Shown piece by piece: positions 1-64,000 of a DNA stretch of 64,000 bases. The notes under the pieces were generated by a model that was not told the DNA's origin, did no database searches, and saw only the letters and a program-made list of their open reading frames with translations. The translations under genes and the position numbers were made by a program. Source of the DNA: Domibacillus indicus (GTDB taxonomy: Bacteria; Bacillota; Bacilli; Bacillales; Domibacillaceae). The DNA is taken from NCBI RefSeq assembly GCF_000970685.1, contig NZ_LAJB01000007.1, positions 434,001-498,000 on the forward strand, written 5' to 3'. The first letter of the stretch is position 1. Each line of letters begins with the position of its first letter.

Positions 1-729
1 GCTGGCCGTTACTTTCTCCACGTACTCTTTACTTAAAAAGGCGTAATTTGGTCCGATGCCAATCGCATATTTCTTTATTGCTTTGATTTCTTCCTCTGTG
101 ATAACTGCCTCAGATGTATATAAAAACAATTGAACAAGCTTAATCGAATGATCAAGTTCATGGATTTTGAGTAGACTTTCCGCACTGAACGACTGTATAA
201 GGAGAGTATTTTTGTTAATTCCGTATTTATTTATAAGGTAGAGAAGCTCGTTTTCCATTTCCGGATAAACCTGCGGGGATTTTGTTTCAATATAATAATT
301 TGCATTTGGCCCGAAGTACTGGAAGATCTCTTCGAGTGTTGGAACCGTAGCTCCTTCGTAGGCCCGTTTCCTGTTTTGGGGATATTTTTTATTAAACCAG
401 CTTCCTGCATCAAGCTGCTTAATTTCAGCTAATGTATAATTCTTTACAAACCCTTTTCCATTAGTGGTCCGGTCAAGCGTTTCATCGTGCATGGCAACCA
501 GCTGCTTGTCTTTGGTCATTTGCAAATCAATTTCAATATAGTCTCCGTTTAGCTTTTCGCCCATTTCATAGGAAATGAGGGTATGTTCAGGAGCATAGCC
601 TGAAGCGCCGCGGTGCGACACATTTAAAAGCTCTTTATGCTTTTCGCCTGCCATGGCTTTGTTGCTGCCTAAAGCCAGCGTAATACTAATTATAAAAGCA
701 AAAAACCTTGATCTCCATTTTTTCTTCAC
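1..729 (-). CDS. Glycerophosphodiester phosphodiesterase, 3' end outside window
   Basis: Secreted GDPD/GlpQ-type enzyme that would hydrolyse glycerophosphodiesters to glycerol-3-phosphate and an alcohol. The translated minus strand shows a basic N-terminus and hydrophobic stretch (signal peptide ending near AMA-GE) and then the family motifs SHRGASGYAPEHT, EIDLQMTKD and MHDETLDRTTNGKG, which carry the metal-binding and catalytic His/Glu/Asp residues. The gene runs off the left edge. The start is uncertain. I chose GTG at 729, which places the signal peptide at the N-terminus, but its GGGGAG lies very close. The frame stays open upstream to an ATG at 933 and would add a further membrane segment. 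Product class confident, start not. Confidence 0.88.
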   Translation of the reverse strand, partial: MKKKWRSRFFAFIISITLALGSNKAMAGEKHKELLNVSHRGASGYAPEHTLISYEMGEKLNGDYIEIDLQMTKDKQLVAMHDETLDRTTNGKGFVKNYTLAEIKQLDAGSWFNKKYPQNRKRAYEGATVPTLEEIFQYFGPNANYYIETKSPQVYPEMENELLYLINKYGINKNTLLIQSFSAESLLKIHELDHSIKLVQLFLYTSEAVITEEEIKAIKKYAIGIGPNYAFLSKEYVEKVTAS

Positions 730-733
730 TCTC

Positions 734-1030
734 CCCAGCTCCGATCCGGTAATCAGTTCCTCTTTTCCTTTATCAGCCGCCTCTCGTTTCCCATCAAAGG
801 CAGCAATACATAGGAAAAAAGCGCTTACCAAGATAATCAGTTGCAGCCAAAAACAGCATATCCGCCCGATAGGAAGCCCTGCAGATAAAAATATATTGTT
901 TGTAGCTTTGCCTGAAACCTCAGAACAATACATCCATCATTTACACAAAAAATGAACTGATAATTCCTGTTTTCTATCTCATACTAACTGGGCGGAAACG
1001 CATAATTGAGCCCCAATGGGAGGGAGAGCA
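734..1030. other. Intergenic region before sspK-like gene
   Basis: About 300 bases with no gene I can support. The minus-strand frame of the phosphodiesterase stays open to an ATG at 933, so part of this may be coding. The only clear signal is a strong ribosome binding site (GGGAGGGAG) just before the TTG of the next plus-strand gene. Confidence 0.5.
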
Positions 1031-1186
1031 TTGAGAAACAAAGCAAAAGATTTCCCTATTACAACCATGAAAGGCGAAGCTGGAAAAGCCCGAGCAAAAG
1101 CAGCTTATGCATCCAAACGCGCAAATGGCACTATTAATACTCATCCGCAGGAACGAATGAGAGCATCGACAGACCGGACGGATTAA
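1031..1186 (+). CDS. sspK: Small acid-soluble spore protein, SspK-like
   Basis: A 51-residue basic, hydrophilic protein with a TTG start preceded by GGGAGGGAG. It begins with (L)RNKAKDFP and ends with [21 protein letters not shown], the pattern I know from the minor spore protein SspK of Bacillus. Such proteins are made in the forespore under sigma-G and sit in the spore core. It heads a cluster of three small plus-strand genes (a YfhD-like gene, then sspH), which supports a spore role. The assignment is by remembered family pattern, not by a search. The TTG start is required, because the first internal ATG would remove the conserved N-terminus. Confidence 0.75.
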
Positions 1187-1203
1187 CGAAGGGAGCGGAC
1201 AAA

Positions 1204-1380
1204 ATGGGAAAAGATGAACATAAAGCAGGCAGCAACGGCGAACGGGTTCTTTCACAAACTCCGAAAAACCTGCGAATAGCAGCACACAGTGTAAACGAAG
1301 AATATGCCCGGGAACTGGCAGAATTGAGCAGTCTGCGTCAGAAAAGGCTCAATAAAAACCAGAAAGCGAAAAACAAGTAA
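1204..1380 (+). CDS. YfhD-like small protein
   Basis: A 58-residue charged protein with GAAGGGAGCG upstream of its ATG. It contains SQTPKN near residue 17 and EEYARELAEL in the C-terminal half, which resembles the YfhD family of small Bacillus proteins found near sspK. Function unknown. It starts 17 bases after the sspK-like stop and is followed 26 bases later by sspH, so the three are probably co-transcribed or at least co-regulated. The family call is tentative; that a gene is present is well supported by the RBS and context. Confidence 0.6.
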   Translation: MGKDEHKAGSNGERVLSQTPKNLRIAAHSVNEEYARELAELSSLRQKRLNKNQKAKNK

Positions 1381-1406
1381 TTTTACCACTTTTCGGAGGT
1401 GATCTC

Positions 1407-1595
1407 ATGGACGTTCAGCGTGCAAAACAAATTGTTTCCACTCCTTCTTCGGATATAGAAGTTCAATTTAACGGCGTATCTGTCTGGATTGACCGCATAC
1501 ACGAGGACGAGAAAACAGCAACCGTTCATTTGCGGGGCCCCGGCGAAGAACGGACACAGGTTGGCATTGAAGATTTAAAAGAAATTATGCATTAA
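1407..1595 (+). CDS. sspH: Small acid-soluble spore protein H family
   Basis: A 62-residue protein starting MDVQRAKQIVSTPSS and containing FNGVSVWIDRIHED, which matches the SspH family (MxxQRAKxIV...YNGVPVYIQHV). Members are minor spore-core proteins made late in sporulation. A strong GGAGGTGA lies 6 bases before the ATG. It is the last gene of the small spore cluster and is followed by a possible terminator hairpin at 1691-1715. Length agrees with the family (about 59-62 aa). Confidence 0.88.
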   Translation: MDVQRAKQIVSTPSSDIEVQFNGVSVWIDRIHEDEKTATVHLRGPGEERTQVGIEDLKEIMH

Positions 1596-1690
1596 GTAAA
1601 AGGCTGTTGACAAACGCTTCCTTTCGGCGTCACTTGCCGGAAGAACAGGCGTTTTCAATCAGCCTTCCTTCTAACTTGGTCTACACTCTG

Positions 1691-1715
1691 GGCTGTCCTT
1701 TCTGGAAAGGGCAGC
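1691..1715 (+). terminator. Hairpin between sspH and the ABC-F gene
   Basis: GGCTG(T)CCTT / AAGG(G)CAGCC stem followed by TTCTTTC. It lies between the convergent sspH and vga-like genes and could end the sspH transcript. Confidence 0.5.
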
Positions 1716-1721
1716 CTTCTT

Positions 1722-3284
1722 TCACTTCGTTAGGGCTTGCTTTTTCCGCAGAAGCCGTTTCAATTCTTGTTCGAGTTCATCCGCTGGTTCCAGGCTTAAT
1801 CTGCTGACTACTTCGGCAATCTTTGTTTCAAGCAAAAGCAGCTTTTCTGCTTTTTCATTATGGGAAGGAAGAATCTTTTTCTCTTTATATTCATGTAAAG
1901 TGCCGGTAAACGCAGCCAGCTTTCCATCTTCAATAGCCAGTACGTTTGTTGCAATTCTTTCAGCAAAACGCCTATCATGCGACGTAAACAGAACTGTTCC
2001 CCTGTACTCGGCTAAAAGAGATTCCAGTGCTTCAACTGCTTGAATATCAAGAAAATTGGTCGGTTCGTCCAAAATAAGCACGTTTGCATCACTGACAAGC
2101 AGTTTTACAAGCGCTGTTTTTACCCGCTCGCCACCGCTCAGCACCGATACTTTTTTAAAGACGTCTTCTCCCCAAAAGCCAATCCGTGCAAGCACAGTAC
2201 GGATAAGTGATTCATCCTGGCCGGATGCTTCTTTTACATTCTCAATAATTGTGCGAGAGGGCTTTAAAATTGTAAGGTGCTGGCTAAAGTAGCCAACTGA
2301 AACAGCCGGCGCGATCGAAATACCCTCGTGCCGATGGACAATTTTCTCTAAAAGTGTTGTTTTGCCACTGCCATTCGGTCCAATCAGCACCGTTTTATCA
2401 CCGCCATAAATAAAAAAGTCGGCGGCTTTCCAGAGATCCTGCTTCCCTGCTTTTCCTTCCACTTTTTCTGCCCGAATAACGACCCGTCCTTTCAAACTTT
2501 CCTGGTGCTGTGCCGTGATCTGAACCGGTGGAAGTTCCTGGGGCTTTTCGATCTTCTCCAGCTTTTCAAGCCTGGTTTCTAATGATTTGGCAGCTGTCTG
2601 GAGCTTTTTTTGCTTTTTAGCGTAATAAGGCTTAACATTGCGCGCTTCAGACAGGCCAACCGATTTCGGTTTTTTCACAGCTCGTTTCGCTTTTTTCTGC
2701 TTTGCCGCAATTGCCTGCTCCAGTTTCCTTTTGGTCTGCTCGTATTTTTCCGCTTCCAGTTCATTACGATGCCGTCTCTCTTCTTTTTGCATCTCATAGG
2801 CGGAATAATTTCCTTTGTATATATAAAAGCCCGTTTCTGTTATCTCCCAAATTGTTGTGCAGACGGCATCTAAAAAAGCCCGGTCATGGGAGACAACAAC
2901 AAATGCTTCCGGCCATTCCACCAGCTTTTTTTCAACCCATTCGACGTGGCGCCTGTCAAGATGGGCAGTAGGCTCATCTGCCAGGAGCAGTTTTGCTCCG
3001 CTGTAAAATGCTTCATTCACATATCGCTGTGTGATTTCCCCGCCGCTTTTGCCCAAATCTGCTCGTTTCAGCTGTGGCAGCAGCTCAATTAATCCCCTTC
3101 TGATTATCGTGCCCTCGCTTGCCTTTGCTTTTCCTGCTAAAACATGCAGCAGGGTTGTTTTTCCGCTGCCATTTTTGCCGACCAGGCCAATCCGGTCTTT
3201 CTCCTGAATCACAAGATGTTCAATGGATGCCAGCAGCCGGTCCTTTGCCTCTAAACGAATTTGTTTGGCTTCTACTATATTCAC
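1722..3284 (-). CDS. Vga-type ABC-F ribosome protection protein
   Basis: Cytosolic ABC-F ATPase of the antibiotic-resistance (ARE) type, 520 aa. ARE ABC-F proteins bind the ribosomal E site and displace antibiotics from the peptidyl transferase centre; the Vga group acts on pleuromutilins, lincosamides and streptogramin A. Visible are two ATPase domains: Walker A GKNGSGKTT and signature-like KSGGE in the first, LIGPNGSGKTT and LSGGERVK in the second, DEPT-type Walker B in both, and a long charged interdomain linker (KKPKSVGLSEARN...YYAKKQKKL). Line-by-line resemblance to remembered Vga(A) is strong, including total length (about 522). No membrane segment. The GTG at 3284 is chosen because it aligns with the Vga N-terminus and has AGAGGGG upstream. 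An in-frame ATG at 3353 lies inside the leader and is probably not used. The drug spectrum is inferred from family only. Confidence 0.9.
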   Translation of the reverse strand: MNIVEAKQIRLEAKDRLLASIEHLVIQEKDRIGLVGKNGSGKTTLLHVLAGKAKASEGTIIRRGLIELLPQLKRADLGKSGGEITQRYVNEAFYSGAKLLLADEPTAHLDRRHVEWVEKKLVEWPEAFVVVSHDRAFLDAVCTTIWEITETGFYIYKGNYSAYEMQKEERRHRNELEAEKYEQTKRKLEQAIAAKQKKAKRAVKKPKSVGLSEARNVKPYYAKKQKKLQTAAKSLETRLEKLEKIEKPQELPPVQITAQHQESLKGRVVIRAEKVEGKAGKQDLWKAADFFIYGGDKTVLIGPNGSGKTTLLEKIVHRHEGISIAPAVSVGYFSQHLTILKPSRTIIENVKEASGQDESLIRTVLARIGFWGEDVFKKVSVLSGGERVKTALVKLLVSDANVLILDEPTNFLDIQAVEALESLLAEYRGTVLFTSHDRRFAERIATNVLAIEDGKLAAFTGTLHEYKEKKILPSHNEKAEKLLLLETKIAEVVSRLSLEPADELEQELKRLLRKKQALTK

Positions 3285-3337
3285 TTTCTCATCCCCTCTT
3301 GATGGAATGGGGACATGAAAATGCCCCCTATTTCTTT

Positions 3338-3394
3338 TCAGAATAGGAGGCATCGCAAAAAAAGCAGGGGTATCCCTGATTGAATCTGCTCCAT
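3338..3394 (-). CDS. Possible 18-residue leader peptide before vga-like gene
   Basis: ATG at 3394 opens an 18-codon frame (ends LLFLRCLLF) that spans the internal terminator and stops inside arm 2 of the leader. GGGG about 12 bases upstream may serve as a weak ribosome binding site. Position and overlap with the pairing arms are those expected of a ribosome-sensing leader peptide, but the frame is short and could be chance. Confidence 0.35.
   Translation of the reverse strand: MEQIQSGIPLLFLRCLLF
3357..3378 (-). terminator. Internal leader terminator of the vga-like gene
   Basis: Read on the minus strand: CAGGG-ATAC-CCCTG stem (5 bp) followed by C and seven T. The stem is short but GC-rich. 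It lies upstream of the coding start, so it would be a conditional terminator. Confidence 0.5.
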
Positions 3395-3536
3395 CCTATT
3401 CTGAAACCCCTATTGAACGCGCAACAAAAAAAATACTGCTGTTTTTTTGAAAGAACGGTTCAATTAGATGGCATTTCAAAAATAGGATTAGAACTTCATT
3501 CGCTTGGGTCACCCTTTCATTTATATGGTTGGTCTT

Positions 3537-3565
3537 ACTTTAATTGAAAACACTATCATTGTCAA
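3537..3565 (-). promoter_or_regulatory. Sigma-A promoter of the vga-like gene
   Basis: Minus-strand TTGACA (3560-3565), 17-base spacer, TAAAGT (3537-3542). It predicts transcription from about 3530 and so a leader of about 245 nt. It lies just after the stop of trhO, separating the two minus-strand genes. Confidence 0.75.
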
Positions 3566-3573
3566 TGCACTGT

Positions 3574-4518
3574 TTATGCGTTCTGCTTAAGAGCTGCGAG
3601 GCGCTCTTCGACTTCTTCAGGTGTCAGGTCATGCTCTTCAATATACCGGTTGCGCGGATGGGTCCGGCAATGCTCCGAGCAGCTGCGCAGGAAGCGGTGC
3701 TCTGACTCTTCTGATGCCAGAATTTTTTTGTTGCATTCCGGGTTGGCACAGCTCACATAGCGCTCGCACGGTTCCCCGGTAAAGAAGTCTTTACCGACGA
3801 CTTTTGGATTTACACGGTTAACCGGCACACTGAGCCGGTCATCAAAAACAAAGCATTTTCCGTCCCAGTTTTCTCCCTGGACTTCCGGGTCTTTTCCATA
3901 CGAAACGATGCCTCCATGCAGCTGCATAACATCTTCAAAGCCTTCCTTCTTTAAAAAGCCGGAAAACTTTTCACAGCGGATGCCACCGGTGCAGTATGTT
4001 AAAATCTTTTTGCCTTCCAGCTCTTCCCGGTGATCCTGGATCCATTGCGGCAGCTCACGGAATGTCTCAACATCCGGCCGAATAGCGCCTTTAAAATGGC
4101 CCAGGTCGTGTTCATATGTGTTGCGTGCATCAAGAATAACCGTATTTTCTTCTTTCATTGCTTTTAGAAATTCCTTTGGCTCCGCATATTCACCGGTTAA
4201 TTCAAGAGGATTGATATCCTCTTCAAGGCGGAGCGTGACCAGTTCCGGACGCGGACGAACCTTCATTTTTTTAAAGGCATGGCCTTCTGCTTCATCAATC
4301 TTAAACACCATATCCTTAAAGCGCGGATCGGCATGCATTGCTTCCATATAGCGGTCCGTCTGCTCTTTTGTGCCGGAGACTGTTCCGTTGATGCCTTCTT
4401 TCGCGACTAAAATGCGCCCTTTCAATTCAAGTTCCTCGCAAAATTCCTTATGCTCCGCTGCAAACACTTCTGGATCATCTATCGGTACATATTGGTAGTA
4501 AAGTAATACTCTGTACAT
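3574..4518 (-). CDS. trhO: tRNA uridine(34) 5-hydroxylase, rhodanese-like (TrhO/YbfQ)
   Basis: 314-aa cytosolic protein of the TrhO family, which hydroxylates U34 of certain tRNAs to 5-hydroxyuridine. An N-terminal acylphosphatase-like domain ([12 protein letters not shown]...[13 protein letters not shown]) is followed by a rhodanese domain with the active-site loop [12 protein letters not shown] (catalytic Cys near residue 178) and a C-terminal Cys-rich tail ([16 protein letters not shown]). Length fits the family. The start at 4518 (MYRVLL) is preferred over an ATG at 4530 because GGAGGATAAG sits directly before it. Monocistronic, with the vga promoter immediately downstream. Confidence 0.93.
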
Positions 4519-4530
4519 CTTATCCTCCAT

Positions 4531-4960
4531 CTATTCACTTTTTTCATTTGGTATCATATCACGTTTAGGTTGGGTATGGGTGTAATCTGCCTTGCGTTCG
4601 GTTAAAAGAAGAATTTGCCCGGCAGCCGCCTTTTTACCCATTTACTCTTTATTGTATCCACTTCTCGCAGTTTACCACTGTTCCTTCGTAAAAATTTTTA
4701 CTAAGCCATAAAAAAAAACTTCACGGGCGGTTTCATGCTGTTGAAAAAAAGAATGTGTTAATCTGAAAAGCGTAATAAAAGACCTAAAAATAATGCCATC
4801 CCCTGAACAGTAGAAGTGGAATAAGGCTCTGTCTCATATTAGAAATCATTTCCAACATGTTTTTTAGCATAAATGCTTTAATCCGCGAATAAACTATCTT
4901 TATATCAAAAATTGATCACTGTTGCTTTCTAAAAATATTATAAATTTTACAAAAAGAAAA
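4531..4960. other. Long intergenic region upstream of tRNA-Cys
   Basis: AT-rich stretch of about 430 bases between trhO and the tRNA-Cys promoter. I see no open frame with a ribosome binding site and no clear RNA motif. Confidence 0.5.
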
Positions 4961-4962
4961 TA

Positions 4963-4990
4963 TTGACTTTTATAGAAAAAAAAGTATAAT
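4963..4990 (+). promoter_or_regulatory. Promoter of tRNA-Cys
   Basis: TTGACT (4963-4968), 16-base spacer, TATAAT (4985-4990), 33 bases before the mature tRNA. A near-consensus sigma-A promoter, as usual for stable RNA. Confidence 0.85.
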
Positions 4991-5023
4991 AGGTTTATAA
5001 GTATTAAAGGAACAAAAAAACAT

Positions 5024-5094
5024 GGTAGTATAGCCAAGCGGTAAGGCAAAGGTCTGCAAAACCTTTATCCTCGGTTCAATTCCGAGTACTACCT
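5024..5094 (+). tRNA. tRNA-Cys (GCA)
   Basis: 71-nt cloverleaf: acceptor GGTAGTA/TACTACC, D arm GCC..GGC, anticodon arm with loop CTGCAAA (anticodon GCA), T arm CTCGG-TTCAATT-CCGAG. The 3' CCA is not encoded. A single isolated tRNA with its own promoter and terminator. Confidence 0.95.
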
Positions 5095-5105
5095 CTAACT
5101 GAAAA

Positions 5106-5146
5106 GAAGCAGGCCCGCAATTTTTGTGGGCCCGCTTCTTTTTTTT
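5106..5146 (+). terminator. Terminator of tRNA-Cys
   Basis: GAAGC(A)GGCCCGC / GTGGGCC(C)GCTTC long stem followed by eight T. It may also help stop the convergent lipoprotein gene. Confidence 0.9.
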
Positions 5147-5153
5147 AAAAAGA

Positions 5154-6110
5154 TTAATCCATATACCGGTCCACCAGCTCATAACAGCGATTTCTTGTTA
5201 CATCTGCCTGTGTGCTTTTGTATTGGACCGATTCCCATGATCCTCCCGAAAATGAAGAAGCGGCTTCCTCTGCCGTTTCATCACGGAATTTAATCCATTC
5301 CCGCTGTGCCTGCCGCAGCTGTTCCATTTCTCCTGACGGAAGCTCTTTTTTTAATACGCCATATATTTCATTTAAAGCATCATCCCAGCGTTTATAGCGC
5401 TCTGTTTCTGCTTCTCTTATTTCAACGGTTGTTCCGGTTTCATAAATATAATCTAAATCGGCCAGCCCCCGCTCGATACGATCCAGCTTTTGATAATAGG
5501 TGGTTTTTTGGCTTACTGCCACAGCAGCGGCAGCTTCCTCGGCTGCTTGAACAGCTGCTTCTTTTTCTGCTTCGGCTTCATTTTGCTGCCCGGATTGAAT
5601 ATCGGCCGCAATTTTATCCACCTCGCTTGCAAAGCCGGCATAAGCAGCCTGCAGGTTTTCATCCTGCTTAATTTCATCAATCACCTCCTGTGCCTCTTCG
5701 TATTTTTTGTCTTCTGCCAGCTGTTTGGCCGTGTCGACTTTTTCCGCTGCAAGCTGCTCATTTTCTTTGGCTGCTTGAGCTGTATGTATAAACTGTTCTA
5801 CCGGCTTTTTCAAGCTTTTTCCCAGTTCTTTTTCTTTTATCAGCGCATTTCCCTCTTCAACTACCTGATCCCATTGCGCCTGTTCTGCTGCTGCTTCTAT
5901 GTTTTTGTAAGCCGACAGCTGCTTGTAAACTGCCTCTGCTTCCTTGTCATCCGGCTTTTCTTCCAGTGCCAGTTCAAACGATGCCAGCGCTTTATCAAAT
6001 TCTCCTCCTGCCAGCGCCAGCTTCCCCTGCTCCATTGATTGATCATACAATCCATTTCCACATCCTGCTAACATGAACGCTGCCAGCAGCATTGCTGCTT
6101 TTTTCTTCAT
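5154..6110 (-). CDS. Lipoprotein with C-terminal DUF1311 (LprI-like) domain
   Basis: 318 aa. Type II signal peptide with lipobox LAGC (Cys at residue 17), so the protein is anchored on the outer face of the membrane. Residues about 20-110 look like helical repeats of the TPR kind (FDKALASFELALEEKPDDKEA). Residues about 110-205 are a long Glu/Ala-rich coiled region. The C-terminal 110 residues match DUF1311: YKRWDDALNEIYGVLKKEL followed by LRQAQREWIKFRDE and a final conserved Cys. No known reaction; LprI-type domains are linked to lysozyme inhibition in some bacteria, which is not shown here. Single gene. Confidence 0.85.
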   Translation of the reverse strand: MKKKAAMLLAAFMLAGCGNGLYDQSMEQGKLALAGGEFDKALASFELALEEKPDDKEAEAVYKQLSAYKNIEAAAEQAQWDQVVEEGNALIKEKELGKSLKKPVEQFIHTAQAAKENEQLAAEKVDTAKQLAEDKKYEEAQEVIDEIKQDENLQAAYAGFASEVDKIAADIQSGQQNEAEAEKEAAVQAAEEAAAAVAVSQKTTYYQKLDRIERGLADLDYIYETGTTVEIREAETERYKRWDDALNEIYGVLKKELPSGEMEQLRQAQREWIKFRDETAEEAASSFSGGSWESVQYKSTQADVTRNRCYELVDRYMD

Positions 6111-6171
6111 TTGTACCCTCCATTGTTGTTTCTTTCAGCTATTATTGCTATCAACATATTACCATTTGGTC

Positions 6172-6441
6172 ATGACCAATAACACAGTTTTTTTGAATCT
6201 TTATAAGCCTGGCAGTACTGTTTTTCAGACTATCGCTTTATTCAACGAAGTAATAAGCCTCCAGGCTGTACCGGAGACCTATTTTTTAAAAGCATTTAAA
6301 AGACAGCATCGTCTGCTGGCCGCTGTAACGTTCAAAAGGAAGTTTTCCCTCGATTTTGAATGGATAAAGAAAGAAGACGGCATTCTATTTCCGTATACTG
6401 TTTTCTTACTATTGAAGGAGTGGTTTGATGATTTATTGTGA
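6172..6441 (+). CDS. Hypothetical protein overlapping the next gene
   Basis: 89-codon frame that starts in the promoter region of the divergent lipoprotein gene and overlaps the following gene by 14 bases. No family recognised and no membrane segment. It has basic patches and a Trp/Leu-rich C-terminus (LLKEWFDDLL). It lacks a convincing ribosome binding site. The amino-acid mix is protein-like and the overlap resembles translational coupling, but it may be a chance frame over the upstream region of the next gene. Confidence 0.35.
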   Translation: MTNNTVFLNLYKPGSTVFQTIALFNEVISLQAVPETYFLKAFKRQHRLLAAVTFKRKFSLDFEWIKKEDGILFPYTVFLLLKEWFDDLL

Positions 6442-7147
6442 TATTGCTGTTCCCATTAAATACCCAGGCACCTTATCCGGCTGCGGGACCGAGCAAATTG
6501 AACCTTTTATGTTTGACCGGCCGGCGCGTTTTACAGTATACCGGCATGAAACGGAACCTCATTTTATTATGAAAGACGATCATCACCGCTGGTATCTGGC
6601 GGTCCGCTGGAAATTCACTTCATTAACCGATGTAAAATACGCCCGGCAGGTTCACCGCCCCTCTTATGTGGACGAAGAAGTAACGTTAAAGCTGGTTGAT
6701 TATCTTGAGGACATGAACCTTGCTCCTCAGCTGGATGACTTTGATAAAGCATTTGTTCATACGACTGTATTCGCTGAAGATTTGGATGATATTCCCGCCA
6801 GCAGGCAGCTGCGCATCGCCAATGCTGACGGTGAGGATGATCCTTCCGTCATGCAGTGCATCCACTTTATCGAGAATAAATACAATGGCCGGCGGACCCG
6901 CTTTCTGGCCGGTTTTGAAACCCGCTCCATTGCAACCGTTACCGAAAACCGCTACTATTTGGAGCATATCCATCTGCCTGCTTCTTCTTTTCTTTACCTG
7001 CAGTATTTTACTTTCTTCCAGCAGTACGGCCGGGTGCCCTCAAAGCAGATGATGGCCAGGCTCCTTGAAAATCTCTGGGCTTCTGCCCAGGCTATGAACA
7101 ACAGGTGGAATCGTTCACTGCTGGTGACGGAGCAGGTTGAAAATTAA
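6428..7147 (+). CDS. Conserved-looking hypothetical protein
   Basis: 239-aa soluble acidic protein, start ATG at 6428 with GAAGGAG seven bases upstream (a TTG one codon earlier is possible). I do not recognise the family. It is rich in aromatic residues (DIAVPIKYPG near the start; FLYLQYFTFFQQYG near the C-terminus), with no signal peptide or membrane span. It converges with the next minus-strand gene and the stop codons overlap by four bases, so the end is tightly packed. Function unknown. Confidence 0.75.
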   Translation: MIYCDIAVPIKYPGTLSGCGTEQIEPFMFDRPARFTVYRHETEPHFIMKDDHHRWYLAVRWKFTSLTDVKYARQVHRPSYVDEEVTLKLVDYLEDMNLAPQLDDFDKAFVHTTVFAEDLDDIPASRQLRIANADGEDDPSVMQCIHFIENKYNGRRTRFLAGFETRSIATVTENRYYLEHIHLPASSFLYLQYFTFFQQYGRVPSKQMMARLLENLWASAQAMNNRWNRSLLVTEQVEN

Positions 7148-7557
7148 GCACCTGACTGCTGGCGGCTGAATGTAACCCGAAAGCCGCCTTTTGTTTTTTT
7201 GCCTTTAATCTCGAGCACATGCAGCCGGTGCTTCGCTTTTAGCGTATACGTTCCCTGCCTGCTTTCTGTAAATATCTCTCGCCAGACCGTTTCTTTTCCG
7301 TCCCTCCATTCGAGGCAAAGCTCTCCTTCTTCAACTGTTACTTCATAGGTAAGAGCCGCCACTTCTCCATGTCTGAAAAAAAACGAATAGTATTCAGCTC
7401 CATGGAACTTTTTATATGATACGCTCAGCTTATCGCCAAAATGTTTGTATGCATAGCCTATTTTTACTACCATTTTAAGCAGGCCGCATTTAAACAGCAC
7501 ATAGCCGATCAATCCAATTATCAAAATTGGTACAATAGATTCTCCCATCCCATACAC
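7144..7557 (-). CDS. Small membrane-anchored hypothetical protein
   Basis: 137 aa. A single N-terminal membrane segment (IVPILIIGLIGYVLFKCGLL, about residues 8-28) is followed by a soluble, beta-rich domain (VAALTYEVTVEEGELCLEWRDG) of about 90 residues. No known family recognised. The 3' end overlaps the stop of the convergent gene. A GC-rich hairpin (7576-7598) lies directly upstream. Confidence 0.7.
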   Translation of the reverse strand: MYGMGESIVPILIIGLIGYVLFKCGLLKMVVKIGYAYKHFGDKLSVSYKKFHGAEYYSFFFRHGEVAALTYEVTVEEGELCLEWRDGKETVWREIFTESRQGTYTLKAKHRLHVLEIKGKKTKGGFRVTFSRQQSGA

Positions 7558-7575
7558 CTCTCACTCTGTTAAAAA

Positions 7576-7598
7576 GGCTTCCCCGGTTTAGGGAAGCC
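7576..7598 (-). terminator. GC-rich hairpin with T run
   Basis: GGCTTCCC / GGGAAGCC stem. On the minus strand it is followed by TTTTT, so it would end minus-strand transcripts, although no minus-strand gene is visible just upstream. It may act as a leader attenuator of the small membrane protein gene. Confidence 0.5.
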
Positions 7599-7599
7599 T

Positions 7600-7965
7600 T
7601 GATCTTATTTTTTATTCTATCAAACTGGATAAGCTGACACCATGGTTTCAGTCCGGTTTCATGCGAGGAAAAGCCGCTATTTCATTAAACAAAATCACTG
7701 CGTTTCATGGATATTATATTTATAAGCAGCCGGATCATCTAGCTGTATATAAAACAATCTCATAACAAGGGAATCCTCTTTTGCAGTATCCGGCTAAATG
7801 GATCGATTCATCTTCCTGCTGCTGTTAACCGCTGCAGAAAGGCTTCACCCTTATAAAAAGGAAGACAGAAAACCGGGAATCCAGTAACATAAATAACAGG
7901 TTTATATTTTTTCCTTCTGGGCATGATAGGAGGTATAAAAATATAAAAGAGAGGAACGGTGAGAG
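7600..7965. other. Intergenic region before small membrane protein gene
   Basis: About 365 bases without a supported gene. Open frames here lack ribosome binding sites. A GGTGAGAG site immediately precedes the next ATG. Confidence 0.5.
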
Positions 7966-8358
7966 ATGGAAGACATTATTAGCCGTGTCGCATCGCTGGA
8001 ATGGCTGACGATGGGAAATGCAGTAAAAGCCGTGTCTTATACCTTTTTCTTTGTGACCGTCGCTGTTTTTGCCTGGCAGGTGTTCCGCTGTATCCGTAGT
8101 GTTAAACATGCCATTTCCTTGAAAAAAGTCAGTTTAAAAGTGATTGGCCAAAGTTTGATTACGCTTTATATTATATTAGTTATACTGCTTTCAGCCGGGA
8201 TTAACGGACTTACAGGAATCTTCTGGGTATTTTCCTTTATCGGCTTTTCCCTCACTGTAATTTTCTGGATTGACCGATCGGCAAAGCGGGGCACTAAACC
8301 AGAAAAGCTGAGACAGCCTCTTCAAAAAAGACGGCTGAAAAACAAACTGGGCGTCTAG
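7966..8358 (+). CDS. Small integral membrane protein
   Basis: 130 aa with three hydrophobic segments (about residues 25-43, 62-80 and 84-102), ending in a strongly basic tail (AKRGTKPEKLRQPLQKRRLKNK) that by the positive-inside rule should be cytosolic. Start chosen for ACGGTGAGAG just upstream. No family recognised. It stands alone between a minus-strand gene and a long gap. Confidence 0.7.
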   Translation: MEDIISRVASLEWLTMGNAVKAVSYTFFFVTVAVFAWQVFRCIRSVKHAISLKKVSLKVIGQSLITLYIILVILLSAGINGLTGIFWVFSFIGFSLTVIFWIDRSAKRGTKPEKLRQPLQKRRLKNKLGV

Positions 8359-8680
8359 CCCTTTTTTTCGGATGGCCGGGCTTCGCCTGCCTTCTTTTAA
8401 AGCTCTGTGCTTTCGCTACAAAAAAGCCAATTCTCTTTAACAACAGAGAGCCGGCTGGAGGGTTCTACTCTAGTGGTTACCTTGCTTTTACGTTGATAAT
8501 CGCTTTTCCGTACTGATCCATTGCCTGCCGGTACGCTGTTACTGCTGTTTTTAATGGTTTTCATATACTTTTCAACTCTTCTTTTTTCTCTTAAAATCTC
8601 TCTTTTTCTTAATTTTTCTTTCTTTTTTATTTTTCGTTTCACCTGAGAGGAAAACTGCTGTCATACTAAAAAGCACCGGA

Positions 8681-9307
8681 TTATTCCGGCGCTTTGTTCA
8701 TTTTCCTATAGACAATAATATAATTGATGATCATAATAACAAGCACATAGAATCCATATAGCCCAAAAGAAAACCATTTATTTTCAGAAAAACTCGCTCC
8801 GGCAAATGACAGCAGGAGAATATTCGGCAATTTCCCAATCGCTGAGGCAACGAGAAAAACAAGTCCGTTTACTTTACTCAGCCCACAGACAATATTAACA
8901 ACTGGCGATGGCACAATAGGGATTAAACGGACAAATAAAATAGCCAGGAACGCATTTTTATTTAGCTTTTCCTCATACTCTTTTACCTGGGGATGCTGCG
9001 AAATTTTCGCCTGCGCCCACTCTTTAAAGCCGTACCGGGCAATATAAAACAACAGCATGGTCCCAAGCATCGAGCCGCTGAGCGTAATGATAACGCCTTG
9101 AGGAGTGCCAAAAATGCCGCCAATTAATCCCGCCAGCACTGGAAACGGAACGATTGGCACGAATACGCAAATGGCCACCAGTACCATGCTGATGAGAATG
9201 GAATATGTCCCGCCCTCGTTTACAATTTCGAGGAGCGCCTCTTTTTGGGTGATGCCCAGTATGAGAATGCCGGCAAGTACCGCCAGACTGATAACTTTTT
9301 TTATCAT
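8681..9307 (-). CDS. TVP38/TMEM64 (DedA-like) membrane protein
   Basis: 208-aa polytopic membrane protein of the SNARE-associated/VTT family. Visible signature: FVPIVPFPVLAGLIGGIFG followed by GSMLGTMLLFYIARYG, then FVRLIPIVPSPVVNIVCG, the re-entrant loops typical of VTT proteins. About six membrane segments. Family members act in lipid transport or membrane homeostasis; the exact substrate is not known. Start at 9307 has AGAAGAGGTG five bases upstream; an in-frame ATG at 9328 lacks this. Downstream of, and co-oriented with, the epimerase gene. Confidence 0.88.
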   Translation of the reverse strand: MIKKVISLAVLAGILILGITQKEALLEIVNEGGTYSILISMVLVAICVFVPIVPFPVLAGLIGGIFGTPQGVIITLSGSMLGTMLLFYIARYGFKEWAQAKISQHPQVKEYEEKLNKNAFLAILFVRLIPIVPSPVVNIVCGLSKVNGLVFLVASAIGKLPNILLLSFAGASFSENKWFSFGLYGFYVLVIMIINYIIVYRKMNKAPE

Positions 9308-9405
9308 AAAGCACCTCTTCTTCTGCAAATGTTTCTTTTAGATAGTTTACCATATACAAAAGAAAGAAATGCATCTTCCTCCGGCAAATGTTTGTCCATT
9401 CCGGT

Positions 9406-10293
9406 TTATTTGGATAAAATATGCTGAAATGCATTATCAAGTGTTTTAAAGGTGAAAACGTAGCCTTCCTGCTCCAGCCTTTCTGGGAGGACCCATCGGC
9501 TTTTGAGCACTAGCTCCGTTTCCGTTTTGATAACCCTGGCGCCAAGCTCCAGCAGCCACCCAGGCGACGGCAGGCCGAAACGGACATTCATTGCTGATCT
9601 TAGCTTTTGCATCAATTCGCGGTTTGTAACAGGATGCGGAGCCGAGCAGTTAAAAATGCCGCTCAAGTCTTCTCTATCTTTTAAGAAAAGAATAATTTGA
9701 AACAAGTCCTCGATATGAACCCAGCTGAACATCTGCCTGCCGCTCCCTTGAACACCGCCCATCCCAAACCTTGCCAGATTGCGGTAAGGAGTCATCACGC
9801 CTCCCTCTTTGCCCAATACAATGGCGATACGCAGGGCAATTTGCCTTGTTTCAGGCAGATCGAACGAAAAAAAGGTTTTCTCCCAGGCTGTGGCAACATC
9901 CACCGAAAATCCAGAACCTATTTCCCCCGTTTCTTCTGTCATCGGCCGGTCTTCTGAATGCCGATAAATGGTGGCTGTGCTTGAGTTCATCCAGGCCTTT
10001 GGCGGGTTCTTACAGGCCAGAACTGACTCTCCAAGCAGCGTTGTCGTTTGCACTCTTGAATTCATAATTTCCTGTTTGTTTTTTTCATTATATCGGCAGT
10101 TGACAGATTTTCCTGCCAGATTAACTAGCAGCTCGGCTCCTTCCAGCGCTTCTTTTATTCCGTTTTGATCATCCCACGAGATGTACGGCGACTGCCGTGA
10201 AATGATGTGGACTTCGTAGCCGATTTTCTCAAATTTTGATTTAAAATAATGGCCAATAAACCCTGTACCGCCTGCTAATACGACCTTTTTCAT
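9406..10293 (-). CDS. TIGR01777-type NAD-dependent epimerase/dehydratase
   Basis: 295-aa cytosolic Rossmann-fold protein. N-terminal nucleotide-binding motif VLAGGTGFIGHYF, then LVNLAGKSVNCRYNEKNK and SSTATIYRHS, and a C-terminal DUF1731-like part (FGLPSPGWLLELGARVIKTETELVLKSRWVLPERL). This is the YfhF/TIGR01777 (SulA-like) pattern common in Bacillus. The substrate is unknown. Start at 10293 is supported by GGAGG eight bases upstream; the ATG at 10317 has no such site. Followed after 98 bases by the TMEM64 gene on the same strand. Confidence 0.9.
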   Translation of the reverse strand: MKKVVLAGGTGFIGHYFKSKFEKIGYEVHIISRQSPYISWDDQNGIKEALEGAELLVNLAGKSVNCRYNEKNKQEIMNSRVQTTTLLGESVLACKNPPKAWMNSSTATIYRHSEDRPMTEETGEIGSGFSVDVATAWEKTFFSFDLPETRQIALRIAIVLGKEGGVMTPYRNLARFGMGGVQGSGRQMFSWVHIEDLFQIILFLKDREDLSGIFNCSAPHPVTNRELMQKLRSAMNVRFGLPSPGWLLELGARVIKTETELVLKSRWVLPERLEQEGYVFTFKTLDNAFQHILSK

Positions 10294-10430
10294 GTAGAAA
10301 ACCTCCATCTTTTGCAAACTGGTTTCTTTCCCTGTCCATTGGCAGTGGTACTAAGTTTCTCATTATGTACATTTATTTTAGCATAATCAGGAAATCTCTT
10401 TAACAATATAAATATATGCGCCAAAACGCC

Positions 10431-11105
10431 TCAGTCAAAAAATGACTGAGACGTTTTGAATAAAAGTTGATTATTGACCAGTTCTTCTTCTGACAGCTCC
10501 TGTATCGTGTACCGGGCAGCTTTTTCGGAACAGATCGACAGCGTCATATTTTCCTTAAAAGGAACGGTGTAGAAGAACAAGTTGTTTTCTTTTTTATTTT
10601 TGGATTTTGTTATTTCTGCAATAACTAATTCGGGATCTTCCAGAAATCCGCTGCCAAGCATTTTCACATAAGCTTCCAGCTTTGTCCAGAGAGCGGTCCA
10701 TTCACTGAGGGAAATCGCTTTTCCTTCTGCCCCGAACAGATCAGCCGCTGCCAGCCGCTCCACATCTGTTTTCCGGAAGTTTTTTTCCAAATCTATGCCT
10801 ATTTTCCATTCGGACCAGGCTGCAGCAGCAATTCCACTGCTGTGCGTGATAGACAATTCCCCTGAAGCTTCCCGTATATATGGCTTTCCCTTTTCATCAT
10901 GGCACAGGACAGCAAAAGGGTTTCCTGTTACATACTTGGCTAAGGCAAGCCCTAGCAAAGAGTCATATCTGCTTTCAAATGACAAATACTTATCCAGATA
11001 CAGCCCTTCTGTTTCATGAATAGACTCATATAACGCCTCGTAAACTGTTAAGCGGTAGCTCGCCTCTATCCAGCACACCGAGGCGGCGTTTGTTAAGCTG
11101 TTCAT
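10431..11105 (-). CDS. 4'-phosphopantetheinyl transferase, Sfp type
   Basis: 224 aa. Would transfer the phosphopantetheine arm of CoA to the active-site serine of carrier domains, here probably the adjacent NRPS. Motifs: GKPYI...GELSITHSSG, then IGIDLE (Mg-binding Asp and Glu) and WTKLEAYVKMLGSGF, the WxxKEAxxK signature in slightly altered form. Length fits Sfp-type enzymes. It starts 12 bases after the NRPS stop on the same strand with only a weak AAGAAAG before the ATG, so translation is probably coupled to the NRPS. A dedicated transferase next to the synthetase resembles the ausA-ausB arrangement. Confidence 0.9.
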   Translation of the reverse strand: MNSLTNAASVCWIEASYRLTVYEALYESIHETEGLYLDKYLSFESRYDSLLGLALAKYVTGNPFAVLCHDEKGKPYIREASGELSITHSSGIAAAAWSEWKIGIDLEKNFRKTDVERLAAADLFGAEGKAISLSEWTALWTKLEAYVKMLGSGFLEDPELVIAEITKSKNKKENNLFFYTVPFKENMTLSICSEKAARYTIQELSEEELVNNQLLFKTSQSFFD

Positions 11106-11117
11106 GCTTTTTCTTTC

Positions 11118-14100
11118 TTACTTGCCGGCAGGCCGGGGCAGGTAGCCGGCATTCACTGCATAATCAAGCAGCCGATGGATAAATGCTTCATCTGGCTCGG
11201 GACAAACAATACCCTTTGCGCCCGCCGCTTTTGTTGTTTGAGGGCAGGCGTATGTGATCGGCGAATTTTTAGCGCCGTCTCCTTCTAAACCGGCAATAGC
11301 CAGCTCCACTCCCTCCCGGCTCTTGCGCTCATCCGAATATAGCCACGACTCAAACTCCGCCGGAGGCAGCAAATCAACTTGATAGCCATAAGATGCCAGA
11401 CTGCTGATTAACGCTGTATACGGCAGGCTGTGCGGATTGCATATGTGAAAAATCCCGCCGACTGCCTGATCGTCTGTCACGATTCCTCTGATGGCTTTGC
11501 TCGCATAGTCAACCATCGTGAAATCCATATTAGCTTGAACATCCGGTGCTTTTCCTAACAGAATAAAGCTTTTAATCATCCTGTAAACCGCATTGGCGTC
11601 AATATTTTTTTGAAAAATACCTGTTTTATGCTGGCAGCTGATATTTCCGGGACGTACGATGGTCACAGGCAGCCCATTTTGATAAAATGCTTCAACGAGC
11701 TTTTCCGATTCCAGCTTGCTGTTTGTATATAAACTGCTGACGGCTGGCGCTTCTGAAATCCGGTCGGACGCGAGGAAGGCGTCCCAATGGCCTTCCATTG
11801 CCAGATCTTCCGGGATACCGATCGTTGACACATAATGGAACCGGCAGCCATCCAGCCTGGCAGCCAGCTTTAATAAATGCTCTGTTCCTTTTACATTGGC
11901 GGAATGGAAGGACTCCTGATCACCAAAGTGCCGTACATCGGCACCGCAGTGAAGAATGGCATTCACCCTTGATTCGATCAGCTGTTTGTCTTCCACTGAC
12001 AGCCCTAGCTGCTCTTTACTGAAATCCCCCGCAACTATTTGGATTCGCTCGTCGGCATTATACATATTCCAAAAATCAGCCGGTGCATACATCTCAAGAG
12101 CCGATTTTACTTTTTGCTCTGCTTCCGCTCTGCTGCTGCCTCTGACAAGTACATAAATACGGGCGTTTGTTTCTTTTATAAGCTCTATCAAAAGATGCGA
12201 TCCCAGGTAGCCGGTTGCGCCTGTTAAAAGAATATCCGTCTGGTCCACAAGTTTCGATACCCGGGCTGCTTTCAGCTTTACCGGGTGCTCCACAAGCTTG
12301 ATTTCATCCGCTGGAAAAATGCTTTCCTGGCGTTCCTCTTTTGCACTGTCCGCTTTTTGAGCCAGCTCCTGAATCGTTGGATGCGTAAAAAAGTCGTTAA
12401 TTTTCAAAGCAGGAAAATCTTTTTTAAGCAGCGATAAGGCTCCCAGTACTTTTAAGGAATGGCCTCCCAGTTCAAAAAAGTTCTCATCCACTCCGACTGT
12501 ACGGATACCCAGGCTCTCCTGCCATGCTTCTGCAATTCTTTTTTCTGTATCTGTAACAGGCAGCTTTTTATCTCCCTCATTTGTTTGGGCAAGAGGCAGC
12601 GAGGATAAATACTTGCGGTCTACCTTGCCTGTTGGCGACAGCGGGATGGATGCCAGCTTAACAAAATAAGAAGGAACCATGTAAGGAGGCAGCTTCTCGG
12701 AAAGATATTCGATTAGTGTTTTTGAATCGATCGTCATATCATCCTTTGTTGAATAATAAGCAGCAAGAACCGTATCGCCATTCACTTCTTTTGTTACAAC
12801 TGCCGCGTTAGCAATCAGAACTGACTGAGCAAGCGCATCTTCAATTTCACTTAATTCTACACGGAAGCCGCGTATCTTGACCTGCAAATCTTTTCTTCCG
12901 ACAAATTCGATCTCTCCATCCGGCAGCATTTTCACTATGTCACCGGAACGATAAACCGTATCCTGGCTGAAAGGTACCTGAACAAAAGCGGCGGCTGTTT
13001 TTTCAGGCAGATTAATATAACCGGCTGACAGCCCTTCTGTTTCAATTAACAGTTCGCCTTCCACCCCAATAGGGCATAATTTCATGTTATCGTTCACAAT
13101 ATACGTTTTATAGTTGTGTACCGGCTTCCCGATCGGTATATTGATCACGCCTTCTTCCAGCCTGCCTGTTACTTTATAAAAGGTTGAGATGACCGTACAC
13201 TCTGTCGGACCATACAGATTTACCAGCTCAATCAGGCCAAATTTATCTTGAAACAAACGAACAACTTCCCCGGTCAGAGCTTCTCCGCAGACACCCCATG
13301 ATTTTATACCGGAAAAGCAGGCTGCTTCTTTCTCATCAGCATAAAGTGAAAATTGCTTTAACACACTTACCGGCACAGCAGGGATATATGTAATCCCCTC
13401 TCTTGTTACCATCTGTGCAAAGGAAGAAACGTCTACCCGTTCCGCTTTTGTAAGCAGATGAAGCCGCGCCCCTGTAAACATCATAGGACAGAGCTCTAAA
13501 AGAGAAGCGTCAAATGTCAGCGTATAAAACTGTGTCAGTACATCTTCAGAAGTAGTGGGAAAAATATCGGTTAATGCATACCCAAGCCCGACAATGCTTT
13601 TATGGGAAATTTTCACTCCTTTTGGATTTCCAGTCGAGCCGGATGTATAAATAATATAAGCAAGCTGCGTTTCCTCTGTGCCGTCAGAAAAAGGAGCTCC
13701 TTCCGCTTTGATTGCGCTGATCGGCACAATCGTTGTCTCCAGTCCGCCCAGCATTTCTTCAAGCTCTGCTGTATAAGCTTCCTGTGTGAGCACTGCTTTT
13801 GATGCAGAATCCTGAATAATGTACCGTGTTCTTGCTTTAGGATTGTCAGGGCTCAATGGCACATAAACAGCGCCAGCTTTAAGAATACCGAGCATGGCAG
13901 TGATCATTTCAACGCTCCGCTCCATGTAGACCGAGACATACTCTCCTTTTCGAATTCCGCTATCCTGCAAGTAACGGGCGATCTGGTTAGATCGGCTGTC
14001 CAGCTCCGCAAAGGTAACAGAACCGGCTTCAGACGAAAGAGCCGTTTGATCAGGATATAAACGGGCTGTTTCTGAAAAGACGGCATGCAATGTCCGGCCG

Positions 14101-14690
14101 GCCGGGTATTGCTTTTCCGTACTGTTAAATTTTTGCCACAGCATTTTATCCTCAGAAGTCAGGAGCTCCAAGTCTAAAATATCTTTTTCCGGAAAAGCAA
14201 TCATATCCCTGGCCAAAATCTCAAAGCTGTCCAAATATCTGTTTTCGCATGACTCGTTAATAATTGACTCCTGGCCTGATAAATAAAATTCCATTCCTGT
14301 TTTCGTAAATTGCAGATCGGCTGCTTCGCTCAATATTCCACTGTCTGAAAAAACCAGTATGCATGTACCTGTTTCATTTCCTGCTCCTTGCAGCGCCTGT
14401 TCCACACTGCTAATAACGGCATTTGCCGTTATTCCTTTTGCAAATATTACTTCTGCAGGATAATACCGTCCATTTCGGTGAAAGTCTATCTGCAGCATTT
14501 CTTCTCCCGTCATCCGGTGTACCCAGATAACAAAAGCAGCCGCAAGTGCTTCATATTGCTGATAAGGAAGTTGTTGCTGCCTGCTCAGAAACAGTGTCTT
14601 GTTTCTGCGGTAGCGAATGTCCGCAGGAAACGGAAGAGTTCCTTTGGCCGGGTATGTAATTGTTTTTGTTTCTTGTATTAACGTGTTCAC
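11118..14690 (-). CDS. Single-module NRPS: (partial C)-A-T-thioester reductase
   Basis: 1190 aa. Residues 1-190 resemble the C-terminal remnant of a condensation domain but lack HHxxxDG. Adenylation domain about 200-700: LAYIIYTSGSTGNPKG, NLYGPTECTV, YRSGDIV, GRKDLQVKIRGFR and SPTGKVDRK. Carrier domain with DENFFELGGHSLKV (Ser745). Reductase about 815-1190: ILLTGATGYLGSHLL for NAD(P)H and Tyr988/Lys992 (YTNSK). Such enzymes activate an amino acid and release it as an aldehyde or alcohol. Aligning to GrsA by eye gives pocket residues D-A-L-P-G-C-L-V-I-K, which I cannot match to a known amino acid. GTG start with GGAGG seven bases upstream. Followed by its transferase gene. No other NRPS module lies in the window. 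Confidence 0.93.
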   Translation of the reverse strand: MNTLIQETKTITYPAKGTLPFPADIRYRRNKTLFLSRQQQLPYQQYEALAAAFVIWVHRMTGEEMLQIDFHRNGRYYPAEVIFAKGITANAVISSVEQALQGAGNETGTCILVFSDSGILSEAADLQFTKTGMEFYLSGQESIINESCENRYLDSFEILARDMIAFPEKDILDLELLTSEDKMLWQKFNSTEKQYPAGRTLHAVFSETARLYPDQTALSSEAGSVTFAELDSRSNQIARYLQDSGIRKGEYVSVYMERSVEMITAMLGILKAGAVYVPLSPDNPKARTRYIIQDSASKAVLTQEAYTAELEEMLGGLETTIVPISAIKAEGAPFSDGTEETQLAYIIYTSGSTGNPKGVKISHKSIVGLGYALTDIFPTTSEDVLTQFYTLTFDASLLELCPMMFTGARLHLLTKAERVDVSSFAQMVTREGITYIPAVPVSVLKQFSLYADEKEAACFSGIKSWGVCGEALTGEVVRLFQDKFGLIELVNLYGPTECTVISTFYKVTGRLEEGVINIPIGKPVHNYKTYIVNDNMKLCPIGVEGELLIETEGLSAGYINLPEKTAAAFVQVPFSQDTVYRSGDIVKMLPDGEIEFVGRKDLQVKIRGFRVELSEIEDALAQSVLIANAAVVTKEVNGDTVLAAYYSTKDDMTIDSKTLIEYLSEKLPPYMVPSYFVKLASIPLSPTGKVDRKYLSSLPLAQTNEGDKKLPVTDTEKRIAEAWQESLGIRTVGVDENFFELGGHSLKVLGALSLLKKDFPALKINDFFTHPTIQELAQKADSAKEERQESIFPADEIKLVEHPVKLKAARVSKLVDQTDILLTGATGYLGSHLLIELIKETNARIYVLVRGSSRAEAEQKVKSALEMYAPADFWNMYNADERIQIVAGDFSKEQLGLSVEDKQLIESRVNAILHCGADVRHFGDQESFHSANVKGTEHLLKLAARLDGCRFHYVSTIGIPEDLAMEGHWDAFLASDRISEAPAVSSLYTNSKLESEKLVEAFYQNGLPVTIVRPGNISCQHKTGIFQKNIDANAVYRMIKSFILLGKAPDVQANMDFTMVDYASKAIRGIVTDDQAVGGIFHICNPHSLPYTALISSLASYGYQVDLLPPAEFESWLYSDERKSREGVELAIAGLEGDGAKNSPITYACPQTTKAAGAKGIVCPEPDEAFIHRLLDYAVNAGYLPRPAGK

Positions 14691-14699
14691 GATTGATCC

Positions 14700-14735
14700 T
14701 CCTGAGAAAAGGCCTTCTTTAAAAAGGAGACCTTT
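14700..14735 (-). terminator. Weak hairpin between chemoreceptor and NRPS genes
   Basis: AAAGGTCTCC... / ...GGCCTTT imperfect stem on the minus strand with a short T run. It may partly separate the chemoreceptor transcript from the NRPS, but read-through is possible. Confidence 0.4.
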
Positions 14736-14740
14736 GTAGT

Positions 14741-16477
14741 TTATGCATTTAATTCCGACACAACTTTTTCCAGATCACTGACAACATCGGTCATCTCCTG
14801 GGCGGTGCCGATAATGTTTTCAAAAGACTTATGCTGCTGTTCAATATTGCCGGAAATGGCCATCGTCGTTTGATTGTTTTGCCGGGCCAGCTCAGACAAT
14901 TGCTTGAACGTTAAAATAATGTCGCTGTTTTCTGCTGCCATTTCCTCTGCTGCAGAAGACACTTCTTGAATACTTGCGGTTACTTCCTGGGTAGCGGCTA
15001 AAATATCGGCAAAAATTGCGCCAGTTTCTTCAACTGCTTTCACACCTTCATTTACATAAGCAGCATTGTTGTTAATCGAATTAAACGCGTCATCCGTCTC
15101 TTTCTGAATATACGCAATCAGTCCTTTGATCTGTTCCGCTGACTGTTTGGACTGCTCGGCCAGTTTTCTAACCTCTTCTGCTACGACCGCAAAGCCTTTC
15201 CCCTGTTCACCTGCACGGGCTGCTTCTATTGCCGCATTCAAAGATAAAAGGTTCGTCTGGTCGGCAATACTGGTAATCAGCTCGACAATGCCGCTGATTT
15301 CTTCTGAGCGTTTTTTCAGCATCGAAATGCTGTTTTCCGAATTTCTAGTTGATTCATTAATCAGGGTCATCCGCTCCTGGACAGAAGAAACAGAATAATT
15401 GCCGTTTGATGCCCGTGTTTCCATATCCGCCGCCAGTTCACTTACAGCGGATGTGTTTCTGGCCACTGTTTCCACTACCTGTGACCATTCTTCAAGTGAA
15501 TACAGCGCTTCTGCTGTAGAGGTTGTTTGAGATTGAAGCCGTTCAGACATGTCGGCTACTTCTCCTGTAATCTCTGTCAGGCTGTTTCCTGTCGAATGAA
15601 TGGAGCTGAATAAGCTTTCAGACCGGATGTTTGTTTCATGCGAGGCCCCTTTAATCGATTGCAGCAGCCCGCCAATATTTCTTGTCATTTTGTTAAACTT
15701 CCCGACAACCACACCAAGCTCGTTCTTTGATTCTTTAAGTTCGAAATCGAAATTCCCTTTTGTGGCTTCTTCAATCCCATAGATTAACTCTTGAATAGGC
15801 TTGAAGGTTTTGGTGACTGATTTATACTGCCAAAAACTGAATACCAGCAGCAATACTAATAAAATAGAACCAACAATCCAAAGCATTTTCCGCTGATTGT
15901 CCAGATACGGTTTTGCGTCAAAATCCACTCCGTAATAAGCAAATACTTCGCCATTTTCGTTTACATATGGCTTTACGACTGTTACCCAGGTGCCAAAGTC
16001 ATCTGTATAAGGCTCAGACGCGGCCATGGTTTTCGTTTGTTTCATTTCTTCGATAACCTTCACAATATTATCCGGCTGTGTATAAAAACCGCCTGTTTCC
16101 ACTCCTGCTTCCGCCAGGGCATCCGTCAGAGCGGCTGGGCCTGACACATAGCGGGTATCGGTGCCACTCTCCAGTTCCGCTCCAAATATATATCCCTGTG
16201 CGACCTGCGGCTGATATTCAGATAAATCATTAAAATGCGCTTCCAGCTCCTGGCCGGTCTCACTATCTCTCTTCTTACTCTCCAGTAAACGGGCCGCATC
16301 CTCTGCGGTTACATCTTTTGACCATGCTTCAACTGTTTTTTCTGAATCAGCTACAAGCTGGTCAATCGACAATTTCATATTCATATAGTTGCTTACTCCA
16401 GCAATAATCACACCCACTGCTATAGTTATCAGGCATGTGAGGAGTATGGTCTTTGTTTTCATGGACAAATTTCGCAC
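14741..16477 (-). CDS. Methyl-accepting chemotaxis protein with extracellular Cache-like domain
   Basis: 578-aa chemoreceptor. Membrane segment at about residues 12-30, an extracellular sensor of about 160 residues (Cache-like: [56 protein letters not shown]), a second membrane segment ([16 protein letters not shown], about 195-212), HAMP, then the signalling coiled coil with the conserved hairpin tip [40 protein letters not shown]. It would relay ligand binding to CheA. The region upstream encodes a c-di-GMP-I riboswitch with a terminator, so expression probably depends on c-di-GMP. GTG start assumed; the ATG six codons in (MKTKT) is possible. Confidence 0.93.
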
Positions 16478-16541
16478 TGCTAATCACACTCTTTCCATTT
16501 GTTTATCGATTTTTGCTTTTCAATTTTTAAAATAAAACAAA

Positions 16542-16568
16542 AAGTCCATCCGAAAGAAAGATGGACTT
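16542..16568 (-). terminator. Riboswitch-controlled terminator before chemoreceptor gene
   Basis: AAGTCCATC / GATGGACTT stem with a 9-base loop, followed on the minus strand by TTTTTGTTTT. It lies about 65 bases before the coding start and directly downstream of the c-di-GMP aptamer, so it is the likely expression platform. Confidence 0.85.
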
Positions 16569-16597
16569 CATTTAAAACAACTCGTTAAATAAAAGTG

Positions 16598-16695
16598 CTT
16601 CCAGCTTCTTCGGCAGCCTGGCTGCCATAGCGTTATGCTTTAGGCCCACAGCTTTGCGTCCTTATCTTTCAATAAGTTTGCCCTTATCAGAAAAT
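16598..16695 (-). promoter_or_regulatory. Cyclic di-GMP-I (GEMM) riboswitch aptamer
   Basis: On the minus strand I read GGGCAAACTTATTGAAAG, AAGGACGCAAAGCTGTGG, GCCTAAAGC and GCTATGGCAGCCAGGCTGCC. The GGCAAAC...GGACGCAAAGC...CCTAA...GGCAGCCxGG(C/T)TGCC order is the GEMM-I consensus, including the tetraloop-receptor helix. It is followed by the terminator at 16542-16568 and the chemoreceptor gene. Confidence 0.92.
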
Positions 16696-16739
16696 ATAAC
16701 AATGATAAACTATATAAGTTAAACACATCCTGCTTCTCT

Positions 16740-16815
16740 GAAAAAGCATGTAGAGACAGGGCTTTACCTGGACAACGGAACAATAGCGCCATCGCGCGTC
16801 TGCTTTTTTTAAAAG
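16740..16815 (+). ncRNA. Unassigned structured element with poly-U end
   Basis: AAAAAGCA...AGAGAC (from about 16740) can pair with GTCT-GCTTTTTTT near 16798-16811, enclosing small stems CAGG-CCTG and GCGC-CATC-GCGC. It looks like a small RNA or leader ending in a terminator but matches no riboswitch class I know. No gene follows closely. Confidence 0.35.
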
Positions 16816-17280
16816 AAATCCTATATGGAACTAAACCGCGAATATAAAGGTATTAATTCAACTTATGCAGGTCATTTGTATTGATTTCAAACATCAATTC
16901 CTTTCTCTTTTAATAAATAGAATAATAAAATCGACAAAAGGAGACTTATTACACATATTCCTCGATATAATTATGGGTTTTTTGTCATGCTTTTTATAAT
17001 AATACGAATTCCAATAGATAGCAATTATATTTTTATAAAATAAATATTATTTTTTAAAGAAATATTTTTATTTATTCGCTTTTCTGTATGGCTATTTTAT
17101 GGGCTTCTTTTCTCTTTAACTGGAATAAATAACTATTATTATATAACAACTACTTTCCATACTTTTTTCCTGTTAATCTCTCAAATCATTTTCTTTATTA
17201 TGTTTTCGACAAAAAGTATAAGTTGCTTCTTTAAACAAGAAAAAACGCTCTTTACAAGAGCCCCTTTTTCATTTTCCATT
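16816..17280. other. AT-rich intergenic stretch
   Basis: Very AT-rich (long A/T runs), no supported open frame. It may hold promoters for the riboswitch transcript. An imperfect hairpin CGCTCTT-ACA-AGAGCC with T run lies near 17249-17270. Confidence 0.5.
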
Positions 17281-17320
17281 AAAAAAGCCAATTTCGTTTT
17301 TAAAACGAGATTGGCTTTTT
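17281..17320 (-). terminator. Terminator downstream of 17337-17645 gene
   Basis: AAAAAGCCAAT(C)TCGTTTT / AAAACGA(A)ATTGGCTTTTTT long stem read on the minus strand with terminal T run. Confidence 0.85.
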
Positions 17321-17336
17321 CAGCTTATATGATTTT

Positions 17337-17645
17337 TCAGCATACACGTTTTTGAATTTCGGAAGGGATTACTTTCTGGGAGGGCATGAGCCTTTCTAGT
17401 TCTTTTAGTTGTTTGACTGCTTCCTCGTAATGGACACTATCGTTGTATGTGGCTGAAAAGTACACAGATTCTGAAGAGCATTCAAGCAGGGCCTGAACGG
17501 TTATCGCTATTGCTTCACCACTGTCTTCATCCCCAATAGCAGCATCCGGCAAGGGGCTTTCCTGCTCACTTGTAAACAAGCTTTTCCTTCCGGCGGCCGA
17601 TTCAACAAGCTCGATAAAATCCTCCAGCGTTTCTGCGCGCTTCAT
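17337..17645 (-). CDS. Small hypothetical protein
   Basis: 102-aa acidic soluble protein, no family recognised. Start at 17645 (MKRAETLEDF) chosen because GAGGTGA lies six bases upstream; the frame is open to a GTG at 17738, which would add 31 residues. The C-terminal half is helical and charged (HYEEAVKQLKELERLM). A good terminator follows. No obvious partner gene; the glycine-rich-domain-like gene upstream is separated by a terminator-like stem. Confidence 0.65.
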   Translation of the reverse strand: MKRAETLEDFIELVESAAGRKSLFTSEQESPLPDAAIGDEDSGEAIAITVQALLECSSESVYFSATYNDSVHYEEAVKQLKELERLMPSQKVIPSEIQKRVC

Positions 17646-17788
17646 TTTCATCACCTCGTATGTACTGTTACCCTTTTTAATAAAATCAAACGTTCTTCTT
17701 TGATTTCCTTCAAAAACAAGCGTTTCCAGCGGTTTCACCCGGTTTTTCTTCCTTAAAACTGCTATAAAAAGAGACTAAAACGAATAAA

Positions 17789-17816
17789 TACCCCGCGGAT
17801 AAGCTCCAGCGGGGTA
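17789..17816 (-). terminator. Terminator of GRDP-like gene
   Basis: TACCCCGC / GCGGGGTA perfect 8-bp stem with a 12-base loop. On the minus strand it is followed by a T-rich stretch. Confidence 0.7.
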
Positions 17817-17831
17817 CCGTGTTTAAACTGT

Positions 17832-18791
17832 TTAACTGCTGCAGCCACCGCCGCAGCTGCTGCAGGAAGAGCCCCCTGAATCTGATGAACAATTCGAGGA
17901 ATCTGAATCGTGATGGGAGCCATTCCGGTCATCGTCATACCGCCGGCCATCGTACCCGCTGCAGGCATATCCAGCTGCTGAATCGTTTTCCTCTTCTTCA
18001 GGCTCATGGGCGGCTTCCATTGATGTATAAAGAAGCAGGAAAAGTGCTTGATCGCTGGCTGCTATGCCGCTTTTAGATTTTGAAAGAGGCGCTGCGGACC
18101 CACTCGTGACAAGTCTTTCCTTTGCAGTAATAAGCTGCCGGGCGATCTGCCTGGAAGCAGCACAGATCAGCTCACCATGCTGGGACACGTCCGCCTTGAA
18201 AAGCGTCTGCTCGATATAGCGTTCCAGCTCCTGCCCTCTCAGTTCTTCACATTCTAAAATAAATTCCCGGTTCAAAAGACTGTTCCCAAACGGTCCCTGA
18301 ATCTGCTCCGAGCCTGCATGAAAATCAAACAAAACGCTGTATACCAGCTCATACAAGGCCCGTTCATGACGGATAGAATGGTTTGTTTTCGACGCTTTCT
18401 CTGTCGGCGTATGATGAATCATCGCACCGTTAAATCGCTCACAAAATTCAGAATAATCCTTTGTAAATAAAATCATGTCATGCCAGATCGCATCCACTTT
18501 GGCACTGTACATTGGCACATTTTTCATGATTGCCGTCATACAGAAAAACCGCTTTAACTCAAGCTCATACCATTCATATTCCTGACTGGAAAGAGCTCCC
18601 TTTCCAATTAAACGCTCCTTTACCGACCCGGCCATTTGCTTATTCCATGCTTGCTCAAGCTTTCCCGCCAGCGGATCACCTTCCTTAAGACGCATCCCCA
18701 GCGTCTGTCGCAGCTCTTCCGGAAATTCCGGAAGGCTCTCTCTTTCCTTCATCCGCTTTCTTTTATTAAAGTAATTTATAATAAAAAACAT
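17832..18791 (-). CDS. GRDP/DUF1399-like protein with Ser/Cys/Gly-rich tail
   Basis: 319 aa. Residues about 75-130 contain FFCMTAIMKNVPMYSAKVDAIWHDMILFTKDYSEFCERFNG, which matches the glycine-rich-domain (DUF1399) family motif VDxxWHxHIL...YxxFC. The last 60 residues are low complexity: a Glu/Asp run, then GYDGRRYDDDRNG, and a Ser-Cys-Gly tail ending CSSCGGGCSS, as in many uncharacterised proteins with C-terminal CGGG tails. Function unknown. ATG at 18791 has AAGGGGG seven bases upstream. Not a transporter or secreted by sequence, apart from a mildly hydrophobic N-terminus (MFFIINYF). Confidence 0.75.
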   Translation of the reverse strand: MFFIINYFNKRKRMKERESLPEFPEELRQTLGMRLKEGDPLAGKLEQAWNKQMAGSVKERLIGKGALSSQEYEWYELELKRFFCMTAIMKNVPMYSAKVDAIWHDMILFTKDYSEFCERFNGAMIHHTPTEKASKTNHSIRHERALYELVYSVLFDFHAGSEQIQGPFGNSLLNREFILECEELRGQELERYIEQTLFKADVSQHGELICAASRQIARQLITAKERLVTSGSAAPLSKSKSGIAASDQALFLLLYTSMEAAHEPEEEENDSAAGYACSGYDGRRYDDDRNGSHHDSDSSNCSSDSGGSSCSSCGGGCSS

Positions 18792-18869
18792 CAAAAGCCC
18801 CCTTGCTGTTTCGATTCACTCATCGCCTGGTTTCATCCTAATAAATGCTTATGTATAAGCGGCCCTTTC

Positions 18870-19181
18870 CTATTCCAAAGCAATACCGCTGCCCTTTCTT
18901 TTATTGTACATGAACTGGTAAATAAAAACATCCGCTTTTTCAATATTGAAACACTCTTCAATAAATGCCATGTTTCCTTTCACAGGACCGGCAGCCACTT
19001 TTATCGGCCTCGCTGTTTTAAAAGGGCTGATGATCAAAATCTCGCCCATTGTATAGACTGAGCATTTAATGAATGGAATAAAGCAGACCGAATATAATGA
19101 ACAGGGTGCTAAAAACCTCTCCTTGACTGCCAGAAGGGATTTATTTAAAGTAAAAAAGGTATAAAGATCTAGGATTTTCAT
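18870..19181 (-). CDS. Doubtful hypothetical protein
   Basis: 103-codon frame beginning MKILDLYTFFTLNKS; the residue mix is protein-like (FIEECFNIEKADVFIYQFM). There is no good ribosome binding site (TAATAGG only) and no recognised family. It lies between the divergent GRDP-like and M48 genes, so it occupies what would otherwise be the M48 promoter region. Could be real or chance. Confidence 0.35.
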   Translation of the reverse strand: MKILDLYTFFTLNKSLLAVKERFLAPCSLYSVCFIPFIKCSVYTMGEILIISPFKTARPIKVAAGPVKGNMAFIEECFNIEKADVFIYQFMYNKRKGSGIALE

Positions 19182-19240
19182 CCTATTAGATATATTACTT
19201 TGAATCCACGGCAATTTTTTTTAGTGAAAGGAAGAGCTTA

Positions 19241-20509
19241 TTGAAGAAATTTTTATTTGGCTTTTTTATTTTCTATCTTTTGTATGCAGCTGGCATCAGT
19301 GTGTATTTGTTAAATCTCGAGCCGGGCTATGTGCCGGCTGAATATGCCGGCACGAGTGCAGATCCAAAAGAATTTATGACGAAAAGCGAGATTGAAGAAG
19401 CACACCATTTAGATCTTATCCAGTATTTTACGTTCTTTTTACAAACACCGCTTGATGTGGTGCTGGTGCTATTCTTTATGATGATCTCGGTTAAATTGCG
19501 CAATCAGGCCATTGCCCGGTTTCGTAAATCGTTTTGGCAGATCAGCTTTTATTATTTCTTTTTCAGCCTGGTGCTGACACTTTTGTATCTGCCGCTTGAC
19601 TTTTTCTTTTATAAACTGTCGCGAGAATACGGCCTGTCCAGCCAGTCTCTGGCGTCATGGCTCGGCGATATGGGCATCAGCTTTGGCCTGGATATGGTTA
19701 TGGGCATTCCACTTATTTGGCTGCTTTTTTTCGCTATCAGAAAATTCCCAAAAAAGTGGTGGCTTGCTGCATGGGCTGCGTCACTGCCGTTGACTATTCT
19801 GCTTATGTTTATTGCACCCGTCTTTATTGAGCCGCTTTTCAATGAGTATAAGCCGCTGGAAAACGGCAAAATCAAAGCGGAGATTCAGCAGCTCGCAGAT
19901 GAAGCTGGTATTCCCAATGCAAAAATTTTGGAGATGAATATGTCCAAGCAAACAAATACAATCAATGCGTTTGTCAATGGCTTCGGCAGCAACATGCAGA
20001 TTGTGCTTGGCGACACAGCCATTAATGAGTTAGACGTCGACGAACTTAAATTTGTGATGGCACATGAAATTGCCCATTATAAAATGAACCATATTTACAA
20101 AGGCCTGGCGCTGCAGGTGATCGTCAGCTTCTTTACCGCCTTTGTAACGTTCTGCTTATTTAATTGGGTACGCGAAAAATGGGGACACCGATGGGGAATT
20201 AAAAATCAGCAGGATATCGCGGTCCTGCCGCTGTTGATTACCTCGTTCAGCATTATTTCCTTCCTGGCTTCCCCAATTGACCACTGGCAAAGCCGGCATT
20301 TTGAAGTGGAGGCTGACCGCTATGCAATTGAAGCAGCAGGAAACAGAGAAGCTGCTATTACCGCTTTTCAAAAACTAACAATAAACTCAAAATCAACCGG
20401 CTATGAACCAGCTGTCATTCATTATATTATGGGTTCACATCCCCGTATTACGGAACGAATTGATTTTCTTGAAAATTACGATGCGAGTGATTCCGGGAAA
20501 GCCGATTGA
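19241..20509 (+). CDS. M48 family membrane metalloprotease (Ste24/YhfN-like)
   Basis: 422-aa polytopic protease of the CAAX-protease/Ste24 type. About five to six membrane segments, and a zinc site HEIAHYKMNH near residue 275, with the third zinc ligand in EVEADRYAIEA near residue 352. An N-terminal Ste24-like segment (EYAGTSADPKEFMTKSEIEE) is followed by transmembrane helices. Length agrees with YhfN of B. subtilis. It probably degrades or matures membrane proteins; the substrate is unknown. TTG start with AAAGGAAGAG seven bases upstream. Alone on the plus strand, ending at a strong convergent hairpin. Confidence 0.93.
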   Translation: MKKFLFGFFIFYLLYAAGISVYLLNLEPGYVPAEYAGTSADPKEFMTKSEIEEAHHLDLIQYFTFFLQTPLDVVLVLFFMMISVKLRNQAIARFRKSFWQISFYYFFFSLVLTLLYLPLDFFFYKLSREYGLSSQSLASWLGDMGISFGLDMVMGIPLIWLLFFAIRKFPKKWWLAAWAASLPLTILLMFIAPVFIEPLFNEYKPLENGKIKAEIQQLADEAGIPNAKILEMNMSKQTNTINAFVNGFGSNMQIVLGDTAINELDVDELKFVMAHEIAHYKMNHIYKGLALQVIVSFFTAFVTFCLFNWVREKWGHRWGIKNQQDIAVLPLLITSFSIISFLASPIDHWQSRHFEVEADRYAIEAAGNREAAITAFQKLTINSKSTGYEPAVIHYIMGSHPRITERIDFLENYDASDSGKAD

Positions 20510-20525
20510 AGATGGCACACAAATT

Positions 20526-20570
20526 CAAGCACCAAAACGGCCCGCTCAATGCGGGCTGTTTTGGTGCTTG
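20526..20570. terminator. Long convergent hairpin
   Basis: CAAGCACCAAAAC-GGCCCGC / GCGGGC-GTTTTGGTGCTTG, about 19 bp with a TCAAT loop. It lies between the convergent M48 and GGDEF genes. It has no clear U tract, so termination strength is uncertain. Confidence 0.65.
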
Positions 20571-20606
20571 ACAAACGCTTGCTTTCGGCTTTCCTGCTCC
20601 TCCCCT

Positions 20607-22154
20607 TTAAGAAAGTGTCTGTACACAGTTGCGGCCATTCCGCTTAGCAGCGTACAAAGCCTGATCGGCTTCTCTCATCAGCATTTGAACCGGTGATTCT
20701 ATACTGCCGGCTTCAATCCATACCTGTGAAATACCAAAACTTGATGTAACATTCAGTGCCTTGTCTTCCACATATACAGTAGCTTCAGCAATAGCCGTCC
20801 GGAGGGCTTCTGCCCGTTCGTTTGCATCAGCCAAAGATGTATGCGGCAAAAAAATAATAAATTCTTCTCCGCCATAACGGGCCAGCAAATCTTGTGAGCG
20901 CATGCTTTTCCGGGCCGTTTCCGCTACTTTCATGAGAACAAGATCTCCTGCCTCATGGCCAAATGTGTCATTCACCTGCTTAAAATGATCTATATCAAAC
21001 ATGATCAGTGATACGCTGTCCCCTTTTTCTTTTATTCCGAAGCAGGCTGCTTCTGCCTGTTCAAGAAAAAAGGTCCTGTTCAAAAGGCCGGTTAAGCCAT
21101 CTGTTCTGGCAAGCTTTTGCAGCTGCTCCTCCATTTGCACCCGCTCTGTTATATTAATAAACATAACAATTTTGCCGACAGGCTCCTTTTTTTTATTGAG
21201 CAGAGAAGCAAAGCGGATGTGGAAATGCAGCTTCCTGCTTCCTTGAATGAGTTTGTAATCACCTTCCTGCCCGCTCTGCAGAATGTCGGCCAGCTGCTTA
21301 TCAAAGCCGAGTATCTCTTTTAAAGGCCTGCCAATGGCATCATCCGTTAAAAATGGAAGCAGCGGCTTCATTGCCCGGTTGTAATCTACGATCATTTCTC
21401 TCTGGTCCAGTACCAGTACGCCTTCTTCTAAACTCTCAAATATGGTTTCCCGTGCGACCGGCACCACATCAAACATACGGAACCGCAGCAGAGCTGCTCC
21501 ATGAAATAAAAATGACGCACACATAAAGACCGGCCCGAAATCAAGACCGCCGCTCAAGCCGCTCAGGTAAAAAAGAGTTCCCGCCACCGGGATTAAAATA
21601 CCGATGCCCATCATTAAAATTTGTATATGAAAACGGGACGAAACTCTTTTCAGCTGGCTGAGCAGGATCCAGGCGCCAGCCAGTACACAAAAATAGAGAA
21701 AAACAGTCTGGACCCAGAACCATGGACCTCCTTCCAGCCTGGCAACCGGATGTCCCATATTTCTGCCCAGGCCGACAGACGTGTAATAAAAATGATGATA
21801 CGAATTTGTCCAATTCAGCATAACTGTGATAACCGGAATTCCAAAAAGAACGGCATACATCCACTTTCTTGGCTTTCGGGCAGCATAATCAGCGCACATA
21901 AGCAATGTGACGGCCGGCAAAAAAGCAATGGCCAGGTATTCAACTGCTACCCAGAACAAAATTTTCTCAAGCGTATCCGATGTTAACTCGAATGCATATG
22001 TTAAAGCGAAAAAAGCGGCCAAAAATGCAGCCGCGCAAAAATACTTTCCGCCGGGTGCATGCCTGATCTTAATAAATGCATAAATTCCTAAAAACGAACT
22101 GACGGAGGCACCTGCAATTAACGCAATTATGTATAGCAGCAGCTGATGCGGCAT
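20607..22154 (-). CDS. Diguanylate cyclase (7TM-PAS-GGDEF)
   Basis: 515 aa. An N-terminal region of about seven membrane helices (residues 1-215, histidine-kinase N-terminal 7TM type) is followed by a PAS domain (FESLEEGVLVLDQREMIVDYN to FINITERVQMEEQL) and a GGDEF domain (LARTDGLTGLLNRTFF, DIDHFKQVNDTFGHEAGD, RYGGEEF). The active-site motif GGEEF and the product-inhibition site RSQD five residues before it are intact, so it should make c-di-GMP from two GTP. ATG at 22154 has GTGAGGG upstream; the frame extends to a TTG at 22175. Lies about 4 kb from the c-di-GMP riboswitch. Confidence 0.93.
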   Translation of the reverse strand: MPHQLLLYIIALIAGASVSSFLGIYAFIKIRHAPGGKYFCAAAFLAAFFALTYAFELTSDTLEKILFWVAVEYLAIAFLPAVTLLMCADYAARKPRKWMYAVLFGIPVITVMLNWTNSYHHFYYTSVGLGRNMGHPVARLEGGPWFWVQTVFLYFCVLAGAWILLSQLKRVSSRFHIQILMMGIGILIPVAGTLFYLSGLSGGLDFGPVFMCASFLFHGAALLRFRMFDVVPVARETIFESLEEGVLVLDQREMIVDYNRAMKPLLPFLTDDAIGRPLKEILGFDKQLADILQSGQEGDYKLIQGSRKLHFHIRFASLLNKKKEPVGKIVMFINITERVQMEEQLQKLARTDGLTGLLNRTFFLEQAEAACFGIKEKGDSVSLIMFDIDHFKQVNDTFGHEAGDLVLMKVAETARKSMRSQDLLARYGGEEFIIFLPHTSLADANERAEALRTAIAEATVYVEDKALNVTSSFGISQVWIEAGSIESPVQMLMREADQALYAAKRNGRNCVQTLS

Positions 22155-22428
22155 TTCTGTTCCCTCACTTGGCAAAAAGTATAATAGTATCTATTAATAT
22201 ATCATTTCACTTTTATTTTTTGTTGATTTATTTCCAAAACGAGTAAAACTCTTCTAAATTTAATTCTTTTTTTAGATTTACAGATACTCACTCATTTTCG
22301 TTTTCATTTAAAATGATTCCGGCAGCCTTTACCGCTGCTCTCTTACAATGTCTTTGCCTGCCATCGGTAACCTGGCGGCGGCTCCTGAGTATGATGAAAC
22401 AGAGTAAAAAAGCGAAGGGGCGAAAGAA

Positions 22429-23325
22429 GTGAAAATAGATGCAGTATTTGAGGGCGGCGGTGTAAAAGGATTTTCTTATATTGGCGCTGTCCAGGTATTG
22501 GAAAAATCCGGCTATGTATGGAACCAGCTGGCGGGATCTTCTGTTGGTTCTATTACAGCGGCCCTGCTGGCCGCTGGCTTTACTGGAGAGGAAATGAAGG
22601 AGTATTTTCTTAAATTCCCTCTTGACCAGTTAGGAAAAAAAAGTGGAATCAGCCGTATCCCTTTTCTTGGACCCGCATTAAGCCTGGAATTTTTAAATGG
22701 AATTTATTCACTAAGCCCTTTAGAAGCGTCGCTGGTCAGTGCCTTAAAAACAAAAGGAAAGGTTACCTTTGGCGACCTTCCTGAAAACAAACTAAAAATT
22801 GTCGTGTCCGATATTACCCAAAACCGAATGGCGATCCTTCCTGATGACCTCCCGCTTTATCACCTTAGCCCTGATGAATTTCCAATCGCCCGGGCAGTTA
22901 CAATGAGTGCAAGTGTACCCTTTTTTTTCAAGCCTCTTACATTGGATGGAAACCTTATCGTTGACGGCAGCCTGTTGAGCAATTACCCGATCTGGCTGTT
23001 TGATTCAAAGGAAACACCGAGATGGCCGACCTTTGGGTTCCGCCTGTCGGGATCTCCCCGGGTACATCAGCAAAAGAAAGTAAAAGGGCTAGTCGATATT
23101 TCTCTTGCATTGATTAAAACGATGATGGAAGCCCATGATAAACGGTATATTGAATCGCATAATGCAGCCAGAACGATCTTTATTAAAGGGATTCCTGTCT
23201 CCACTACTCAATTCGATATTTCCAATGAAGAAAAGCTTCAGCTGATTGAGCTGGGAAAACAAGCGGCAGAGGAATTTTTAGCAAAGTGGAACTTTACCGA
23301 ATATATCCACCGCTACCGGGCGTAA
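22429..23325 (+). CDS. Patatin-like phospholipase
   Basis: 298-aa cytosolic acyl hydrolase. Oxyanion motif EGGGVKGFSYIGA at the N-terminus, nucleophile elbow GSSVG (Ser near residue 38) and catalytic Asp in VDGSLLSNYP (near 180). This is the Ser-Asp dyad arrangement of patatins, as in B. subtilis YqhO-like proteins. Lipid substrate unknown. GTG start with AAGGGGCG upstream. Ends at a bidirectional terminator shared with the convergent DUF418 gene. Confidence 0.92.
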   Translation: MKIDAVFEGGGVKGFSYIGAVQVLEKSGYVWNQLAGSSVGSITAALLAAGFTGEEMKEYFLKFPLDQLGKKSGISRIPFLGPALSLEFLNGIYSLSPLEASLVSALKTKGKVTFGDLPENKLKIVVSDITQNRMAILPDDLPLYHLSPDEFPIARAVTMSASVPFFFKPLTLDGNLIVDGSLLSNYPIWLFDSKETPRWPTFGFRLSGSPRVHQQKKVKGLVDISLALIKTMMEAHDKRYIESHNAARTIFIKGIPVSTTQFDISNEEKLQLIELGKQAAEEFLAKWNFTEYIHRYRA

Positions 23326-23355
23326 TCTCTTCTCTATAAGAAGTATTCATAAAAA

Positions 23356-23379
23356 AGAAGCAGGCTTCTCCCTGCTTCT
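23356..23379. terminator. Bidirectional terminator
   Basis: AGAAGCAGG / CCTGCTTCT stem with A run before and T-rich run after, between convergent genes. Confidence 0.8.
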
Positions 23380-23386
23380 TCCTGTC

Positions 23387-24616
23387 CTATGAAATGGTCT
23401 TTGTTTCTTTTTCTTTTTCGGCGGGTGCCGCCTTTTTTATGGATGGAAAATATCCGTAAGTAAGCGAACGCCACAGCCATTCAAACGGGCCGAATGCAAA
23501 CTTCTTCATCCAAAAATAGCTGTATGCCACCTGAAGCACATAAATAACAAGGCAGATAAGCGTTCCTGTACCCAGGCCGACTTTCCCATAAAAATCGAGT
23601 ACGAGAAAAAGGAAAAAGCAAATAATTGTCTGTAATAGATAATTAGTCAGCGCCATCTGCCCTACATAACCAAGTGGACGGAGGCGTTTTTGCCACTTTG
23701 CTTTTTGCGTCAGCAGCATAAGTGAAGTTATATAAAAAAAGCATAATGTAAAGCCGCTTAAGCTGACCAGCAGCTCCTCAACGGTGCTCTGGTAATAGCC
23801 GCCGTCAATCCATGACAGCCTTAATGCAGCCAGGCTGGCAGAAAGCGGAATGCTTATCAGCAGTGCAGTGCGCCAGATTTTCTTAACAAGCGGTAAGTAA
23901 GGCGTGCCGGGCTGAAAAATGCCTATTTTCCCCGCATAAAGCCCAAGCAGAAACATGGCCAAAACCGGCAGCATAGAAAGCGGGAGCTGTGCTGTAATCA
24001 ACGGAATCTCTTTGTCAAAGCGGTACGCGATCCATTCCAGATAGCCGGCTTCTTCATACATCGCCACATATGTTGGGAATTCTTCTGATTTCTTTTCTTC
24101 AAAAGCCATTTTTAATTGTTCAAATGATTCGTTAGGCATAAAGAAAGGAACGGCCAGAACAAGGTGGCAGGCTGCGAGCAAGCTGCCTGCCCAAACTAAA
24201 AGAGTTTTATTTTTCCGCTTATAAAATAAAAGCAGCAGCAGGCCGGTAATTGCATACGTATGCAGGATATCCCCGGACCATAATAAAATAAAGTGGGCCG
24301 TCCCGATCAGCAGCAGCACAGTCAGCCTTCTCGTAAATAAGCGATTGGTCTGCATGCCTTTTTTCTCGGCCCGGCTCATAAAAATGTAGAAGCCCAGGCC
24401 AAACAGAAACGAAAAAATCGTATAAAACTTCGCTTCCACAAACATCTGCAAAAACAGGGTGAGCCAGAAATCTTTTTCCTCTTCCCCGAGCCCCTGAAAT
24501 ACAACGGGTGAGTGAAAAGAAGGCATATTGACCAAAAAAATGCCCAACAGAGCAAAGCCTCGAATAATATCGATCGTCAAAATCCTTTCGCTGGCAGATA
24601 ACGGTGCGGATTTCAT
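23387..24616 (-). CDS. DUF418 family membrane protein
   Basis: 409-aa polytopic membrane protein, about ten helices. N-terminal SERILTIDIIRGFALLGIFLVNMPSF is the hallmark of the YeiB/DUF418 group, and the C-terminal DUF418 domain includes LRPLGYVGQMALTNYLLQTIICFFLF and GPFEWLWRSLTYG. Related to heparan-alpha-glucosaminide acetyltransferase-like membrane acyltransferases; its own reaction is unknown. No close operon partners. Confidence 0.9.
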   Translation of the reverse strand: MKSAPLSASERILTIDIIRGFALLGIFLVNMPSFHSPVVFQGLGEEEKDFWLTLFLQMFVEAKFYTIFSFLFGLGFYIFMSRAEKKGMQTNRLFTRRLTVLLLIGTAHFILLWSGDILHTYAITGLLLLLFYKRKNKTLLVWAGSLLAACHLVLAVPFFMPNESFEQLKMAFEEKKSEEFPTYVAMYEEAGYLEWIAYRFDKEIPLITAQLPLSMLPVLAMFLLGLYAGKIGIFQPGTPYLPLVKKIWRTALLISIPLSASLAALRLSWIDGGYYQSTVEELLVSLSGFTLCFFYITSLMLLTQKAKWQKRLRPLGYVGQMALTNYLLQTIICFFLFLVLDFYGKVGLGTGTLICLVIYVLQVAYSYFWMKKFAFGPFEWLWRSLTYGYFPSIKKAAPAEKEKETKTIS

Positions 24617-24782
24617 TTTCTCAGCTCCCTATTTTAGTTTTGCTGTTCGCCTGAACAAACACTGCTTTTCCTCTGTATCTTTATTCAGCTTATGAAAACA
24701 CATGAATATACAGAATATTTCCGCGGGCTTTTTGATAGAAAGAAAAACATTTTTATTCTAAGGACAGAAATCTATCAAACAA

Positions 24783-24822
24783 AAAACAAAGCGGGCTGTA
24801 ACTGGCTTTACCGCTTTGTTTT
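24783..24822 (-). terminator. Terminator of padR operon
   Basis: AAAACAAAGCGG / CCGCTTTGTTTT stem with T run on both strands, 22 bases after the DUF4097 stop. Confidence 0.85.
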
Positions 24823-24843
24823 CGATTTTGGTAATCCCGCCGG

Positions 24844-25641
24844 CTAGTTTATTACCTCGATTTTCCCATTGTTTGTAGCCAATTTAATTATATTTTCCCC
24901 TTTTCCAAACCGGGCGTTGCCATCGTACTGATCAAGAATATTAATGGACCCGTTATCTTTATGCACATCAAAAGTAGTGTTTGTCGGTTCTTTTTCCGAT
25001 TCAACGGTAATTTCTCCATTGTTCGTTACAAGCTGCATCGGCCGGTCAAGATCCTCCGTCAGTACCTTTATACGGCCATTGATGACTTTTCCTTCAATGA
25101 TACCGTCTACATGGTCAAGAAAAATTTCTCCGTTATCGGCCTCCACTTTTACATTTTGTGATGTGATATCCTCTCCGGCCACTTTTCCGTTATCTATCCG
25201 CATCTGCACGTTTTGAGCTGCCAGTTCACTCACCTTTACCCGGCCGTTATTGTTTTTTACATACAGCGACTCATATGTTTTTTCCGGAAGATACACGTTT
25301 AGTGTTATATGCGTCAAAACGAAATCCATCGTGTAAAATTTTTTTTGTTTTTCATCAAGTTCTACAACCAGTGTATCTCCCTCTACGTCTGCGCGGAAAA
25401 CCAGTTCACTGCTCGGCTTTTGTTTTCCCGTCAATTCCACTTTCGCAGACGATCCCGGCACAGGAACGATATTCACATCTGCATTATCTGTATCCAGCTG
25501 TACCTCATTAATTGAATTCTCATTGAATGTTTTCTCTTCTGATACCTGGACAGCTGTATTTGCCCGGCTGAATGTCAGTACACTTCCTGCTCCGCCTACA
25601 AGCAGCAGAATCAATGCGAGAATCGATAATTTCTTAATCAT
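24844..25641 (-). CDS. DUF4097 (LiaG-like) exported protein
   Basis: 265 aa. N-terminal signal or anchor (LSILALILLLVGGAGSVLTF) is followed by a repetitive beta-helix region with recurring NNGxI/NGRIKV units (NNNGRVKVSEL, DNGKVAGEDI, DNGEIFLDHV, NGRIKVLTED, NNGEITVESE, NNGKIEVIN). This is the DUF4097/putative adhesin fold seen in LiaG and YvlB-type envelope proteins. It would sit on the outer side of the membrane. It overlaps the preceding DUF1700 gene by eight bases, so the two are translationally coupled. Probably part of envelope-stress signalling with the PadR regulator. Confidence 0.88.
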   Translation of the reverse strand: MIKKLSILALILLLVGGAGSVLTFSRANTAVQVSEEKTFNENSINEVQLDTDNADVNIVPVPGSSAKVELTGKQKPSSELVFRADVEGDTLVVELDEKQKKFYTMDFVLTHITLNVYLPEKTYESLYVKNNNGRVKVSELAAQNVQMRIDNGKVAGEDITSQNVKVEADNGEIFLDHVDGIIEGKVINGRIKVLTEDLDRPMQLVTNNGEITVESEKEPTNTTFDVHKDNGSINILDQYDGNARFGKGENIIKLATNNGKIEVIN

Positions 25642-26203
25642 GCCGCAGTCCGCCTTTCACAAAAGATGCATTAAATTTCAAATACCGGATAAACCCTCTC
25701 ATTACAGATTTCGTCGCAAAAAACATACCGATCAAAATAAACAAACCGATGCCGCAAAGAGCCATGGAAGTAAAAAGATCAAACCATACAAATGTGCCCA
25801 GATTAATAACCGCACTAACAAGAACAAGCAGCGGTGAAGCGACTAAAGATACTCCCATCAGCCACCCGGACAGTACGAATCCCATCAGTGCCACAAAAGG
25901 AGCCAGCACGATAATTAAGTTGAAAAAACCAAGCCCAATAACAGCCCATACTGCCCTCATCACATTGCCTGCGGTTGCAGTTGTTCTCGCTCTTTCTACT
26001 TGATGGGAAGCGGCCAGCTCTTTTCCGATCTGGCGGGGCGAGCCGAGTGCGGAAGCAATTTCCTCCTCCGATTTTCCTTCCTCAAGCCCACTGGCAAAGT
26101 ATTCTTCGTAATCCTGCAAAATATCACGCCGTTCTTCCTGCGAAAGTCCCTGCAGCGCTGAATCGAGCTGCTGCAAAAATTGTTTCTTATTCACTTGATC
26201 CAC
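25634..26203 (-). CDS. DUF1700 family membrane protein
   Basis: 189 aa. Soluble N-terminal domain with MDQVNKKQFLQQLDSALQGL, EERRDILQDYEEYFASGLEEG and IASALGSPRQIGKEL, the DUF1700 (HAAS-like) pattern, then about four membrane helices. Such proteins commonly pair with PadR regulators in Bacillus and may hold or sense envelope components. Overlaps padR by 17 bases and the DUF4097 gene by eight, giving a compact three-gene operon. Confidence 0.9.
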   Translation of the reverse strand: MDQVNKKQFLQQLDSALQGLSQEERRDILQDYEEYFASGLEEGKSEEEIASALGSPRQIGKELAASHQVERARTTATAGNVMRAVWAVIGLGFFNLIIVLAPFVALMGFVLSGWLMGVSLVASPLLVLVSAVINLGTFVWFDLFTSMALCGIGLFILIGMFFATKSVMRGFIRYLKFNASFVKGGLRHD

Positions 26204-26510
26204 CCTCTTTAATTAATTGATTGACCCCTCTGGTAAATTCATTCCATTCTTCAATCAGCTTATGAAGGTACTCTCTCCCTTTGTCCGTTAATGTGTAATA
26301 CTTGCGCGAAGGACCTTCGGTTGATTCCTGCAGGTAGGTCGTAAAGTATTCTTCTTTTGTCAGCCGTCTTAGCAGCGGGTAAACCGAACCTTCCGATATT
26401 TCAATCTGGTCCGAAATCTTCTGCACCAGCTCGTAGCCGTAACGATCCTGCTTTTCCAGGAGCACCAATACACACAATTCAAGAACCCCTTTTTTAAATT
26501 GGACGTTCAA
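26187..26510 (-). CDS. PadR family transcriptional regulator
   Basis: 107-aa winged-helix repressor. VQFKKGVLELCVLVLLEKQDRYGYELVQKI and ISEGSVYPLLRRLTKEEYF are the PadR recognition helices and wing; the short C-terminal helix (REYLHKLIEEWNEFTRGV) is the dimerisation part of PadR-s2 proteins. First gene of an operon with DUF1700 and DUF4097 proteins, which it probably autoregulates through the dyad just upstream. Confidence 0.93.
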   Translation of the reverse strand: MNVQFKKGVLELCVLVLLEKQDRYGYELVQKISDQIEISEGSVYPLLRRLTKEEYFTTYLQESTEGPSRKYYTLTDKGREYLHKLIEEWNEFTRGVNQLIKEGGSSE

Positions 26511-26529
26511 CTGTTTTTCACCTCTTTCC

Positions 26530-26554
26530 CACTACTATATATTGTGTAGTAGTG
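26530..26554 (-). promoter_or_regulatory. Dyad upstream of padR (likely operator)
   Basis: CACTACTA (26530-26537) and TAGTAGTG (26547-26554) form a perfect 8-bp inverted repeat, 20 bases before the padR start. The position suits autorepression. Confidence 0.6.
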
Positions 26555-26839
26555 ACTCATAATTAGTACCGGTTAGAATTATAATATCACCCAGTACTGA
26601 TCATTGCAAGGTACCGTATTATATTTTTTTACCTTTTTTGTCCATATATACTTAGAAAAAGGCCAGGCAGCTTCTTGAATATTCCGTTAAGCAATTCTAC
26701 ATTGCTTTCTGTTCGGGGCAGTATAATACAATCCAGAGCGGTAGTTGCCGTACCCGGGGCGGAAAAACGTTTAAACGCCCCGCGAATAGTACCCGCCCTA
26801 AAATAAAAAATATCGCCCCCCGATAAAAAGCCCCTTCAC
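26555..26839. other. Intergenic region upstream of padR
   Basis: About 285 bases. TATAAT on the minus strand near 26580 may be the padR -10 element, but I see no well-spaced -35. The rest has no supported gene. Confidence 0.4.
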
Positions 26840-27085
26840 TTACATTAACCGCTTTAGATAAGGAATTTTCCTCCACAAAAATTGGCTGGTCAAAAAGCTT
26901 GGCACAATGCCCAGAACGGAAACCAGAACAAATTTTACCCAGACGTTTACCTCCAGTCCAGAGATGCCGTATTGTAAAACAACGAAAACAGGCACATGAA
27001 GGAAATAAACGAGAAATGCGTTGGAGGCCATCAATTTTAGCACGTGATTAGACTTGTTTCCTTTTTCTCTGAAAAGTGTTAGCAA
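26840..27085 (-). pseudogene. C-terminal fragment of an acyltransferase-3 family protein
   Basis: About 80 codons. SNAFLVYFLHVPVFVVLQYG followed by a hydrophobic segment and SQFLWRKIPYLKRL is the last part of an acyltransferase-3 membrane protein, which normally has 330-380 residues. Directly upstream in the same frame is a stop codon and the rest of the gene is missing. No ribosome binding site precedes the TTG. A remnant, probably not functional. Confidence 0.75.
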
Positions 27086-27147
27086 GGCTCTTATCAGTTA
27101 TTTCATGAGTAAACAACTTTATTATCTCTATACAAATACAGAAAATA

Positions 27148-28344
27148 TCAGTTCATAGACTCTGCCGAAATTCTCTCACACCCGTTGAATATTGCAAACT
27201 TTTGGAAACAACTGTTCAAAGCTGTTCGCAATTGTGTTGTTTGCTTCACACCGTTTTCGAACCAGATGTTTTTAACAACGAGTGTTCCAGTTTTTCTCTC
27301 TGCGATAATCTCTGCTCGTCCAATAAAGCTCTCTCCATATAATAGAGGCAGCACATAATAGCCGAATTTTCGTTTGATTGCAGGTGTGTAAATCTCCCAG
27401 GTGTAATCAAAGTCAAACAATTCGCTGATAAGTTTTCTGTCCCATATGAAATTATCTAGCGGGGCAATAAGTTCGCAACGCAATTTTGTTGGCTCCTGAT
27501 TTTGCAGAACGGCTTCAATAAGCGGTAAATCCTCCACGAGGCAGTACAGCATGTCCTTCATTTGCTCCACGGCAATAGCAATAATGCGAGCTTCGTGTAA
27601 TAGCTGGCGGAAAACCTCTTTCCGCTGTGCTGCTTTCAGCCCCCATATATTCAACCATGCATCTGACGCACGATTCCATAAGAGACCAACCGAGCCGATA
27701 CGACGTAGTACCCGCCACTTATGATGCTCAAGCTCATCTTCAAGCGGCTCTGATGCATTCAGCAGATTTGACTGTATGTACTTTTTGGCTATATCGTAAT
27801 ATTTACGCGTTCCTTTTTTATGATGGATAATCAACTCACCCGTCGAATACATCTGTTCCAGCACTGATCGAGATGAATTGCTTCCGCTGCTCCAGTGGAT
27901 GGCCGATTGCCAGGAGAAATCTCCATCTAATTTTAAATCATCTGAACATATTGGACCGTGAATTTGGATATGAGCCCGTACTTGCGCTGTCAACGCTTCC
28001 ATTTCGGGATAGCGTACGGCATGTTGTCGGGCGGCCTGTCTGTATCGCTCAAAATACGGCCAGTCCTCCACAGGGATAATGGCCAGGTTCTTGTCAGGAT
28101 AATCGACAAGGCTTCTATCCTCATACAGCAAATCGGCGAGCATTCCCTTAGTAAATCCTTTGATTCGTGACTGTAACACCAATTCGGCGTTTTTTCCGCA
28201 AACATCAATGGGATCGTATTGAATACAGCCAACCTGCCGAGCAAAGTCCAATACGCCCTGCTTCCCGCTAAATTTATATTCGTTCAAAAGTCCGTGTTTC
28301 AATAACAGAAATTGGCGTGTCTGGCGGTTTGTTAATTGGATCAT
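27148..28344 (-). CDS. Winged-helix DNA-binding protein, YcaQ/AlkX-like
   Basis: 398-aa soluble protein with the HTH_42 (formerly DUF1006) layout: TNRQTRQFLLLKHGLL, FARQVGCIQYDPIDVCGKNAELVLQSRI, a winged-helix region with EQMYSTGELIIHHKKGTRKYYDIA, and the C-terminal LIAPLDNFIWDRKLISELFDFDYTWEIY with YYVLPLLYGESFIGRAE. Relatives such as YcaQ are DNA glycosylases that unhook interstrand crosslinks, so a repair role is likely but not shown. It sits between two broken genes. Confidence 0.88.
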   Translation of the reverse strand: MIQLTNRQTRQFLLLKHGLLNEYKFSGKQGVLDFARQVGCIQYDPIDVCGKNAELVLQSRIKGFTKGMLADLLYEDRSLVDYPDKNLAIIPVEDWPYFERYRQAARQHAVRYPEMEALTAQVRAHIQIHGPICSDDLKLDGDFSWQSAIHWSSGSNSSRSVLEQMYSTGELIIHHKKGTRKYYDIAKKYIQSNLLNASEPLEDELEHHKWRVLRRIGSVGLLWNRASDAWLNIWGLKAAQRKEVFRQLLHEARIIAIAVEQMKDMLYCLVEDLPLIEAVLQNQEPTKLRCELIAPLDNFIWDRKLISELFDFDYTWEIYTPAIKRKFGYYVLPLLYGESFIGRAEIIAERKTGTLVVKNIWFENGVKQTTQLRTALNSCFQKFAIFNGCERISAESMN

Positions 28345-28571
28345 GCGCGCACCTGCCTCTAGTTTAGTTTTCTTTTTATATTATAGTGAGGGATGGAGGA
28401 GAAAAGAAAAGCGAATGCGTGAAGGAAAATTTGTTCACGTCCTCGCTGGGGTGTTTCTCGGACTTTTTATTGGCTGGCACGAGGCCAGTGCAACCCCGTA
28501 CTCAAACCAACCAATCAGCCGCATAAAAAACTCTAACTTTAAGTAATATTACCCATGAGGGCATCTCTTCT

Positions 28572-29040
28572 TTATTGCATTTCTTTAGTTGGGGCCATCA
28601 CAGATGGTACTGGTAAGCCTGCTTGACGTACTAGCACCATCATTTGGCCGCGGTGATGTGTTTGATGGTCAATTAAGAAATGTAATAATGCACCTTTTGT
28701 TGCAATACTCGCAATGCCTCTTTCTGTTAGCAAGTCTACATCTGATAGCTTGGCTGCCTCTTCCTTGACCGCCTCTGCTGCTTTTTCGTAAGCTGTTATA
28801 ATTTCTCTTGCTCTCGCTGGAACTGATTCATCTCGACTAATCATTGGCACAGTTAAACCTGCTATATGACTAAAATAACCTGTTGTTTCTACTAAATTCC
28901 AGCCTAACCAACCAAGTGTACTATGCCCTTACAAAATACCTTGTCCTAATTTGTCATCAGTTACGGCTTGTACTACTTGCAATGTCCCTTCCACAGCCAA
29001 TGCCCATTCCTTTAAAAAAATCATCCACTTGTCGATACAT
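28572..29040 (-). pseudogene. DinB family gene with frameshift and nonsense codon
   Basis: The 3' part (MPMISRDES...HFLIDHQTHHRGQMMVLVRQAG) carries the DinB metal-site pattern HxxxHHRGQ. Upstream the frame continues as GHSTLGWLGWNLVETTGYFSHIAGLTV but is cut by TAA at 28929-28931. Farther up VEGTLQVVQAVTDDKLGQG continues in the same frame, while the start MYRQVDDFFK lies in another frame, joined across TTTTTTTAAAGG near 29008-29020 (one extra base). Together they rebuild a normal DinB protein of about 155 residues. At least two lesions, so inactive unless sequencing errors are involved. Confidence 0.85.
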
Positions 29041-29193
29041 CCATACTCCTTCTCTATCATTCATTTCTATTTTATTAGCAACATATAAAAGAAAACACAA
29101 ACGTGCATTCCTGTTAAGAAGTATGTATAAAAAACATCTGTAACCGCTAAATCCGAAAGAATGAGCAGATTATTGAACATTCCTTTTCGTACA

Positions 29194-29234
29194 AAAAAGC
29201 CGCCGGCCCCCGCACAAAGGACAGGCAGCTTTTA
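29194..29234 (-). terminator. Terminator of ABC1 kinase-like gene
   Basis: AAAAGC(C)GCC ... GGC(A)GCTTTT imperfect stem read on the minus strand with a T run. Confidence 0.6.
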
Positions 29235-29235
29235 G

Positions 29236-30843
29236 CTATCTGGTTTTACTGAGCCATTTTTTCTGCTTCCAGCTCACATAAATATAAGAAACGGCACCCA
29301 GTCCGGACAGGCAGTAAAAAGCGTTTAGAATAATGAAGTTCTCTATGTACGTTCCGCCTAAAATACCGGCCAGTCCGGCGATGCCTGCCGTAACCGCATG
29401 CTTTTTTTGATTTTCAAAAGAAGTGAACACCATTTCGTCCCGCTGCAGGCGTTCCTTTAATTCCATGTACTGCCCCGGTGCTTGAAATACCTCTTGGATC
29501 AAGTGAAAAAACCGAAAAGCCGGCTGGCTATTGATCCATTTCCATATAAACTTCCACTTATTTAAATTGCTTTCAAGCAGCCATTCCTTAAAAGCCGGTC
29601 CCATAATATCAATGCTTTCTCTCTCCGGGCAGAGTGTATGCAGCATGCCTTCTACTGTGACAAACGAGCGGCCGAGAAAAACGAACCTCACCGGCACTTG
29701 AACCGGCAGCGATCTCACCATCTGGTTTACTTCTTTTTCAACTGCAAATAAATCCATATTTTTTAAGTCATTAATTTGAAAAGCCAGCGCTTCAGCCAGC
29801 GGCTTTTCAATCACTTTTGTATCTGTGCCGGGAATTAAAAAGCCCAAATCCCCCAGCACTTCTGCTGCTTTTTTATGATCTTTTAAGAGCAGTGTTTCCA
29901 CCAGGCGCTGAAAATTCGCCGCATCTGTTTTAGAAATGCTGCCTGTCATGCCAAAATCGAGCAGGATAAGAGTGCCGTCTGACTGAATCAGCACATTTCC
30001 CGCGTGAGGATCAGCATGAAACATGCCTGCCTCCAGCCATTGCGGAATAAACAGGCGAAACAGGCGCCGGGCCGTTTCCATGCGGTCGATCCCATGCTTG
30101 TCCAAAAATGAGGTGTCCGTTACTCTGGCGGCTTCTATCCACTCCATAACCATCACTTTGGAAGTAGTCAGCTCCCCGTACACTTTTGGAATACGCAGCC
30201 AGGCAAGCGGACGGAACCTCTGTTGAAAATGAAAAGAGGTATTCATTTCATTATGGAAATCAAGCTCTCTTTCCACAACCTGCTTTAGCTCCTGATAAAG
30301 CATGGAAAAATTAATAAAGCCTTTTGGCACAGGCGCAAAATAGCGCGCAAACCAGATGATGACAGCCAGTGACTGAAAATCGGTTCTTACAATCGACTGG
30401 ATTGCCGGCCGCTGTACTTTTACAGCTACGTCTGTTCCGTCGGGCAATTTCCCCCGGTATACTTCGCCGATCGAAGCAGAAGCAACCGCTTTCGGCTCAA
30501 TCGATTGAAGAACGTCACTAATTGGCCTGTCCCACTCTTCTTCAAGAACCCCTTTAATTTTTTTCCATGAAGAAGGCGGCACCTGATCGGCTAAATCCTG
30601 AATCTGGCTGATAAACCCGCCCGGCAGCAAATCCGCGCGTATGCTTAAAAACTGTCCGATTTTAATGAGCGGGCCTTCGAGCTCAAACAGCATTTCGCGA
30701 AACTGCTTCCCAATTCTTTCCCCTAGTTCTTCTTTTTGTTCCGCTGACTTTCTCATAAGCTTGTACCCATACACCCGCAAAACAACCGACAGGGCAAAGG
30801 ATAGTATTCTCCACATACGGTACAGCTTCCGCTCCGTTTTCAT
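29236..30843 (-). CDS. ABC1/UbiB-family atypical kinase
   Basis: 535 aa. Contains the family-specific KxGQ motif (LIKIGQFLSIRADLLP), the Ala-rich loop in place of a P-loop (VASASIGEVYRG), VAVKVQRP (nucleotide lysine), HADPHAGNVLI and DFGMTG (metal-binding Asp). Two C-terminal hydrophobic helices (about 480-525) would anchor it in the membrane. UbiB/COQ8 proteins are ATPases supporting isoprenoid quinone or lipid handling; here quinone (menaquinone) homeostasis is a guess. Start at 30843 is preferred: GGAGG is seven bases upstream, whereas the ATG at 30849 is only one base from it. Confidence 0.92.
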   Translation of the reverse strand: MKTERKLYRMWRILSFALSVVLRVYGYKLMRKSAEQKEELGERIGKQFREMLFELEGPLIKIGQFLSIRADLLPGGFISQIQDLADQVPPSSWKKIKGVLEEEWDRPISDVLQSIEPKAVASASIGEVYRGKLPDGTDVAVKVQRPAIQSIVRTDFQSLAVIIWFARYFAPVPKGFINFSMLYQELKQVVERELDFHNEMNTSFHFQQRFRPLAWLRIPKVYGELTTSKVMVMEWIEAARVTDTSFLDKHGIDRMETARRLFRLFIPQWLEAGMFHADPHAGNVLIQSDGTLILLDFGMTGSISKTDAANFQRLVETLLLKDHKKAAEVLGDLGFLIPGTDTKVIEKPLAEALAFQINDLKNMDLFAVEKEVNQMVRSLPVQVPVRFVFLGRSFVTVEGMLHTLCPERESIDIMGPAFKEWLLESNLNKWKFIWKWINSQPAFRFFHLIQEVFQAPGQYMELKERLQRDEMVFTSFENQKKHAVTAGIAGLAGILGGTYIENFIILNAFYCLSGLGAVSYIYVSWKQKKWLSKTR

Positions 30844-31025
30844 CTTCATTCCTCCATCGCTTTATGTGCCTCATTGTTACATGACAGGATTGTGTTTATT
30901 CCTATATTATCCTTTTGAGATGTAAAAAGCACCAGTTTTCAAAACACCGTCAGATAAACTGCCAGGTTCCTTGCGGCTTCTTATTGGTATGAACAAAATA
31001 TAAAGCAAGAAAGGAGCTGGACTGA

Positions 31026-31199
31026 ATGCTGTCTTTTGTTTTAAATAATCTGCTGGCGGTTTTATGGATTATCCTTTTTGTAAAAACTAAAAAAGAAAAC
31101 GGACTGCAGGCCGCCCATTTTCTTTTTCTTTTTATCGCCATTGGCATTTTAGTTTATTCCTGCCTGGACACGTTTCCTCCCCTTTATTCACCTTCTTAA
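31026..31199 (+). CDS. Small hydrophobic membrane protein
   Basis: 57 aa, ATG with AAAGGAG nine bases upstream. Two hydrophobic stretches (VLNNLLAVLWIILFV and HFLFLFIAIGILVYSCL) are separated by a basic loop KTKKENG, suggesting a two-helix membrane protein. No family recognised. Flanked by minus-strand genes on both sides. Confidence 0.65.
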   Translation: MLSFVLNNLLAVLWIILFVKTKKENGLQAAHFLFLFIAIGILVYSCLDTFPPLYSPS

Positions 31200-31221
31200 C
31201 CTGGAAGTGCCTTCACTGTAG

Positions 31222-31515
31222 CTACCGGCGGCGCTTTCGTTCATTTGATTTCCGGACCCTGAGCTGTGTTTCAGCCGGCTGCTTGCGGATCCATTTAATG
31301 TATTTGCTTATTTTTTCATCCTGGCGCAGCCGTTCCAGAGTATCGAGACGCACCGCCAGTTCGTTATTTGTGTAAATTGCATGTATTTGTTTATGGCATG
31401 TGCGGCACAGATTGGCTGTCGGTCCGTAAGAGCCGCCTTCCTCGCGGGGAATTAAATGATGGACGGTTGTCTCAACAGGCGACCGGCCGCACAATTCGCA
31501 TACTGATGATTTCAT
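31222..31515 (-). CDS. HNH endonuclease-like protein (YisB type)
   Basis: 97 aa. CELCGRSP...TTVHHLIPREEGG...NLCRTCHKQIHAIYTN shows the zinc knuckle CxxC/CxxC and the HNH residues (His-His, Asn, His). The C-terminus is highly basic (RKQPAETQLRVRKSNERKRRR). Size and order match small chromosomal YisB-like HNH proteins of Bacillus. ATG at 31515 has AAAGGGTG upstream. DNA target and role unknown; no phage genes nearby. Confidence 0.88.
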   Translation of the reverse strand: MKSSVCELCGRSPVETTVHHLIPREEGGSYGPTANLCRTCHKQIHAIYTNNELAVRLDTLERLRQDEKISKYIKWIRKQPAETQLRVRKSNERKRRR

Positions 31516-31573
31516 CGCGCTCACCCTTTTTCTACATTGTAACAGGTTCTGTTATTTGCTAAAATGGACGAGA

Positions 31574-31655
31574 CCACATGGGGAGTCTTCGGGCTGAGAA
31601 CAGATACGATCTGGACCCATGGAACCTGTCGGATCATGCCGGCGCAGGGATGTGG
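31574..31655 (+). promoter_or_regulatory. TPP (thi-box) riboswitch
   Basis: CCACAT/ATGTGG closing stem, then GGGGAGTCTTCGGGCTGAGA, a variable helix, GGACCCATGGAACCTG and CATGCCGGCGCAGGGA. This matches the TPP aptamer (GGGG-AGC...GCUGAGA...GACCC..GAACCUGA..AUGCCAGCGYAGGGA). It precedes thiT by 44 bases. Confidence 0.95.
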
Positions 31656-31699
31656 ACTTTTTTCCTCTTTCTTCGCGTGCGGTAGAAAGGAGGAAAAAA
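31656..31699 (+). promoter_or_regulatory. SD-sequestering hairpin of the thiT leader
   Basis: TTTTTTCCTCTTTCT (about 31658-31672) can pair with AGAAAGGAGGAAAAAA (31684-31699), which contains the ribosome binding site of thiT. With TPP bound this hairpin should block initiation, so control is probably translational. There is no terminator-like stem. Confidence 0.7.
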
Positions 31700-32235
31700 T
31701 GAATCGTAAAGTACCACTTCAGGCTTTGATTGAAGCAGCAGTTATGGCAGCTCTGGCATTTATTTTAGATTTGCTTCCCTCTATTAATGTTGGACCGTGG
31801 ATGTCCATATCGATTGCGATGCTGCCTGTTTTTCTTGTTGCCCTTCGCTGGGGCTGGAAAACCGGCATGGCGTCCGGCTTTATTTGGGGCTTATTGCAGA
31901 TTGTATTGGGAGATGCCTACGTTCTAACGCCGCTTCAAGCATTTATTGAATATTTTATTGCATTTTCATTTGCAGGCTTAGCGGGGCTTTTCGCCAGACA
32001 TTCTTTATCGGTACGTTTCATACTGCTCGCTGTATTGATCGGCTCTCTTGCCCGTTATTTCTGGCATTTTATTGCCGGCTGGGTATACTTTGGCGAATAT
32101 GCGCCGGAAGAGATGCCTGCCGCGCTTTACTCACTGATTGTAAATGGCGGCACAGCGCTTTTAACGTTCGGACTATGTGCCATTGTTCTTATTCTGCTCT
32201 GGAAAACAGCTCCCCGGCTGTTCAAAACAACATAA
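31699..32235 (+). CDS. thiT: Thiamine-specific ECF transporter S component ThiT
   Basis: 178 aa, six hydrophobic helices. ALIEAAVMAALAFILDLLPS near the N-terminus, WGWKTGMASGFIWGLLQIVLGDAYVLTPLQAFIEY and ARYFWHFIAGWVYFGEYAPE are typical of ThiT (YuaJ) substrate-binding components, including the aromatic thiamine pocket. It would work with a shared ECF energising module encoded elsewhere. The upstream TPP riboswitch strongly supports the assignment. AAAGGAGG five bases before the ATG. Confidence 0.95.
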   Translation: MNRKVPLQALIEAAVMAALAFILDLLPSINVGPWMSISIAMLPVFLVALRWGWKTGMASGFIWGLLQIVLGDAYVLTPLQAFIEYFIAFSFAGLAGLFARHSLSVRFILLAVLIGSLARYFWHFIAGWVYFGEYAPEEMPAALYSLIVNGGTALLTFGLCAIVLILLWKTAPRLFKTT

Positions 32236-32244
32236 CTTCTTTTA

Positions 32245-32267
32245 AAGACCGGCTCAATGCCGGTCTT
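32245..32267 (+). terminator. Terminator of thiT
   Basis: AAGACCGGC-TCAAT-GCCGGTCTT followed by GTTTATTTTT. Confidence 0.9.
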
Positions 32268-32302
32268 GTTTATTTTTCTTCAAACTGCTTAATTTTAACC
32301 CA

Positions 32303-32440
32303 GGATGGCGCGTTTTACTGAGGAGCGGCGCGTTTTTCTAAAAACGCGGCGCAATTCCTTGTTAAAATGGCGCGTTTCATCCAGAATCACGCCACCCCGG
32401 CTGCTTATCGCGCCGTTTTACCTGGAAAACGCGCCAGTTC
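32303..32440. repeat. Cluster of GGCGCGTTTT-type repeats and hairpins
   Basis: At least four copies of GGCGCGTTT or its complement in 140 bases: about 32309, 32328, 32370 and an inverted pair CGCGCCGTTTTACC / GGAAAACGCGCCA at 32409-32437; CGCGTTTTTCTAAAAACGCG at about 32329-32348 is itself a dyad. GC content is far above the flanks. Not coding. Resembles a dispersed intergenic repeat, class unknown. Confidence 0.6.
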
Positions 32441-32478
32441 CGTAAATAAATAAAATTAAGCATTAAAAAAGCAGCTGC

Positions 32479-32988
32479 TTAGTTTGCAGCTGCTTTCCAC
32501 TTTTCAAGAAGAGGGCCCTCTGTTCCAAAAACCGGGTCGGTTTCCGGCACTGGAACGTTTGCGATCTCACTGAGCGACTGGGCTCGTACAGCGGGGGCCC
32601 GTTCTTTTAAGTTCGGGCTTTTCCCATCCGGATATGCTCCGATTACGGAAAAATCAGGACTCTGATCAAGCCGCTTATGGCCTGTTCCAGCCGGCAGCAC
32701 CAAAACATCGCCAGCTTTTAATTCAAGGCGTTCGCCCTGTTCACCGCCGACCAGAGCAACGGCCGTTCCCGACTGTACACCGAGTACTTCATGAGTATTG
32801 GTATGGTAATGATGATAGTCATAAACACCGCCTGACCAGCTGTTCGTCCAGCCATGCTGGTTAAAGGACGGCTCAATATCCTGAGGATTTTCGGCAAAAA
32901 TACCTTCGTAGAAAATAACCGGGAGCTTCTCGTTATTTGGAATCTCTCCGTCGTCTTTTAAACGAAATGCTTTTACATTTCCTTGCAT
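32479..32988 (-). CDS. Cupin domain protein, YjlB-like
   Basis: 169-aa soluble single-cupin protein. Metal-binding motif 1 is YDYHHYHTNTHEVLGVQSG (His-His-Glu) and motif 2 is DVLVLPAGTGHKRL. The overall pattern follows B. subtilis YjlB. Enzyme activity unknown. Single minus-strand gene between thiT and an Spo0M-like gene. Confidence 0.88.
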   Translation of the reverse strand: MQGNVKAFRLKDDGEIPNNEKLPVIFYEGIFAENPQDIEPSFNQHGWTNSWSGGVYDYHHYHTNTHEVLGVQSGTAVALVGGEQGERLELKAGDVLVLPAGTGHKRLDQSPDFSVIGAYPDGKSPNLKERAPAVRAQSLSEIANVPVPETDPVFGTEGPLLEKWKAAAN

Positions 32989-33045
32989 TGATTATCCGCT
33001 CCTTTCGTAAATTGTTTACCCGGAAGCGGAAATAATAATCATGCT

Positions 33046-33435
33046 TTATGAGAAAGCCGGCTGTTTTACGTTAATAGGATCCTGCTCGATACATTTTTTG
33101 CCGTCGCCGAAACAAAGCTTTGTTTCAAAATAATACCGGCTGCCCTCCATTTTTGCCGGCAGCTGAAATGAAAATGGAATTCGTTTGGAGGTATTAGGCG
33201 GAATATATTCCGACATAAAAATCATAATAGCCTCTGCATCCGGCGCCTGTACGGCAGCATTTTTCGTTACAAGGTCACATTCAAGACGGCTTAATTTCTG
33301 CTCAAACACGCCGCTTTTTATAAGAAAAGAACCGGTTACTTTTTCACCGGGCGTAAATTCATTTTTATCCAGCAATAAATCGATATGTGGTGAGCCAATC
33401 CGGTCTTTAACCTGATTGATTAACTTGTTCAACAT
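33046..33435 (-). CDS. Short Spo0M-like (arrestin-fold) sporulation protein
   Basis: 129 aa. IDLLLDKNEFTPGEKVTGSFLIKSG and PPNTSKRIPFSFQLPAKMEGSRYYFETKL match the N-terminal arrestin-like domain of Spo0M, which influences sporulation and cell shape. The usual Spo0M has about 250 residues, so this is a half-length form containing one domain. It is not obviously truncated: a normal stop and GGAGG-like upstream sequence are present. Confidence 0.75.
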   Translation of the reverse strand: MLNKLINQVKDRIGSPHIDLLLDKNEFTPGEKVTGSFLIKSGVFEQKLSRLECDLVTKNAAVQAPDAEAIMIFMSEYIPPNTSKRIPFSFQLPAKMEGSRYYFETKLCFGDGKKCIEQDPINVKQPAFS

Positions 33436-33673
33436 ACCTTCATATTCCCTCCATTGCTTAAAATCACACTTGGCATAATCGCCTGATAAACACGTACTAT
33501 ACGCCCGATTTTCCCTTTTGTAAAGGGGAACAGGAAAAATTATATTGTTAAAAATATGAAAACGCTACCGATTATGAACAAACTGTAAAAAAAAGCGTCG
33601 ATCCCCATCATTCGTTCTGTATGAAAGCAGCCTTTTCCTGCAAGCTACTAATAAAGAAAGGAAGGTGTTCACG

Positions 33674-33817
33674 GTGGAAAAACCACAAAATACAGGACAG
33701 CGGATTCAAGAAACAGCAGATGAATTAATGAAGAAAGGAGTTCCTCCAAGAGCGGCTGCTTTCGCTGCTTCAATGGGTTTCCTGCGTGAACTTCAAAAAA
33801 CATCTAACCGTAAATAA
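33674..33817 (+). CDS. Small conserved-looking protein
   Basis: 47 aa, GTG start with AAGGAAGGTG seven bases upstream. Sequence is amphipathic and helical: QRIQETADELMKKGVPPRAA then FAASMGFLRELQKT. Too short for automatic gene callers but with good start signals. Function unknown. Followed by a large structured element at 33855-33935. Confidence 0.65.
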   Translation: MEKPQNTGQRIQETADELMKKGVPPRAAAFAASMGFLRELQKTSNRK

Positions 33818-33854
33818 GCGGGCTCATGCTCTCGAAAAAACACTTCATACATCT

Positions 33855-33935
33855 GCGGGCAGCCGTTTTTTGTTTTTAAGAAAACATCCCCGTCCGCGTT
33901 AACGGACAAAATAATTTATAAAATCGGCTGCCCGC
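33855..33935 (+). terminator. Large stem-loop with T run
   Basis: GCGGGCAGCCG (33855-33865) and CGGCTGCCCGC (33925-33935) are an 11-bp perfect inverted repeat. The loop contains a second stem GTCCG-CGTTAA-CGGAC. The right arm is followed by TTTTT. Could be the terminator of the 47-aa gene or a structured RNA. Confidence 0.55.
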
Positions 33936-33979
33936 TTTTTACAGATGGAAGTTCTTCCTGCCAATAGAGACGCAGCTCT

Positions 33980-34174
33980 TTAAGCATTTTTCCGGAATGT
34001 TCTTACTTCTGCATACACTGCACATTTTGAGCAGACACTTCTCTTTCGGTTTTGCTGGTTTATCTGAAAAAGCGGTTGACCTTTTGTTTTGCATAAAGCA
34101 CATTTAGATTTCGCCAGCCGATCTACCACATGATATTTAATGGACTGTAAGTATGTAAGATTGCTCGTTTTCAT
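33980..34174 (-). CDS. Small zinc-ribbon-like protein
   Basis: 64 aa with two Cys pairs (KCALCKTKGQPLF and RSVCSKCAVYAEV) spaced about 22 residues, likely binding one zinc. Strong AAAGGAGGATGG eight bases before the ATG. Basic N- and C-termini. No family recognised; could bind nucleic acid. Confidence 0.75.
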   Translation of the reverse strand: MKTSNLTYLQSIKYHVVDRLAKSKCALCKTKGQPLFQINQQNRKRSVCSKCAVYAEVRTFRKNA

Positions 34175-34463
34175 AAAACCATCCTCCTTTTTTTAATAAT
34201 TTCGGTAGAGTGAGAGATTTCCCTGTAAAAATCGTTCATCAAATCGCGACAAAAACTGCGGGTGCCGGGGCATTGCTTTTTATAGGCAATTGGCCTCTTT
34301 TTATAATTTAGCGCTTTAACCGCTTTTTTGCCGGGTAAAACATTGAATAACTATTTTTCTTCTACACATAATAAACAGACATAAAAATCCTCATAAAACA
34401 ATCTGAAAGGGCAATATCTCTGAAATTTTTATTTTGTTTAATTTAACAAGTGACATTCTTCAT
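34175..34463. other. Intergenic region before yyaC
   Basis: About 290 AT-rich bases without a supported gene; ends in the SinR-like dyad upstream of yyaC. Confidence 0.5.
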
Positions 34464-34498
34464 AAAGAACATTATACTTATGTTATGTTCTTTATAAT
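34464..34498 (+). promoter_or_regulatory. SinR-like boxes and promoter of yyaC
   Basis: AAAGAAC (34464-34470) and GTTCTTT (34487-34493) are inverted copies of the SinR core GTTCTYT. A -10 element TATAAT at 34493-34498 overlaps the second box, so binding would block transcription. Confidence 0.55.
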
Positions 34499-34521
34499 GA
34501 ACAATAGGAGGCTTAACAAGA

Positions 34522-35082
34522 ATGAGGCAATTTGTAGACGACACGTTTTTCATTCATCATTTAAAAAATGAATTAAAATCTGTTTTATCCGGGCGCCAGG
34601 AAATTGTTTTTGTCTGCATCGGCACAGACCGGTCATCAGGTGACAGCTACGGTCCCTTCGTCGGTTCAAAATTGAAACAAACGTTTTTCCTTCGCAAATA
34701 TACGCATGTGACCGTTTACGGCTGTCTTGATTATCCTGTTCATGCTAAAAACCTGGCTGAAACGGTCCAAAAGATTAAAGAGAATCATATAAATCCGCTT
34801 GTGATCGCTGTTGATGCCTGTCTTGGTTCTGCTCAAAATGTTGGCACCGTTGTTCTTAACCAGGGCGCAATGAAGCCCGGGGCTGGTGTTCAAAAAGAGC
34901 TTCCTCCTATCGGCGATTATCACATTTCCGGCATTGTAAACATCGGCGGTTTCCTGCCGCTTCAAGTACTGCAAGGGACCCGGCTTTCCCTCGTGTACAA
35001 AATGGCAAACAAAACCGCTGATTTTATTACGAGGGCACTGGTTGAATTAGAATACGAAAAAAGAAAAAGCACAGCCGTTTAA
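34522..35082 (+). CDS. yyaC: Spore protease YyaC
   Basis: 186 aa. VFVCIGTDRSSGDSYGPFVGSKL near the N-terminus, LVIAVDACLGSAQNVGTVVLNQGAMKPGAGVQKELPPIGDYHISGIVN in the middle: the YyaC/HyaD-like hydrogenase-maturation-protease fold annotated as spore protease YyaC. Metal-binding Asp residues (D in GTDRSSGD and VDACLGS) are present. Likely acts during sporulation or germination. AGGAGG seven bases before the ATG. Followed by a bidirectional terminator. Confidence 0.9.
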   Translation: MRQFVDDTFFIHHLKNELKSVLSGRQEIVFVCIGTDRSSGDSYGPFVGSKLKQTFFLRKYTHVTVYGCLDYPVHAKNLAETVQKIKENHINPLVIAVDACLGSAQNVGTVVLNQGAMKPGAGVQKELPPIGDYHISGIVNIGGFLPLQVLQGTRLSLVYKMANKTADFITRALVELEYEKRKSTAV

Positions 35083-35112
35083 AAAAGGTGCGCCAGATAT
35101 GCGCACCTTTTT
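35083..35112. terminator. Bidirectional terminator
   Basis: AAAAAGGTGCGC / GCGCACCTTTTT with a 7-base loop, between convergent yyaC and the next gene. Confidence 0.9.
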
Positions 35113-35113
35113 G

Positions 35114-35467
35114 TTATCTAAAACGCTGAATTTCCTCGGGATCATCTGTTTTTCTGTCTTCCAGGATTCCCATTTCCTGAATATGCTGTTTGGCTGCTTT
35201 ATCGCCCAAAAGGTAAATAAGAGCGTACAGTACTTTTTGCGAACCATCATAATGGTCGTTTCCCGGGTCGTGATGGTACTCTAAATAAGGTATGTGGGCA
35301 CGGACAAATGTTTCTAAATCTGCATCGTACTTATCGTCCAAAACCGCCTGCAGCATTTCTATTTCCTTTTCATCCGCATGAATAACAAAGCTTGGACTGT
35401 CAATTGGTTCGCTTAAAATGCTTTCACTGTTTAAATCCACATAATATGTTTTCTTTCCCTGCTCCAT
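35114..35467 (-). CDS. Hypothetical acidic protein
   Basis: 117-aa soluble protein, start ATG at 35467 with AAAGGAG nine bases upstream (an earlier ATG at 35476 overlaps it). HADEKEIEMLQAVLDDKYDADLETFVRAHIPYLEYHHDPGNDHYD is distinctive but I recall no named family. The mix of helices suggests a small globular cytosolic protein. Transcribed alone toward yyaC. Confidence 0.75.
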   Translation of the reverse strand: MEQGKKTYYVDLNSESILSEPIDSPSFVIHADEKEIEMLQAVLDDKYDADLETFVRAHIPYLEYHHDPGNDHYDGSQKVLYALIYLLGDKAAKQHIQEMGILEDRKTDDPEEIQRFR

Positions 35468-35793
35468 CCGGATCATCTCCTTTTTGTTTATTCTGTACCC
35501 GCTGCCGGCCTATTGAAACGCGCAGACAGTTTTGGATTCTGTCTTTTTTATGCCATTGCATGCTTGTTCGTTAAATACATCACTGCTTCCTCAAGCTGCT
35601 TTTCGATGGCGAGGGGGGGTATAAATAATCCATTTGGTAAAAAACAACGGTTTCTTTAAATAGCAGGGTGCACAGATGAAAAAAGTAAAGGAAGTTTATG
35701 TTTTCTTTGTCAAGAAACAGCAGTGGCTTGACTGCTCCGGACGAAGCGAACGCCTTTCTGACAAATTAACCTGCGAATAAAGCCGGGCTTTTC
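35468..35793. other. Intergenic region between hypothetical gene and marR
   Basis: 325 bases. A 34-codon frame at 35676-35780 lacks a good ribosome binding site. A G8 run (about 35611-35618) is notable. No supported gene. Confidence 0.45.
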
Positions 35794-36213
35794 TTATTCT
35801 CCCCATTTTTTTTGAAGAAGTTGTTTCAAAAGCTCTACGTTTTCCTGCCCGATTTCCTTTGCGGCATCTTCCTCTGCTTTTTTCTTAATCCTGGTCATTT
35901 CCTCGCAAAACGCTTTTCCTTTATCGGTGAGCATAAGCACCTTGTCCCGTTCGTTTTTTTGAATCGATTTATCGTCAATATACTGTTTTTGAATAAGCCC
36001 TTTTGCACATTTATGGACTGCCTGGCGTGAAATATTCATTTTTCTTGCTGCTCCGGCAATGGTTTCCGGTTCTCGCTCCAGCAGGGCGAGGAGATGAGAT
36101 TCAGCCTGTGATATATCCTCCTGGCCCGTTTCCTGCCACAGTGTACGCACTTTCTGCCGCATCCTTATATGTTTGTCACTTAATAAGTCTGTTAAATTTT
36201 TATCATCATGCAT
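35794..36213 (-). CDS. MarR family transcriptional regulator
   Basis: 139-aa winged-helix repressor: ISQAESHLLALLE, IAGAARKMNISRQAVHKCAKGLIQKQYI (recognition helix) and KNERDKVLMLTDKGKAFCEEM (wing). Start at 36213 with GGGGGAG upstream; the frame extends to 36288 but that would cover the operator. Divergent from the DUF2798-SDR pair across two copies of the same palindrome, so it probably represses both itself and that operon, released by an unknown small molecule. Confidence 0.9.
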   Translation of the reverse strand: MHDDKNLTDLLSDKHIRMRQKVRTLWQETGQEDISQAESHLLALLEREPETIAGAARKMNISRQAVHKCAKGLIQKQYIDDKSIQKNERDKVLMLTDKGKAFCEEMTRIKKKAEEDAAKEIGQENVELLKQLLQKKWGE

Positions 36214-36283
36214 ATGTGATCTCCCCCTTTTTTCTTTGCCATTCGTTTCATATCCTTTTACAATAGAAAGAATTTTCTTTTCC

Positions 36284-36342
36284 GTCAACTATGTTGACGA
36301 AAAATAGAACTCTCGTTATAATAAACCGTCAACATAGTTGAC
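36284..36342. promoter_or_regulatory. Twin MarR operators flanking a sigma-A promoter
   Basis: GTCAACTATGTTGAC (36284-36298) and GTCAACATAGTTGAC (36328-36342). Between them a plus-strand promoter: TTGACG (36294-36299), 17 bases, TATAAT (36317-36322). The first operator overlaps the -35, the second lies just after the -10, an ideal repression layout. Confidence 0.88.
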
Positions 36343-36366
36343 AATAAATCAAAAGGGAGTTTTAAA

Positions 36367-36837
36367 ATGGGAAACACCAAAAAAGAAAAACTGATTTTTA
36401 CTACGTTGATGTGTGCAGGTATGGTTATTTGCATGAGCATGTACAATATCTGGCTGCTTGAAGGCTTCTCTTCAACGTTTTTTAAGCATTTTATCGCAGG
36501 ATTAATCCCCGGTTTTCTTGTTGCTCTTTTACTTGACCTGTTCGTTGCCGGGCCAGTTGCACGCTTCCTGCTTCACAAATTTACAGGTGAACAGACAAAG
36601 CCGGTAAAGAAAATGTTAACGATGATCTTTTCCATGGTTGCGATGATGGTTCTGTTGATGTCATTATATGGCGTTCTTGTTAATGCCGGCGCTACAGCCG
36701 CTTTTACGCAGCTTTATGTGAATACCGTATGGAAAAACGCTGTTTTCGCTTTTCCCCTTCAGCTTATTATTATTGGGCCTCTTGTAAGAAGCATATGCTC
36801 CAGGCTTTTTGCACAAAGCAGCAGGACAGCCGCCTGA
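36367..36837 (+). CDS. DUF2798 membrane protein
   Basis: 156 aa, four membrane helices in two repeats: a helix with NIWLLEGFSSTFFKHFIAGLIPGFLVALLLDLFVAGPVA, and LINAG-type repeat YGVLVNAGATAAFTQLYVNTVWKNAVFAFPLQLIIIGPL. This is the DUF2798 pattern, often found next to MarR-type regulators. Function unknown. AAAAGGGAG upstream of the ATG. First gene of a MarR-controlled pair with the short-chain dehydrogenase. Confidence 0.88.
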   Translation: MGNTKKEKLIFTTLMCAGMVICMSMYNIWLLEGFSSTFFKHFIAGLIPGFLVALLLDLFVAGPVARFLLHKFTGEQTKPVKKMLTMIFSMVAMMVLLMSLYGVLVNAGATAAFTQLYVNTVWKNAVFAFPLQLIIIGPLVRSICSRLFAQSSRTAA

Positions 36838-36920
36838 CCAAATCCTTCCCTCCTCACGTTTTGTTCGCTGCCAGCAGGGAACGCTAAAGATGACACATCA
36901 TTTTCAGAGGAGGAATATAC

Positions 36921-37706
36921 ATGAGTAAAACCATTTTTATCACAGGTGCCGGATCAGGACTGGGCCGTGGGGCAGCACTTGGCCTTGCAAAAGCCGGCCA
37001 CCGCGTGATTGCCACAACGGAGATTACCTCTCAGAAAACAGATTTGCTTCGGGAAGCCCGGGACCAGGAAATTGAGCTGGAAGTGTTTAAGCTCGATATT
37101 ACCAATCCGCGCGACGTGGTTCAAATACAAAAATATGATTTCGATATTTTCGTCGCCAATGCAGCCATTAATGAAGGCGGCCCTCTCGGTGAAGTACCGA
37201 TGGACCGATTTCGTGCGTTGTTTGAAGTAAATGTTTTCGCTACACTTGAAACCGTGCAGATTGCGGCCCGCAAGTTTGTTCAAAAAGGCCGTGGAAAGAT
37301 CATTTTTATGAGCTCGATGGCCGGTATTTCAGCCACTCCTTATGTTGGACCTTACACCGCGACAAAACATGCGATCGAAGGCATTGCTCAGACCCTTAAA
37401 GCGGAGCTGGAAGGGTTTGGTGTCCAGGTCGCTACCATTAACCCGGGCGCTTATAAAACCGGGTTCAATGACCGGAGCGCCGAGGAAAAATGGAAATGGT
37501 TTAATGAAGACACCCATTTTACCCGTAAGGAAGATATGAAAAAGCAGGAAGAAGCGCTGGAAAACCAATTTGACCCGGCTGATATGATTGCGAAAATGGT
37601 TGAAATTATTCCCGCCGGCCACCATAAATTCCGCACGGTTCATCCGAAGGAAACAGAAGAGCAGCTGAAGAAAACAGAAAAGGAACGCTGGGATATGGAA
37701 ATTTAA
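36921..37706 (+). CDS. Short-chain dehydrogenase/reductase
   Basis: 261 aa classical SDR: TGAGSGLGRG cofactor motif, NAA (VANAAINEG) and active site Ser and YTATK (Tyr/Lys near residues 154-158) followed by NPGAYKTGF. Cofactor NAD(P)H; substrate unknown. GGAGG eight bases before the ATG. It follows the DUF2798 gene by 83 bases and ends at a terminator, so it probably shares MarR control; the pair may respond to a toxic or quinone-like compound. Confidence 0.92.
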   Translation: MSKTIFITGAGSGLGRGAALGLAKAGHRVIATTEITSQKTDLLREARDQEIELEVFKLDITNPRDVVQIQKYDFDIFVANAAINEGGPLGEVPMDRFRALFEVNVFATLETVQIAARKFVQKGRGKIIFMSSMAGISATPYVGPYTATKHAIEGIAQTLKAELEGFGVQVATINPGAYKTGFNDRSAEEKWKWFNEDTHFTRKEDMKKQEEALENQFDPADMIAKMVEIIPAGHHKFRTVHPKETEEQLKKTEKERWDMEI

Positions 37707-37714
37707 CTGAACGC

Positions 37715-37742
37715 AGAGCGGAGACTTTCTTCCGCTCTTTTT
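37715..37742 (+). terminator. Terminator of DUF2798-SDR operon
   Basis: AGAGCGGA / TCCGCTCT stem followed by TTTTTT. Confidence 0.88.
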
Positions 37743-37833
37743 TGGCGATACTCTCTAAAAAGAAAGGTTGTTTTTTACTTCCCAGGACGGGTAACATAAA
37801 CATAACGATGATTGACGTAAAGGAGTGCATACA

Positions 37834-38667
37834 ATGGTTATCAAACAAAGCAAAGGCATTCAGCTGCACGATTTTAACAACCTGACAAAATCGCTCAGCT
37901 TTAATATGTATGATATTTGCTGGACAAAAACAAAAGAAGAGCGAAAAGCATATATTGAATATATTGATGAGCAATACAACGCTGACCGGCTGACAGAAAT
38001 TTTACGGAACGTTACGGATATTATTGGGGCACACGTTTTGAACGTCGCCAAGCAGGATTACATCCCACAGGGTGCGAGTGTGACGATGCTGATTTCCGAA
38101 GGGCCGGTTGACCCTGAAGCCAGGGAAGAATCACAGGAGGAATCGCCCGGCCCGCTTCCAGATACCGTTGTAATGGCGCTTGATAAGAGTCATATTACCG
38201 TTCATACGTATCCCGAATATCATCCGAACGAAGGCATCAGCACGTTTAGAGCAGATATTGATGTATCAACCTGCGGCGAAATTTCGCCTTTAAAAGCTCT
38301 AAACTACCTGATTCACTCTTTTGATACAGATATTATGACCATGGATTACCGCGTCCGTGGCTTCACAAGGGATATTAACGGAAACAAGCTTTTTATCGAC
38401 CATGACATTAACTCTATCCAAAACTACATACCTGAGGATGTTAAGGAACTGTACCATATGATCGACGTTAATATTTACCAGGAAAATATCTTCCACACAA
38501 AATGCAAGCTTCGTGAATTTGATTTAGATAATTACTTGTTCGGCCATACCAAAAAAGATTTGGACAAAGATGAAATCGATAATATAACTAAAAAGCTTCA
38601 TCATGAAATGGATGAGATTTTTTATGGGAAGAATATTGTTCACGATACTAATGCGGAATCGGAATAA
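37834..38667 (+). CDS. speD: S-adenosylmethionine decarboxylase, Escherichia-type SpeD
   Basis: 277 aa. Makes decarboxylated SAM, the aminopropyl donor for spermidine, using a pyruvoyl group formed by self-cleavage. [28 protein letters not shown], the cleavage site [13 protein letters not shown] (Ser119), [24 protein letters not shown] and [11 protein letters not shown] agree almost residue for residue with remembered E. coli SpeD. The usual B. subtilis enzyme is about 126 residues, so this long class is unusual in this setting. ATG at 37834 with AGGAG upstream; a GTG nine bases earlier is possible. Ends at a terminator. Confidence 0.94.
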
Positions 38668-38673
38668 CTCCCT

Positions 38674-38701
38674 CCCTCCTTTCACCAGGAGGGTTTTGTT
38701 T
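38674..38701 (+). terminator. Terminator of speD
   Basis: CCCTCCT-TTCACC-AGGAGGG followed by TTTTGTTTT. Confidence 0.88.
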
Positions 38702-38884
38702 TATCCGCTATTTGAGGAATCCACTTTTTAATGAACAAACAGATTGTTTTGAAATTTTTTCCCGCTTTCAATCCTTTCCCTGCCGAGAACAAATCTTTCT
38801 CCAGCACATTCAGCGGTGTTTAAATGTTTATTTTTGCCGCAATTCGGGCAACGAAGTAAAGACTACCGAAAGGAGAGATGTTCC

Positions 38885-39208
38885 ATGGCAAACTCTAATG
38901 AAAAAATTCCTGAAACGCAGGGTCAAGTAGAAGAAAAAGTACAGTCAATGGGCGAAGAGAAAAAAGAAGATATTCTAGCAAGCTTTGAAACTTTTAAAAG
39001 CTACCTGGGTGAAAAAGTCGAAAAAGGCGAACGGCTCGGCATGAATGAAGAACAGCTGGCCAAAACCGCTCAAAAAGTAGCTGATTATCTGGCCGCTCAT
39101 GAAGAACCGCGCAACCGCGAGGAAAAGCTTCTCCAGGAGCTATGGAAAGTCGGCGACGAAAAGCAGCAGCACCAGCTCGCCCATCTGCTGGTCAGACTTG
39201 TCCAGTAA
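38885..39208 (+). CDS. DUF3243 family protein
   Basis: 107 aa, soluble. FETFKSYLGEKVEKGERLGMNEEQLAKTAQKVADYLAAHEEPRNREEKLLQELWKVGDEKQQHQLAHLLVRLV matches the DUF3243 (YmfJ-like) pattern. The first 35 residues are a charged, Glu/Gln-rich extension. Role unknown. AAAGGAGATG before the ATG. Ends about 110 bases before a terminator. Confidence 0.85.
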   Translation: MANSNEKIPETQGQVEEKVQSMGEEKKEDILASFETFKSYLGEKVEKGERLGMNEEQLAKTAQKVADYLAAHEEPRNREEKLLQELWKVGDEKQQHQLAHLLVRLVQ

Positions 39209-39315
39209 AAAAACAGGAACTCTATGAAATGCTTAAAACAGCTCAATAATCCTGACAGGTACTGCACTTAACGAAGAACAAACAGATTACACAAACGAAT
39301 ACACCATTAGCAGGC

Positions 39316-39343
39316 AAAAAGGAGCTGAAACCAGCTCCTTTTT
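39316..39343 (+). terminator. Terminator after DUF3243 gene
   Basis: AAAAAGGAGCTG / CAGCTCCTTTTTG stem with T run. Confidence 0.85.
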
Positions 39344-39423
39344 GTTTTGAAATTATTTAGGTATTTTCCTCCTGTTTAACGTTAAAGCTGTTTAGTAACC
39401 ATTTTAAACAGGAGTGACTGATT

Positions 39424-39852
39424 ATGCTGAAGCTGCAAACTGAACTGGAAGGCAAACACGCTTACTTTGGCCATGTACGTGAGAAATTTAGCGATCTTGG
39501 ATACGACTTGGGCGGGAACTGGGAATACGACCGGGGAAGCTTTGATGCGATTCTTTCATGTAACGGAGGCGAAACCATCTATATCAGGGTTCCTTTTACA
39601 GTCCTGAAAGGCGCACTCGATAACTATGATGCCTGGATCAAATTTGAAACCCCATTTGTGATTAAGCATGTAGTGAATATTGGACTGGAAAAAGATGAAC
39701 ACTCTCTGCTGACCGCTTCCGGGTTTAATCAATTTCAGGACCCGGTTGAACTGGATGGGAAATTAAAACAGAAAAGCAAGTGGGAAGAAGCTGGAGAAAA
39801 AGCCGTTAAGCGCATTATCGGTTATGTAAATGACGGTCTGAGTGCCAGCTGA
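39424..39852 (+). CDS. YugN-like family protein
   Basis: 142-aa soluble protein. The order 'GHVREKFSDLGYDLGGNWEYDRGSFD... TIYIRVPFTVLKG... KFETPFVIKHVVNIGLEKDEH' follows the YugN-like family of Bacillus. Function unknown. AGGAGTG upstream. No operon partner. Confidence 0.8.
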   Translation: MLKLQTELEGKHAYFGHVREKFSDLGYDLGGNWEYDRGSFDAILSCNGGETIYIRVPFTVLKGALDNYDAWIKFETPFVIKHVVNIGLEKDEHSLLTASGFNQFQDPVELDGKLKQKSKWEEAGEKAVKRIIGYVNDGLSAS

Positions 39853-40032
39853 TCTTCTTGTACTTTGTAACATGGCGGAAACGGGCCCAGCGCTGACCTG
39901 CAGAAAGCAAAGCCGCAGGCCCGCCGCTATCTTAAATTCTGTGTATTGCCACAAACTGGCCAATACATAAATCCGGCTGCCACCTAAAGGTTATTGTATA
40001 TTATTTTGAAAATCGATCCATACTAACAGCAT

Positions 40033-40119
40033 GGACTTGTAGCTCAACGGACAGAGCGGCCAATAGCTCCTTTAGATGATCTATTGTGTATCTTGTGGGT
40101 TCAACTCCCACCAAGTCCA
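40033..40119 (+). tRNA. tRNA-like gene with enlarged anticodon loop (pseudo-tRNA)
   Basis: 87 nt. Acceptor GGACTTG/CAAGTCC pairs perfectly (7 bp), D arm GCTC-AACGGACA-GAGC, T arm GTGGG-TTCAACT-CCCAC. Between D and T arms are 37 nt that do not fold as a normal anticodon arm. The best fold is stem CAATAG/CTATTG around a 14-nt loop: a CTCCTTT loop (anticodon CCU) plus seven extra bases AGATGAT. A type II fold with a variable stem AGATG/TATCT is an alternative. CCA is not encoded. It resembles the idea of the pseudo-tRNA 'tRNA-Other' of B. cereus. Not a standard decoding tRNA. Confidence 0.75.
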
Positions 40120-40172
40120 TAAAATATATAAACGAAACAGCGCTGACCAAAGAAAAATCAGGAGTGGCATAT

Positions 40173-40592
40173 ATGCTTTTTTTAAAAAGATTTTTTGTTT
40201 TATTACTCATCATCAATTCGCTAATTATATCGGCAGATCAAAACTATTTGAATGCTTTTGCTGACTCGCCCTCCTCCAATTCCCTTTCTTTTCCCGCAGG
40301 CGAAGAAGTAAAAGGTGCCTATTTACATATGAATACGCCTGAAAACCAGCTGATCATTCAAGTTAAGCCTATTGAGCAGCGAGTAGTTTTCAAAGAAGAT
40401 GAAATTGATCATTCCATCCAGCTTCCAAACGGAACGAAAGCTGTATACAGCTTTGGAAATCGGATCAATCGCTTATCGTTTGAAAAAGACGGATGGCAGT
40501 ATATATTAAACGCAAATAAGCGTGCCTCTGAAGTTATGGAGCTTGATATGCTCGCTGCCATTGCCAGCACTCTTATAAAAAACGGGCAATAA
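40173..40592 (+). CDS. Secreted hypothetical protein downstream of the tRNA-like gene
   Basis: 139 aa. N-terminal signal peptide (basic LKR, hydrophobic FFVLLLIINSLII, cleavage probably after AFA near residue 29) and a mature domain rich in beta strands (LIIQVKPIEQRVVFKEDE, GTKAVYSFGNRINRLSFEKDGWQYIL). No family recognised. CAGGAGTGG upstream of the ATG. It starts 53 bases after the tRNA-like gene on the same strand and may be co-transcribed with it. Ends at a hairpin shared with the convergent GH18 gene. Confidence 0.72.
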   Translation: MLFLKRFFVLLLIINSLIISADQNYLNAFADSPSSNSLSFPAGEEVKGAYLHMNTPENQLIIQVKPIEQRVVFKEDEIDHSIQLPNGTKAVYSFGNRINRLSFEKDGWQYILNANKRASEVMELDMLAAIASTLIKNGQ

Positions 40593-40596
40593 AAAA

Positions 40597-40620
40597 AGCC
40601 CCGCTTTTTGGCGGAGGCTT
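40597..40620. terminator. Terminator between convergent genes
   Basis: AAGCCCCGC...GGCGGAGGCTT imperfect stem preceded by an A run, which would act as the U tract on the minus strand. Confidence 0.6.
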
Positions 40621-40623
40621 GCG

Positions 40624-41736
40624 TTAATTTTCTTCCTTATTTAAAGCTTCTTTATAAAAATCCCATGTCTGGGCTTCTTCCAGACCGAGGCTCCAGTTCC
40701 CGGCTCCCTTTAAATTATATTTTTCGATGAGTGCCAGCTTTGCTTTTATAGACTGCTCATTTTCAAACCAGAGAGTGTAACGGCCCGGAGTTAAGGCAGT
40801 CCACTCCACGGTGATTGGTTCTTCATCAGCCGGAATAGAGAAAACCGCCCTGGCAGATTGCTGCTCCTCATCATAAGTGATTTCGCCATTATAGCTTTCC
40901 ACTATCTCATTCACCATATTAAGCGGAACGTGAATGCCGCGAATAGAGCCGTCTTCATTCCATAACCTTCCATAAAATGGAATGCCCAGCACTAATTTCT
41001 CAGGAGAAACCTCCTGGGATAGAGCATATTCAATTGATTTTTCAACAAAGGAAAGACTGGCGACCGGGCCGGACTTTTCGTGATCCTGGAAGTGCTCATC
41101 ATATGTCATCAACATTAAATAATCCGTATATTTAGCCAGCTCGGCATAATCATACGCTCCATGCCATCCGCTCGTCCAGCCTTCAGGATTTGCAGGGACA
41201 GCCACTGTAACGATTTTTTCTTCAGGCAATTTGCTTCTCAGCAGCTTAACCAGTTCCGTATAGCTGCTTCGATCTTTCTCGGTGACATACTCGATATCCA
41301 TATTCACTCCATCCAGCTCATACTCTTCTACTTCGGAGGCAATTTCGTCTGTCAGCTCTTCCCTGTTCTCCAGAGCAGCTCTGGCTTTTTCTGTATCCCA
41401 TCCGTCTGATAAAAAAGGAACGACTTTTATATTCCGTGCGTGCATTTCGTCTACAAATTCCTCGCTGACAATATCCTGGTTTAAAGAGCCCTCTTCGTCT
41501 AAACTAAAGTAAAAGGGCGATACCTCATGCAGGGTTCCCGTGGCCTGATCAACTTTTTCAATGTAGTCTACATAGCTTCCATCCGGTTTTCCATTGTAGA
41601 GATAAGCCATTACGTACTTTCCATCAGGGCTGTCATCTTTTTGTGTTTCTTCATCCCTCAAAAACTGACTGCTCATAATCCATATCACTCCTGAAACAGC
41701 AAGGATTACAGTCAGCCATTTCATGGGTTTATTCAT
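40624..41736 (-). CDS. Exported glycoside hydrolase family 18 protein
   Basis: 370 aa. N-terminal anchor/signal (WLTVILAVSGVIWIMSS), then a GH18 barrel: YELDGVNMDIEYV holds the catalytic DGxxxDxE (DGVNMDIE, intact Glu), TDYLMLMTYDEH and LVLGIPFYGRLW follow in family order. Similar to YaaH/YdhD-type cell-wall or exopolysaccharide glycosidases. It lies 56 bases downstream of the large deacetylase-glycosyltransferase gene on the same strand, probably the same operon, so it may trim the polymer made by that protein. Confidence 0.9.
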   Translation of the reverse strand: MNKPMKWLTVILAVSGVIWIMSSQFLRDEETQKDDSPDGKYVMAYLYNGKPDGSYVDYIEKVDQATGTLHEVSPFYFSLDEEGSLNQDIVSEEFVDEMHARNIKVVPFLSDGWDTEKARAALENREELTDEIASEVEEYELDGVNMDIEYVTEKDRSSYTELVKLLRSKLPEEKIVTVAVPANPEGWTSGWHGAYDYAELAKYTDYLMLMTYDEHFQDHEKSGPVASLSFVEKSIEYALSQEVSPEKLVLGIPFYGRLWNEDGSIRGIHVPLNMVNEIVESYNGEITYDEEQQSARAVFSIPADEEPITVEWTALTPGRYTLWFENEQSIKAKLALIEKYNLKGAGNWSLGLEEAQTWDFYKEALNKEEN

Positions 41737-41792
41737 GAAATGGCCTCCTCAATATCAGCCATGTCCTGGCTAAACGGTGCTTCCATTTTTCC

Positions 41793-44700
41793 TTAAGCTC
41801 CTCTTCTCTTTGCACTTTCCGCAACACTCTCGAGCGGAAGGCGCACATTTCCTGATCGGTCAAATTTGTTCCAGCCTACCATTACCCCTTTTAAAACAAA
41901 GGTAAAGGATTTCCAGATCGTAAACGTTAAAAACTGGCGATAAACAAAGCGCTGCAGGAACAGCCATATTAAAGGCCTTGCGCTGACTTTTTCCAATTTA
42001 AAAGAATAGTAAGCAACCAGCATGTCCAGCAGCAGAAAAGCAGAATAAAAAGCTAAAATTTTAGGGGCATCTCCGAAAAGACCAATAATAAACACGATAT
42101 CTGCTAATGGCGCCAGCGCCTGCAGTCCATATTGCGACCACATATTGGGCAGGCCAATAAAGCCGAGTGTTTTTTGTTTTGAGTTAAACAGGGCGCCTCT
42201 GTGCTTCCATAAACACTGCAAAATACCGTAAGACCAGCGGAACCGCTGCTTAATAAATGTTTTCATATCCTCCGGCGCTTCTGTGTATGCGTAGGCATTC
42301 GGCTCATACTTAACACGGTAGCCGTTTCTTAAAACCTGTATTGTAATATCTGTATCTTCCGCAAGTGTGTCCTCTGCAAAGAAACCGGCTTCTTCGACAG
42401 CGCTTTTCCGCCATGCGCCGATGGCTCCCGGAACGACTGTGATCGCATTTAATTCATCAAACGCCCGCTTTTCCAGATTAAAGCCGGTAACATATTCTAC
42501 GTGCTGCCAGGTTGTCAGAAGGTTCCGTACATTTCCGATTTTAACATTCCCCGAAACAGCCGCAACCTGTTCATCGGCAAAATAACTGGCGAGCAATGAA
42601 ATCGAATTAGAGGCAATGGATGTATCAGCATCAAGAATAATAATAACTTCGCCTTTTGCATCCTTGAATCCTCTATTAATGGCGGAAGACTTTCCTCCAT
42701 TCGCTTTTACAATTAGCCGGACTCTTTCATCGCTGCTGAAAGCCGTTCTTACTACTTCTGCTGTTCGGTCGGAGGAGCCATCGTCCACCACCATAATCTC
42801 AAAATTTTCATAATCGCTTTTTAAAATGGAATGAACTGTTCCTTCAATGACCTTTTCTTCATTATATGCCGGGATAATCACCGTTACAGCGGGCTGGTAA
42901 TCGGGATCAATTTTTCGTTTTTGATAGTTCTTTCGATGCCGGCTGCTGAAGAAAAGCAAAAATAAAAGTCTTACAATACCGAAAATGATCGCTCCTGTAA
43001 AAAAGACCACACTGAATTTTGCCAGGAAGCTATACATGCTGCTGGCGATTTTATAAAAAACCATGTATATGCTGGCATCATTTTGAACAGGAGGCATAAT
43101 TTCCGACTGACTTTTCCCCATCAAGCTGCTTACTGTTACAAATGTATAGCCTTCTTTTCTCAGTTCGTCAATAATTTTTGGCAAAGCTTCTACTGTAATA
43201 GAACGGTCTCCGCCTGCATCGTGAAGCAATAATATATTGCCTCTATCCACGTTTGATACGGCAGTTTCTACAATCTGTCCGGCTGAATTTGCTCCCCAGT
43301 CCCGCGTGTCAATTAATGAACCAACCATATGGTAGCCCATATTTTGAGCAGTTAAAATCGGTCCCAGCTCATTAGGAGCATAATCCGCATCCGTTGTATA
43401 AGGAGGGCGGAAGAGACTAGTAGAATGACCTGTTGTTTGCTGAATCAGCCATTGCGTGGCATTCAGTTCTGCTTCAATCATCCACGGGCTGTCTTCCTCG
43501 ATATTCGTATGGCTGAAGGTGTGGCTTCCGATATCATGCCCTTCTCTTTTAATGCGCGCAGCAATATCTGGATAAAGGGCGGTCTGCTTTCCAAGTACAA
43601 AGAAAGTCGCCGGCACTCCTTTTTCACTTAAAATATCAAGAATTTTTGGTGTGTAGAGCGGATCAGGCCCATCGTCAAAGGTAATCGCAATTTTTTTGTC
43701 TGTTGAATCGGCGTGTCTTTCAACAAAACGGTGAACCGGAAACTCCATATAGGTTTGTTTATCAATAAACCCATTCCCATCCAAATGAATGGTTCTTGAA
43801 CCTTTGCCGGTATTTTCTGAAAATGTGATTACTTCACCAGAACCAGTATCAGATAGCGACACAAGGTTCTCGATGGTTTTCAGCTCATCTGCCTGCTGTG
43901 TAATAGTTCCTTCATTTTTTAAAAGGCTCCATATCCCCTTTTCCTCGAAGCCGAGTGAACGAATGGCTACACCTCTGGCTCCCTGATCAAGCCCCATTTT
44001 AATTTGATTGTACGAAGTGACTCCATCGAGAAACCAGACAATATGATTTTCATTGTTTTCTTTATAGCGCAAATATGGATTGCGGCTGTTTTCATCCCAT
44101 TGGACTGTTAAGTTAGATTCCGAAGCCATTTTCATGATTTCTTCGTATGACAGCATTTTTGCAGGTTCATTGCTGTTTTCTATCCAGTCATAACCAATGT
44201 TGGCTATGCCAAGAATTAATTTATCAGCAGGGATTGGAAGGTCTTTTAACATTTTCTGTGTCCAGCCGGCAGAAGCAACCGGTCCTGCCTCACTGCTTTC
44301 ATAATGTTCATCATAGGCTGTTACAATAATTCGGTCTGCAAAAGCAGATAATTGTTCAAAATCATACGGTCCTCCTTCAGGAGTAGCCGTTATTATAATC
44401 TGCAGGCCGCTCTCTTTGAAGGGTATGGATAACTCTTTTACAAACTCGTTGACAGCATTTTTGTCTTCCTCGGGTATTCCGCTAAAATCCAAATTAATTC
44501 CTTGATACTGGTCCTTTTGCACCTGGTCATGAACATTTTTCACAAGCTCTCCCCTGAGTTCCGTTGACTGTAGAGCTTTCTGCATCATTTGAATATCTTC
44601 AGGCTCTTCGAGTTCAAAAGCCGGTATTATTTTTATGTTTTCCTTTCTCGCAACGGCATCAACTTTCTTTTCCGCTTCCTTCTTGATCGTCCCTTCAGAG

Positions 44701-45140
44701 TTTATGTAATACCAATTGGGAATTATCACATCGAGTGAATCAATATTTTGCTTTAGAGAGCCCTGGCTGCTCGTATTATCTCGAAGATAAAACCCATATG
44801 TTTCACTGGCTTCGTTTTTAGGAATAGAGGCTGCTCTGTATTGATGCTCTGCTACAAAAGGCGGTGAACTTTCAGCTTCATTATTCAGCGGCTCCTGGAC
44901 TGCTTTCAGTTCTCTGTCAAAATTAACAGGGGTTACATTAGGGTCATCAAATAAGCTGGACGTAATAACGGCAGTAACAGTACTAAGAAATAAAACGGTT
45001 AAAACTAAGACCAAAACCGATACTGGCCAGCGCCGGCCAGTATCATCGTGAAAAATAAATTTCTCTTTTGCATAGTTGCTGTACGGCTTTTCTTGCCCCC
45101 TTTTTTTGAGAGTCAAAAAACTAACCATTTTCTTAACCAA
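41793..45140 (-). CDS. GH18-like / polysaccharide deacetylase / GT2 fusion protein
   Basis: 1115 aa membrane protein for making and modifying an exopolysaccharide. One N-terminal helix (about 40-62), an external GH18-like domain (about 110-415), a NodB deacetylase (KKIAITFDDGPDPLYTP near 485, GSHTFSHTN metal site, FRPPYTT), a membrane helix (about 710-730), and a GT2 synthase of the cellulose/PNAG-synthase type (VTVIIPAYNEE, VVDDGSSD, ILDADTS, QRFRWSYGILQ) with several C-terminal helices. The GH18 motif reads GINLDFSG: the catalytic Glu is Ser (about residue 220), so that domain is probably non-catalytic. TTG at 45140 chosen because AAAGGAG is eight bases upstream. SinR-like boxes lie upstream. 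Confidence 0.92.
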   Translation of the reverse strand: MVKKMVSFLTLKKRGQEKPYSNYAKEKFIFHDDTGRRWPVSVLVLVLTVLFLSTVTAVITSSLFDDPNVTPVNFDRELKAVQEPLNNEAESSPPFVAEHQYRAASIPKNEASETYGFYLRDNTSSQGSLKQNIDSLDVIIPNWYYINSEGTIKKEAEKKVDAVARKENIKIIPAFELEEPEDIQMMQKALQSTELRGELVKNVHDQVQKDQYQGINLDFSGIPEEDKNAVNEFVKELSIPFKESGLQIIITATPEGGPYDFEQLSAFADRIIVTAYDEHYESSEAGPVASAGWTQKMLKDLPIPADKLILGIANIGYDWIENSNEPAKMLSYEEIMKMASESNLTVQWDENSRNPYLRYKENNENHIVWFLDGVTSYNQIKMGLDQGARGVAIRSLGFEEKGIWSLLKNEGTITQQADELKTIENLVSLSDTGSGEVITFSENTGKGSRTIHLDGNGFIDKQTYMEFPVHRFVERHADSTDKKIAITFDDGPDPLYTPKILDILSEKGVPATFFVLGKQTALYPDIAARIKREGHDIGSHTFSHTNIEEDSPWMIEAELNATQWLIQQTTGHSTSLFRPPYTTDADYAPNELGPILTAQNMGYHMVGSLIDTRDWGANSAGQIVETAVSNVDRGNILLLHDAGGDRSITVEALPKIIDELRKEGYTFVTVSSLMGKSQSEIMPPVQNDASIYMVFYKIASSMYSFLAKFSVVFFTGAIIFGIVRLLFLLFFSSRHRKNYQKRKIDPDYQPAVTVIIPAYNEEKVIEGTVHSILKSDYENFEIMVVDDGSSDRTAEVVRTAFSSDERVRLIVKANGGKSSAINRGFKDAKGEVIIILDADTSIASNSISLLASYFADEQVAAVSGNVKIGNVRNLLTTWQHVEYVTGFNLEKRAFDELNAITVVPGAIGAWRKSAVEEAGFFAEDTLAEDTDITIQVLRNGYRVKYEPNAYAYTEAPEDMKTFIKQRFRWSYGILQCLWKHRGALFNSKQKTLGFIGLPNMWSQYGLQALAPLADIVFIIGLFGDAPKILAFYSAFLLLDMLVAYYSFKLEKVSARPLIWLFLQRFVYRQFLTFTIWKSFTFVLKGVMVGWNKFDRSGNVRLPLESVAESAKRRGA

Positions 45141-45178
45141 GAAAAACACTCCTTTTGCCGATAATTAAACCTCGCTTT

Positions 45179-45255
45179 GTTCTCCATAAAGAACACAGGT
45201 ATATAATATCACGAAATGTTCGTTATATGAAAACAATTTATTCTTGATAAAGAAC
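45179..45255 (-). promoter_or_regulatory. SinR-like box cluster upstream of exopolysaccharide gene
   Basis: AAAGAAC at 45188-45194 and 45249-45255, GTTCGTT at 45218-45224 and GTTCTCC at 45179-45185 surround a likely -10 (TATTAT on the minus strand, near 45203). A further AAAGAAC lies at 45393-45399. Spacing and orientation resemble SinR operators (GTTCTYT). Confidence 0.55.
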
Positions 45256-45416
45256 GACGTAATTCTTAAAAAATCGGCAAAATAGGACTATAATAAATAA
45301 ATTTCGATTGTTTCTTAACAATAAAACGCTTTCTTTTTAACGAACAAATTTCTTTTTCATGAATTAATGTCGAATAAGAAAGAAAACTTTTTAAAGAACA
45401 AGCTTTTTAAACAGCA

Positions 45417-45442
45417 AAAAACCTGAAAAAGCTTTCAGGTTT
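45417..45442 (-). terminator. Terminator
   Basis: AAACCTGAAA / TTTCAGGTTT stem with T run on the minus strand. It would end a transcript coming from about 45.5-45.6 kb. Confidence 0.7.
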
Positions 45443-45467
45443 CGGCTGTTAATAAATGGATTTTCAA

Positions 45468-45656
45468 TTAGTTTGTTTCTTGCTGCACGACCGCTTTCGC
45501 AGACACTGTGCCTTTTAAAAAGCAGGTAATGAGCTGCCAGGCAAACGCATCGCTTAGCTCCCGCGCCTGCCGCTGTTCATTGCCCGGTCCTGGCGCTGCT
45601 TTTTTGAGATCTCTAGATAGAAACTCTCCAAAAACAAAAAGAATGACTTCTGGCAA
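45468..45656 (-). CDS. Doubtful short protein between two terminators
   Basis: 62-codon frame with a TTG start and only a weak upstream site (GGAAAAT). No known family. The only support is that terminators lie on both sides (45417-45442 and 45678-45704), so some short transcript may exist here. Could instead be a noncoding transcript or nothing. Confidence 0.3.
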   Translation of the reverse strand: MPEVILFVFGEFLSRDLKKAAPGPGNEQRQARELSDAFAWQLITCFLKGTVSAKAVVQQETN

Positions 45657-45677
45657 GTTTATTTTCCAACACTGAAA

Positions 45678-45704
45678 AACCCTGAGAGCTTTTCTCTCAG
45701 GGTT
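45678..45704 (-). terminator. Terminator of acyltransferase gene
   Basis: AACCCTGAGAG / CTCTCAGGGTT perfect stem with T run on the minus strand. Confidence 0.88.
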
Positions 45705-45718
45705 CGTTATTCAGGCGC

Positions 45719-46822
45719 TTATGAAAGATGAACGCCTGCTTCTTTTTCTTCCAGTTTCTTTTGAACAATGGTTTTTTTCTTAAACACTCTCTTTTTCAAA
45801 GCGGCAATAAGCGGTTCTTCTACGAAAGAATGAACTGCGCACCCGGCCGCTGTCATCAATGCCATGACCAGTACGGTAGTTATCAGGCCGCCGGCTGCGT
45901 TATAAATGGATAATCTGCTGTACAGATCAATCGAAACGTCTAAAATTAAATTATGAGACAAATAAATAGAGAAGGCAGCGTTTCCTAAATAATGAAAAAA
46001 CGCCGGGATTCTTACTTCCTTCTGCAGATCGATAGAGGCCAGCCCCAGAATAATGAATACAGAGGCCAGTCCGGTGCCAAGATCAAAATCCAGGTTTACA
46101 AAGTGATAAAGGTAATTGATCCATGTAAACGGAAAGCCCAGCAGGCCGATCATAACGAAAGCAGCAGACCACTTTATATTCCATTTAAAGTGAGTGACTG
46201 CATACGCACACAGGATCCCCGCCAGAAAAATAATATTATACAAGTTAAAGAAAAAGCGGATTAAATAATGGTCAATTCCGATGTATCCCTGGTAAAAAGC
46301 GACCGAAAGCAAAGCCCAGGCCGCCAGAATAGGAACCGAAATATTTCTTTTGACAAGGAAAAAAAGTGAAAAGACAATATAAAAAAAGACAGTATGAACG
46401 AGTGACCAGGCGACAAGAAGGAGCGGCTCGGCTTCACTGCTGTTTGGCAGCAGTAAAAAAGAGGTGAGAACCGCTTCAATATTTATGTCTACCTCCCAAA
46501 ACTGGCCGGGGAATGAAAAAAGAATAAGTAAAAATACACATGTCAGAATCCAGTAAAGCGGATAAATACGGATAAAGCGATTCAGCAGAAAGCTTTTTGC
46601 CTGCCCGGGCTTATCGAAGCTCTCCCGGTAAATGTAATACATCATAAAACCCGATAAAGCAAAAAAGTAGTTGACGCCGCCCGATATCGGAAGGTACGTA
46701 AAAATCGAAATATCGTAATCAAAGTATGCTTTCATACTTTCCGCTGCATGAAAAAGCATTACCATTAAAGGCACTAGCGCCCGTGAGAATTGGATTAACA
46801 CCAATTTTTTCCTGACAGCCAT
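45719..46822 (-). CDS. Acyltransferase-3 family membrane protein (polysaccharide O-acylation)
   Basis: 367-aa polytopic membrane protein, about ten helices. QFSRALVPLMVMLFHAAESM contains the conserved early His, then SGGVNYFFALSGFMMYYIYRE, RFIRIYPLYWIL and a C-terminal helix series ending in a basic cytosolic tail. Such proteins transfer acetyl or succinyl groups to extracellular sugars. Start at 46822 (MAVRKK) with AAAGGAAG seven bases upstream. Its promoter region holds a perfect SinR-like palindrome, and it adjoins the exopolysaccharide synthase, so it probably decorates the same polymer. Confidence 0.9.
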   Translation of the reverse strand: MAVRKKLVLIQFSRALVPLMVMLFHAAESMKAYFDYDISIFTYLPISGGVNYFFALSGFMMYYIYRESFDKPGQAKSFLLNRFIRIYPLYWILTCVFLLILFSFPGQFWEVDINIEAVLTSFLLLPNSSEAEPLLLVAWSLVHTVFFYIVFSLFFLVKRNISVPILAAWALLSVAFYQGYIGIDHYLIRFFFNLYNIIFLAGILCAYAVTHFKWNIKWSAAFVMIGLLGFPFTWINYLYHFVNLDFDLGTGLASVFIILGLASIDLQKEVRIPAFFHYLGNAAFSIYLSHNLILDVSIDLYSRLSIYNAAGGLITTVLVMALMTAAGCAVHSFVEEPLIAALKKRVFKKKTIVQKKLEEKEAGVHLS

Positions 46823-46890
46823 TTTCATCTTCCTTTCGTTTTTGCCATTCATCTTTTTGCTTTTTTACTATATCACCTTCATCGTTCATT

Positions 46891-46913
46891 ATAAAGAACA
46901 AATTGTTCTTTAT
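46891..46913. promoter_or_regulatory. Perfect SinR-like palindrome
   Basis: ATAAAGAACAA-A-TTGTTCTTTAT, an 11+1+11 perfect inverted repeat containing AAAGAAC and GTTCTTT (the SinR core in both orientations). It lies about 70 bases upstream of the acyltransferase start. Confidence 0.65.
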
Positions 46914-46981
46914 TCAACTATTTTATCGGGCAGGCTGCCGCTCGCCGCCCTGTTCCAATATCTTGCTTATGTATGCTAAAA

Positions 46982-47003
46982 GCCGGAAGCAGTTGCTTCC
47001 GGC
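46982..47003 (-). terminator. Terminator of DUF4352 lipoprotein gene
   Basis: GCCGGAAGC-AGTT-GCTTCCGGC stem. On the minus strand it is followed by TTTTAGC. Confidence 0.8.
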
Positions 47004-47019
47004 CAGTCATTTTTCAATA

Positions 47020-47673
47020 TCAAAATTCCACCCGCACACTTTTCCCCTGCTCAATAATGGATTTTTCTCCATTCACTGCATCACTCGTTAACAGCTCAAT
47101 CCATTGAATTTCACTGCCTTTTTCCACAATAAAACCCATACTGCCGGACTTCACCTCACCCGGCCCAAGCTGCCCTGCCAGCTCTTCCAAATAAAAATCA
47201 TCTTCCCATGTTTTCAGTTCATCATTGCTTGTTTTCAGCCGGGCAGCCGGATTAAACTGCACTGGTTCGCCGTCTGTATTTTCAATGAGTACATTTAGTT
47301 TTATAAAATCGAATTCTTCTTCGTGAGTATACATATGAAAAAAATCAATCATGCTGTAGTCGGGTTTAAAATGCATTATCTTCACTTCATTCACTGTTAT
47401 CTGTACAGGACCGATCTGTTCCTGTTTATCGGCTGCTTGTAAGCGCAAAAGAGTCAGTTCACCTTTGCCGTCCGAAACGTTCTGGCCTTCTTTTATGAGA
47501 GCCCGGTCATCCGTAACCTGCGGATTGGGTACATACGTATCTGCTTCTTTTATTTCAATGGCTGTTTTCGCTTCTGCAGCAGGAAGCTCTGTGTTAGTTG
47601 GTACGCCTTGCTGCTGGCTGTTGCTGCAGCCAGCGGCAAGGAGAACTGCAAATATCCAGCTTAATCTTTTCAT
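47020..47673 (-). CDS. DUF4352-type lipoprotein
   Basis: 217 aa. Type II signal peptide with lipobox LAAGC (Cys16), a Ser/Gln/Pro-rich linker, and a beta-sandwich like DUF4352/Telomeric-repeat-binding-2-type extracellular domains (GPVQITVNEVKIMHF, FDFIKLNVLIENTDGEPVQFNP, GEVKSGSMGFIVEKG). Would sit on the outside of the membrane. Ligand unknown. Downstream of and co-oriented with alkaline phosphatase but separated by a terminator. Confidence 0.82.
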   Translation of the reverse strand: MKRLSWIFAVLLAAGCSNSQQQGVPTNTELPAAEAKTAIEIKEADTYVPNPQVTDDRALIKEGQNVSDGKGELTLLRLQAADKQEQIGPVQITVNEVKIMHFKPDYSMIDFFHMYTHEEEFDFIKLNVLIENTDGEPVQFNPAARLKTSNDELKTWEDDFYLEELAGQLGPGEVKSGSMGFIVEKGSEIQWIELLTSDAVNGEKSIIEQGKSVRVEF

Positions 47674-47702
47674 AGAATAGCTCCTGCCTTTCCAGAAAAA
47701 CG

Positions 47703-47725
47703 CCTGCTGCCTGATTGGCAGCAGG
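47703..47725 (-). terminator. Terminator of alkaline phosphatase gene
   Basis: CCTGCTGCC-TGATT-GGCAGCAGG stem followed on the minus strand by CGTTTTTC. Confidence 0.8.
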
Positions 47726-47735
47726 TATTTTTTCT

Positions 47736-49118
47736 TTATTTTTTCTTGCTTCCTAGAAGTTCAAAGATAATTTCTGCATTTTGTGTATTCTCTATTTGGC
47801 CTGCAAATCGTTCCTTGTACGGTCCATACGCATAAACTGGTACGTCTTCGCCGGTATGTCCGCCTGTAGTCCAGCCTGTATGAGAACGCTTATTAAAAAT
47901 TCCTTCAATCGCATTATCAATATCGGCCTGCTTGCCGGCTGCTGCCGCTTCTTCAACCGATTGAATTTCCTCCTCTGTCAGCTTCAGCTTCGCCTGATCA
48001 ATGTATGTTATCAGTACGTCTTTTACATTGCCGCCTTTTACAATCTCAGCCGCCATAAAGTCTGGAGTACGTTTTGCCGCTTGAATTGGCTCTCCAAACC
48101 AGTTATAAATTCCATCTGCTCCGATTGAATAACCGCCTGTAGAATGGTCGGCTGTTACAACGACCAGGGTATGTTTATCTTTTTTGGCGAACTCAATTGC
48201 TGCTTCAACCGATTTCTCAAAGTCTTCCATTTCGCTCATTGCACCGACAATATCATTATCATGTCCGGCCCAGTCGACCTGGCTGCCTTCTACCATTAAG
48301 AAGAAGCCGTCCTTGTCTTTTTGCAGGCGATCAATGGCTGAAGAGGTCATCTCTTCAAGTGAGGGAATTTCTTCTGTCCGGTCAATCATTTTCGGCAGGC
48401 CGCCTTCAGCAAACAATCCAAGAACTTTTCGGCTGTCGTTATTGAGCATTTCTTCCTTGCTTGTTACATAGCTGTAGCCCGATTCTTGAAATTCAGCTGT
48501 TAAATCGCGGTCCGCCCGGACAAAATTCGATTCACCACCGCCAAGCAGTACATCGATTTTATGGTTTCCATTAACAAGCTCATCGTAGTAGTCATCGGCA
48601 ATTGCATTCATATTTTTCCGATTTTCATCATGCGCCCCGAATGAAGCCGGTGTTGCATGTGTAATTTCAGATGTGGCCACAAGTCCCGTTGCTTTGCCGT
48701 TTTCTTTCGCTGCTTCTAGTACTGTTTTCACTTCCGTTTTATCGTTATCTACACCAATCGCCGCGTTATATGTTTTAACGCCAGCGGACATTGCTGTTGC
48801 CGCAGAAGCAGAATCCGTAATATTTTGTTCCGGGTCTTCCGGATATGTCATCTGCTGGCCAACCAAATATGGATCAAATATTGTCTGCTCAACAGCCGGC
48901 GTAGCAGGATTATCCTTTAAATATCGGTAAGCAGATGTATAGGATGTCCCCATCCCGTCCCCGATCATAAAAATGACATTTTTTACTTTTGCGTTATTCT
49001 GGTTTTTATTTTTTGCCGCTTCTGCATCTTGATTGGAAAAGCCGCCAGCTGCTCCCATAATAGCGAGCGCCGACACTGTGCAAATCGACAGGTATTTTTT
49101 TCCCCATTGCTTTTTCAT
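47736..49118 (-). CDS. Secreted alkaline phosphatase (PhoA/PhoB type)
   Basis: 460 aa. Signal peptide (YLSICTVSALAIMGAAGGF, cleavage probably near AEA-AK), then the metal-site motif VIFMIGDGMG, the nucleophile region ITDSASAATAMSAGVKTYN (Ser in DSAS), DVLLGGG, MVEGSQVDWAGHDND, VVVTADHSTGG and HTGEDVPVYAYGP with the zinc His residues. Releases phosphate from organic esters outside the cell. A four-repeat PhoP box precedes the gene, so it should be induced by phosphate starvation. Length matches Bacillus PhoA/PhoB. Confidence 0.95.
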   Translation of the reverse strand: MKKQWGKKYLSICTVSALAIMGAAGGFSNQDAEAAKNKNQNNAKVKNVIFMIGDGMGTSYTSAYRYLKDNPATPAVEQTIFDPYLVGQQMTYPEDPEQNITDSASAATAMSAGVKTYNAAIGVDNDKTEVKTVLEAAKENGKATGLVATSEITHATPASFGAHDENRKNMNAIADDYYDELVNGNHKIDVLLGGGESNFVRADRDLTAEFQESGYSYVTSKEEMLNNDSRKVLGLFAEGGLPKMIDRTEEIPSLEEMTSSAIDRLQKDKDGFFLMVEGSQVDWAGHDNDIVGAMSEMEDFEKSVEAAIEFAKKDKHTLVVVTADHSTGGYSIGADGIYNWFGEPIQAAKRTPDFMAAEIVKGGNVKDVLITYIDQAKLKLTEEEIQSVEEAAAAGKQADIDNAIEGIFNKRSHTGWTTGGHTGEDVPVYAYGPYKERFAGQIENTQNAEIIFELLGSKKK

Positions 49119-49162
49119 TTTGTAAAACCTCCAAAGGTGTATGTTAGATTCGTACTTTACTA

Positions 49163-49201
49163 TAAAGATGTAATATGAAGAGAATATTAAGTGAATGTAA
49201 A
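49163..49201 (-). promoter_or_regulatory. PhoP box upstream of alkaline phosphatase
   Basis: On the minus strand: TTTACA, TTAATA, TTCATA, TCTTTA at 49196-49201, 49185-49190, 49174-49179 and 49163-49168, exactly 11 bases apart. This fits the TT(A/C/T)ACA-N5 repeats bound by PhoP~P. A -10-like TATAGT follows directly. Confidence 0.85.
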
Positions 49202-49500
49202 AATAAAAAAGCGTTAAAAAGACTTGGAATTCCCTGTTTTAAAAGTATTAGTTCTCTTTAAACCCACCGGCCTATTCATATGAAATAAAGGAGGAAATTC
49301 TAGATTAATAGGCTCTTAAAAGTGGTTATAACCGGAAATAAATTAGCGAGTAGGAAAAAAGGCATTTTTTTATGCAGACTTTAAATTTGCAGACTTTAAA
49401 CAAGAGGAATAAATTCAAAGATAATGCACAAAATACAAACATTCCATTAAAGCAATCCGATCTAATTGTATTTTTTAAAATGTCAGAAGGCGGGTAAACG
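49202..49500. other. Intergenic region upstream of MR/MLE gene
   Basis: AT-rich, no supported gene. A 13-base near-direct repeat 'GCAGACTTTAAA' at 49374 and 49389 is present, and one GTTCTCTTT at 49252. Confidence 0.5.
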
Positions 49501-50637
49501 ATGCAAATTGAAAAGGTTGACACTTTTCCATTACTTTATAAGGTCGGTACACCTTATGGCGATGCAAACGGATACAAAAAATACCGTTCTTGCTTTTTAA
49601 TACACATTGTAACGAAATCCGGAATAGATGGCTGGGGAGAATGCATTGACTGGCTGCCGGCCTTGCAAGCGGGGTTTAATCAACGAATTATCCCTTACCT
49701 GATCGGAAAGCCGGCATCGAGCCGCCTTCAGTTAGTGGATGTAATCAAAAAATGGCATAAGCGCGCGGCGGCAGCTGTCAGTATGGCTTTAACAGAAATT
49801 ATGGCCAAGCAGGCCCATCTTCCGGTCTGTGAACTATGGGGAGGAAAATGGCGGGATCAAATTCCTGTTTATGCCTCCTTTCAGTCCTATACTGACAGCA
49901 AAGACTGGATCAAGCACTCTATCCAGCGGGTGGAACAAACGATTTCAGAAGGATTTAACAGCATAAAGGTAAAAATCGGGGGCCGGGTATTTCAGGAGGA
50001 TCTTTCTCATATTCGATTGCTGCAAAACATGACCGAAGAAAAAATAGCCCTTATTCTTGATGCCAACCAGAGTTACGATGCAGCGGCGGCTCGTTTATGG
50101 CAGCGGCATTTTTTAAACTGGCCGAATATTTTATGGCTGGAAGAACCTATGTCCATCGGCAACCTGCCTGAATATCATCTGCTGCGCGCAAGCCTCCCTG
50201 TACCCCTTGCCGGCGGAGAAAACCTGAAGGGTGCCAGAGAGTTTCTGCCGCTGCTCTGCCAGAACACGTTTGACATTATTCAGCCGGACCTTCTGCATGG
50301 AGAAGGAGTGGACGATTTTCGCAGCACGCTGCAGCTTGCCCGCCACTTTGGAATCAGGGTATCTCCTCACAGCTATGACGGCGCTCTTTCCCGATTGTAT
50401 ACACTTTTTGCCCAGGCAAGCCTGGCGGGCTGGAGCAAAATGGACGGTGAAAGCATTGAACCGGTCGAGTGGGATGTGATGGAAAACCCTTTTTCCGAGC
50501 TCATATCCCTGAAGCCAGTTAACGGCTATGTATCAATTCCTTCTGGAACAGGCACTGGCATCGAGATAAACACAGACATAATCAAAGCTTATTTATGGGA
50601 CGGATCGGCTTACTGGCAGCAGCCAGCAGGAAAATAA
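49501..50637 (+). CDS. Enolase-superfamily (MR/MLE) enzyme
   Basis: 378 aa. Enolase-superfamily capping domain followed by a barrel with SIKVKIGG (KxK general base, Lys156/Lys158), metal ligands Asp187 in ILDANQ, Glu214 in WLEEPM and Glu240 in AGGEN, and SPHSYDG near 315. This is the mandelate racemase/muconate lactonising subgroup. Substrate cannot be read from sequence; could be an acid-sugar dehydratase or a racemase/cycloisomerase. AGAAGGCGGG upstream of ATG. Stands alone and ends at a strong terminator. Confidence 0.9.
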
Positions 50638-50643
50638 AAATAC

Positions 50644-50680
50644 AGAAAGTGTATCCTTCTTTTCTCAGGATACACTTTCT
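50644..50680. terminator. Bidirectional terminator
   Basis: AGAAAGTGTATCCT / AGGATACACTTTCT perfect 14-bp stem, between convergent genes. Confidence 0.88.
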
Positions 50681-50694
50681 GGATTTGTCTCTGC

Positions 50695-51240
50695 TTATTT
50701 GCTGTTTCGATATGCTGCTCTTGTAGTTGGACTATACGCCTGGAAGATTCGGTCAATTTCTGCTTCGTGATTTTCTTTTGCGTCAACGAGCACAACAACA
50801 TTTCCTTCCTTCAAATACCGCTCATACTCTTTCGCTTTTTCCTCTGGAATACCGGCACCAGCCAGCGCACCGATAATTCCCCCGCCTCCAAGACCGACCC
50901 CTGCCCCGGTTAAGCCGGCGACAATCGGACCGGCGGCGACAATCGGACCAATTCCCGGAATGGCAATCAAGCCTGCGCCAAGGATCGCTCCCAGTGACCC
51001 GCCGAGAAGGCCGCCTGAAAGTGCGCCAATGCCCGCTCCTCTTTCAGCGTGTTCAAGCCGCTCGCTACTGTCGGTAATAATATCCGCATTTGTCTCATGC
51101 TCAATATCATGAACATCCTTTCTGCTTTTCGCAAAAACAGAAATATCATCAATGCTGTAGCCTTTCAGCTTCAATTCCTCAATTACTTTAATAACTGCGT
51201 CATGTTCTTGAAAAACGCCGCCCATAATTCTCATTGCCAT
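50695..51240 (-). CDS. General stress protein 17M / YflT-like
   Basis: 181 aa. An N-terminal YflT-type domain (GGVFQEHDAVIKVIEELKLKGYSIDDISVFAKS), a central very Gly-rich hydrophobic segment (GALSGGLLGGSLGAILGAGLIAIPGIGPIVAAGPIV...) that may insert in membranes, and a C-terminal part with YERYLKEGNVVVLVDAKENHEAE. Similar to the YflT and Gsp17M general stress family. GGAG eight bases before the ATG and a sigma-B promoter upstream support stress control. Confidence 0.88.
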   Translation of the reverse strand: MAMRIMGGVFQEHDAVIKVIEELKLKGYSIDDISVFAKSRKDVHDIEHETNADIITDSSERLEHAERGAGIGALSGGLLGGSLGAILGAGLIAIPGIGPIVAAGPIVAGLTGAGVGLGGGGIIGALAGAGIPEEKAKEYERYLKEGNVVVLVDAKENHEAEIDRIFQAYSPTTRAAYRNSK

Positions 51241-51277
51241 TGTTTTGTTCTCCTTTCTTTTTTGTTTCTATTTCTTA

Positions 51278-51302
51278 ATACCCGGCACTCAAAAAACTAA
51301 CC
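51278..51302 (-). promoter_or_regulatory. Sigma-B promoter of the YflT-like gene
   Basis: Minus strand GGTTAG (51297-51302), 13-base spacer, GGGTAT (51278-51283); consensus GTTTAA-N12-15-GGGTAT. Located about 38 bases before the start codon. Confidence 0.75.
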
Positions 51303-51345
51303 GGATAAAACACTGTCTTTCTTTCCAGCGCAAATTAAAGCAAAG

Positions 51346-52401
51346 CTATTGAAACATTGATGGATCAAGTCCGTTTGAAGCAAGAACAATATCATTTTTC
51401 CTAAAAAGCTGGATGATCAAATGACGAAGCCTGCTTTCAAGCTGTTCCTTTGTTTTAAAATTGGCAACGGGAATTTCAACCAAAAAATCCATTGCCCTGT
51501 TCCGCAAACCGACAAACCGAATGTCAGGAGCAGGCTCTGCTAAAATTCCGCTCATGCTTTCTTTCATTTTCTCTGCCGCTTCCTGTAAAAGCTCTTCCAC
51601 TTTTGCTGTATCGGCACCATATTCAATACTGACGGACACTTGAGCCATCATTTCCGCCCCGGTCCGGTTTTTAATAATCTGCTCGATAAAGTACTGGTTG
51701 GGTACAATGAGAACTCCTTCTTTGGCAGTCCGGACGATGGTGGAGCGCAGCCGGATTTTTTCCACCTGGCCAACCTGCTTATCAATCTGGATTATTTCGC
51801 CTACTTCAATAGGCCGTTCAAATAAAATGATAATCCCTGATACAAAGTTGCCGGCTACATTTCTCATTCCAAAGCCGATTCCGATGCCCAGCACGCCAAA
51901 AACAGCACCAAGGGCCGTTAAGTCAATTCCTACGCTTGTAAAACTGATGGCCAGCGCCACAATCATAACCGTATAATAAATAATTTGATTGAATGTATAG
52001 CCGAGTCCTCTATCCACCCGGTAGTAATCGTAAACCGGCGTCAAAACGTATTCCATAACCAGCTTCAGGAGACGATCCGCCAGGGAAACAATCATAATGG
52101 CCATAATGATTAAAAACAGGGATACATCTACGCCGTCGCTTGAATAAAGAGGATAAAACAGCCAGCTGCTTTTTGAAAAATAAAACAAAAACAGAAGAAT
52201 AAGACAATAAAACGTAATCCAATTTAAAAAAGAGGAAAAAGAAGTAAAAACTCCTTTTTTAATGCCTGTTTTTTTAGTAGACATCCTGTTGAAGAAGCCT
52301 TTTAAGATGATATTCACCAGCACAATGGAGGCAAAAGAAACAATAAACCATGTAAGCTGAAGATCTGAAAACTGCTGTAGAAAATCTGTCATTTGCTGCA
52401 T
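51346..52401 (-). CDS. MscS-family mechanosensitive channel
   Basis: 351 aa. Four to five membrane helices, with the pore helix and beta domain: VFGVLGIGIGFGMRNVAGNFVSGIIILFERPIEVGEIIQI, then VGQVEKIRLRSTIVRTAKEGVLIVPNQYFIEQIIKN. This is the MscS core; B. subtilis YkuT is similar. Opens under hypoosmotic stress to release solutes. The ATG at 52401 lacks a strong ribosome binding site; the GTG at 52404 is next to it. Confidence 0.92.
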   Translation of the reverse strand: MQQMTDFLQQFSDLQLTWFIVSFASIVLVNIILKGFFNRMSTKKTGIKKGVFTSFSSFLNWITFYCLILLFLFYFSKSSWLFYPLYSSDGVDVSLFLIIMAIMIVSLADRLLKLVMEYVLTPVYDYYRVDRGLGYTFNQIIYYTVMIVALAISFTSVGIDLTALGAVFGVLGIGIGFGMRNVAGNFVSGIIILFERPIEVGEIIQIDKQVGQVEKIRLRSTIVRTAKEGVLIVPNQYFIEQIIKNRTGAEMMAQVSVSIEYGADTAKVEELLQEAAEKMKESMSGILAEPAPDIRFVGLRNRAMDFLVEIPVANFKTKEQLESRLRHLIIQLFRKNDIVLASNGLDPSMFQ

Positions 52402-52593
52402 CACCCATTTTTAATATAAAGCTTTCAAAGCCTGTTAGTCTGCTTATTCCCTCCTGGGCTGTTCAAAAACGCGAAGGACGGCATTTCCTGTTTTGGGAGC
52501 AGAAACAGCACCAAAGCCTTTTCCTTTACTTATCACACCTGATAGCCTATCTTTTGGTGAGGAAGCCTTACAGACGGGAAGGTTGTGTTGAAA

Positions 52594-53568
52594 ATGAAGT
52601 TAAGCGTTTTGGATCAATCCGTTATTACGGCCGGCAGTACAGCGGCGGCTGCCTTGCAAAACACCGTAAAGCTGGCCCGGCTAACAGAAAAAATGGGCTA
52701 TACCCGCTTTTGGACAGCGGAGCATCATAATGCAAACGGCATGGCGGGCTCGTCGCCAGAAGTGCTGATCTCCCATATTGCTTCAAATACCAGATCGATC
52801 CGTGTCGGGTCGGGAGGGGTTCTTCTCCCTCAGTACAGTCCATATAAGGTGGCGGAAAATTTCAAGGTACTGGAAGCTTTATTTCCGGGAAGGATTGATT
52901 TGGGAATCGGACGCTCGCCGGGTGGTTCTGCGGACACCCGCCTGGCTTTGACAGATGGCATCAGAAAAAGCCTAAATGAATTTCCGCGTCAGGTGAGGGA
53001 TCTGCAGGGGTATTTAGCCGGCGAAAATCAAACTGTCCAAGCGTACCCGATGACGAGCAGCCTTCCTGAGATGTGGATGCTGGGCATTACCCACCGCGGC
53101 GCAAGAACAGCCGCTGAGCATGGCACTGCTTTTACTTATGGGCATTTTATCAATCCTTATAACGGGCGCAGGGCAATGGCGCAATATCGAAACGATTTTC
53201 AGCCTTCGTCCCTTTTAAATCAGCCGAAAACAAACGTCTGCGTTTTTGTTATATGTGCAGGCTCCCAGGAAAAAGCGGAAGAAATCGCACTCAGCCAGGA
53301 TGCATGGCTGCTGGCAGTTGAAAAAAACAGGGATACGAGAATACCGGCTATTGAGGAAGCCGGACGGCGCATTGTAACAGGTGCGGACAAGGAAAAAGCA
53401 AAAGAAAACCGGAAGCGCATGATTATCGGAACTCCCCAAAAAGTGAGAGATGAACTTCTTGCCCTGAGCGAGGCTTATCAAACGGAAGAATTTATAATCA
53501 TTGCCAATGTACATAACTTTGAGGACAAAATAACGTCGTATTCTCTCCTCGCTGAGAGCCTGTTATAA
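52594..53568 (+). CDS. Luciferase-like (LLM class) flavin monooxygenase
   Basis: 324 aa. MKLSVLDQS at the N-terminus, RFWTAEHHNANGMAGSSPEVLISH, TRSIRVGSGGVLLPQYSPYKVAENFK, FPGRIDLGIGRSPGG and a C-terminal GTPQKVRDELLAL are the TIGR03558-type luciferase-like group. Would use FMNH2 and oxygen on an unknown substrate. The start is ambiguous: GGGAAGG lies five bases before a TTG at 52588 and eleven before this ATG, which matches relatives. Ends at a terminator. Confidence 0.9.
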   Translation: MKLSVLDQSVITAGSTAAAALQNTVKLARLTEKMGYTRFWTAEHHNANGMAGSSPEVLISHIASNTRSIRVGSGGVLLPQYSPYKVAENFKVLEALFPGRIDLGIGRSPGGSADTRLALTDGIRKSLNEFPRQVRDLQGYLAGENQTVQAYPMTSSLPEMWMLGITHRGARTAAEHGTAFTYGHFINPYNGRRAMAQYRNDFQPSSLLNQPKTNVCVFVICAGSQEKAEEIALSQDAWLLAVEKNRDTRIPAIEEAGRRIVTGADKEKAKENRKRMIIGTPQKVRDELLALSEAYQTEEFIIIANVHNFEDKITSYSLLAESLL

Positions 53569-53621
53569 GCAGGCGGCAGAAATATCTTGATCTTTTTCAG
53601 GAAAATCCGTTTTCCCCACAA

Positions 53622-53659
53622 AAAAGCCCGCCTGTTCATGCAGTTTTCAGGCGGGTTTT
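53622..53659. terminator. Bidirectional terminator
   Basis: AAAAGCCCGCCTG / CAGGCGGGTTTT stem between convergent genes. Confidence 0.85.
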
Positions 53660-53682
53660 CTCGTTATTAGTTTACTTTATTG

Positions 53683-54102
53683 TTAATATACACTTTTCTC
53701 TTTTTTGCTTTTAAAGGAAGTAAATATTTTGCGGATCACGGCCAGCAAGATAACGATCGTCAGCACGTTGACCAGCAGTCCTAAAATAGAACCTAACATC
53801 CCCATACTTCCAAATAAACTGCCAAACAGCAACCCAGCAAGACCACCTACCATTAACCCACGCATAAGCCCGCTTGACAAAAAGCTGCCCTTTTTCTGGG
53901 CCGAGCTTGTGGATTTATTTGTGGCAATCGAATCCGATTTTTTGTTTTGAAAACTTGAAGGACTGTTTACACTGTTGTTTGTGCTGTTAAAGCTTCTTTT
54001 TCCCCGCGCTTCCACAGTGGTTGAATGATCCTGAAAAACGGCTGTTCCAAGAGGAGAAAAAGCAATGACTGCTGCAAGTAAAGACGTGATGATTTTCTTC
54101 AA
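53683..54102 (-). CDS. Exported protein with Gly-rich membrane segments
   Basis: 139 aa. Signal peptide (IITSLLAAVIAFSPLGTAVF), a Ser/Asn-rich linker (about residues 33-75), then two hydrophobic segments (GLMVGGLAGLLFGSLFGSMG and LLVNVLTIVILLAVIRKIF) and a basic tail. The Gly-rich membrane part resembles the N-terminal part of Tim44-like/'YtkA-adjacent' bacterial proteins, but no firm family is visible. Function unknown. Confidence 0.68.
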   Translation of the reverse strand: MKKIITSLLAAVIAFSPLGTAVFQDHSTTVEARGKRSFNSTNNSVNSPSSFQNKKSDSIATNKSTSSAQKKGSFLSSGLMRGLMVGGLAGLLFGSLFGSMGMLGSILGLLVNVLTIVILLAVIRKIFTSFKSKKEKSVY

Positions 54103-54250
54103 TTCTCTATCTCCTTCATGCAGTTAAGCATGGTAATTTTGTTAAAGCACAGCCCGGAAATAACCGAAGCTGAGGAGCCAATTTAAGAAGCTTTTCCTGA
54201 AAATCAGTTCAAGCTCCTTACATCTCTTATTATACCATTTTTTCAAAAAA

Positions 54251-54275
54251 AACCGCACTTATAAGAAGTGCAGTT
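54251..54275 (-). terminator. Terminator of DnaB-like mini gene
   Basis: AA(C)CGCACTT-ATAAG-AAGTGC(A)GTT, followed on the minus strand by TTTTTTTTG. Confidence 0.75.
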
Positions 54276-54286
54276 TAAAAAGGAGA

Positions 54287-54595
54287 CTATTTGTTTTGTT
54301 GATCCAGGCTATATTCTTTCTTAGCTAATTCAAACGCTTCTTCTGCATTTTTCACGCGAAGCCTTCTCCAGCGGGCTGCAGTTTTATAAACGTCCCGATA
54401 ATCCGGTGTATTCATATTAAGCTTGGCGCAGTATAAAAGAACGTTTATTGCATCGTCAGGCAGGCGGTATATCCGCAGCTTCCCAACAGCCCGCAAGTCA
54501 GCCCCTAATACTTTTCCACCGCTCATATCTTTTAATAATTGAGGCGCACTTACCTCTTTCAGGTATTGCAAAAGTTTGCGTTCTTCATCTGTCAT
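54287..54595 (-). CDS. Stand-alone DnaB/DnaD C-terminal-like domain protein
   Basis: 102 aa, soluble and basic. The order SAPQLLKDMSGGKVLGADLRAVGKL, LPDDAINVLLYCAKLNM, RDVYKTAARWRRLRVKNAEEAFELAKKEY follows the C-terminal DnaB_2 domain of the Bacillus helicase-loading protein DnaB (SPYELL..GG..ADLK..EEL, PPGVINVLI.Y, Y.EKIA.HW.R..VKT..EAMELA), but the N-terminal 350 residues of DnaB are absent. Could be a DNA-binding relative of unknown role, or a leftover from a mobile element. The stop codon of a relic frame abuts its start. Confidence 0.7.
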   Translation of the reverse strand: MTDEERKLLQYLKEVSAPQLLKDMSGGKVLGADLRAVGKLRIYRLPDDAINVLLYCAKLNMNTPDYRDVYKTAARWRRLRVKNAEEAFELAKKEYSLDQQNK

Positions 54596-54785
54596 TCAGC
54601 TACATAACTCCTTTATATCTCTTTGAAGTTCTTTACGGCCAGCGACTATCACATCGGCAGATTTTGCATCTCGCCGAACAAGCCGGTGCTGCTCCGCAAA
54701 TATCAGTTGCAGCTTTTTGACATCAGCTGATTAAATATGGCTAACACGCCCTATAGTCTCCTGCAATTCTTCATGCTCCGGTCAT
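54596..54785 (-). pseudogene. Decayed YolD-like coding relic
   Basis: Minus strand, one frame: PEHEELQETIGRVSHI, stop, SADVKKLQLIFAEQHRLVRR, ending with a TGA that abuts the start of the DnaB-like gene. 'IGRVxHI...KKLQLIFAE' is the C-terminal pattern of YolD-like proteins (partners of UvrX-type Y-family polymerases). There is no usable start codon and one internal stop. Confidence 0.5.
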
Positions 54786-55130
54786 TTCATCCATCAAAGC
54801 GGCTTGTAACATTTACGTGCCGGCTTGTTCGACGTCTTTCTGACCAAAAGCCCCCTCCCCAGTAAATTAACCGTTCCATCCTGCTTTTAAACAAATGTAA
54901 GAGCCATTCAAAGATTGCGGCTGGCTTCTTCACACCAAAGCAGGCGGCAATGATGCCATGTTTACAGGGTAAAATAATAAGGCTTTCTTTTTAAAATGAC
55001 TATTATTTTATATCGGCTTATCTAAAAATCCTAAAAAGCAGTTCGATATTGTAATATTCCGAAATATTCCGGACAATGTATCTGTACCGAGATTTTGATA
55101 ATCTACTTTTTATGCATAAGTAAATTTCAT
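54786..55130. other. Intergenic region, possibly degraded coding DNA
   Basis: About 345 bases without an intact frame. Part nearest the YolD relic may belong to the same decayed region. Includes a near dyad ATTCCGAAATATTCCGGA around 55053-55071. Confidence 0.4.
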
Positions 55131-55135
55131 GGAAA

Positions 55136-55161
55136 AAGGCAAGGAGACGTCTCCTTGCCTT
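55136..55161 (-). terminator. Terminator of SLH protein gene
   Basis: AAGGCAAGGAGA-CG-TCTCCTTGCCTT, near-perfect stem, T run on the minus strand. Confidence 0.85.
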
Positions 55162-55912
55162 ACTTTTCATAATACTTTGTATAAACTCTATATAGCAATA
55201 GCGCTAGTTGCCCTCTTGTTAAAGGGTCGTTGGTGCCAAACACTGTGTTTGATTTGCCCCGGGTAATGCCGCTGTCCGTCAAAGCATGAACCGCTCGAAT
55301 GTATCGGCCAGAGACATCTTTAAATGAAGTTGATATATCTTCTGGCTCAATAAGCTCAACATTATGCTGAAATACATTGTATAGCATAATCGCTGCTTCG
55401 CCTCGTGTCATTGTATCATAAGATCCAAACAGGGTTGCGGTTTTTCCATTCATAAGACCTGCCCATTTAAGGGTTGAGATCATGTCTAGCGCACGTAGAG
55501 GCACATCTGTAAATCCTGCTGACGGGTAATCATCAAACTCAGCAATAAAATCATTTCTATACTTTCCAACGATCATTGCGGCATCCAAACGCTTAATTGG
55601 ATCGTTTACGCCAAATGTTTCACCGAAACCTCTTGCTATTACATTTTTATGTAAGAACTGCACAGCGTGGGCTAGTTCTGTGTTGGCTGGCACATCTGTA
55701 AACTTCGTTACTCTCCCTGGCTCACTTTCTAATACCAGCTCCTCAGGTAGAATTTTGTCGTTTGATGGCATGGATGGAATTGCCGCCTCGTCCTCTTTTT
55801 CTACTGCAATCGGGCCATCTGATCTCCATTCAGCGAATGTCAGTGTTAATGTTGATGAAAAACATGTGCCTGCCAGCAATGCTGACGCTAAAACTTTGAA
55901 TGGCTTTTTCAT
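55160..55912 (-). CDS. S-layer homology (SLH) domain protein
   Basis: 250 aa. Signal peptide (VLASALLAGTCFSSTLTLTFA), a short acidic linker and three SLH repeats (about 66-125: FTDVPANTELAHAVQFLHKN..GFGETFGVNDPIKRLDAAMIV; 128-185: FTDVPLRALDMISTLKWAG..GSYDTMTRGEAAIMLY; 195-250: FKDVSGRYIRAVHALTDSG..FGTNDPLTRGQLALLLYR). SLH triplets bind pyruvylated secondary wall polymers, so the protein is held in the cell wall. There is no other domain, so it may be a wall-occupancy or structural factor. Confidence 0.92.
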   Translation of the reverse strand: MKKPFKVLASALLAGTCFSSTLTLTFAEWRSDGPIAVEKEDEAAIPSMPSNDKILPEELVLESEPGRVTKFTDVPANTELAHAVQFLHKNVIARGFGETFGVNDPIKRLDAAMIVGKYRNDFIAEFDDYPSAGFTDVPLRALDMISTLKWAGLMNGKTATLFGSYDTMTRGEAAIMLYNVFQHNVELIEPEDISTSFKDVSGRYIRAVHALTDSGITRGKSNTVFGTNDPLTRGQLALLLYRVYTKYYEK

Positions 55913-56044
55913 GGTTCCTTTCTCCTCTTATGTAAATTAATAGATGCCATTTATTATTATATCAAAAGAGCAGTAAACAAAAATTATCTTTGTAGAAACC
56001 CTCTTAGAAACCAGGCAGGGATACCTTTTGATCGACAAAAATAA

Positions 56045-56073
56045 AAAGAGACGTCTTAGTAAGACGTCTCTTT
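56045..56073 (-). terminator. Terminator downstream of tRNA-Arg
   Basis: AAAGAGACGTCTT-AGT-AAGACGTCTCTTT with T run on the minus strand. Confidence 0.85.
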
Positions 56074-56196
56074 CTCAGCAGTTTGCCACTATAAAGATCC
56101 AAAATACGGCGTAGTTTTAGATGACCGCTGGACTGGCTGCTTCATGCAACGATATAGAAGACTGCTGCACCGCTGGTTTAACCTGCTTTTTCATGA

Positions 56197-56270
56197 CGTC
56201 CCAGATAGGAATCGAACCTACGACCTGCAGCTTAGGAGGCTGCTGCTCTATCCTGCTGAGCTACTGGGAC
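56197..56270 (-). tRNA. tRNA-Arg (CCU)
   Basis: 74-nt cloverleaf on the minus strand: acceptor GTCCCAG/CTGGGAC, D arm GCTC..GAGC, anticodon arm GCAGC-CTCCTAA-GCTGC (anticodon CCU), T arm GTAGG-TTCGATT-CCTAT, discriminator G. CCA not encoded. Its loop CTCCTAA is close to CTCCTTT in the tRNA-like gene at 40033. Confidence 0.95.
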
Positions 56271-56633
56271 CTGTAAAGTGTTACTATGTAAGGATATTTG
56301 TTAAATTTGCCTGTTTCGGTTTATTCGTTTAACAAAGTCCTCTGCCACTCCTTACTTTAGCAAAAACAGAAAATCTTTGCACTCAAAAAACCTAAAAACT
56401 AAAAAAAGAATAGCTTGCACGCATCATTTTTAAAATTGATTGCCAGCAGTCTGACTTTCTTTAGGCAATTCCTATTATATTATAAAACGCCCTCCGATAA
56501 AAGACGTAAAAACTGCAGAGCACCTTAATGCACTCTCTTCTACAGCTTACTCTGACCTTTTCCAAAAGAAGCGTGCATGATCTTCTGCCGGCATTTCTCC
56601 TTTAAAACAATCACTCCCCGGTTGAGTGGCACA
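56271..56633. other. Intergenic region upstream of tRNA-Arg
   Basis: About 360 bases, AT-rich, presumably holding the tRNA-Arg promoter. No supported gene. Confidence 0.5.
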
Positions 56634-57389
56634 TCAGCATTTAATCTCCAGCACTACCGGACAATGATCGCTGCCTATGACGTCAGCATGGATGTCTGCT
56701 TTTAACAGAGATCCGGCTATCCGTTTGGAAACAATGAAATAATCAATTCTCCAGCCGATGTTTCTTTCCCTCACCCGGCTCATATAAGGCCACCATGTGT
56801 AGGCGCCTTCTCTGTCAGGATAGAAATACCGGAAGCTGTCGATAAAGCCGGCTTCCAGCAATGCTGTCATCTTGCTCCGTTCCCCTTCTGTAAAGCCCGA
56901 GTTTCCTCTGTTGGATTTCGCATTTTTTAAATCAATCTCCCGGTGCGCCACATTCAGGTCCCCGCAATAAATGACGGGCTTTACACGGTCCAGTTCAATT
57001 AGATAACCGCGTACTTCCTCTTCCCAGGTTAAGCGATAATCAAGGCGGGAAAGATCTCTTTTGGAATTGGGGGTATAAATATTGACTACATAAAAATGTT
57101 CAAACTCGAGGATAATTACCCTGCCTTCTGCTTCGTTTTCATTCGCGCCAATCCCGTACTTTACCGAAAGAGGCGGAATCTTAGTAAAAACAGCAGTGCC
57201 GGAATATCCTTTTTTCTCTGCATAATTCCAGTATTGATGATAGCCTTCCAGGACGAGATCGATCTGACCTTCCTGCAGCTTTGTTTCCTGCAGGCAGAAT
57301 ATATCTGCGTTTATCTCATTAAAATAATCCAAAAAGCCCTTTTTCACACAGGCTCTTATGCCATTAACGTTCCACGAAACCAATTTCAT
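56634..57389 (-). CDS. exoA: Exodeoxyribonuclease III / AP endonuclease
   Basis: 251 aa. KLVSWNVNGIRA, CLQETKLQ (metal Glu), YTPNSKRDLSRLDYRL, YCGDLNVAHREIDL (catalytic Asp/Asn), GFTEGERSKM, TWWPYMSRVRERNIGWRIDYF and GSDHCPVVLEI (catalytic Asp-His) are the full xth/ExoA motif set. Cleaves abasic sites and trims 3' ends in base excision repair. Start at 57389 (MKLVSWN) chosen by family; the frame is open to 57434. Two repair genes (this and the Mug-type glycosylase) lie next to each other. Confidence 0.95.
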   Translation of the reverse strand: MKLVSWNVNGIRACVKKGFLDYFNEINADIFCLQETKLQEGQIDLVLEGYHQYWNYAEKKGYSGTAVFTKIPPLSVKYGIGANENEAEGRVIILEFEHFYVVNIYTPNSKRDLSRLDYRLTWEEEVRGYLIELDRVKPVIYCGDLNVAHREIDLKNAKSNRGNSGFTEGERSKMTALLEAGFIDSFRYFYPDREGAYTWWPYMSRVRERNIGWRIDYFIVSKRIAGSLLKADIHADVIGSDHCPVVLEIKC

Positions 57390-57566
57390 CAAGTACAGTT
57401 GTCTCCTTGCCTTATGTTTTAATAAATTCCACAATTACTATACTAGGCAACAAAAGGGGAAACGTCCAGCGATGCCAATTGAGGAAATCGTGTTAAAACA
57501 GCAGCCAGGTACAAAAGAAAGATGAAAGTGGCTATGTATAAAACCAATAGTTCGCTAAAAGCACGG

Positions 57567-58100
57567 CTATTCTGTGTGTCCCTCTTTTTCTGCCAGAGAG
57601 GAAACAAACGGCAGGAGCTGCTTGTAAATATGAATGATTTCCTCCATTTTCATTCTGACTAAACCACTGGAAGAAGGGGCCACAAAGTCCAGCGTACCCG
57701 GCACGACAGAGTCAGGCTGCGGACCCCAGGGAACCTGTTTCCTGCCGCTGTATTCCTGATAAACTCCTTTCCCGACAAAACAAACAATTTTGGGGCGGTA
57801 ATGCTCGATCTTTCTTTTTAATAGAACTCTGCCCTCCCGATACTCCTCCTTTGTAATTTCATCAGCTGTTTTCGTCGGTCTCGCGACAATGTTGGTCAAG
57901 CCGTACCCCAATCCCGGCAATTGACTGTCTTCGGCTGCCCTGAACTTCCTCGGGGTCAGCCCTGCTTCAAAAAGAATTTTCCAAAAACGATTATTCGGAT
58001 TAGCAAAGTGATGCCCCGTTTCCCCCGAGCGGACACTCGGATTGAAGCCTACAAAAAGAATATCAAGATTTTCTTTTAAATGGTCGTTGATTGGTTTCAC
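57567..58100 (-). CDS. Mug/TDG-type mismatch-specific DNA glycosylase
   Basis: 177 aa. DILFVGFNPSVRSGETGHHFANPNNRFWKIL carries the catalytic GxNPS motif, and VPGTLDFVAPSSSGLV and KIVCFVGKGVYQEYSG follow in order. Removes uracil or thymine from G mismatches and alkylated bases. GTG start with GAGGAG nine bases upstream. Upstream of exoA, which would process the abasic sites it creates, but there is a gap of 177 bases, so joint transcription is likely but not certain. Confidence 0.92.
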   Translation of the reverse strand: MKPINDHLKENLDILFVGFNPSVRSGETGHHFANPNNRFWKILFEAGLTPRKFRAAEDSQLPGLGYGLTNIVARPTKTADEITKEEYREGRVLLKRKIEHYRPKIVCFVGKGVYQEYSGRKQVPWGPQPDSVVPGTLDFVAPSSSGLVRMKMEEIIHIYKQLLPFVSSLAEKEGHTE

Positions 58101-58239
58101 CCTTCAGAACTCCTCCTCATATGATGAGCAGATTTATTTTCTTTTATTATTCCCGCTTTTCGCGGTAATAAAAAATGCAGCATTGAGCTTTGTACTAAGA
58201 AAAGAACCATCCAGCCAGAGATTGGGTTTTTGTCACACG

Positions 58240-58482
58240 TTAATAAATAGACGGCAGTATGTCTCTGTCATGCAGCATTTTAAAAACCCTGAAATAAAAT
58301 CGAAACTCATCCAAAAACAACCGGGTTCCTTCTTCAAAATCATGCCAGTCAAAAAACGATTCCAGCGTATCAGAGTCCTCATTATCAAGCTCACCGGAAA
58401 CATAAAGCGGGTACCTCAGCTTTTCAAACATCCTGCTATGTCCATAAATACCGAAAATATCTTCGATCTCTTCTTCTGTCAT
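58240..58482 (-). CDS. Small acidic hypothetical protein
   Basis: 80 aa, acidic at the N-terminus (TEEEIEDIFGIYGHSRMFEKLRYPLYVSGELDNEDSDTLESFFDW), aromatic-rich C-terminus. Good RBS AAAGGAGAG seven bases upstream. No family recognised. Lone minus-strand gene before the PHA operon. Confidence 0.72.
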   Translation of the reverse strand: MTEEEIEDIFGIYGHSRMFEKLRYPLYVSGELDNEDSDTLESFFDWHDFEEGTRLFLDEFRFYFRVFKMLHDRDILPSIY

Positions 58483-58665
58483 TTGTAACTCTCCTTTCTG
58501 CTAAATACTTCCTATAGTATGTCCAAACAGCCGCGTGGAACCGGCACCTGTCCCTGCCTGCCGGCTTTTTCAAAAAGAGCCTGGGCTTGTTCACCAATTT
58601 ACGCACACTTCTCTTTGGGCCTGTTTATAATAAATAAACAGAAATAATTGAAAGGAGCATTCTTA

Positions 58666-59352
58666 ATGGAAAAAAAATCTGAAGCGCCTGATATTTATGA
58701 AACAATCAGAAATGCAGGCTTTCTGCTGGAAACACAGCTTAATGAGTGGATCCAGAACCAATTAAATAAAGAACAGCTTGTACTGCCCGCAGCTCTTCTA
58801 TCCAATGTACACGGCAAGCTGATCGAGTTTATCAGTGAATTCCAGGAAATCATTTCTCTCCATTTAAATACTCCGACCAAGGACGATGTTGCAAATGTTG
58901 CCAGACTGGTAATTCAGACCGAAGAAAAAGTAGATGATTTGAACGATAGAATGGAGGAGCTGGCAGCAGTGATAGAGGAGCTCAGTACAGGAACAACGCA
59001 TAAAAAACCGGTCTCCAGCCATCCGTTATCGGCCCGGCATGCCTCCAGACTGCCGGACCGGATAGAGGAAAAAGCAGATGATTTAGTCCGCAGGATGGAT
59101 GAATTGGAAGCAATAGTAAAAAAGCTCGGAACCAAAACAGGTAAAAGGCCGGCTTCGAGCTGTTTGTTATCAGCCCGGCATGCAAAAGAGAACAGAAAAT
59201 CAGAAGCCAGAGATACCAAGAAGAAAGCAATCCTTGAAGAACTTCTGAGCCCCAGGTCCTTTGTTCTTCTGAATTCTGATTCTATTTTTGGAGATGAGGC
59301 TTTTTCAAAGCTGCTTCAGGATGTAAAGCAAAAAAGGAGAAAAAAAATATGA
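58666..59352 (+). CDS. PhaR-like subunit of class IV PHA synthase
   Basis: 228 aa. The stretch LNTPTKDDVANVARLVIQTEEKVDDLNDRMEELA is typical of PhaR from Bacillus (PSKEDVANVASLVIxLEEKVD). Unlike typical PhaR it carries a near-duplicate: residues 80-126 (RLVIQTEEKVDDLNDRMEEL..PVSSHPLSARHA) and 128-173 (RLPDRIEEKADDLVRRMDEL..PASSCLLSARHA). Mostly helical; would stabilise PhaC on PHA granules. AAAGGAG eight bases before the ATG. Its stop overlaps the phaC start (ATGA), so the two are co-translated. Confidence 0.85.
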   Translation: MEKKSEAPDIYETIRNAGFLLETQLNEWIQNQLNKEQLVLPAALLSNVHGKLIEFISEFQEIISLHLNTPTKDDVANVARLVIQTEEKVDDLNDRMEELAAVIEELSTGTTHKKPVSSHPLSARHASRLPDRIEEKADDLVRRMDELEAIVKKLGTKTGKRPASSCLLSARHAKENRKSEARDTKKKAILEELLSPRSFVLLNSDSIFGDEAFSKLLQDVKQKRRKKI

Positions 59353-60395
59353 AAGAGCTGCCAGACTTTGATAAGGAAAAAGAGTGGCAGCGCTGGAAAG
59401 GTTTTTTCAGTATTTGGACTACACCTGAACCTGAAGTGGGCCAGACACCGAGAGTCGCTGTCTGGAAGAAAAATAAAGCAACACTCTGGTATTATCCATC
59501 CCCAAATAAAAAACATGCCACCCCTCTCTTTCTTGTTTATTCACTTGTAAACAAAGCATTTGTCCTGGATATGGCTCCGGGAGCGAGCATGATTGAATCT
59601 TATCTGCAAAACGGGTACGACGTTTATTTGCTGGATTTCGGTTCACCCGGATACGAGGACAAAGATATAACGGTAGATGACTACTTGATGGACTATATTG
59701 ACCGGGCGGTCCGGAAAGCGTTAAAGCATTCAAAAGCTGCTTCGCTTACCGTAATGGGCTTCTGCCTTGGAGGAACCCTGGCCGCCATGTATACTTCCAT
59801 TTCAGAACAGCCGATCCGGAATTTGATTCTCTGTGTGGCACCGCTTAATTTTTCAGAGCCGCCGATTTTTACCAAATGGGCCGAAGCCATGCAAAACGGC
59901 GACTTCAGCATGGATCCGGTTTTGGATGCGCTCGGATATATCCCGGGCAGGTTTATGAAGTACGGACTGCGGCTGGCCAGCTCACCTGTTTATATCAGCC
60001 CGTATCTTTCTCTGTTAAACAAAGCCTACGATCAGGACTATGTCGACCGGTGGCGGCGGTTCAACAAATGGACGAATGGGCATGTCGGCTTTTCCGGAGC
60101 GGCCATCAAGCAGCTCACCAGCGAAATTGGCAAAGAAAACAAATTTATGGACGGAACGCTTATGATCAGAGGGAAAAAGACTGATCCCGCGAATATCAGG
60201 GCAAACCTTCTCGTTGTGGCAGGAGAACATGACCGGCTGGTTCCCAAAACGCTCAGTCAGGATTTCATCAACAAAGTATCCAGTCCAGACAAGACCTACC
60301 GCCTCGTTTCCGGCGGGCATACTACGCTGGCTGTCAAAGGAAAGGGCCTGCCGTCTTTTCTGGCAGACTGGCTTCCATCAAGGTCTGGTGAATGA
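59349..60395 (+). CDS. phaC: Class IV poly(3-hydroxyalkanoate) synthase PhaC
   Basis: 348 aa, alpha/beta hydrolase. Lipase-like box GFCLGG with nucleophilic Cys near residue 140, then catalytic Asp in VVAGEHDRLVP (about 293) and His in SGGHTTLAVKG (about 322). Polymerises hydroxyacyl-CoA into storage PHA with a PhaR partner. Starts inside the stop of the phaR-like gene. phaB, phaP and phaQ are not seen here. Ends at a strong terminator. Confidence 0.95.
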   Translation: MKELPDFDKEKEWQRWKGFFSIWTTPEPEVGQTPRVAVWKKNKATLWYYPSPNKKHATPLFLVYSLVNKAFVLDMAPGASMIESYLQNGYDVYLLDFGSPGYEDKDITVDDYLMDYIDRAVRKALKHSKAASLTVMGFCLGGTLAAMYTSISEQPIRNLILCVAPLNFSEPPIFTKWAEAMQNGDFSMDPVLDALGYIPGRFMKYGLRLASSPVYISPYLSLLNKAYDQDYVDRWRRFNKWTNGHVGFSGAAIKQLTSEIGKENKFMDGTLMIRGKKTDPANIRANLLVVAGEHDRLVPKTLSQDFINKVSSPDKTYRLVSGGHTTLAVKGKGLPSFLADWLPSRSGE

Positions 60396-60413
60396 TAATC
60401 CTATAAAACATGT

Positions 60414-60447
60414 AAAGGCAGCGTTCCGGTGGGAGACGCTGCCTTTT
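60414..60447 (+). terminator. Terminator of phaR-phaC
   Basis: AAAGGCAGCGT / ACGCTGCCTTTTG stem with T run. Confidence 0.88.
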
Positions 60448-60459
60448 GTTCTGTCATAG

Positions 60460-60642
60460 AGAGGTCGATTCTAATGACTCTTTATATAAAAATGATTTAT
60501 TCGATTTCTTTTATCGCCATATTCAACATTATCAATATAAAGATAATGCTCGTCAGTATAAAGGTAAAACAGTACACGTTAGTGGTAAATGATTCGATAA
60601 GTAAAATAAAAAACTTCAAATTGATTACACTATTCTTTTGAA
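60460..60642 (+). pseudogene. Frameshifted tRNA_anti-like (OB-fold) relic
   Basis: In one frame the DNA reads DNARQYKGKTVHVSGK then a stop, and in the next frame VNDSISKIKNFKLITL. Joined, this resembles the tRNA_anti-like motif 'xxxYKGKTVEVTGKVxxIxxxxxGxxYITL'. A single frameshift near 60583 separates the halves and no start or signal peptide is evident. Likely a small broken fragment. Confidence 0.5.
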
Positions 60643-60766
60643 TGAAATTTTTTAAAAGGATAATTTGAATATACTAAACCATGGATCCTTAATTTACTCT
60701 GCTACTTAGCGCGAACTTTTCCGAAAAACTGCTGAAGTATTATTTAAAAACCATTGATCCAAAAAC

Positions 60767-60813
60767 AAAAACGGCAGTGTTTTCAGGTTTCCCCTGTAAA
60801 ACACTGCCGTTTT
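60767..60813 (-). terminator. Terminator of GH1 gene
   Basis: AAAACGGCAGTGTTTT / AAAACACTGCCGTTTT perfect 16-bp stem with T run on the minus strand. Confidence 0.9.
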
Positions 60814-60814
60814 A

Positions 60815-62215
<1,401 letters not shown>

Positions 62216-62221
62216 TTATTT

Positions 62222-63130
62222 TTATATTTGATCGAGCGCAACAGCCGTTTCTTTTTCCTTTATAAAGCCATACACTGCTCCGAGCAGGTTGGCATTGTGC
62301 CGAAACTTGCAGACCGCAATTGATGGTCTTATTTTCGCATCCCGAACAGCTTCCAAAATTGAATCAAGCTTTTTATTCACTTGTTCAATTAAGTCTTCCC
62401 GGGCGCTGATGCCGCCGCCGATTAAAATAAGCTCCGGATCATAAACATACTGCAGATTATAAATACCGACAGCAAGAAAATAGTAAAATTCATTGATCGC
62501 ATCCGAGCAGATTTTGTCTCCTGCCGCAGCCAGGTTGAAGATTTCTTCTCCGGAAAGCGTCTCTGGATCCAGCTGTTTCGCCGCCGCCACTTTTTTCACA
62601 AGCGCTATTGTTGACCCAACACCGCTCCACGTTCTGGCCTGCCCCGTTAGAGGAGGGGTCATTAACATATAGCCGAATTCTCCGCCATGCAAATTGGCTC
62701 CTTTGTGCAGTGTGCCATTTTTGATGACAGCCCCGCCAATCCCTGTTCCGATCGCAATAACCAGAACATCATTTTTGTTCTTAGCTGAACCGTTCCATAC
62801 TTCGGCATACGCTGCGCAGTTGGCGTCATTTTCCATGTAAACCGGCATACCTGTACGCTCCATAATGAGCTTTTTCACATTGGGCCCGTGCAGGTAAGGA
62901 AGTGCACTGAAGCCGTAAATAATCCCGCTGTCAGAAACAGCTCCCGGAGCGCTAATCGCAATAGCTGCTGTTCCAGGATAAAGGCCGGCCAGTTCATTTA
63001 TTTGATCGAGCAGGCCGGCCAATGTTTTCGGCGTTTTCACTTTGCTCTGTTTCAAAATTTCTTTATCGCTCGTCACGAGTCCATATTTAATAAACGTTCC
63101 ACCAATGTCTAATGCTAAGTACTTCTCCAT
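62222..63130 (-). CDS. ROK-family sugar kinase (BglK-like)
   Basis: 302 aa. ALDIGGTFIKYGLV (ATP site), AIAISAPGAVSDSGIIYGFSALPYLHGPNV (sugar site), ENDANCAAYAEVW, IGTGIGGAVIKNG and LHGGEFGYMLMTP follow ROK order. The zinc motif CxCGxxGC, usual in many ROK glucokinases, is absent, as in the beta-glucoside kinase BglK group. With the adjacent GH1 enzyme this suggests ATP-dependent phosphorylation of a beta-glucoside and then cleavage. Start at 63130 with GGGGGATG upstream. First gene of a two-gene operon with GH1. Confidence 0.88.
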   Translation of the reverse strand: MEKYLALDIGGTFIKYGLVTSDKEILKQSKVKTPKTLAGLLDQINELAGLYPGTAAIAISAPGAVSDSGIIYGFSALPYLHGPNVKKLIMERTGMPVYMENDANCAAYAEVWNGSAKNKNDVLVIAIGTGIGGAVIKNGTLHKGANLHGGEFGYMLMTPPLTGQARTWSGVGSTIALVKKVAAAKQLDPETLSGEEIFNLAAAGDKICSDAINEFYYFLAVGIYNLQYVYDPELILIGGGISAREDLIEQVNKKLDSILEAVRDAKIRPSIAVCKFRHNANLLGAVYGFIKEKETAVALDQI

Positions 63131-63253
63131 TTCATCCCCCACAGTTCGTTTTCATTGCCGATTTCTCATCAGCCCGCCAGTACATACTTTTTATCGAAAC
63201 CGCTTTCCTTATTGAGGACAAAATTCCCGCGACATTCTATTTCCGCTCAGCAA

Positions 63254-63844
63254 TCAGTTTAATTTCTGAAAAATATTAAACATCACAGCCATTTGAAGAA
63301 AAACAAATGGCACAAGTCCAAATAAAAGCAAAAGAGCCGGAAGCATATAAATGACTGTAAGATAAATGCCCAGAAAAAACAGCTGTATAATGATCCCGGT
63401 AAATGACGTAAATCCTATTTTTAAAATGACCGCGAAGTAATTGGCCGCCGGGATATTGAAACGGACAACTGCCGGGAATAAATACAGCCAGCTGATTAAA
63501 AGAATGAACGTAAAAAATAACAGAACCGGATACATAACCAGCCGAAGCGTCTCCGGATAATAAGGCAGGTAGTATATATTTACAAGAAGAATGCACGTGG
63601 CCGCAAGAAACATCCAGCCTAAAATATTGGCGGCTCTGTAATTCTCATAGTAGCGCTTTTTATATAAGTCGGAAAGTGAAATGGGCTCTTCTTTTTTCAT
63701 CCAGTGCTGGACAACGGCATACACGGCTGCAGTTGCCGGGAAAATACCCATAAGAATCCAGCCTTTCAAAACGTAAAGAACCCAGAGAAAGTGCAAACCG
63801 AGCACCTCAGCCAGCCATTCGGTAAACACGAACGTTCTTTTCAT
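63254..63844 (-). CDS. DUF624 (YesL-like) membrane protein
   Basis: 196 aa, about five membrane helices. VLGLHFLWVLYVLKGWILMGIFPATAAVYAVVQHWMKKEE and YRAANILGWMFLAATCILLVNIYYL are the DUF624 pattern (YesL). YesL-type genes often sit beside carbohydrate-transport genes; here it precedes a beta-glucoside operon by 111 bases. AAGGGGGAG just before the ATG. Function unknown. Confidence 0.88.
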   Translation of the reverse strand: MKRTFVFTEWLAEVLGLHFLWVLYVLKGWILMGIFPATAAVYAVVQHWMKKEEPISLSDLYKKRYYENYRAANILGWMFLAATCILLVNIYYLPYYPETLRLVMYPVLLFFTFILLISWLYLFPAVVRFNIPAANYFAVILKIGFTSFTGIIIQLFFLGIYLTVIYMLPALLLLFGLVPFVFLQMAVMFNIFQKLN

Positions 63845-63861
63845 ATTCTCCCCCTTAAAAT

Positions 63862-64000
63862 CTATTTGTTGAATGAACCTTCTTTCCTGTTCATCTTCCA
63901 GAACAGGTGATTTTCATAGCGTGATAATCCGACTAAGGAATGGAAGAAGGGAAAAGCTTCCTTGCAAAACAGCGTCAGGGGCTCCGGTATGGCAGCTGCG
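63862..64000 (-). CDS. C-terminus of a gene entering from the right edge
   Basis: 46 codons of open frame on the minus strand ending at TAG 63862-63864: LFCKEAFPFFHSLVGLSRYE then KMNRKEGSFNK. Ends 18 bases before the DUF624 start. Too short to assign; amino-acid composition is protein-like. May be the last part of an upstream carbohydrate gene. Confidence 0.45.
   Translation of the reverse strand, partial: AAAIPEPLTLFCKEAFPFFHSLVGLSRYENHLFWKMNRKEGSFNK

Follow-up and report, generated by a model that had tools for sequence, protein, structure and literature searches.

Among the 64,000 nucleotides of Domibacillus indicus DNA analysed here (the window), the stretch at 40033-40119 raises the question of what a tRNA-like gene with an altered anticodon arm might be for. 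A sequence-only reading had seen that the acceptor, D and T arms pair and that a 14-nt loop sits in the anticodon position, both of which pairing and RNAfold bear out. It had proposed either a CCU anticodon followed by a 7-nt insertion, perhaps in a tRNA gene disrupted by that insertion, or a retained non-decoding tRNA-like RNA. The last of these proposals has held up: relatives of the element are conserved with compensatory changes, and the locus is almost certainly a conserved non-decoding RNA gene. The answers that we give below to the further questions, when the RNA is made and what it does, are of decreasing firmness.

Fold of the element and its relation to ordinary tRNAs

The element at 40033-40119 is a real tRNA-like gene. 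It matches the Rfam tRNA model (RF00005) over exactly these coordinates with 44.4 bits (threshold 29), the lowest of 83 Rfam tRNA matches in the genome, the next lowest scoring 49.7. ARAGORN places a tRNA at 40032-40120 and gives it the anticodon Ile(AAT). Two covariance models of the element and its relatives, R1 and R2, score it at 106.1 and 95.9 bits, respectively, versus 37.2 bits under R1 for the tRNA-Arg of the window. Its acceptor (GGACTTG/CAAGTCC), D (GCTC/GAGC) and T (GTGGG/CCCAC) stems pair in full, and the 14-nt loop is closed by CAATAG/CTATTG; RNAfold adds two pairs at the foot (G27-U and C28-G, with one U bulged) and two within the loop. The predicted energy is -29.7 kcal/mol versus -20.0 +/- 3.0 in shuffles (z -3.2). 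The parts of the gene are as follows.

40033..40119, + strand: putative non-decoding tRNA-like RNA, 87 nt including base 73 (A), no CCA encoded; matched by models R1 and R2
40033..40039, + strand: 5' strand of the acceptor stem, GGACTTG; partner strand at 40112-40118
40042..40057, + strand: D arm, GCTC-AACGGACA-GAGC; all four stem pairs invariant in the family alignment, partly by construction (17 of 57 members are known only from a scan pattern that fixes the D arm)
40059..40089, + strand: replacement of the anticodon arm, GC + CAATAG / 14-nt loop / CTATTG + bulged T + GT, from RNAfold, free folds and covariation
40067..40080, + strand: apical loop, CTCCTTTAGATGAT; sequence and length vary among relatives
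40090..40094, + strand: 5-nt variable region, ATCTT, of normal length for a type I tRNA
40095..40111, + strand: T arm, GTGGG-TTCAACT-CCCAC; pairing conserved in the family alignment
40112..40119, + strand: 3' strand of the acceptor stem, CAAGTCC, and discriminator A; base 73 varies across the family

The bona fide tRNA-Arg(CCU) that the earlier reading had placed at 56197 is indeed a normal tRNA (56197-56270) by both ARAGORN and Rfam, and ordinary tRNAs cover all 20 amino acids in the genome (30 fetched loci plus the window). We considered and rejected several identities for the element. A damaged tRNA-Arg, with CCU and an insertion, is disfavored because the genome's tRNA-Arg(CCU) matches the family consensus at 24 of 38 core positions, below tRNA-Ile2(CAT), the nearest ordinary tRNA of the genome, at 27 of 38 against a family consensus; the same core comparison with the genome's ordinary tRNAs yields no clear parent. 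An ordinary decoding tRNA would have a 5-bp stem with a 7-nt loop, a combination present in none of 57 folds read by eye; the ordinary features that are kept are the acceptor, D and T arms and the 5-nt variable region. As to tmRNA, ARAGORN calls a tRNA rather than a tmRNA in the window, and the third acceptor pair is A-U. A tRNA of phage or plasmid origin found no blastn match at E 0.001 among 50,697 phage and 72,556 plasmid records.

A family with altered anticodon arms

The sequence-only reading had suggested looking for the same element in related genomes, and it is there. BLAST with a 101-nt query found it in 8 of 13 Domibacillus genomes. The 11 further genomes in the family sample were all negative, which leaves 8 of 24 there, and across the order the count was 20 of 397 genomes. 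Model R2, built from 23 of the sequences found by BLAST, gave matches of at least 72 bits in 31 of the 397 genomes, distributed over 10 families (strict filters; families counted from the table). Five more genomes (G283, G359, G153, G265 and G243; G numbers denote genomes, and L numbers loci or contigs of relatives, L001 being the window) scored 56-71 bits and, inspected individually, have other blind arms; below these lie tRNA-type matches at about 54 bits and less. The named scan returned 30 contigs with matches, from Domibacillus, Rossellomorea marisflavi, Robertmurraya, Neobacillus, Pseudoneobacillus, Cytobacillus, Peribacillus glennii, Niallia taxi, Litchfieldia salsa and several Bacillus species, together with one record labelled Paenibacillus. 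Of the 25 contigs rescored with R2 (the Domibacillus contigs L076, L082, L085, L087 and L095 being left out), 24 reached at least 69.9 bits. A sample of the class held two carriers among 398 genomes, both from the element's order, to which at least 22 of the 398 belong. Within Domibacillus, presence is patchy: five of the 13 genomes have no BLAST match, one of them only 77% complete, and no remnant lies within 1.5 kb on either side of speD in the non-carriers G002, G003 and G008.

In all, 65 model matches collapse to 58 distinct sequences and to 57 members once L089 is dropped, a Phycisphaeraceae MAG whose match (54.8 bits) is an ordinary-looking tRNA; L089 was removed before the counts and is still included in the 58-row alignment and the 58 gene contexts described below. 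Outside the anticodon arm the 57 members are tRNA-like throughout, and most are 83-89 nt long. The model alignment (58 rows, L089 among them) has 98.2% of its cells paired, with 18 of 24 pairs changed on both sides, including all seven acceptor pairs in some member and seven of the eight pairs of helix 3, the replacement for the anticodon arm. Covariation is 0.411 in this 58-row alignment versus 0.181 in shuffles, and slid controls do not exceed 0.086. Since the alignment was fitted to a structure model, free folds serve as the independent check. When the segment after position 26 is folded alone, with no alignment, it forms 6-14 pairs (median z -2.5 versus dinucleotide shuffles), and in 48 of 57 folds a single nucleotide bulges from the 3' strand just above a foot of 2 bp. 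The usual arm, then, starts with this foot and bulge, continues as a longer stem that covaries and ends in a variable loop. The variable region measures 5 nt in 54 of the 57 members. The acceptor strand GGACTTG occurs in 39 of 57, a count partly biased by the 17 members that come only from a scan demanding it, and the rest have 11 other forms.

The loops differ in length and sequence even within Domibacillus, so there is no conserved anticodon; ARAGORN assigns Ile, Ser, Ala/Gly or other anticodons to family members. Since relatives in 10 families share the type of arm with unrelated loops, the altered anticodon arm is an old trait, and this disposes both of the proposed CCU anticodon with its 7-nt insertion and of a tRNA gene disrupted in place. 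The start of the loop in the window, CTCCTTT (40067-40073), resembles the anti-Shine-Dalgarno core, and CTCCTT is present in G009 as well. At the tip of the arm, relatives from other genera appear to share an 8-nt motif resembling TCAYCGNA, carried on stems that differ. Other parts of the tRNA vary too. Base 73 is T in 35 members, A in 10, G in 6 and C in 6, and CCA is encoded in 2 of the 57 and in none of the other 55. The GG of the D loop and C56 are both kept in 35 members and both lost in 14, whereas GG alone is lost in 8 and C56 alone in none, so that loss of the one is coupled to loss of the other (Fisher p 4e-8, kinship ignored).

Blind arms of other kinds, short or different in build, occur in more distant Bacillales (L060 and L062-L066), a hint that the class may extend further. 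L060 has two similar blind copies 11 kb apart, at 1762-1833 and 12862-12933, the second of which has no regular arm. Tracts at L063 1528-1603, L064 1499-1574 and L066 1520-1589 contain, in other bacterial families, tRNA-like genes with 5-8-bp arms, 5-nt loops and no standard anticodon loop. In L065, a tRNA-SeC called by ARAGORN lies about 300 nt away from a tRNA-like gene whose arm has 4 bp and a 5-nt loop (1256-1352, - strand, and 1651-1719, + strand); the tRNA-like gene has a sigma-G-like box 21 nt upstream.

Promoter and gene neighborhood

The consensus recognized by the forespore factor sigma-G is GHATR-N17/18-CATXHTA. Judged by sequence, the promoter upstream of most family members, the window's included, is of this type, and transcription by sigma-G in the forespore is very probable. 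In the window, the two boxes together agree with the consensus at 12 of 12 positions.

39996..40000, + strand: -35-like box GTATA of sigma-G (forespore) type, with an 18-nt spacer to the -10 box
40019..40025, + strand: -10-like box CATACTA, 7 nt ahead of base 1

Across the family, the boxes read G[TAC]ATA-N17/18-CATACTA or close to it and end 5-8 nt ahead of base 1. Scores of at least 10 of 12 at this distance are found in 41 of 57 members, or in 33 of 48 after upstream regions alike at 65% or more are collapsed, versus 0.9 on average and 5 of 57 at most in dinucleotide shuffles of the upstream regions. As controls, a score of at least 10 is reached by 3 of the 69 ordinary tRNA genes in the genome and at 595 (0.9%) of the 64238 positions in the named loci. 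In the -35-like box of the 33 good-scoring representatives, G is present in 30, A as the third base in 32, T in 33 and the last A in 32. The other 16 of the 57 members have no good box at the fixed distance. L017, L024, L025 and L028 have boxes 16-22 nt upstream and hence a short leader; the distant relatives L060 (two copies), L062, L063, L064 and L065 have sigma-G-like boxes 17-42 nt upstream, and L061 and L066 have none upstream. The sigma-A consensus is not enriched upstream of the family; the window has one weak match, 9 of 12, at 39977-40004. Genes for small acid-soluble proteins (SASP) in 11 carrier genomes back this use of the consensus: 17 of 30 upstream stretches score at least 11 versus 5.7% of simple shuffles (9 of 30 in a shorter upstream search), and one such gene in G000 has GCATA-N17-CATACTA. 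Further backing comes from C. difficile, where a conserved A downstream of the -10 element is reported to set sigma-G boxes apart from those of sigma-F (PMC3789822).

The distance of the -10 box probably puts the start of transcription on base 1 or no more than about 2 nt from it, which would make the RNA leaderless. The gene for sigma-G itself discriminates little. By our own reading, sigG has strong matches in all 31 carriers but also in nearly all genomes; it is clearly absent in 15 of 397, none a carrier, where about 1.2 would be expected among carriers by chance, so the association is weak. In 29 of the 397 genomes the sigG match falls under the curated cut-off.

Downstream of the element, 53 bases away, lies a protein gene with which the sequence-only reading had suggested co-transcription.

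40173..40592, + strand: small putative secreted protein, 139 aa, with no Pfam match; outside the conserved unit

That suggestion stands in part. Read-through into this gene is possible in the window genome, as one scan finds no terminator on the + strand of the gap; a laxer scan flags a weak hairpin with a T run at 40161-40177, which overlaps the gene's ribosome-binding site. As a property of the family it fails: a homologue lies downstream in only 3 of 58 contexts, all Domibacillus (G007 and G012 among them). More generally, there is no conserved neighbor or operon, the commonest adjacent gene family occurring in 5 of 58 contexts, many of which span only 1.5 kb. Neighbors include a LacI-type regulator, an MFS transporter, an SRAP peptidase and YugN; a link to YugN was discarded, being seen only in G000 and G007. 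Related species often share neighbors, and a few neighbors are common across genus names (e.g. L071 and L081), consistent with vertical descent inside groups. Terminator-like sites lie within 120 nt downstream in 21 of 57 members versus 7 when shuffled once. Because adjacent genes vary and terminator-like sites follow, the family RNA is most likely a stand-alone gene.

Elsewhere in the window, the tract at 40624-45149 (- strand) holds a GH18-family protein next to an 1118-aa reading frame, by eye an apparent fusion of parts resembling a glycoside hydrolase, a polysaccharide deacetylase and a family-2 glycosyltransferase. A c-di-GMP-I riboswitch (16609-16692, - strand, 84.2 bits) and a TPP riboswitch (31569-31667, + strand, 65.4 bits) both score above the Rfam threshold.

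Possible functions and known systems

Because the family has no usable anticodon and mostly a forespore-type promoter, its RNA probably has a non-decoding job in the developing spore. The overall reading that we favor, and regard as probable, is a stand-alone, leaderless, non-decoding tRNA-like RNA of the forespore, made by sigma-G and acting as a tRNA mimic. RNA polymerase with sigma-G would transcribe the small gene in the developing forespore, and with the start so close to base 1, RNase P should be unneeded. The RNA would fold as a tRNA core with the anticodon arm swapped for another, usually longer, hairpin, and with that arm replaced it would read no codons. RNase Z would cut the 3' end and CCA would then be added, in keeping with the 55 members that encode none. 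In the forespore or spore, the RNA may act through its acceptor, elbow and T-arm side, occupying a tRNA-binding factor and carrying no amino acid to codons. Such a role as decoy or regulatory ligand is a tentative guess, since no partner gene was found among the neighbors.

Two other modes of action have been weighed against this guess. Within the forespore, the RNA could be aminoacylated and act as donor for a non-ribosomal transferase that serves peptidoglycan, a lipid or a small peptide, in the manner of staphylococcal tRNA-Gly variants. The widespread GGACTTG acceptor (with the bias noted above), the intact T arm and the absence of the D-loop GG in 22 of 57 members, a change known from cell-wall tRNAs, are all in keeping with this idea, but the spread of base 73 over all four nucleotides is unlike a fixed synthetase identity, and no transferase was recognized among the neighbors examined. 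We consider this improbable; the free variation of the discriminator base makes us prefer a decoy or regulatory ligand to an aminoacyl donor. Alternatively, the tRNA core could be a stabilizing scaffold for a base-pairing small RNA, like Bvs196, whose apical loop pairs with target mRNAs in the forespore. The loop is exposed and species-variable, and CTCCTT in G000 and G009 could pair with Shine-Dalgarno sequences. However, loops are not conserved within one genus (G012 keeps only GATAAA), and conservation resides in the tRNA part, with no conserved seed. Conservation of the tRNA side but not of the loop favors a tRNA-binding partner over loop base-pairing, which we regard as unlikely, if less so than aminoacyl transfer.

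The remaining alternatives deny the RNA a job of its own. As processing punctuation or leader of the secreted-protein gene, it would draw on the short gap, the scan that finds no + strand terminator there and the homologues downstream in G007 and G012; elsewhere, however, the downstream genes are unrelated and often on the opposite strand, and several members have a terminator-like site right after the RNA, which makes this role very improbable. It is hardly credible that the element is an ordinary tRNA gene decaying as a pseudogene, or one that a small insertion has broken. Patchy presence, the variable loop, base 73 and elbow and the weakest tRNA match in the genome could be so explained, but stems are kept with compensatory changes across 10 families, the promoter box is kept at a fixed distance and the nearest ordinary tRNA agrees with a family consensus at only 27 of 38 core positions. 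Variation of base 73, elbow and loop would also fit slow decay, as would the second L060 copy with its irregular arm.

If the forespore reading is right, genes that tRNA finders report as odd tRNAs are a set of forespore RNAs, in which the tRNA fold has been freed from decoding and tied to spore development, and they offer a handle on how the spore stores and restarts its translation machinery. Such genes should not be counted as decoding tRNAs, as ARAGORN forces anticodons on them. Going further, one could imagine a general class of spore-made "blind" tRNAs, transcribed leaderless by sigma-G, that park a translation component (ribosome, EF-Tu, synthetase or tRNA nuclease) in the dormant spore; this extension we hold as doubtful.

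Several known RNAs share parts of this picture. Staphylococcal tRNA-Gly variants serve cell-wall bridges, avoid the ribosome and have an altered D-loop GG; the likeness lies in these last two features, whereas in the staphylococcal RNAs the anticodon arm is normal and the amino acid identity is fixed. The tRNA-like domain of tmRNA, like the element, joins the upper half of a tRNA to a long helix in place of the anticodon arm. However, tmRNA lacks a proper D arm and has an Ala-type G-U acceptor pair as well as an mRNA part, whereas the 87-nt element includes a D arm and its third acceptor pair is A-U. In the literature searched (few subscription papers, no bioRxiv preprints; PMC4383634 included), we found no description of a tRNA-like family such as this one. 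The sequence-only reading had pointed to the pseudo-tRNA tRNA-Other of B. cereus, and both are Bacillales tRNA-like RNAs outside translation. However, tRNA-Other has a Trp anticodon in the standard position, belongs to larger RNAs for which sigma-A and sigma-B promoters are predicted, responds to iron and has Fur sites in its larger transcript (PMC3399842), whereas the family has no standard anticodon arm, a sigma-G-type promoter and a probably leaderless start. The tRNA-Other primers as printed there, read by eye, also spell a different acceptor strand, so kinship with it is not upheld. The forespore small RNAs Bvs196 and CsfG are under the forespore sigma factors F and G (PMC9147052); the family shares this tie, in its case by promoter consensus. 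Bvs196 is reported to bind mRNAs and, at 294 nt, carries no tRNA-like description in the part of that source consulted, whereas the family's RNAs are far shorter and have a tRNA fold.
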